Positions 1-23,438 of a DNA stretch of 23,438 nt are shown here, in pieces. A model generated the notes under the pieces. It made no database searches and had not been told where the DNA came from. It saw only the letters and a program-made list of their open reading frames with translations. The first letter of the stretch is position 1. The number at the start of each line of letters is the position of its first letter. A program made the position numbers and the translations under genes. This DNA is from a virus. The stretch lies in IMG/VR virus record IMGVR_UViG_3300025671_000541, positions 1 through 23,438 of that record; one strand, written 5' to 3'.

Positions 1-15
1 TTGCTTTTGTATCAT
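1..15 (-). CDS. start of a further gene, cut by the window edge
   Basis: An ATG at 15-13 opens a frame reading Met-Ile-Gln-Lys-Gln before the window ends. A purine-rich ribosome-binding site (AGGGGA, three bases before the ATG) lies just upstream, in the 18 bases after the stop of the preceding gene. The spacing and direction fit the next gene of the same operon. Five codons are too few to suggest a product. Confidence 0.45.
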
Positions 16-33
16 TGTCCCCTGCTTTCTTAC

Positions 34-255
34 CTAGTTAAGTGCTGAGATTTCGTCTGCGGTTAGACCAAGTGCTGCTAGTTTAGCCTCTGCTGATGCC
101 TTAGCATCTGCCTTAGCCTGTGCTGCTGCTTCCTCTGCTGCCTTGATTTCTGCAAAGGCAACTGCATCTGCCTCACGCTGAGCAATCTCTTCGGCTGTTA
201 GTTCAACCTCTGTAGTTACTCCAGTTGAGCAATCTACGATTAGTTTATGGGTCAT
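34..255 (-). CDS. small Ala/Glu-rich tail-region protein (73 aa)
   Basis: The function is not known. The open frame extends up to 408, but the start at 255 is preferred because AAAGGA lies five bases before that ATG and the upstream extension overlaps the preceding gene. The N-terminus (MTHKLIVDCSTG) looks like a short beta hairpin. It is followed by an acidic, Ala-rich, probably helical or coiled-coil stretch (about residues 22-62) and an end reading LAALGLTADEI. Small proteins with this layout are common beside tail-fibre genes, where fibre assembly or chaperone roles have been suggested, but I cannot assign one here. It is the last complete gene of the tail-tip cluster and lies 13 bases after the 170-aa tail-tip protein. 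Confidence 0.75.
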   Translation of the reverse strand: MTHKLIVDCSTGVTTEVELTAEEIAQREADAVAFAEIKAAEEAAAQAKADAKASAEAKLAALGLTADEISALN

Positions 256-268
256 TATTTTCCTTTCG

Positions 269-781
269 TTATGAGTTCTTGATTCCGTATAGTGTGGCGG
301 TTGAGTATTGAACAAGGCTGAATCCATCAGCCGATATAGTAATAGAAGTAATTGCGGCAGAGTTAGACCATAATCCTGCGTGTAATCCATTTGTTGCTGC
401 GGTTGCATTATTTTCTAGCACAAAATCCGCTGAGGTACTTTTATAGTTAGAGCCAGCATAATTAGGAATATACAATTCAAAATTGTTAAAAGTATTGGAT
501 GTGGAATTGGCGGCATTTGTGTATAAATAACCCAAATCGCTAGAGGCTCGGTTAATTGATGATGCGGAAGAACCATTCCCATAAAGCAAGCGCTCAGAGT
601 AACCTGTGCTTGATGAGTTAAATGTAATTGGCATATTGCGGTCAAGGGCAGAAACCGAATTTCTTACCGAAACTTTTAACAAAAGGTCTGTATAAGTTGC
701 AGGGATTGAAGTAAAGTTTATTGTTGCAGCCCCGCCGCTTCCCACCTCAACGGTGGCTATTGCTTTATAAGTGGTTGCCAT
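269..781 (-). CDS. tail-tip / receptor-region protein, paralogue A (170 aa)
   Basis: A Ser/Thr/Asn-rich, beta-strand-rich protein with no signal peptide. It shares a scaffold with two neighbours. Near the N-terminus it reads YKAIATVEV, then FTSIPATYTDL, then an FNS motif followed by a GNGSSASS-type loop. Before the C-terminus it has SAAITSITI, and it ends ATLYGIKNS. Proteins of this kind cluster after phage tail fibres and are probably exposed at the tail tip or fibre end. Receptor contact is inferred, not shown. The ATG shares one base with the stop of the upstream paralogue (TAATG), and AAGG lies seven bases before it. Confidence 0.8.
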   Translation of the reverse strand: MATTYKAIATVEVGSGGAATINFTSIPATYTDLLLKVSVRNSVSALDRNMPITFNSSSTGYSERLLYGNGSSASSINRASSDLGYLYTNAANSTSNTFNNFELYIPNYAGSNYKSTSADFVLENNATAATNGLHAGLWSNSAAITSITISADGFSLVQYSTATLYGIKNS

Positions 782-1281
782 TATGCCGCCTTTATTCCGT
801 AGAGGGTGAAGGTTGTTCCAGTTGCATAAGATGATGAACTAAGAGAAAAATCTATTGAAGTTATAGCAGCAGGTGTTGCTCTCCATATACCAACAATCGC
901 TTCCGTTGCTTGCGCTGCACGGTTAGCGCGAATTAAAGCAGTCTTGTAAGTTGTCGTGTTAGAATAGTTTTGAATACTTATGTTAAACTGAGTTGCAGGG
1001 GAACTATTAAGAAAGTTAAAATAGTTACAAATTATAGATGTTGAATTTGTTCTACGAGCGGATGAAGCAGCGCTTCCATCTCCCGTAAGAATAGTTGCAC
1101 TATAGTTAGAACCGCTATCAGAATTAAAACGCATAAGAACATCTGAGTTACCAATTAAGTTTGTCGCATTGGCTATTACTATAACTAAATCAGTATAAGC
1201 ACCGCTAATGGAAGTAAATGAAACTGTCGCTGTGCTAGTAGAAAGCGTAGTCGTTGCTATTGCCTCATAGGTCGCTGGCAT
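781..1281 (-). CDS. tail-tip / receptor-region protein, paralogue B (166 aa)
   Basis: Paralogue of the 170-aa and 205-aa neighbours. The N-terminus reads YEAIATTTL, then FTSISGAYTDL, FNSDSGSNY, TGDGSAASS, AAITSIDFS and a C-terminus of TLYGIKAA. The frame is open to 1317, but the ATG at 1281 is preferred. It matches the start of paralogue A (MPATYEAIAT against MATTYKAIAT), has an AAAGGTGG ribosome-binding site, and shares a base with the stop of the upstream HNH gene (TGATG). The sequence is rich in Ser, Thr and Asn and probably beta-sandwich. A role at the fibre tip is inferred from the neighbourhood and family resemblance. Confidence 0.8.
   Translation of the reverse strand: MPATYEAIATTTLSTSTATVSFTSISGAYTDLVIVIANATNLIGNSDVLMRFNSDSGSNYSATILTGDGSAASSARRTNSTSIICNYFNFLNSSPATQFNISIQNYSNTTTYKTALIRANRAAQATEAIVGIWRATPAAITSIDFSLSSSSYATGTTFTLYGIKAA
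782..801. repeat. direct repeat, copy 1 (end of paralogue B)
   Basis: The 20 bases TATGCCGCCTTTATTCCGTA recur at 1729-1748 with one mismatch. On the coding strand they encode the shared C-terminal Tyr-Gly-Ile-Lys-Ala-Ala and stop, and contain the AAGG used as ribosome-binding site by the next gene. The repeat separation is 947 bases. Confidence 0.8.
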
Positions 1282-1724
1282 CAGATGACCACCTTTCGGT
1301 TCATACAAGTAGCACAACCAAAACGTCTACTGTTTTTAGAGTTGTAGGTATAGATATTATTTTCCAACTCGTGTCCTCTCTTGCAGTGTGTTTTATGTTC
1401 TAAGACTCTTACTGAGCGATAACTATTTTCTGCGCTAGTAACAAGTTGTAAATGTTCTGGATTTACACAACGGCGATGTAGGCAAGTGTTACCACCTTTG
1501 CATTCTTTTGGATCGTGGCATATATGGTCTATAACCATTCCTTCTGGAATATCGCCTTTGTAATACATCCAAGATAGACGGTGAATTAGCGTTGACTTAG
1601 AGACGGGCCAGCCATATTTGGTTTGTGCAAAACCTTTTGCAGTAGGTGTGGTTGGGTGCCACCAGCAACCATTTGGCTGCACTTCAAAGCGATTAACAAT
1701 TCTTTCAAGTTGTGTAATTGCCAT
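1281..1724 (-). CDS. HNH endonuclease with zinc-binding cysteines (147 aa)
   Basis: A free-standing HNH-family nuclease, a metal-dependent DNA-cutting enzyme of the homing type. The core has Asp66-His67, four cysteines spaced like a zinc site (Cys69, 75, 81, 86), then NPEHLQLVT with Asn88 and His91, and a trailing Glu-Asn. A second Cys pair near the C-terminus (CKRGH at 114-118 and CATC at 137-140) looks like a zinc ribbon that could contact DNA. The length is usual for phage HNH genes. It lies between two related tail genes: it begins four bases after the stop of the 205-aa paralogue, and its TGA overlaps the ATG of paralogue B. The ribosome-binding site AAAGGGGG lies in the end of the upstream gene. 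It probably moved in as a mobile gene, and its target sequence is unknown. Confidence 0.92.
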   Translation of the reverse strand: MAITQLERIVNRFEVQPNGCWWHPTTPTAKGFAQTKYGWPVSKSTLIHRLSWMYYKGDIPEGMVIDHICHDPKECKGGNTCLHRRCVNPEHLQLVTSAENSYRSVRVLEHKTHCKRGHELENNIYTYNSKNSRRFGCATCMNRKVVI

Positions 1725-1727
1725 TGG

Positions 1728-2345
1728 CTATGCCCCCTTTATTCCGTAAAGCGCTGCGTGGGAATACTGCACAAAATCACCAAGTGTTGATGACTGGACT
1801 CTAATTGATGTAATTGCTGAAGTGCTTTGCCATAACCCACTATTAAGAATAACTTGTCCTGATCCATTCAAATCGTATCCTGCTAAATTTCTAGCAGTTT
1901 TATATTTTGAGGTATTGGCATAATCTAAAATATCAATAATTCCAGCGGCAAACATACTCGCTCCTGCTGCTGCGCCCGTTGCCGCTCTAAATACCATTCC
2001 TGTATTTCCTGCTGAAGAATCTTCTGCGTAAGCCGCAGCAGATGAACCATCTCCAAGAATATAATGTCGTGGGTAAGAAGCGGTGTCGCTATTAAATATA
2101 AGCGACACTCCATCGGCAGTTGCACCAGAACGAGAAGAACGCAGTAACCATCGTAATTGTAAATGTTTGTAAGTGCTAGGAATTGAAGTAAAATCAATAT
2201 AATCAACTGCTGTTGCGCCAACAGTTACAGTAGCGATGGATTCAAAGTCGCCAGGTAATTCATAAGCAGTATTACCTGCCAGCATACTCCCATAGGTAGT
2301 CCTGCCAGTAATACTACTGGCAGATAATTTATATACAGGTGTCAC
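1728..2345 (-). CDS. tail-tip / receptor-region protein, paralogue C (205 aa)
   Basis: The longest of the three related proteins. A leader of about 30 residues (TPVYKLSASSITGR, then MLAGNTAY) is absent from the other two. After it come the shared features: FESIATVTV, IDFTSIPSTYKHLQL, IFNSDT, ILGDGSSAAA, a YKTARNLAG segment, SAITSIRV and a final AALYGIKGA. The start is GTG, sharing its first base with the upstream TAG, with GGAG eight bases before it. A later ATG at codon 21 is possible but would remove the leader. It is likely part of the fibre tip or a cap protein; the exact function is unknown. Confidence 0.8.
   Translation of the reverse strand: MTPVYKLSASSITGRTTYGSMLAGNTAYELPGDFESIATVTVGATAVDYIDFTSIPSTYKHLQLRWLLRSSRSGATADGVSLIFNSDTASYPRHYILGDGSSAAAYAEDSSAGNTGMVFRAATGAAAGASMFAAGIIDILDYANTSKYKTARNLAGYDLNGSGQVILNSGLWQSTSAITSIRVQSSTLGDFVQYSHAALYGIKGA
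1729..1748. repeat. direct repeat, copy 2 (end of paralogue C)
   Basis: TATGCCCCCTTTATTCCGTA matches 19 of 20 bases at 782-801. It encodes the Tyr-Gly-Ile-Lys-Gly-Ala end of paralogue C and holds the ribosome-binding site of the HNH gene. The segment between the two copies carries the HNH gene and nearly all of paralogue B. Confidence 0.8.
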
Positions 2346-2650
2346 TATGCAATCTCCACTCCAGAGATGTGGAAGTTAATTGTTGTCGCGCTTGCTCCAC
2401 CCGTGATTGTCTGCGTTGCGGTGAGGACCTGCTTGAGGTCAATAACTGTCGAATCGTATGAACCTACTGTAACAGTAGTTGCAATATTTGTACCGCCAAG
2501 ACCTATTGTAAATGTTCCAGCTGAACCAGCAGTATTTGTAACTACTATGCTTGTAACTACTGTGGTAGTAGCTGCAGGAACTGTATATAGGGTTGTTCCT
2601 ACTGTTGTTGTTGCTGCTCCTCGGAACAGCGCTTTAGTTGTTGTGGCCAT
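2345..2650 (-). CDS. small beta-rich tail-associated protein (101 aa)
   Basis: A Thr/Val/Ala/Gly-rich protein predicted to be almost all beta strand. It starts MATTTKALFRGAATTTVG, has LYTVPAATTTVV and IVVTNTAG segments, and ends FHISGVEIA. This pattern recurs in small phage proteins next to fibre genes and suggests a beta-sandwich that decorates or caps the fibre; that is inference. AGGGAG lies a few bases before the ATG. The gene sits 12 bases after the fibre stop, and its own stop overlaps the GTG of paralogue C. Confidence 0.75.
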   Translation of the reverse strand: MATTTKALFRGAATTTVGTTLYTVPAATTTVVTSIVVTNTAGSAGTFTIGLGGTNIATTVTVGSYDSTVIDLKQVLTATQTITGGASATTINFHISGVEIA

Positions 2651-2662
2651 TATCTCCCTTTC

Positions 2663-4789
2663 TTAGAGTGCGCCCATTAATAAAAGTGTTAATTCGTCTG
2701 CAACGCTTCCAGGACCAGTTAATACTACATCTGTTAGACCGCTAATTGTTGTTACTGTTGCTCCAGAATTTATTACTGTAGAACCAAGTGTTGGTGCTGA
2801 GTAACCAGAAACGTTTGACCAAGTAAGTCCAGTAGCAGTGCTTGAGTCAGCCTGTAGGTACTGTCCGTTAGTTCCAACTGTTAATTTACCTACAGTATCT
2901 GCTGCAGTTCCTACGATAAGGTCGCCCTTAGCGTCTATAACTGTGTTAGGAATTGCTGTGGCAAGATCAAATGCTGTGAAGGTGATTACCTCGAGCACAT
3001 CGTTGACAGCAAGTGCTGCTAAGGATGTAATACTTGTTCCATTGGTTGCCGTGTAGTCAGAACCACGAACTAGGAGTACACCGTTTAGGTATACCTGTTC
3101 TTTGCCTGCTAAGTAAGATAGAGTTAATCCGCCAGCATCAGTTCCTGATACAGAGGTTTCTCCACCTGTTGCTACGAACTTGTAGCGATAGATAGCAGCA
3201 GTTGAAGAGATAGATCCCCATGCAGAAAGTCCTGTATCCCATGCATACATGGCATTATCTACTGAGTTCCAGTAAATAGCTCCTTCAAGAATCGCATTTC
3301 CATCGTTATCTAATGTTGGAGGAGTTGACTTTGCACCTAGGTATCTATCATCAAAGTTATCATAGGCTGTCTCAGCAGCAGCAGCGCTTGCTGCAGCAGC
3401 AGTAGCGCTACCAGCAACAGCATCAACATATTGCTTTGTAGCAGCCTGTAGATTTGCTGAAGGGTCTGCGTGAAGAGTCAGAGCACCAGTCATTGTGGAG
3501 CCTGACTTAAAGACTACGGCATCGTAGAATGTACCACCAGCCTGAATTTCATCAGCAATCTCTTTAAGAGTATCAAGAGTTCCAGGAGCACCATTGATTA
3601 GATTGGTAATCTCTGTATCAATGTAACCCTTAGTTGCTGCGTCACCTGAATCTGTTGGAGTGCCAAGGCTTGTAATCTTCTGGCTGTTCATTGAGAACGA
3701 AGAAGTTGGCGCAGCCAAGTCTGTTACTTTAGATGTGCGTACCTGTGTATCAAAGTCAGAGATAGTGCTGGCTGTCTGAGTGCCAGTATGGTTAGCACGG
3801 GCTAGTGGGTCAGTTGCTAACTTGCTAAGAGCAATAGCAGCCGAAGCGTTAATGTCATCATTTACGATAGTTCCATCTACAATGTCAGAGGATGTAATAG
3901 AACTGTTAAGGCTTAGTTTGCTGTAAGCAATACCTGCTGATGCGTTGATATCTGCGTTTACAATCGCACCAGTACCGATGCTGGTTGTTAGGCTTACGTT
4001 GCCTGTGCCATCAAAGGATACGGCGCTAGCCTCTACATCTCCTGTAAGTTGGAAGTCTCTAGCAGTTTGTAGGGCTGTGGCTGTAGCAGCATTACCTGTG
4101 GTAGAACCAGAGGATCCAGTCACGTTACCAGTCACGTTACCTGTGACATTACCAGTTAGATTTGCCGTAACCGTATTTGCTGAGAAGTTACCTGAAGCAT
4201 CTCTAGCTACGATCGCAGAGTTTGTGTTGGTTGATGTTGCTGTTGTGGCAGAGTTAGCTACCTTGCCAACTGTTGAGATAGTAGCAAGCTTGGTATCTGT
4301 AATAGCAGCTGAGGCGTTTATATCCGCATTAGTGATAGCTCCATCAGCGATCTTAGCTGAGGTAACAGCGCTATCTGCAATCATTGCGGTAGATACTGTT
4401 CCAGTATCGGTAGTCTTTACTACGTTAGCAATAGTCAACCCGTGAGCCGATGTTGTGTTTTCGATATGAGTATTAGCTTCACGGAAGTCACGGCCGATAG
4501 CCATGTGACGAACCTTTGCACCAGCAGAGTGAGCAATTGCTGCAGTTCCATCGATGTTACGATTAACTGTTAATGTGTTGCTACCTGGGTTAGAGGGAGC
4601 AATTACATCGACAATTTCTTCGAGCGAGGTGTCTGGGTCGATGACAATGGTGAAAGTTTCACCTGCTGCTGGGGTGATGCTACCAAGCAAACCCGCTGCA
4701 GAGTTGACAACCATCGTTGTCTGAGAGGAGTTCATCGCTGATGTAAGCGTGGTCTCCTGAGATGTAGAGAGATATTTACGTATTGTCAT
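2663..4789 (-). CDS. tail fibre protein (708 aa)
   Basis: Modular fibre. Residues 1-110 form an N-terminal beta module ending IAHSAGAKVRHMAIGRDF, probably the virion attachment part. Residues 140-330 are low-complexity shaft with three copies of a G-x-I-x-N-x-D-I-N-A-S-A-x-I motif (149-168, 273-292, 305-324) and a run of GNVT units near 213-224. Residues 350-460 hold typical fibre elements (KITSLGTPTDSGDAATKGYI; GSTMTGALTLHADP). An Ala-rich helix follows at about 455-475. Residues 480-530 (YLGAKSTPPTLDNDG, then GAIYWNS) and 532-610 (QVYLNGVLLVRGSDYTA) match modules widespread in aquatic phage fibres. The C-terminus contains VIDAKGDLIVGTAADT. No enzymatic domain is seen. The ATG overlaps the adaptor stop (TAATG), with GAGG five bases upstream. 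Confidence 0.9.
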   Translation of the reverse strand: MTIRKYLSTSQETTLTSAMNSSQTTMVVNSAAGLLGSITPAAGETFTIVIDPDTSLEEIVDVIAPSNPGSNTLTVNRNIDGTAAIAHSAGAKVRHMAIGRDFREANTHIENTTSAHGLTIANVVKTTDTGTVSTAMIADSAVTSAKIADGAITNADINASAAITDTKLATISTVGKVANSATTATSTNTNSAIVARDASGNFSANTVTANLTGNVTGNVTGNVTGSSGSTTGNAATATALQTARDFQLTGDVEASAVSFDGTGNVSLTTSIGTGAIVNADINASAGIAYSKLSLNSSITSSDIVDGTIVNDDINASAAIALSKLATDPLARANHTGTQTASTISDFDTQVRTSKVTDLAAPTSSFSMNSQKITSLGTPTDSGDAATKGYIDTEITNLINGAPGTLDTLKEIADEIQAGGTFYDAVVFKSGSTMTGALTLHADPSANLQAATKQYVDAVAGSATAAAASAAAAETAYDNFDDRYLGAKSTPPTLDNDGNAILEGAIYWNSVDNAMYAWDTGLSAWGSISSTAAIYRYKFVATGGETSVSGTDAGGLTLSYLAGKEQVYLNGVLLVRGSDYTATNGTSITSLAALAVNDVLEVITFTAFDLATAIPNTVIDAKGDLIVGTAADTVGKLTVGTNGQYLQADSSTATGLTWSNVSGYSAPTLGSTVINSGATVTTISGLTDVVLTGPGSVADELTLLLMGAL
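3818..4345. repeat. dispersed repeat coding the fibre DINASA motif
   Basis: Three copies (4286-4345, 3914-3973 and 3818-3877) encode D/T-G-A/T-I-x-N-x-D-I-N-A-S-A-x-I-x-x-x-K-L. The protein motif is better conserved than the DNA, so this is a shaft repeat and not a recent duplication. A short GNVT tandem (about 4118-4153) lies between copies one and two. Confidence 0.75.
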
Positions 4790-5688
4790 TAGTACCTCGT
4801 GTAGTGGATTCGGACTGGGTATTGGCCACGCAACTTGCCTGCTTCCTCGGCAAGGCGTTGCTGGTAAAGTGCGAGCATAAATCGAGCAGCATTAGAGCCA
4901 GAGCCAAATTGAATTTTAGTATCAGCTTGGTCTGCCTCGGCAGAAGTAAATGTAAGACGGCCTGGATCGATAAAGGAGGCTAGACGATAAGAAGCCCCAT
5001 AAACAATAACATCTTTAGCAGATGAAGGTAATCCAGTTACTGTTTCAAAGACATCATTATTATTAACAAGAATGCTAGGTTCTTTACTGTACGTTACCTG
5101 CACAGTCCGACCTGGGGTAATACGGTCATAAACCGAAATAGTTTGACCAGTAGCGTACGTAGCTGAATTAGCCATTTTATCGTGACGCCATTGTTTGACA
5201 GGCATCCATTCCCCGGTAGGGCCAGGAGTGTCCCAGGATACCCCTAAAACGTCGTCTATGGCCGATGGGAGGCTGTATGTCGACTGGGTGGCAGTAAGAC
5301 TAAAGGTTGTTTTATCTACTCCAAAAAGCTGGGGAAAGACCGCTTTGATGCTGTCATTGATAGCCCTCTTGACAGAGAGTCTAGGGAAGGTAGGGGAGAT
5401 AGTTACCTTTGTGTTAGTGGTGTGGCTGGCAGCAGTTGTGCCTTGATAGCCACGACCGTATGGAGCTGCAGTTGCTGTGCTCGACACGCGGTCATAACTA
5501 TCCAGCCAGATCATTTCATCGTCGATTTCGACAACACCCTTGCCAATATTGGACACGCTACCTAGGTTTAAGATTAGAGCTGAGGAGTTGATGTCGGCAG
5601 TAAGGTGAGTGGTGCGATCTTGTCGCATCGTATAGCCATTAAGATTTAGGAGAACTTCATCTACCAAATTGGCAAGAGTTGATGTCAT
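4789..5688 (-). CDS. probable head-tail adaptor / connector protein (299 aa)
   Basis: Probably a structural adaptor sitting under the portal. The N-terminal helix (about 1-20, LANLVDEVLLNLNGY) is followed by a beta module (26-98) with IDDEMIWLD and GRGYQGTTAASH. After that come an amphipathic segment LSVKRAINDSIKAVFPQ and a beta-rich middle (YSLPSAIDDVLGV; QVTYSKEP). A helical C-terminal region (ASYRLASFIDPGRL, then FMLALYQQRLAEEAGKLRGQ) ends in IHYTRY. The layout recalls adaptor (gp11-like) proteins of short-tailed phages, and the position just before the fibre agrees. The identity is inferred; a minor tail protein is the alternative. The start shares a base with the upstream gene's stop at a TAATG junction, and so does the stop with the fibre start. 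Confidence 0.6.
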   Translation of the reverse strand: MTSTLANLVDEVLLNLNGYTMRQDRTTHLTADINSSALILNLGSVSNIGKGVVEIDDEMIWLDSYDRVSSTATAAPYGRGYQGTTAASHTTNTKVTISPTFPRLSVKRAINDSIKAVFPQLFGVDKTTFSLTATQSTYSLPSAIDDVLGVSWDTPGPTGEWMPVKQWRHDKMANSATYATGQTISVYDRITPGRTVQVTYSKEPSILVNNNDVFETVTGLPSSAKDVIVYGASYRLASFIDPGRLTFTSAEADQADTKIQFGSGSNAARFMLALYQQRLAEEAGKLRGQYPVRIHYTRY

Positions 5689-5960
5689 TAGGACGATATC
5701 CTTCTCAGAGCTTCGGGTGCAGCAAGACCATCGGTTCCTGCTAGCACATTACAAATACCTTGGATGTCAAGGAAGGTTTTGGGATCCGTGCGTCCATCTT
5801 TACGATTAAGCGCACCTTGGATGCTTTGGCCAGTTGTACCAGCCCATTCATTAGCCGCAAGGTTATCTCCCACAACGTTTAGTGGAGTTCTGTAAGTACC
5901 ACCATTAGCAAGTCGATTTAGTTCAGCACTAAACGGGGAACCTGTATTTCCGACTGCCAT
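5688..5960 (-). CDS. conserved phage protein of unknown function (90 aa)
   Basis: A small neutral protein: SAELNRLANGGTYRTPL, AANEWAGTTGQSIQGALN, then KTFLDIQGICNVLAGTDG and PEALRRISS. It has one Cys, no membrane segment and no recognised motif. Similar short proteins are, from memory, common in the structural clusters of aquatic phages near the adaptor. It may be a minor head or neck component. Both ends use TAATG junctions, so translation is probably coupled to the basic protein upstream and the adaptor downstream. It is clearly different in composition from the basic block it follows. Confidence 0.75.
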   Translation of the reverse strand: MAVGNTGSPFSAELNRLANGGTYRTPLNVVGDNLAANEWAGTTGQSIQGALNRKDGRTDPKTFLDIQGICNVLAGTDGLAAPEALRRISS

Positions 5961-6355
5961 TATCTATACCTCGCTGTCTTTCGAGCAATTGATTTAGGTT
6001 GCTTGGAGAACTGTTTACCAGACTTGGTATCACGACGCTTCTTAGCAGAAGTAGCCGCGTACTCTTTCTTGCTTAGAGACTGACGTGCCTTCTTAGGCAA
6101 GTAACGCTCTCCAGTTGCTTTAGAACCTTGAGTGCTAGGTTTACCAGATCTGGTTCCCCACTCTTCTTTAGTCCATTTAGATAAAGATTTTTGTTTGCTG
6201 GATTTGCTACCTGTGTAGCCACCACCAGCCTTCTTGTATTGTTGTGCTACAAGTTGCGCTTTACGCGCTGACCATTGTCCAGGTCTACCGCCTTTGGAAC
6301 CAGCAAGAACTCGTCTTTTAATAGAGTCGCGTAGACCTGGTTTGGTGTATGACAT
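5960..6355 (-). CDS. basic protein, DUF5872-like (131 aa)
   Basis: A strongly basic protein rich in Lys, Arg, Ser and Gly. The sequence KPGLRDSIKRRVLAGSKGG, then PGQWSARKAQLVAQQYKKAGGGY, LSKWTKEEWGTRSGKP, GERYLPKKARQSL, KKEYAATSAKKR and a KxAxxxARYR end closely fits a family I recall as DUF5872, found in phages, some giant viruses and bacteria. The domain number is from memory. The function is unknown; the charge suggests nucleic-acid binding. The ATG lies two bases after the preceding stop with only a weak AAGAAG signal. It is the last of six consecutive basic-protein genes. Confidence 0.8.
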   Translation of the reverse strand: MSYTKPGLRDSIKRRVLAGSKGGRPGQWSARKAQLVAQQYKKAGGGYTGSKSSKQKSLSKWTKEEWGTRSGKPSTQGSKATGERYLPKKARQSLSKKEYAATSAKKRRDTKSGKQFSKQPKSIARKTARYR

Positions 6356-6357
6356 TG

Positions 6358-6792
6358 TTACTTCTTGCCACCTAGTAGTCCAGGGAATAGACCCTTTGGA
6401 TTCATTGGCTTAGGTGACTTAGATGTGTACTTCTTAGGAGCAGCTTTCTTAACAGCAGCCTTTTTTACAGCAGGCTTGTTAGCATAAGCGGCACGAGCAG
6501 CATCTGGAGACTTAGCTGCAGGAGCAGCCTTAGCACGAGCAGCGGCTACGCGCTTAGCACCGTACATACGATTTACACCTTGGATAAACTCAGCACGAGC
6601 ACCCTTTGGGGTCTTACCTGCAACAGCAAGTGCCTTAGTCATACCCATCTTTTTAATTTTATCGATTGTTGCTTGGCTTACAGGAGTGTAAAGTCTTTCT
6701 CCCTTAGCGCCTTTGCCTCCACCTTTTGGAAGTCCTCTTTTTGGCTTGTATGCAGCACGTGCTGCGTCAGCCGTCTTATATGTTTTTGCCAT
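6358..6792 (-). CDS. histone H1-tail-like basic protein (144 aa)
   Basis: Lys/Ala/Pro-rich. The N-terminal half holds a small possibly folded segment (LYTPVSQATIDKIKKMGMTK, then KGARAEFIQGVNRMYGAKR). The C-terminal half is low-complexity, with KKAAVKKAAPKKYTSKSPKP recalling the tails of H1-like DNA-condensing proteins, and ends GLFPGLLGGKK. DNA binding or packaging inside the virion is plausible but unproved. DAARAAY occurs twice (near the start and about residue 90), a sign of internal duplication. The frame also has an ATG at 6798 with AAGG four bases upstream. The ATG at 6792 was chosen because it forms the TAATG overlap typical of this block, but both remain possible. Confidence 0.75.
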   Translation of the reverse strand: MAKTYKTADAARAAYKPKRGLPKGGGKGAKGERLYTPVSQATIDKIKKMGMTKALAVAGKTPKGARAEFIQGVNRMYGAKRVAAARAKAAPAAKSPDAARAAYANKPAVKKAAVKKAAPKKYTSKSPKPMNPKGLFPGLLGGKK

Positions 6793-7082
6793 TACCATTT
6801 TACCTTATCTGCCCAATATGCGGCACTCATTTTTCCCTTGGATATATTTCTACGATGACGCGCCTTGAAACTTTTGCGTTTCATCTTCATACGTTGTGAC
6901 TCTCCAGCTTTAGGTTTGCCAGCTGTGCTAGCACCCTGTTCTCCAAAGCGGATTGTTCTTACTTGTTCACCCTGCTTAGCCACAACTACATGAGACTTTT
7001 TGGGGTGAGTAGGGGTACGTTTAGGTTTGTTAAAGCCTGAAACTCCTGCTCTTGCGAGCCTAGGATCTCTTTTGCTTGCCAT
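6792..7082 (-). CDS. basic conserved phage protein (96 aa)
   Basis: Very basic and well ordered: SKRDPRLARAGVSGFNKPKR, THPKKSHVVVAKQG, then VRTIRFGEQGAS, and a C-terminal RKSFKARHRRNISKGKMSAA followed by YWADKVKW. From memory, nearly this whole pattern recurs in small proteins of aquatic phages, which means a conserved fold and not random Lys-rich sequence. The function is unknown. The central VVVAK and IRFG segments look like beta strands, and the KARHRRNI stretch like an Arg/His-rich helix. The start overlaps the end of the 47-aa gene by 23 bases, with GGAG three bases before the ATG. Confidence 0.8.
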   Translation of the reverse strand: MASKRDPRLARAGVSGFNKPKRTPTHPKKSHVVVAKQGEQVRTIRFGEQGASTAGKPKAGESQRMKMKRKSFKARHRRNISKGKMSAAYWADKVKW

Positions 7083-7203
7083 ACTCTCCGTACTTTCCTA
7101 ATACTGCTCTTACGGTTCCGTTCTTATTTAGACGAACCACTTTCCCGTCCTTAATCTGGACAGAGTTAAAACCGTGATGGGTCTTATGTTGTCCAGATGA
7201 CAT
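7060..7203 (-). CDS. small basic protein (47 aa), easily missed
   Basis: A short frame of 47 codons: MSSGQHKTHHGFNSVQ, then IKDGKVVRLNKNGTVRAVLG, ending KYGEYGKQKRS. It reads like a real beta-hairpin sequence, with no low complexity. It fills what would otherwise be a 120-base gap in a gap-free gene array. The ATG shares one base with the stop of the 97-aa gene (TAATG), and the end overlaps the next gene by 23 bases in another frame. The charge is positive, like its neighbours. The function is unknown. The evidence is position, coupling and composition. Confidence 0.65.
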   Translation of the reverse strand: MSSGQHKTHHGFNSVQIKDGKVVRLNKNGTVRAVLGKYGEYGKQKRS

Positions 7204-7496
7204 TATTTGATTCTGCCTTTTTTGTCGTAGCGACGTCCTTGTAGGATTGCTCCGGCAAGTTGACCAAGGTCTTTCTTATTAGAAGCTGCGGCAGCATTAG
7301 CTCTAGCTTTAGCAGCAGGGCGCATTGAAGGTGGTACAGTACGTGCTTCATTCTGTGCTCCAATTGTTTTACGATAACTGCCAGCATATTGACCAACTTC
7401 TTTTTTAATATTTCCAACGTATTTGCCTACAGTGCTAGCAGCTTTTTGAATTGGATTATACCCACTGGTATCGTAAAAAGATTTACGCATTGCCAT
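7203..7496 (-). CDS. basic protein of unknown function (97 aa)
   Basis: A Lys/Arg/Ala-rich protein: RKSFYDTSGYNPIQKAASTV, GKYVGNIKKEVGQYAGSYRK, then PPSMRPAAKARANAAAASNK, DLGQLAGAILQGRRYDKKGR. Two amphipathic helices are likely (about 14-45 and 76-88). There is no Cys, signal peptide or known motif. It lies within the block of basic proteins, with TAATG junctions at both ends. The start has no strong ribosome-binding site (the preceding codons are almost all Lys), so it probably depends on translation of the 49-aa gene upstream. Confidence 0.7.
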   Translation of the reverse strand: MAMRKSFYDTSGYNPIQKAASTVGKYVGNIKKEVGQYAGSYRKTIGAQNEARTVPPSMRPAAKARANAAAASNKKDLGQLAGAILQGRRYDKKGRIK

Positions 7497-7645
7497 TATT
7501 TCTTTTTCGCTTTCTTCTTAACGGCTTTCTTCTTGGCCTTCATCATCATGGCCTTTTCTTCCATCTTCTCAGCCTTTGCATACATCTTGGCTGCCTTCTT
7601 ACCCTTAGCTGTGTAAGGGAACTTTTTTCCGCTAACCATTGGCAT
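7496..7645 (-). CDS. tiny Lys-rich protein (49 aa), easily missed
   Basis: Forty-nine codons: MPMVSGKKFPYTAKGKKAAK, then MYAKAEKMEEKAMMMKAKKK and a tail of AVKKKAKKK. Nearly half the residues are Lys, so it is among the most basic products here. The first 15 residues have a defined pattern (SGKKFPYTAKGK); the rest is probably one charged helix. An AGGAGG ribosome-binding site lies eight to nine bases before the ATG. The ATG shares a base with the upstream stop, and the TAA shares a base with the downstream ATG. A role in binding nucleic acid is only inferred from charge. Confidence 0.75.
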   Translation of the reverse strand: MPMVSGKKFPYTAKGKKAAKMYAKAEKMEEKAMMMKAKKKAVKKKAKKK

Positions 7646-7914
7646 TAAATTAACCCTCCTGTTGAGTCGTCCGCTTTGAACGCCTTTCCTGCTCTGTTAC
7701 TTACCTCAACTGCCACTTGTATATCTTTCATACGAGTTGATGACGGTTGAATCCCTTGTGCTCTAGCATCTCTATAAGCCTGCAACTCAGCATCCCACTT
7801 CTTGGTAGACATACTGGTTCTAGTTGATGCTTCTCCTGCGTTAAGGCTTATGCCTAGGATTTTGCATCCAAAGCAACCTTCTACATCTGTAGGATGTGTA
7901 CTTCTGTGTAACAT
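7645..7914 (-). CDS. small protein with His/CxxC motif (89 aa)
   Basis: The N-terminus (MLHRSTHPTDVEGCFGCKIL) holds His residues at 3 and 7 and a Cys-x-x-Cys pair, a possible zinc or other metal site. It is followed by a helical region (WDAELQAYRDARAQGIQP) and a short C-terminus. From memory, proteins with HP..VEGCFGCK near the start are frequent in the structural clusters of actinobacterial and other aquatic phages, without a known function. GGGGG lies three to four bases before the ATG, and the stop overlaps the ATG of the 49-aa Lys-rich gene. Confidence 0.75.
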   Translation of the reverse strand: MLHRSTHPTDVEGCFGCKILGISLNAGEASTRTSMSTKKWDAELQAYRDARAQGIQPSSTRMKDIQVAVEVSNRAGKAFKADDSTGGLI

Positions 7915-7921
7915 ATTCCCC

Positions 7922-8173
7922 CTATACAGTTTCTACTGTGTACCCCGCTGCTTCTAGCGATGCTTTTTCTGCAGATGAAATTTCATAACGGTGACCACCC
8001 AAGTAATACAAGTCAGCATTAGCCAAATCTTCAGCATACGGAAAACGTTCTTGACGATAGACATCATTCTCCTTGATTACAGTGATACCACGTTCCAGTT
8101 TATATCTGTAGTGCAGTACGTTGTCTCCTGCAGGTCCTTCAGATACTGTTGGTGGTGTGAAGTAGAAAGCCAT
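7922..8173 (-). CDS. small structural-region protein of unknown function (83 aa)
   Basis: The first gene after the major capsid gene. It is beta-rich and aromatic: MAFYFTPPTVSEG, HYRYKLERGITVIKEND, RFPYAEDLANADLYYLGGHR, ending EKASLEAAGYTVETV. A strong AGGAG lies five bases before the ATG. The position suggests a capsid-associated or head-completion protein, but I recognise no family and cannot decide. No Cys or membrane segment is present. Confidence 0.72.
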   Translation of the reverse strand: MAFYFTPPTVSEGPAGDNVLHYRYKLERGITVIKENDVYRQERFPYAEDLANADLYYLGGHRYEISSAEKASLEAAGYTVETV

Positions 8174-8200
8174 AGTTCTCCTTTAATGAACTCACCACTA

Positions 8201-8218
8201 GGCAGGGTTTCCCCTGCC
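8201..8218 (-). terminator. GAAA-capped hairpin after the capsid gene
   Basis: A perfect 7-base-pair inverted repeat (GGCAGGG / CCCTGCC) with a four-base loop. Read on the transcribed minus strand the loop is GAAA, a very stable GNRA tetraloop. It lies between the capsid stop (8237) and the next start (8173). There is no following U-run, so complete termination is doubtful. It may partly stop transcription or protect the 3' end of the capsid mRNA. Confidence 0.55.
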
Positions 8219-8236
8219 CAGCAGTCAGTTAATTAA

Positions 8237-9223
8237 CTAAACGGTTGGACGAACAGACGATGCTGTTTCGATACGCCATAGAGATTCTGAACGGTAACGG
8301 TTCCATCCAAGTACGCCGTACCAGCCGATTGGGCGGAGACGCATTAACTTGTCTGTAACTGGACCGATAACTGTGTGTGGTTCTTCTGCAACTGCTTCTG
8401 CAAGAGCCTGTTGACCCATTACGAATGTTGAGAACACACGAACCTGGCTTGCGCCAGCTCCTGAACCAGCCTGTGAGTTTGGTAGGCGTGGTGACTCTAC
8501 GAAAGCAACGCCTTCGTATGTTCCAAGCTCACCTGCGTAGATGTTTGAGGTATCTACGTACTCGTGTGGCTGACGCCATCCTGCAGTTCCTGTTTCAGCA
8601 CGAAGATCGTGTGAAACCTCTGGGTGAATGTAGGAAGCGTATAGAGAACCACGGCGTGGCACAACGTTTGCTGCGCGAAGCTTTGCTACTGCGTAGCGGA
8701 TATCGCGTGACTTGATTGTGTCAGAACCAGTGATGGTTGTGATTGCTGCAGAGGTAGAAAGTGATCCAGCGGATTCGCGGATTACCTGTGATCCACCATT
8801 TAGAACATCACGGACAACTGTGTCGAGTGAGTCATTCATGTTGAATGCAACAATGTTTGCAAGAGCTGGCTCTACATCAGCGAGTGAGAAGAGGTCGAGC
8901 TTGCGAGTTGAAATGATTGAGTTACCATACTCATTGAGGGTGACTGCGACTGTGCTTGTTGCAGGAATTGCAACAGCATCTGGATCAACAGTTTCTGTCA
9001 ATGGTGAGGTAGCTACTGCGAGGTCATTGTAAAGTTGGAACAATACAGATGAACCTGCGTGGGATTGCTGTGCAGGCTTCTTGTCAGCTGCAGCACGGAA
9101 TGACGGAACGGAACGAAGAGCGAACTCTACGAGCTTGTCATACGCCTGAGTAACAAGGTTAGCACCGACAACTGTACCCGCTTGACCTGCTGGCAAAGCA
9201 GCAGAGGTATACAAGTTAGGCAT
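8237..9223 (-). CDS. major capsid protein, N4-gp56 type (328 aa)
   Basis: The shell protein of the head. Family features seen: N-terminal region with TQAYDKLVEFALRSVPSF, then the central VTLNEYGNSIISTRKLDL (about 94-111) with LANIVAFNMNDSLDTVVRDV, then KLRAANVVPRRGSLYASYIH followed by PEVSHDLR (about 181-208). After these come IYAGELGTYEGVAFVESPR and a C-terminus with PIGWYGVLGWNRYR. These fit the N4-gp56 family of HK97-fold capsid proteins as I recall it. It follows the scaffold gene by 26 bases and has AAAGGA upstream of the ATG. No protease or scaffold fusion is seen. The sequence looks complete. Confidence 0.92.
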   Translation of the reverse strand: MPNLYTSAALPAGQAGTVVGANLVTQAYDKLVEFALRSVPSFRAAADKKPAQQSHAGSSVLFQLYNDLAVATSPLTETVDPDAVAIPATSTVAVTLNEYGNSIISTRKLDLFSLADVEPALANIVAFNMNDSLDTVVRDVLNGGSQVIRESAGSLSTSAAITTITGSDTIKSRDIRYAVAKLRAANVVPRRGSLYASYIHPEVSHDLRAETGTAGWRQPHEYVDTSNIYAGELGTYEGVAFVESPRLPNSQAGSGAGASQVRVFSTFVMGQQALAEAVAEEPHTVIGPVTDKLMRLRPIGWYGVLGWNRYRSESLWRIETASSVRPTV

Positions 9224-9249
9224 TTACCTATCCTTTTTGGTCGAAGTGG

Positions 9250-9732
9250 CTACGATTGTGAACCGTAGATAAGTTTTAGGATTTCATCTTCAGAGTTAGC
9301 ATTGTTAATACGAAATGCTATATCTTCAGACTTGTCGGGGGATAAAGCACCACTTGTTACAGCATCTATTTGTCGCAAAGCTGCGACGTCATGCTGACTT
9401 ACTTCCTGCTCTGGTTTAACTTCAAAGCCAAATACATCGGCATTGTTGTCTAACCAAGCTGCGATAGCTTCTTCCGAAGCATCCAAGTCAGATGGTACAA
9501 ATGCGGCAACCTTTGGGTTTACGCCACGGGACGAAAATACGTCCTTTAAAATCCGCTCTCTTTGGGACTTGCTGAGTTCACCTAGTGAACTTTCGAGTTC
9601 CTTGTTTCTCTTTTGCTCAGACTTCAAAGCCTTACGCAGTTTCTTTACAAGGTCAGTTTCCGATTCGTATGATGGCGTAAAGTCATCATCTTCATCTTCG
9701 TCATCCCAGTAGTTATCGCGGTTGTTGCTCAT
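9250..9732 (-). CDS. probable capsid scaffolding protein (160 aa)
   Basis: Probably the internal scaffold that guides shell assembly and is then removed. The N-terminus is extremely acidic (YWDDEDEDDDFTPSYESETD). A charged coiled coil follows at about 25-62 (LVKKLRKALKSEQKRNKELE). The middle is a small helical domain (SRGVNPKVAAFVPSDLDASE) and the C-terminus is helical (EDEILKLIYG). Low Cys, high charge, a coiled coil and a position directly before the capsid gene are all typical of scaffolds, which share little sequence. The start has AAAGGGAG upstream. The first gene after a 119-base gap, it may begin a separately regulated unit. Confidence 0.75.
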   Translation of the reverse strand: MSNNRDNYWDDEDEDDDFTPSYESETDLVKKLRKALKSEQKRNKELESSLGELSKSQRERILKDVFSSRGVNPKVAAFVPSDLDASEEAIAAWLDNNADVFGFEVKPEQEVSQHDVAALRQIDAVTSGALSPDKSEDIAFRINNANSEDEILKLIYGSQS

Positions 9733-9851
9733 AGCAACTCTCCCTTTCTAGTAGTTGGCGCACGCCTCAATATCTACAGGGGAATAGATATTGGCTCGTA
9801 CTATCGGTCTAATACACCGCATGGGGCCGATAGATCCATGTCGGGATTCTG
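9733..9851 (-). promoter_or_regulatory. 119-base gap with two inverted repeats
   Basis: No credible gene fits here. One perfect inverted repeat pairs 9768-9776 (CAATATCTA) with 9785-9793 around an eight-base loop. Another pairs 9801-9807 (CTATCGG) with 9827-9833 across 19 bases. Neither has a U-run, so they are not clear terminators, and I see no convincing -35/-10 pair. The gap separates the internal-protein genes from scaffold and capsid. A processing site, a phage-specific promoter or a scaffold leader are possible. Confidence 0.45.
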
Positions 9852-11699
9852 TTAGAGTAGGCCTATCGCTGTAGAGCGAAGGGCTGTTGTTCCTATTCCA
9901 GACTGTCCTCTAAACGCCTGGATTTCCTGTTCTTTAAGTCTCTTACGACGTTCCGATGCTGTTCCAAGGAACTGCTCGGACTGAAGTTCTTGTTGTACTT
10001 TAGCAGCATCAACTGCACCGCCTGTTAGATTACGCTCATAGATACCAGATAACTTCTCAGTAGGTCTGAGTTGTTCTGATATATTCTCGTATCCTTCGCC
10101 TGCTAGCTGAGTAATCTGTGCCTCACTATAACCAAGTTGTGTGAGACGAGCAGCTTGCTGTCTAGCAAATTCTGTATCTAGTTTGATACCTGTAGCTTCA
10201 GATGCTCTACGGACTGCTTCAGTAGCGAATGCACCAGCAGTACGACGATCTTCAAGAGCTTTAGTACCTACATTTGGGTCTAGGTAAAATGCTGTTAGGT
10301 CCGAAGAAGCATCTATGTATTTAAGTTCCATAAGAGCTTTAACATAGAAAGGATCAGCATTGATAGAACGTAGACGAGCAGCATTAGCACGCTCATCAAG
10401 TTCGGCAACAGACACATCATTCTGCATGTATTTTGTTATTGAGTCGTCATTTTTGAATGCAGTTTTAGCTGTATCGCTAGTGACATACTTATCAATAACT
10501 CTTCTGTAACCTAGAACAAGACCTACAAGTTCACCTGGTTTTTTACGAGTAGTAAGCTTCTCATTGAACTTACCAAAGTCTTTGTAGAATGGTGAATCAA
10601 CTATTTCTCCAGCCTTAGACTGATATGTAGGTAAATATAAATACTGATCTACTACATTTTCAAGTTCGTTAGGAGTTCCAGCAAATTTACCATCTTTAAG
10701 AATAGTTCTAAAATAATTAACGCTATTATCTACAGTAGATTCAGGTAAACCTGCAGCCAGAAGTTTAGCTTTTAAGATTAACCATTGAGTTGCAAATTTA
10801 TCTACTTCTGGTTCAGGCTCAGGTTCAGGTTCTGGTTCTGGTTCTGAAGCAGGAGGAGGAGTTGATCCACCATCGTCAAAGTTTGGACCACTATCCCCAT
10901 AAATAGTACCACCATCATCTTTACCGTCACTGTCTTTACCATCACTATCGCCATCTTTACCTTTACCGTCATCGTCTTTACCGTCACCGTCTTTATCATC
11001 GACTTTAGGTAGCTCTATTTTCGGTAGCTCTATTTTTGGAGGATTTTTTGTGGGATCGTCGGCATCGTCAGGAATTTCTTGAGGAGTTCCTTTGTCAAGG
11101 CCTGAACCAGCAGCAATACCACCAAGAGCAGGAAAGACTCCGTATGGTGGTCTAAGATTAGGTGGAAGATCATCTATCTTTCCAACAATTTTACTTGGTG
11201 TCTTAGGTCCATCGCCATCAGCCGCCTTAGCTGTTTTAGTAGGCGTCTTAGACGTCTTAGGAGCTGCAGGCTTAGGTTTTTCAGCAACTTTAGTTGGAGC
11301 TTTGGTTGTAGTAGACTTAGGTAGATTGCTAGGACCAGGAGCTTCTTCTGCTTTAGGAGCAGCTTTAGGAGCAGTTTTAGGCGTAGTTGTGATAGGTTTA
11401 GGAGCTTCTGCTTTTGCCTCAGTTACTTTAGTTTTTACAGCTTTTTCAACTTGAGCAACAGGACTGTTTTTGGCTGTTGAAGCGCCAAGATCTACAGCTT
11501 TGTCAAGATTCTTTTCTACTGTCTTAGCAAGGGTTTCTATCTTCTTGATATCAGAAACAGTAATATTTGGCTTAGCAAGAATCGCATCAATTTTCTTTTC
11601 AGCTTCTTTAGCAGCTGTTACTGCTTTGTTAGCTTCTAACGCTTTTGGTAGGTCTTTGACAACTTTAACTACTGTCTCAACAACTTTCTTTTTAGCCAT
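9852..11699 (-). CDS. charge-partitioned probable internal virion protein (615 aa)
   Basis: The order of parts is clear. Residues 1-90 are a Lys/Ala/Val helical region. Residues 90-170 are Lys/Pro/Thr/Ala-rich and basic (TTTPKTAPKAAPK; KPKPAAPKTSKTPTKTAK). Residues 233-276 are Asp/Gly/Lys-rich with repeated DxDGK units (KDGDGKDDDG; KDGDSDGKDSDGKDD), which could bind divalent ions. Residues 286-297 are six Glu-Pro units. From 300 onward it is folded and helical, with VAELDERANAARLRSIN, DLTAFYLDPNVGTKALEDRR and QAARLTQLGYSEAQITQLAG. The last part resembles proteins that I recall from the structural clusters of other phages, probably internal or ejected. It ends the three-gene block of large proteins; the start is ATG at 11699, three bases after the previous stop. 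Confidence 0.7.
   Translation of the reverse strand: MAKKKVVETVVKVVKDLPKALEANKAVTAAKEAEKKIDAILAKPNITVSDIKKIETLAKTVEKNLDKAVDLGASTAKNSPVAQVEKAVKTKVTEAKAEAPKPITTTPKTAPKAAPKAEEAPGPSNLPKSTTTKAPTKVAEKPKPAAPKTSKTPTKTAKAADGDGPKTPSKIVGKIDDLPPNLRPPYGVFPALGGIAAGSGLDKGTPQEIPDDADDPTKNPPKIELPKIELPKVDDKDGDGKDDDGKGKDGDSDGKDSDGKDDGGTIYGDSGPNFDDGGSTPPPASEPEPEPEPEPEPEVDKFATQWLILKAKLLAAGLPESTVDNSVNYFRTILKDGKFAGTPNELENVVDQYLYLPTYQSKAGEIVDSPFYKDFGKFNEKLTTRKKPGELVGLVLGYRRVIDKYVTSDTAKTAFKNDDSITKYMQNDVSVAELDERANAARLRSINADPFYVKALMELKYIDASSDLTAFYLDPNVGTKALEDRRTAGAFATEAVRRASEATGIKLDTEFARQQAARLTQLGYSEAQITQLAGEGYENISEQLRPTEKLSGIYERNLTGGAVDAAKVQQELQSEQFLGTASERRKRLKEQEIQAFRGQSGIGTTALRSTAIGLL
10810..10845. repeat. six-unit hexamer repeat coding Glu-Pro
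   Basis: GGTTCA/GGCTCA/GGTTCA followed by three GGTTCT units, with codon-level variation. On the coding strand it gives a run of Glu-Pro pairs, which forms a stiff extended linker between the acidic region and the folded C-terminal part. It may vary in copy number by slippage. Confidence 0.8.
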
Positions 11700-11702
11700 T
11701 AA

Positions 11703-12920
11703 TTAGCCTAACTTTCGTTCGATAATATCGCCAATACCACTGAAAGAGTTAAATGCATCAGGACTGGAATCCCAGTCACTGCTTCCACGCATAATCTCGT
11801 AGGCTTCTATATCTGAAGCTGCACGATAGTTACCTTTTTCATCTTTGTAATTCATCATCTTTTTAATGAGAGGATTGTTCATATCGTATGTCTTGCGCGT
11901 GATAGCAGAAGCAATTTTCATATATTGATCTGCATAATCTTTCAAGTCCTCGCCTCTAGCAAGAATGTCCGCCATGCCAGGATTTAACTTAGCAGCTTGG
12001 TTACGAATCCTTTGTTTTTCTTCTGCTAGTTTTTGTTTAAGTATCTCAGGATCTCCTGTGCCAATTAAAGCAAGTGCTTTGTTGGCTAGTATGTTGAACT
12101 CAGGTTCAACTAAATTATTGTCCTTGTAGGTATTACGCATTTCATCTATAAATGTCTTGACAGCACCACCAGTTTCTGGGGTTACTTTTACGCCACGTTT
12201 CATGAGATAGTTAGCAAGGAAGTTAGTTTGTTCTTCTGCTGTAAAGCCAAGTCCAGAACGAGTGGTTGTAGACTTACCTGTGGTTCCGCCTGTGCTTGTA
12301 GTAGAAGTTCCTTGTGCTGTAGTAGTTACGGCTTCTTTCTTAGCACGAGCATTAAATTTGGCCATAAAGCGATCAATTTCAGACTGTGGCGCACCTTCAC
12401 CATAAGCGGCATAGTATGCTTTAGAAAGCATAGTCTTAGCATCAGACTTATCAATTAGATTAATAGCAGTGGATGCTTCTTTGCTAAACTTAGTCTTAGT
12501 TCCGCCTGCTCCACCTTTATCTAGGTTATCTTGAAGTAAGGTTAAATACTCTACACCATTAAGACGTGACTCTACTACAGCCTCACGGAAAGCCTTAGTA
12601 TCTTCATAACTAAATGTTCCTAGTGGAGTATCTCCCTTGGACATACCAGTAGCACGAAGTAAAGCTTGTAGATAGTTTGCATTATTACCAAACCCGTCAT
12701 TTCTTAACTGAGAACGAAGTGCATCTAGTTCTCTAGCAGCAAGATTGCTGAATGCTACAGGATCTGCTGTAGCAAGTGTACGAGTGTAGAAACTACCCTC
12801 TGCTCTAATACGAGCAGCTAAAGCTGCGGCAGCATTGCTGTTAGCCATAGCACCCATGGAAGAATAGGTTGAAGAGGATATCTGCCTCTCTCGCATCTGG
12901 TTGTATGTTTCGTCTGCCAC
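11703..12920 (-). CDS. probable internal virion protein (405 aa)
   Basis: Mostly helical. The N-terminus (MADETYNQMRERQISSSTYS) runs into an Ala-rich helix (NAAAALAARIRAEGSFYTRT). A middle linker is Thr/Ser/Gly-rich (about 195-222: TTTAQGTSTTSTGGTTGKST). The C-terminal half has EEQTNFLANYLMKRGVKVTP and the helical AEEKQRIRNQAAKLNPGMAD, ending in SFSGIGDIIERKLG. The start is GTG, with AAAGGA five bases before it, two bases after the stop of the giant gene. Family and function are not recognised. A place with the giant protein and the 615-aa protein in an ejected set is inferred from order. Confidence 0.65.
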   Translation of the reverse strand: MADETYNQMRERQISSSTYSSMGAMANSNAAAALAARIRAEGSFYTRTLATADPVAFSNLAARELDALRSQLRNDGFGNNANYLQALLRATGMSKGDTPLGTFSYEDTKAFREAVVESRLNGVEYLTLLQDNLDKGGAGGTKTKFSKEASTAINLIDKSDAKTMLSKAYYAAYGEGAPQSEIDRFMAKFNARAKKEAVTTTAQGTSTTSTGGTTGKSTTTRSGLGFTAEEQTNFLANYLMKRGVKVTPETGGAVKTFIDEMRNTYKDNNLVEPEFNILANKALALIGTGDPEILKQKLAEEKQRIRNQAAKLNPGMADILARGEDLKDYADQYMKIASAITRKTYDMNNPLIKKMMNYKDEKGNYRAASDIEAYEIMRGSSDWDSSPDAFNSFSGIGDIIERKLG

Positions 12921-12921
12921 G

Positions 12922-15900
12922 TTAGTCCTTTGCTTTCATAGTTCCTGCAAATACACGATAAAACATTGGAGCGAATGCTGGATTCTCTAACATTAAACTG
13001 TCAGCAAGTTCTTGTAGTTGTGAACGTAACTCGCTTGCATACCAGTGTGAACTGCCTAAATCAGGGTTTGCGGTTACGCGAGTTTCTTTTAGTAGTTCTA
13101 TTGCTCTAGAATATTGTTCATAGAATTGTGCTGTTTCTTTGTATACAGGAGACATCTGAAATGCTTTATCCTGTAAAGCTTTAGCAACGTTAGCAATACG
13201 CTCATTGTCAGTACCAACATTAATAATAGATGCTGGAGCAGCATCACCGAAACGCTTGTTAAGTTTGTTTATTTCACCTGCATACCAGACATCTGAGTAT
13301 CCCATGGCAGCTTGCATCTCAGAAATCTGAGACTTAACCATCTTGTAAACAAGTTCTTCCGCAGCAGAAGATAGCTCTTCTGTGTTTAAAGGTTCACGAC
13401 GTCCTGTTTTCTTTTGCCAAGCGTAGTATGCTGTAGCACCTTCTCCACCAGGGAAAAAGAATGGAACGATATCACCGTTCTTAGTAGCATACTTTTCTGC
13501 TACATCAGGATGCATATTCAAAAATGTCCAAGCATCTTTAGTACCAGTAACAGTACGTGTAGAACCACCGAGAATAGCTAGCAGATTGCGCTCGCCAAAC
13601 TCTGTTGAGAACTCATGAACTGCTGCAAAGTAATCACCAGGATGCTTACGGCTAATCTGATCCCATGCATTGTAAAGCATAGTCATGCTAGCAAAGTCAA
13701 CCTTTTTGTTATTAGGAATCTTTGCAAATATTTCTTGAGAAGGTGTAGCTGGTGATATGCTCTGGAATAAGGCTGTTAGTAATCCAATACCACGAGACAT
13801 ACCCTCGGCATCCTTAAACAACTGATTTCTTGCGGTGTCGTCCATTAAAGGATTTTCGCCATATTGACCAGTAGAAGCTAGGTATGATGCCCAGTCTTTT
13901 ACTCCACGCTCAACTGTTTTTTGATCGTTAAGAAGATAATAAAATGTTTTACGCAACCAAGCTGGAGCAAGAGACCCTACAGGATCTGTTATTTCTCCGA
14001 ATGGCATTACTACATCACGTATAGTATTCCATACAGGTCCGAATGCTGATGACTTACCACTTGCCTGAAAGGCAAACTGTCCTACAGGACCAATACCGGG
14101 AACTCCTGGATTAACAGCACCAAAAACTAAGTTAAGTGACTGTACAGGAGCTGTAAGTTGTAGTGCCTGAGCAGAATCTATATTTCTACCTACTAAGCCT
14201 CCGATAAAACTTCCAGCAATTGGGTAACGGAAACGTTTTTCACCAAACTCATCTTCATAGATGAAGCCTTGTCCCTCGTCATACTTAACACCAGTTATGT
14301 CGTAAATAGCGCTTGAGCCTTCCTTTGTTAAGGAATTGTAAGCACGACCTAGTTTGTAAAAGTTTACTGGGTTAGAAACAAATAGTTGTCCCCATTTTTT
14401 AACGGTATTAAGGTGCGCCTGAATGAATGGGAATATAAGACGCATAGCCTGAGCAGACTGTAACTGCTTAGATGCATCATAAAATAATTCTTTGGTGTAC
14501 TTAGCGCCTTGCTTAGAAGCCATTGAGTTAAGGTTAGCTAGGGTTATTCCACCCTCATGGACGTAATCATCTCCACGTCTCTTTAGTTCCTTCTCAATAA
14601 TCTTGATAGTTTGGTGCTTCTTGCCCCAAGCCTTGCCATTCTTACGAAGTGGTGCTAAAGTTTTTATGGCAGAATCTTGAAGTTTCAATAAGTCATCAGT
14701 ATCTAGCATTGTAGCATAACGGCCTACGTGGTCCCAATAAGCCATACGGAACTCAGGTCCAAAAGTAGATAAGTTTTCAAGTCTAGCATTTAGATCAAAG
14801 AACCAATCTACTGCTTTAGTAAGCATTTTAGGCTCACCATCCGCAAAACGCTTAGTGCGAGATAATAATACTGTGGATTCTGGCATGTCTTCTCGCTTGA
14901 AGAATGATGCTAACTGAGATTTGAAACCAATCTCAAGATCATCCATCTCTACAACATTCTTGAGTTTAGCGTAATCTGGGATAGAAATCTCTGTTGTTTT
15001 GTTACCTTGAGTAACAGTTATTTTACCTTTAGCAAGGATCTCACGAATATACTCAGCCTTAGGTCCTTTACCACCAATAGACTGGATAGCGTATTCATAA
15101 GAACCAGTAGAGTTAATATCAAATAGATATGTTCTTAAGTTATCTACGTTTATATTATCTTTTGAAAAAGGCTTGGTGATATCTTTTAATATGATTCTGT
15201 CAAAGTCAGATACTTTTACACCAGTTACTTCTTTAGAAGTACGAGCACCACGATGTATCTTTTCTAATATCTCAAGACCTTGTTTTCTGGTGGTAAGATA
15301 ACTAATCAAATCATCTTGTAGTTCAGGTGTACGAGCGCGTGCTACAAGTGGCATTAGATCATCTTTGTTGAAACGCATAAGTGTTAATGCAAGGCCCTTG
15401 TAATAGGACTCGTGATTATTATTAACTACTTCGTATATCTTACCTACGAAAGCAGTGCGAGGATCACCAGCACTGATACCGCGTTTCATGAATTGCAGAT
15501 ATTCATCTAAAGCATCTGTTACAAGCTTCTCGGTTATATCATCTTTGAAGTTATTGCCAAATATGTCATTTTGAGCTTTGCCGATACGAGCGGCAAGTGC
15601 CTGCATCTTTGTACCCTTAGGGTTGGCCATGGCCATAGCTAAAAACTGAATTGGATGATTAAATATACTATCGTGTCCTGAGAAGAACATACGAAGTTGC
15701 ATTTCACCAATATTGCGCATTGTGTAAGATACACGGAATGCTAGCTGAGCTGTACGCCAGTAGTCACCTAATTGGTTTGCTGTTGTGGTTACAGCTTTAG
15801 CCTTACCATACAACGGTACATTTTTGTTATAGGTATTGATAGCGTCAATAATAGGACGTGTATCTGGCAGACGAATAACATCATCTAGGAACTGGTGAGC

Positions 15901-18732
15901 GTAGTTAGCACCAGTCATAGCTAGTTCTTCACCATTGGTAAAAAGAAGTTTAGGGTCTGTTCCCTGAGCTAAGTTAGCAACATTATACTGACGTACAATA
16001 GCTTGCTCTTTACCAGCAAGTTTTAGAGCATCATCTAGGACTTTAGCTAATTCAGTATCACCTTTACCAACTGTAGTAACAAGGTGTTTTTGCATCTTAC
16101 GCATGCCGTCCATAATGACTTTAGCACGTGCTGTGTAATCTTTTTCACTGATAACTTTATTTATTACATCATCAATTAAATCTTGTGGTACTTTAGCTGT
16201 GGTAAACCAGTCATTTAGGCCACGTGATAATCTATCCAAATCGTTCAAAGGCAGAATAGATGAACGTATGTATTGATTAGTTAGAACCTTTTCTGCTCTT
16301 TCAATAAACGATACAGCCTTCAAACCTACAGGTTCAGCAAGCTTAATTAGTGGATTACTACTGTTTAGGGCTAGCTCAGTGCGTAGCAATAGGCTACGAG
16401 CAATCTGTGGATCACTCTCAGGAGAAGCTAAATGCCTCAGCATTACAGCAATAACGCCTTCTGCGGTGTTAGCCTTAGCTAGTTCATCAACAATTTCGAC
16501 ATCTAACTTGCGTCCGAATAGACGATCTAGACGCATTGTATTGGTCTCTTTAGCTACAATCTCTGCAACTGCAAGGAATCTTTTACCGAATAGATACCGC
16601 ATGGCTTTGGTTGTATTTGCAGATAATCCACCGAATAGTGAATCTGTCAGACCTACTTCACTAGAAAAGAACTCTCTAGCATAGCGAGTATCAGCAATTT
16701 TCATGTCTAAATCCATGACTTTAGCTATCCCAATATTATCAGGATCATTCAACATCATTTTAAGCAAATCAGGATCTTTGGCTGCATAATCGCGTAAAGT
16801 TTCAATATCCTTTAAGCGTTGTGCCATTCCTTCAGATTCTAACCTAGCATTATCAAGGGCTTGCTTACTACTTGATAGAGTATCTTCTGCTCTTTCGATA
16901 ACACTATCTAACTTCAACATAGCGTTTGCAGCCATAGTTGGCTCTGCAGATTCAGCTAATACTTCGCTAATTTTAACCTTACGAGCAGCTACATTGTCTA
17001 TATTAGTTAGAACTATGCCACCAGTATCACCAAAGATTGAACGAATATTAGCAAATCCATCTACTTTGTAGATATCTGAAATCATATCCACGATAGTAGC
17101 CATCATTCGTTGGTCTACGCCACCTTCTTTAGCAGCAATAACTGAAATATCTTGTAACCATGTACCTAAAGGTTTAGCTACAGTATCTTCAAGCATAGAA
17201 ATTGCGACAGAACTTACAGCTGTATTCTCAGTTCTTAGAGTATTAAAAGCTTCACGTGTAGGTGCTGGTAATGTACCGTCATCTGCTGCTTGTTTAATTC
17301 TTTTTAATAGTTCTGTACGACGCTTTAGTTCCTGTGACCAAGCTTTTTGTGATAAACTAGTCGTGTCATCAGATAAATCAAGTAACTTAGGAGCTTTGCC
17401 ATAGTAAGAGGCAACAAATTCGTCATTACCACGTGTCGCAAGTGCTATCGAGCCAGGTGCTTGTGGTAGTTCATCAAAAAATACTCCACCAGGAAAAGCT
17501 CCTGATGTATTATAGTAATCCGAAGATAACTTAGATAGTGCATCAACAGTTTCTTTTTGCTTACCTGTGTTGATTCGTTCAAAAATGAACTCGCCAATGT
17601 TACGGTTATTGAGGGGCAAACCTCCTGGACCTGCAAGGTTGGCAGCATTCTTAGTATCAGCAGCATATACTTTAGCCGCAGCAATATAATCTGCTTCAAT
17701 GCGTGCTTGTTGTGCCTTCTGATATACCTGCTCAGCCTTGAGGTACTTGTTTTCCGCTTGACGAGTAACTTCCTTAGCAAGTCCGGAACGCTCTTTAATG
17801 AGCCTTCTTTCTTCCTTGGTAAGGCCAGCTGCCTCAGCTAAACGATTAGATTCTTTTTTCAGTTCTTCAGCAGCAGCAAGTTTAGCTTTCTTAAGTTCTT
17901 TTCCACCTTTACCAATTTTGGTAATAGCACCAGGGCCTAACCAAATTGTAGGGTCTAAAGCTACGTTAAGTGTGGCATCAATAATGCCTGACATAACTTT
18001 ATACTGCGTACTATTAGGATCTGAGCCTACAGTTTTAAGTGCAGCACGTCCAAGAGTAAAAGATTTACCATTGATAAGTCCATAAGCACCCATAGCCTTG
18101 ACTTGAGCCTTCTGTACTTTAGATTTCTCGTTAATAAAGAAACCAGAACCTGTATCTACTTTAGTAGGATTAGCTAAAAATGCCCGTCCCAGCTGACCAA
18201 GTTGTGTAGTTTCACCAACTAGTCCTAAAGGACTAAGGTTTTGTACAAATTGACTTAAATCTGGCTTGTCTTTTTGAGTTGCAAGTGCATAAGCATCACG
18301 TCCGACTGTGGTTACATACTCATAAGGCGAGCGAAGTGCAGCAAAAAGCGTACGACTTGTACCTTTGAATCCACCATATAACACATCTTTGATATCTGCT
18401 GCTAGTGATTTATCTTCATCTAGTGCAGACTTGATATTTTTAGTGTTAATTAAATCTTGTTTTAATTGTGCTAGTCCGTCAACTGAAGCAATCTTACCAA
18501 TACCAGGTGTATCTGGCTTCAAACCAAGCTTTACTGCAGACATAATGAAGTCTTTACTCTGGTTTGGATAAGAATTTACCCATGCATCAAAGTTCTGAAA
18601 TTGATTAGGCGAAAGCATAGCCATCTCAGTTGAAATAACGCGATCAAGTTGAGACTGGACATTATCGAATATTCCAGTAACTTTTATACGTTTATTCTTC
18701 TCAGGATTCCATGCATCTAAAGGATTAGCCAC
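12922..18732 (-). CDS. giant virion protein, probably internal or ejected (1936 aa)
   Basis: One unbroken frame of 5.8 kb, a quarter of the window. The start is GTG, sharing a base with the previous TAG, with AAGG six bases before it. Seen: an N-terminal region with DATLNVALDPTIWLGPGA, a charged coiled coil at about 277-357 (KKESNRLAEAAGLTKEERR) and a second near 604-655. A central segment at about 995-1030 reads DYWRTAQLAFRVSYTMRNIG, then EMQLRMFFSGHDSIFNHP. A Gly-rich hydrophobic stretch lies at about 1505-1563 (IAGSFIGGLVGR; AVNPGVPGIGPVG), and the C-terminus is helical. No polymerase, protease or lysozyme motif could be confirmed. Size, helices and position between portal and capsid genes suit an internal protein ejected at infection. 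The YTMRN..EMQLRM element recurs, from memory, in large structural proteins of other aquatic phages. Confidence 0.75.
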   Translation of the reverse strand: MANPLDAWNPEKNKRIKVTGIFDNVQSQLDRVISTEMAMLSPNQFQNFDAWVNSYPNQSKDFIMSAVKLGLKPDTPGIGKIASVDGLAQLKQDLINTKNIKSALDEDKSLAADIKDVLYGGFKGTSRTLFAALRSPYEYVTTVGRDAYALATQKDKPDLSQFVQNLSPLGLVGETTQLGQLGRAFLANPTKVDTGSGFFINEKSKVQKAQVKAMGAYGLINGKSFTLGRAALKTVGSDPNSTQYKVMSGIIDATLNVALDPTIWLGPGAITKIGKGGKELKKAKLAAAEELKKESNRLAEAAGLTKEERRLIKERSGLAKEVTRQAENKYLKAEQVYQKAQQARIEADYIAAAKVYAADTKNAANLAGPGGLPLNNRNIGEFIFERINTGKQKETVDALSKLSSDYYNTSGAFPGGVFFDELPQAPGSIALATRGNDEFVASYYGKAPKLLDLSDDTTSLSQKAWSQELKRRTELLKRIKQAADDGTLPAPTREAFNTLRTENTAVSSVAISMLEDTVAKPLGTWLQDISVIAAKEGGVDQRMMATIVDMISDIYKVDGFANIRSIFGDTGGIVLTNIDNVAARKVKISEVLAESAEPTMAANAMLKLDSVIERAEDTLSSSKQALDNARLESEGMAQRLKDIETLRDYAAKDPDLLKMMLNDPDNIGIAKVMDLDMKIADTRYAREFFSSEVGLTDSLFGGLSANTTKAMRYLFGKRFLAVAEIVAKETNTMRLDRLFGRKLDVEIVDELAKANTAEGVIAVMLRHLASPESDPQIARSLLLRTELALNSSNPLIKLAEPVGLKAVSFIERAEKVLTNQYIRSSILPLNDLDRLSRGLNDWFTTAKVPQDLIDDVINKVISEKDYTARAKVIMDGMRKMQKHLVTTVGKGDTELAKVLDDALKLAGKEQAIVRQYNVANLAQGTDPKLLFTNGEELAMTGANYAHQFLDDVIRLPDTRPIIDAINTYNKNVPLYGKAKAVTTTANQLGDYWRTAQLAFRVSYTMRNIGEMQLRMFFSGHDSIFNHPIQFLAMAMANPKGTKMQALAARIGKAQNDIFGNNFKDDITEKLVTDALDEYLQFMKRGISAGDPRTAFVGKIYEVVNNNHESYYKGLALTLMRFNKDDLMPLVARARTPELQDDLISYLTTRKQGLEILEKIHRGARTSKEVTGVKVSDFDRIILKDITKPFSKDNINVDNLRTYLFDINSTGSYEYAIQSIGGKGPKAEYIREILAKGKITVTQGNKTTEISIPDYAKLKNVVEMDDLEIGFKSQLASFFKREDMPESTVLLSRTKRFADGEPKMLTKAVDWFFDLNARLENLSTFGPEFRMAYWDHVGRYATMLDTDDLLKLQDSAIKTLAPLRKNGKAWGKKHQTIKIIEKELKRRGDDYVHEGGITLANLNSMASKQGAKYTKELFYDASKQLQSAQAMRLIFPFIQAHLNTVKKWGQLFVSNPVNFYKLGRAYNSLTKEGSSAIYDITGVKYDEGQGFIYEDEFGEKRFRYPIAGSFIGGLVGRNIDSAQALQLTAPVQSLNLVFGAVNPGVPGIGPVGQFAFQASGKSSAFGPVWNTIRDVVMPFGEITDPVGSLAPAWLRKTFYYLLNDQKTVERGVKDWASYLASTGQYGENPLMDDTARNQLFKDAEGMSRGIGLLTALFQSISPATPSQEIFAKIPNNKKVDFASMTMLYNAWDQISRKHPGDYFAAVHEFSTEFGERNLLAILGGSTRTVTGTKDAWTFLNMHPDVAEKYATKNGDIVPFFFPGGEGATAYYAWQKKTGRREPLNTEELSSAAEELVYKMVKSQISEMQAAMGYSDVWYAGEINKLNKRFGDAAPASIINVGTDNERIANVAKALQDKAFQMSPVYKETAQFYEQYSRAIELLKETRVTANPDLGSSHWYASELRSQLQELADSLMLENPAFAPMFYRVFAGTMKAKD

Positions 18733-19148
18733 TAACGACCTTCTTCTTCAAATGCCTCTACGATACGACGTAATTGTGGTGTTGGATTTGCCATGTACAT
18801 AGCGCGAGCAAAAGTAGCTAATTGATCTGGTTCATCTACTGGTGTCATAAGTACTTCAGAACCAGGTCCTTCGCCAGCATCTACGCCAGCAGTTATTGGT
18901 TCATTAGGACGTGTTGTTCTATCAAAAATACCTACAGTTGGAATACTAGCTGCAGCTGGAGCCGTACTTGTCATAGGACCACCTGACATAGAAGCGCCTT
19001 GCGCTAACTGTGTTAGTTCTGCGCGTTCCCCGTATTGTCCACCAACAGCATTTTGCACCTTAGCTTGGCGTTGAACTTTAGCAGCGCGATCTAAATCGGT
19101 ACGGCGAGCACCCTTGCCTACGCCTGATACTCTCATACCTTCAGCCAT
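18732..19148 (-). CDS. conserved small protein between portal and giant protein (138 aa)
   Basis: The N-terminal third is basic and Gly-rich (RVSGVGKGARRTDLDRAAKV), followed by GGQYGERAELTQLAQGASMS with GGPM. The middle is Ala/Pro/Thr-rich and flexible, and the C-terminus is a helix (FARAMYMANPTPQLRRIVEA). From memory, the pattern SGxG..xRTD, then YGE..EL..L..GA..., is common in small proteins found next to portal genes in aquatic phages. The function is not known; a chaperone or minor head protein is possible. AGGA lies six bases before the ATG, and the TAG overlaps the GTG of the giant gene. Confidence 0.7.
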   Translation of the reverse strand: MAEGMRVSGVGKGARRTDLDRAAKVQRQAKVQNAVGGQYGERAELTQLAQGASMSGGPMTSTAPAAASIPTVGIFDRTTRPNEPITAGVDAGEGPGSEVLMTPVDEPDQLATFARAMYMANPTPQLRRIVEAFEEEGR

Positions 19149-19156
19149 TTTAGATC

Positions 19157-19393
19157 CTATCCTTCGTACTTATCGAAATATAATTTTTCTTCTAGAGCAT
19201 GTTCTAACATGCCACGATATTTTAATGGTGAACCAACACCATCACTCCAACCAAAGATAGCGAAACCTTCATCTGGATTCATCCACTCGGTAACTATGAA
19301 CCACCCAGTCGGTATGTATCCATCAAGTTCTTTTCTTTGGGATAATTGACTTAAGAAATCATTAATTGGTTCTGCAAATTCATCCCCTGCCAT
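19157..19393 (-). CDS. small acidic protein of unknown function (78 aa)
   Basis: An acidic, aromatic-rich protein: INDFLSQLSQRKELDGYIPT, GWFIVTEWMNPDEGFAIFGW, then a LEHALEEKLYFDKYEG end. The central WFIVTEW..PD.GFAIFGW looks like a beta hairpin with four tryptophans. No catalytic motif is seen. It starts three bases after the portal stop. The neighbourhood suggests a portal-associated or packaging accessory role, but there is nothing direct. Confidence 0.7.
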   Translation of the reverse strand: MAGDEFAEPINDFLSQLSQRKELDGYIPTGWFIVTEWMNPDEGFAIFGWSDGVGSPLKYRGMLEHALEEKLYFDKYEG

Positions 19394-19396
19394 TTA

Positions 19397-21136
19397 TTAG
19401 CCCCCAAGTCCTGCTAAAATTGATGCTAAATCTGGTGCTTGTTGAGGGACTCCACCAGAAGGTAATCCAGGAGTGGCTGGGGACGGGGGAGCCTGTTCAA
19501 CTGGGCCTTGTGTGCCTGGTGGAGTCATCTCTGGCTGCATTGGTTGTTCAGGGGCCTCAGGAGGTGTAAACACGGCCAACGCAGCAGCCTCTATGCTGTC
19601 ACCCTTTTGTCTGCGTTCAATAACATCAGCAATCTTTTGGATTAAGCTAGAAGGATCTTGACCTTGGCTAGCCATAGCAGGAATTGCTTGCGCAGTTGCT
19701 GTAATAGCAGCGCTTAGGTTATCACGCATTTTTTCAACTTCAATACGTTGTTCTTCTTGTGATACGTTCAAACTCCAGTTAAGTTCTCTACGAACAAAGT
19801 CTTTAGATACAAGATCTGCACCTAAGGCTTGAAGAGAGAATATCAAGGCACGCGATGGGTCAAGACCAGCCATCAAGCCGTAGCGAACTTCAATTGTGTG
19901 ATCGCCTTTAATGTCCTTGCTTGGCATGTACTTTAACTCGTACGGAGTACCCTGCGATACGCCTCTGACACTTTTCTCTTCATTAAAGAGTTTTTCATCC
20001 ATATCATAGCACATCCCAATAACTTCTTCGAATGTCTCAGCAAGGATGATTTGACCAGCCTTGATTTGAGAATCGAAAGCACCGAGAAGTGCCTGGACAC
20101 CTTGACCAGTAATAATACTTGCGTCAATGTTTCCAGTTCTACCTTCAGGATAGCGAGCACCAAGACGTAGTTCTGCTTGTAGTGCTGCTTGTTCCTGAAA
20201 AGCTCCTTGTGGTATATCTAATCTTACTCTGCCAATACCTTGTGGGTTAGCGGTTCGGATTACTGCATCAGGACCCATTGGCATATCTAGAACATCGTTT
20301 GGCACAACTAATGGAGCTTGTACTGATTTTTCAGCAGCTTCCATAGCTAAGTTTGCAAAACGAGCACGTGCTAGTTGAACATACAACACATCATCAAATT
20401 GTCCACGAGCTTCATCATCAATACCTGGACGGCGTGCAACCTTTACAGTCATGCTACCTGTAATATTATTCGCAGCATTTAATATAAGATTATTACGACT
20501 TGGTACGAAAAGAACAGTTATATCTTTATCAGTGTAACGAATCATCTCTACAAGTGCGCTTGTATCTTGATTGAAACCAAGTCTACCCAGAAGATCCCCC
20601 GCATATTCTGGGTATTCATTGGCAAGTTCACCAATTGTTTTCATGTATCGTTTGGCATACGCCACACATCGGCCGAACCTGTCAAATTCTGGGTAAGCCC
20701 CCATTGGATCTTCGACGCGAATGCGTGGCAAATTTGTTTCAAAATCTGGCTCTACGTGGATTGGTAGGAAGCCATAAGAAAAATACCAGTCAGCACCCCA
20801 GTACATCTGAGATTGTAGGCGTGAGGTGTAAATGTAATTGTTAGCAATCATACTACGCTTATCAGCAAAAGCCTTAGCTCTGTCAGATGTAGTGTTGCTT
20901 GTACTGCAGTTAAATGATGGTAATGGTGCTAGAACCTCAGCTAAGTCACGAGCAGCAACATCAACAAAGTTTGCAACCATTGCACTTTGCATACCTTCAG
21001 GGAACATGTCTGGGAATACCTCAGTCATTCTTCCCTTACGAACAGCAAGCAAGTCAGACATGCGCGCATCGCGGTTGCGATTACGCTCTTTCATGTTTTG
21101 CACTCGCCGTGCAATTGTTTCGATATCGAACGCCAT
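19397..21136 (-). CDS. portal protein (579 aa)
   Basis: The ring at the head vertex through which DNA enters and leaves. The sequence has the usual portal layout: a helical N-terminus (FDIETIARRVQNMKERNRN), a body with MVANFVDVAARDLAEVLAPL, SQMYWGADWYFSYGFLPIHV and RIRVEDPMGAYPEFDRFG, then long helices and a stem-like region (IITGQGVQALLGAFDSQIKA; QIILAETFEEVIGMCYDMDE). The last 60 residues are Pro/Gln-rich and probably flexible. The frame extends to 21172, inside the terminase gene. The ATG at 21136 is preferred because AGGA lies five bases before it and just after the terminase stop; the adjacent ATG at 21139 is the alternative. Location next to the large terminase supports the call. Confidence 0.9.
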   Translation of the reverse strand: MAFDIETIARRVQNMKERNRNRDARMSDLLAVRKGRMTEVFPDMFPEGMQSAMVANFVDVAARDLAEVLAPLPSFNCSTSNTTSDRAKAFADKRSMIANNYIYTSRLQSQMYWGADWYFSYGFLPIHVEPDFETNLPRIRVEDPMGAYPEFDRFGRCVAYAKRYMKTIGELANEYPEYAGDLLGRLGFNQDTSALVEMIRYTDKDITVLFVPSRNNLILNAANNITGSMTVKVARRPGIDDEARGQFDDVLYVQLARARFANLAMEAAEKSVQAPLVVPNDVLDMPMGPDAVIRTANPQGIGRVRLDIPQGAFQEQAALQAELRLGARYPEGRTGNIDASIITGQGVQALLGAFDSQIKAGQIILAETFEEVIGMCYDMDEKLFNEEKSVRGVSQGTPYELKYMPSKDIKGDHTIEVRYGLMAGLDPSRALIFSLQALGADLVSKDFVRRELNWSLNVSQEEQRIEVEKMRDNLSAAITATAQAIPAMASQGQDPSSLIQKIADVIERRQKGDSIEAAALAVFTPPEAPEQPMQPEMTPPGTQGPVEQAPPSPATPGLPSGGVPQQAPDLASILAGLGG

Positions 21137-21143
21137 CATTATC

Positions 21144-23015
21144 CTATTCGTACTGTGAGAATTCGTAATCATTAACGTTCATAACGTAACGATTTTCGAG
21201 CTGTCTTCGGGTAGCCCATCTATTATTGAGATGGCTCTGATTGATACGTGCATTAGAGATAATTTCTTTAGCGCGTAGTTCACAGAACCAGAGAGCCATA
21301 ACGCAGTCTGTTGGACCACGTGTATCAGGTCTCCATGTGATGAGTTGCTGTATAAGGGCTTTGATACCCTCAGATCCATCTTGGCTAGGAAGCTCTATTA
21401 GGTTATCGTCTTGGTGTGTACCATTACGTACGCTACCAAACAAGCCTGACATAGCAGCCACACCGAATGATGTGTCCCACTTATTCTTGCCTGTGAACTG
21501 GGATGAAAACTTCACACCATGTGAGGCAAGGTATTGCTGTAAATCTAAATCCAGAGAGTAAGCCTTCTGGTGGGCATTGATCTCAATACGTAATTCTTGA
21601 GGTTGATACTTCTCGACCCAGTTCTCTATAAGTTCTTGTACCTTCTGAGGAGTAGGGTCTTTCATGTTCTCTACATCCAAGATGTAGCGATTACGTGTAT
21701 TACGATCTACAGTAACTATTACTGCTGCAGTATTACCACTCATAGCAGGGTCTAAGCCCATGATGGTATACCAAGCGCCCATCTCCCGAGGGTGTCCTGC
21801 CGTTCCTGCTTTTAGCGGTCCGCGCTTTCGCATCCTATTGATAGAACCTTGGACGGCAGCAGGTGGGAAAATTGAATCCTCTTGTACGTCTTGCTGTTGG
21901 TAGACAAGAGCCCAAGCACTCGGGCTAACTTCAGAGCGTCTCCTGAACAGAGCGGGGCCATCCCATTTGGGGTAGAGACCGTCCTCATCAGGTAGTACGC
22001 CTTCATCAGAACCCTCCCAGGGTATATGGCTTTTAGGCCACAAGGTGACCCACTGTTTTGGATCTTCATAAAACTCTAGAACTGCAGGCATCGAGAAATA
22101 CGTAAAAGGTGTCTTGCCGCCAACCCAATGCTCAGGGCTACGAATCTCTCGATAAAGATCATTTGCCGCTATGCGGGTTCCTACAATAAGGAGTTTACCA
22201 TTATCACCAAGACGGGTAACTACATCTCGTTGGAGCCAGAGGAGTTGTTTCTCCCACTCATGCGCGTTTGAAGTCGTAACAACGTCGTCCAAGATGATGA
22301 GGTTGGAACGGGCTCCAGTAATCTGGCCACCAATACCGAGCGCTTGTACCGTCGGATCCTTTTCGGTAGAATCACGAGAGAGGTAAATGCGATCAGCCTT
22401 CCAAGTATCCGCATCCTCTTTCCACCCCCCAGTAGAACCATATACGGCTTGAAGCTTAGACCAGCGCTCATGACTTAGGCGCTGCTTGATGGAGTAGAGA
22501 TACTCCTTAGCGCGCTCTTGAGTCTTAGAGACGATAGTAATCTTGATATTCGGATCCATAGCAATCCGATAGACACAGTAGTTGACCGTGATGACGGTAG
22601 ACTTGGCATGCTCAGGAGGTACGTTAATCAGCAGGCGTTTAGAACTTGCTGGTTCATAAGTCATGGCTGGGTGTGTCCAGGAAGGGGTACGTCCCTCAAG
22701 GACGTCAATCCAGGATCTATGATGCTCGAAGATGGGGGAGTCTAAGAACTCTTTCGAGAACTCCTCAAAGCCAATCTTAAACTTAGCATCACCTGAGACG
22801 ATACTCAGGGTTTTCTCACCTTCAGACTTGGCAGCCTCAAGGTTTTTCATAAAGGTGGCATCCTTACGCCAGTCTTTCATGACGTCAGGTTTGCGGTCAG
22901 CCTTGGCTATAGCGTCCTGTAAGGACAGTCCTTGGCGAACAAAATCTAATACTTTGGCCTTAGCCTCTTTCAGCTTAGCCACATTGTGGTGTTCACTACC
23001 ACCCTTGGCAGCCAT
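21144..23015 (-). CDS. terL: terminase large subunit (623 aa)
   Basis: The packaging motor: an ATPase that drives DNA into the head plus a nuclease that cuts it. The ATPase part has a Walker-A-like VPPEHAKST (132-140), an SKTQERAKEYLYSIKQRL segment, and Walker B LIILDDVV with Asp243 and Asp244. The coupling motif is KLLIVGTRIA (about 274-283). The nuclease part has acidic residues at the expected spacings: Asp422 in MGLDPAMSG, Glu478 in LRIEINAHQ and Asp570 in GPTDCVMALW. The N-terminal 80 residues (SLQDAIAKADRKPDVMKDWR) look helix-turn-helix-like and might help DNA recognition. GGAGG lies six bases before the ATG. No small-subunit gene is in the window. Confidence 0.96.
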   Translation of the reverse strand: MAAKGGSEHHNVAKLKEAKAKVLDFVRQGLSLQDAIAKADRKPDVMKDWRKDATFMKNLEAAKSEGEKTLSIVSGDAKFKIGFEEFSKEFLDSPIFEHHRSWIDVLEGRTPSWTHPAMTYEPASSKRLLINVPPEHAKSTVITVNYCVYRIAMDPNIKITIVSKTQERAKEYLYSIKQRLSHERWSKLQAVYGSTGGWKEDADTWKADRIYLSRDSTEKDPTVQALGIGGQITGARSNLIILDDVVTTSNAHEWEKQLLWLQRDVVTRLGDNGKLLIVGTRIAANDLYREIRSPEHWVGGKTPFTYFSMPAVLEFYEDPKQWVTLWPKSHIPWEGSDEGVLPDEDGLYPKWDGPALFRRRSEVSPSAWALVYQQQDVQEDSIFPPAAVQGSINRMRKRGPLKAGTAGHPREMGAWYTIMGLDPAMSGNTAAVIVTVDRNTRNRYILDVENMKDPTPQKVQELIENWVEKYQPQELRIEINAHQKAYSLDLDLQQYLASHGVKFSSQFTGKNKWDTSFGVAAMSGLFGSVRNGTHQDDNLIELPSQDGSEGIKALIQQLITWRPDTRGPTDCVMALWFCELRAKEIISNARINQSHLNNRWATRRQLENRYVMNVNDYEFSQYE

Positions 23016-23046
23016 ATAAAACCTCCAATATATCCCCCCTTCGTTC

Positions 23047-23065
23047 GGCGCTCCCTAAGAGCGCC
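23047..23065 (-). promoter_or_regulatory. leader hairpin 1 before terL
   Basis: Perfect 7-base-pair inverted repeat GGCGCTC / GAGCGCC with a five-base loop, about 30 bases upstream of the terL start. There is no U-run on the minus strand, so it is probably not a terminator. It could be a translation-control or mRNA-stability element. Confidence 0.5.
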
Positions 23066-23082
23066 TCACTACCCCCCTGCGA

Positions 23083-23100
23083 GGCGGCAATAAAGCCGCC
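23083..23100 (-). promoter_or_regulatory. leader hairpin 2 before terL
   Basis: Perfect 6-base-pair inverted repeat GGCGGC / GCCGCC with a six-base loop, 17 bases from hairpin 1. A third, weaker pair (GGTAAC at 23106-23111 and GTTACC at 23131-23136) encloses the next part of the leader. Confidence 0.5.
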
Positions 23101-23140
23101 GAGCTGGTAACTCGCTAGGGACTTCCGCTCGTTACCCCTA

Positions 23141-23168
23141 TATATATACTAACCCGTTCAAATAGCAA
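23141..23168 (-). promoter_or_regulatory. weak candidate promoter for the late operon
   Basis: On the minus strand TTGCTA (23168-23163) and TATATA (23146-23141) are 16 bases apart, each matching four of six consensus bases. The TA-rich run makes the match easy by chance. Position between the terminator and terL is right. A phage-specific promoter would not be recognisable here. Confidence 0.25.
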
Positions 23169-23264
23169 AACCGAACGATACGACTTTTCATAGTATATCA
23201 AATACCGCTCTGACCAGCACTTTTGTAATACTGGGAAAATATTTAGAGGCGATAGTATAATACT

Positions 23265-23279
23265 TAGCGCGCAGCGCTA
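23265..23279. repeat. inverted repeat TAGCGC-GCA-GCGCTA
   Basis: Perfect 6-base-pair stem with a three-base loop at the border between the AT-rich and GC-rich halves of the non-coding region. It is the leftmost element of the hairpin row that continues to 23418. Confidence 0.55.
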
Positions 23280-23289
23280 TAAGAACTGG

Positions 23290-23305
23290 GGTCGCGCTAG
23301 CGACC
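23290..23305. repeat. inverted repeat GGTCGC-GCTA-GCGACC
   Basis: Perfect 6-base-pair stem with a four-base loop; next element in the row of GC-rich hairpins upstream of terL. Confidence 0.6.
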
Positions 23306-23313
23306 ACCATTTG

Positions 23314-23359
23314 GGGGTCTGGGGGCGTGCCCCCAGCGGGGTCTGGGGCGGAGCCCCAG
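23314..23359. repeat. tandem repeated GC-rich hairpin (two units)
   Basis: Two units each begin GGGGTCTGGGG (23314-23324 and 23338-23348, 24 bases apart) and fold back on themselves. Unit one pairs CTGGGGGC with GCCCCCAG (23319-23326, 23329-23336). Unit two pairs CTGGGGC with GCCCCAG (23343-23349, 23353-23359). The repeated unit plus self-pairing suggests a protein-binding site, packaging signal or RNA element. Confidence 0.65.
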
Positions 23360-23383
23360 CGCGTGGCACGCGTGCGAGCGCAT

Positions 23384-23418
23384 AAAAAAACCCCCACGCG
23401 GGGTTTACCGCGTAGGGG
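23384..23418 (-). terminator. intrinsic terminator before the structural operon
   Basis: On the minus strand a stem pairs CCGCGT/ACGCGG (23408-23413 with 23396-23401) and, past one mismatch, CCCC/GGGG. The loop is six bases. Seven Ts follow (A-run at 23384-23390 on the plus strand). This is a textbook rho-independent terminator, ending transcription coming from beyond the right edge. Confidence 0.8.
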
Positions 23419-23438
23419 TTCGGTTTGTGTTGGGGGAC

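Follow-up and report, generated by a model that had tools for sequence, protein, structure and literature searches.

A variable cassette of basic-protein genes is conserved among the head genes of phages with an N4-gp56-type capsid

We analysed a 23.4-kb contig of an aquatic phage (the window), whose gene set lies on the minus strand. Genes were arranged in the order terminase, portal, three large unassigned genes, scaffold-like protein, capsid, B, A, g1 to g6, g7, adaptor and tail fibre. Near the capsid gene lay six unrelated genes for basic proteins (g1–g6, 7645–5960, minus strand). The features of this region were as follows.

9250–9732, minus strand: scaffold-like protein, 160 aa, acidic, pI 4.4
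8237–9223, minus strand: major capsid protein, N4-gp56 family
7922–8173, minus strand: gene B, 83 aa, conserved, after the capsid gene
7645–7914, minus strand: gene A, 89 aa, conserved border upstream of the cassette
7496–7645, minus strand: g1, 49 aa, pI 10.4, net charge +16, Lys-rich
7203–7496, minus strand: g2, 97 aa, pI 10.5, net charge +15
7060–7203, minus strand: g3, 47 aa, pI 10.5, net charge +8
6792–7082, minus strand: g4, 96 aa, pI 11.8, net charge +22, phrog_7595, widespread
6358–6798, minus strand: g5, 146 aa (144 aa from an in-frame ATG at 6792), pI 10.8, net charge +31
5960–6355, minus strand: g6, 131 aa, pI 11.2, net charge +31
5688–5960, minus strand: g7, 90 aa, non-basic, conserved border downstream of the cassette
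4789–5688, minus strand: SU10-type adaptor protein, 299 aa

The capsid protein matched TIGR04387 (E 2.5e-33; 115.7 bits against a curated cut-off of 60), confirming the N4-gp56-type capsid of the original prediction. Its closest annotated relatives were from Streptomyces phages (54–58% identity, ~45–46 kb); one of them, Streptomyces phage Manuel (L376), carried a 19-tRNA cluster immediately upstream of the capsid genes. Elsewhere in the window, a 1936-aa protein (12922–18732, minus strand) in the interval between portal and scaffold had no match in Pfam, PHROGs or NCBIfam, and may be a large virion protein, judging by its size and place. Three proteins of 170–205 aa (269–781, 781–1317 and 1728–2345, minus strand) resembled paralogues, sharing the motif 'FTSI' close to the N-terminus and 'LYGIK' at the C-terminus; an HNH endonuclease gene (1281–1724) sat among them.

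The g1–g6 proteins had pI values of 10.4–11.8, a K+R content of 21–39% and a summed net charge of +123, unlike B, A, g7 and the capsid, scaffold-like and adaptor proteins (pI 4.4–8.7). Arginine was abundant besides lysine in g2–g6, g1 being the exception. The six are contiguous, and the 27 predicted genes of the window include no other run of basic genes; simple arithmetic, assuming exactly six basic genes, gave a random-placement chance of ~22/296010 for this contiguity. A further basic ORF of 35 aa at 78–185 was probably spurious. The six ORFs originally predicted (49, 97, 47, 96, 144 and 131 aa) were recovered at the same coordinates, g5 having either 146 or 144 aa, and family comparison agreed that each belongs to a separate sequence family. 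The block had been placed right after the capsid cluster; it is nearby, but the non-basic genes B (8173–7922) and A (7914–7645) intervene. Five overlapping junctions had also been claimed. Four of the five inside the block overlap or share a base, but g5 and g6 are separated by a 2-bp gap; the outer junctions, A/g1 and g6/g7, each share one base. Overlapping junctions were common throughout the genome of the window, so those of the block are not special.

Within the block, g1 had a good Shine–Dalgarno sequence 5' of it and a conserved N-terminus (MPMVxGKKFPYTAKG). The g5 protein consisted of a conserved core (about residues 40–100) followed by a K/A/P-rich tail, and the segment DAARAAY was repeated inside it, close to both ends. 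The tail had been described as H1-like; this likeness amounted to its K/A/P-rich composition, and no histone or winged-helix family was matched in Pfam, PHROGs or NCBIfam. We therefore rejected g5 as a histone H1 homologue, the winged-helix globular domain having no match in Pfam or NCBIfam. A phmmer match of g5 to an aldehyde dehydrogenase appeared to be a composition artefact. By charge and hydropathy all six proteins looked disordered, a crude measure that is at odds with the structure model of g6 described below. Pooled pN/pS values were 0.15 for g1, 0.16 for g3, 0.18 for g4, 0.34 for g5 and 0.22 for g6, compared with 0.19 for the capsid gene; for g2, two usable pairs were too few close relatives for an estimate. 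Thus, g1, g3, g4, g5 and g6 are real genes under purifying selection.

When viral contigs were scanned with the capsid protein, 137 relatives were found and 80 retained. In the relatives, as in the window, the genes ran in the order scaffold, capsid, B, A, block, g7, adaptor. Pooling all scans gave 79 dereplicated loci, in which 394 of the 451 genes between gene A and the SU10-type adaptor were basic, with a median of 5–6 per block; these counts are approximate, genes in unannotated contigs having been called by our own length-based method. Twenty basic families had at least three members each in these loci, and the g1–g6 labels occurred in 41 different combinations, both identity and order varying between fixed flanks. 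Total cassette charge varied widely among relatives. Cassette members served as seeds in several of the scans, so the sampling of the 79 loci was not free of bias. The set obtained with the capsid protein as seed agreed with the pooled result: 84% of its 317 inner ORFs were basic, this set being redundant and including some g4-seeded loci. These results indicated that the head-gene cluster conserves the cassette as such, keeping its charge and swapping its member proteins. We found no paper describing such a basic cassette in a search that covered few subscription journals.

Other arrangements of the slot were also observed. One contig carried a DUF6496 protein as an alternative cassette member (L320, 5682–5846; E 2.5e-9, above the cut-off), and two others (L321 and L324) had basic genes between the capsid gene and B instead of after A. 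Glycosyltransferases were the main non-basic guests, found in many relatives; insertions resembling them lay in the cassette at L061 2008–2742 and L320 6901–7962 (phrog_34859; GT2-like with TPR). Streptomyces phage Manuel and three contigs (L068, L071 and L080) had the same capsid type and a slot without basic proteins, showing that the block is not essential to that capsid.

Such exchange between fixed flanks would also be expected of host-directed proteins, injected or made late, that bind nucleoid or ribosome or counter defence and vary in an arms race; their charge would then serve nucleic-acid binding in the cell and not packaging. T4 internal protein I*, an injected anti-restriction head protein, is a precedent, and both the high turnover (the 41 combinations) and the absence of the cassette from phages of some hosts are in keeping with this explanation. 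However, g4 and g6 were strongly conserved (pN/pS 0.18 and 0.22) and not fast-evolving, and known anti-defence families were unmatched in Pfam, PHROGs and NCBIfam. We consider a host-directed role rather improbable.

Co-occurrence of the families with one another and with head genes had been set beforehand as a test, and a scatter of homologues that never occur together was clearly not what was found. In a search seeded with g5, in which the capsid was not used, all 70 of 70 new loci contained head-cluster genes; the capsid gene was present in 67, and the other three loci were incomplete. Relatives of g5 and g2 occurred solely beside an N4-gp56-type capsid among the fetched loci. Those of g4 and g6 were also found in phages with other capsids (HMO-2011 type, Siovirus, P22-coat and several cyanophages), and g6 lay within 2.5 kb of g4, often directly adjacent, in 45 of 64 loci without the N4-gp56 capsid family. 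Basic genes clustered around g4 in both settings: in the N4-gp56 lineage, 64/122 genes within 1.5 kb were basic vs 1/88 beyond 3 kb (Fisher 3e-18), and in other phages, 128/367 vs 23/368 at the same distances (Fisher 3e-23). The multi-part set originally proposed is partly supported: the block is conserved among the head genes, and packaging, DNA binding and DNA condensation would be its putative functions. A rigid six-part machine is disfavoured, since membership and order vary freely, charge being the one property kept, and the block is sometimes absent.

The same neighbourhood contrast bears on whether the block is ordinary filler, that is, small AT-rich ORFs whose lysine tracks base composition and which share no common role. 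The window has a GC content of 0.43, the three contigs lacking the block have 0.55–0.65, and g1 and g5 are of low complexity, all of which would suit filler. It does not explain why genes farther than 3 kb from g4 on these contigs are hardly ever basic (the 1/88 above), why arginine is abundant too, except in g1, or why the genes are under purifying selection and g6 is modelled with a confident fold. With both the neighbourhood contrast and selection contradicting it, this explanation is highly improbable.

The g4 protein matched phrog_7595 over its full length (positions 2–96 of 96; E 6.3e-42). This is a catalogued family without an assigned function, with more than 590 relatives among the matches listed. 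A more divergent g4 query reached Vibrio and Aeromonas phages, in which the g4 domain was built into larger proteins. A Peptidase_S78_2 domain followed it in Aeromonas phage 2L372D and Vibrio phage P018-4; in gp125 of Vibrio phage ICP1, annotated 'capsid protease' and encoded between the portal and scaffold genes, the order was reversed, with the protease part first. The g4 profile hit all three fusions at positions 11–96 or 12–96 (E 8e-6 to 1e-4 in a nominal million-sequence search), and PHROGs independently assigned them to phrog_7595 (positions 9–96 of 96; E 1e-10 to 1e-11) as well as to head maturation protease families. Compared with ICP1 gp125 and its Aeromonas and Vibrio homologues, g4 is the shared domain at nearly full length, itself without the protease part. 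That the domain occurs both before and after the protease speaks for a genuine modular fusion. Capsid maturation proteases act in the procapsid, so the fusions would place the g4 domain there, and as sequence evidence they support a head association of g4. A g4 segment was also present within phrog_220 ('minor head protein and DNA pilot'), and elsewhere g4 was located either between the genes for head morphogenesis and capsid or in a group of P22-type head/tail genes.

Several other identities were considered. A zinc finger was rejected for g4, as 35 relatives had no conserved Cys. A cellular chromatin protein was also rejected, all 40 genome matches being MAGs or binned contigs and none isolates. 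Long g4-containing ORFs in L337, L365 and L371 were likely due to upstream read-through of an open frame and were not taken as fusions; phmmer matches of ICP1 gp125 to designed toroids appeared to be composition artefacts. The g4 structure model, a beta hairpin followed by helices, was weak (pLDDT 67.3), too weak for interpretation, and a sequence search of the PDB with g4 gave nothing significant. Weak matches to Tlr6f (DUF5754, PF19058) were obtained for 22 of the 35 g4 relatives (best E 0.011), all of them below the cut-off (best 16.2 bits against 27.4). Tlr6f has been described as a conserved protein, without known function, of polinton-like viruses, virophages, giant viruses and some phages (PMC4642659). 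We treat the possible relationship of g4 to Tlr6f as a lead only.

The g6 protein matched phrog_17747 (E 3.9e-19) and phrog_14910 (E 1.3e-31), in that order. Both families are already catalogued without function, and they are encoded by separate adjacent genes in several pelagiphages and roseophages. The C-terminal half of g6 was fused to g4 in one metagenomic contig (L139) and to a tape-measure-like segment in another (L235), each a single case. An AlphaFold model of g6 was helical and confident (pLDDT 86.7), and its significant relatives were solely viral proteins; comparison with the PDB by sequence and by fold gave nothing significant. A match of residues 9–111 to DUF5872 (PF19197) was weak (23.1 bits, under the Pfam cut-off of 27.5), and this likeness is likewise a lead only.

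The protease fusions favour a role in head assembly at least as much as DNA binding. The cassette proteins could be accessory factors of head assembly that act in the procapsid, as modules that bind scaffold, protease or shell and need neither stay in the mature head nor contact DNA. The g4 domain is fused on either side of the protease domain of capsid proteases and adjoins scaffold or capsid genes in several phages, the neighbouring scaffold-like protein is acidic, and families resembling Tlr6f, themselves without known function, occur widely in viruses. An assembly role leaves unexplained, however, the five other unrelated families, which are alike only in positive charge and freely exchanged; moreover, Peptidase_S78_2, the sole protease family sought, was absent from 12 contigs taken from the scans with the capsid protein, g4 and g5. 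We regard this explanation as possible at a fairly low probability.

Together, the fusion of g4 to capsid proteases and a slot kept filled with basic proteins suggest that the cassette products are probably head-associated. The explanation we prefer, and to which we give about an even chance, is that the varying basic proteins are head-associated and would most likely lie within the filled head, where DNA charge would be partly neutralised. Positive charge is steadily supplied beside the capsid gene by proteins that are freely exchanged, which points to charge within the head as what counts. The cassette would be expressed late, together with the capsid, scaffold and adaptor genes, and its products would enter the procapsid, perhaps attracted by the acidic scaffold. 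In the filled head they would lie on the inner shell and the DNA and neutralise part of its charge, and at least some may leave the head with the DNA. At 65–70 copies of each protein, 10% of the charge of a 40–43 kb genome (the size of longer related contigs) would be neutralised, with ~4 MDa of protein against 26–28 MDa of DNA, which is physically possible. A search of the virion proteomics literature (HMO-2011, S-EIV1 and S-CBS2) gave no report detecting any cassette member, and one paper states that evidence for a substantial contribution of basic proteins to the neutralisation of phage DNA is lacking (PMC3281028).

The best analogy for the cassette may be the variable internal head proteins of T4, of which its products would be the functional counterpart. 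T4 internal head proteins are packaged, cleaved by the prohead protease and injected. IPI, IPII and IPIII resemble the cassette in being several small, basic, head-linked proteins whose gene set varies between conserved flanks. In contrast to them, the cassette, which encodes putative head proteins, is contiguous and lies beside the capsid gene, and no annotated match to T4 internal-protein families was found for g1–g6 in PHROGs or Pfam profiles. In the chlorovirus PBCV-1, several unrelated virus-encoded basic proteins are located on the packaged DNA (PMC3281028). The likeness to the cassette is the idea of unrelated basic proteins sitting on packaged DNA; PBCV-1 differs as a eukaryotic virus with another capsid and with experimental support for these proteins. 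A bolder possibility, which we think unlikely, is that interchangeable basic families coat the packaged genome of many aquatic tailed phages as a phage chromatin, with g4 as a module of the head interior that also occurs in capsid proteases and possibly in Tlr6f of eukaryotic polinton-like and giant viruses.

In tailed phages, metal ions and polyamines are generally considered to neutralise the packed DNA, with scant room for protein (PMC3281028). A slot that conserves charge while swapping proteins would be an exception to this across a widespread group of aquatic phages. For phrog_7595, the fusion to capsid proteases provides a first functional clue, and its role is testable in the cultured phage ICP1.
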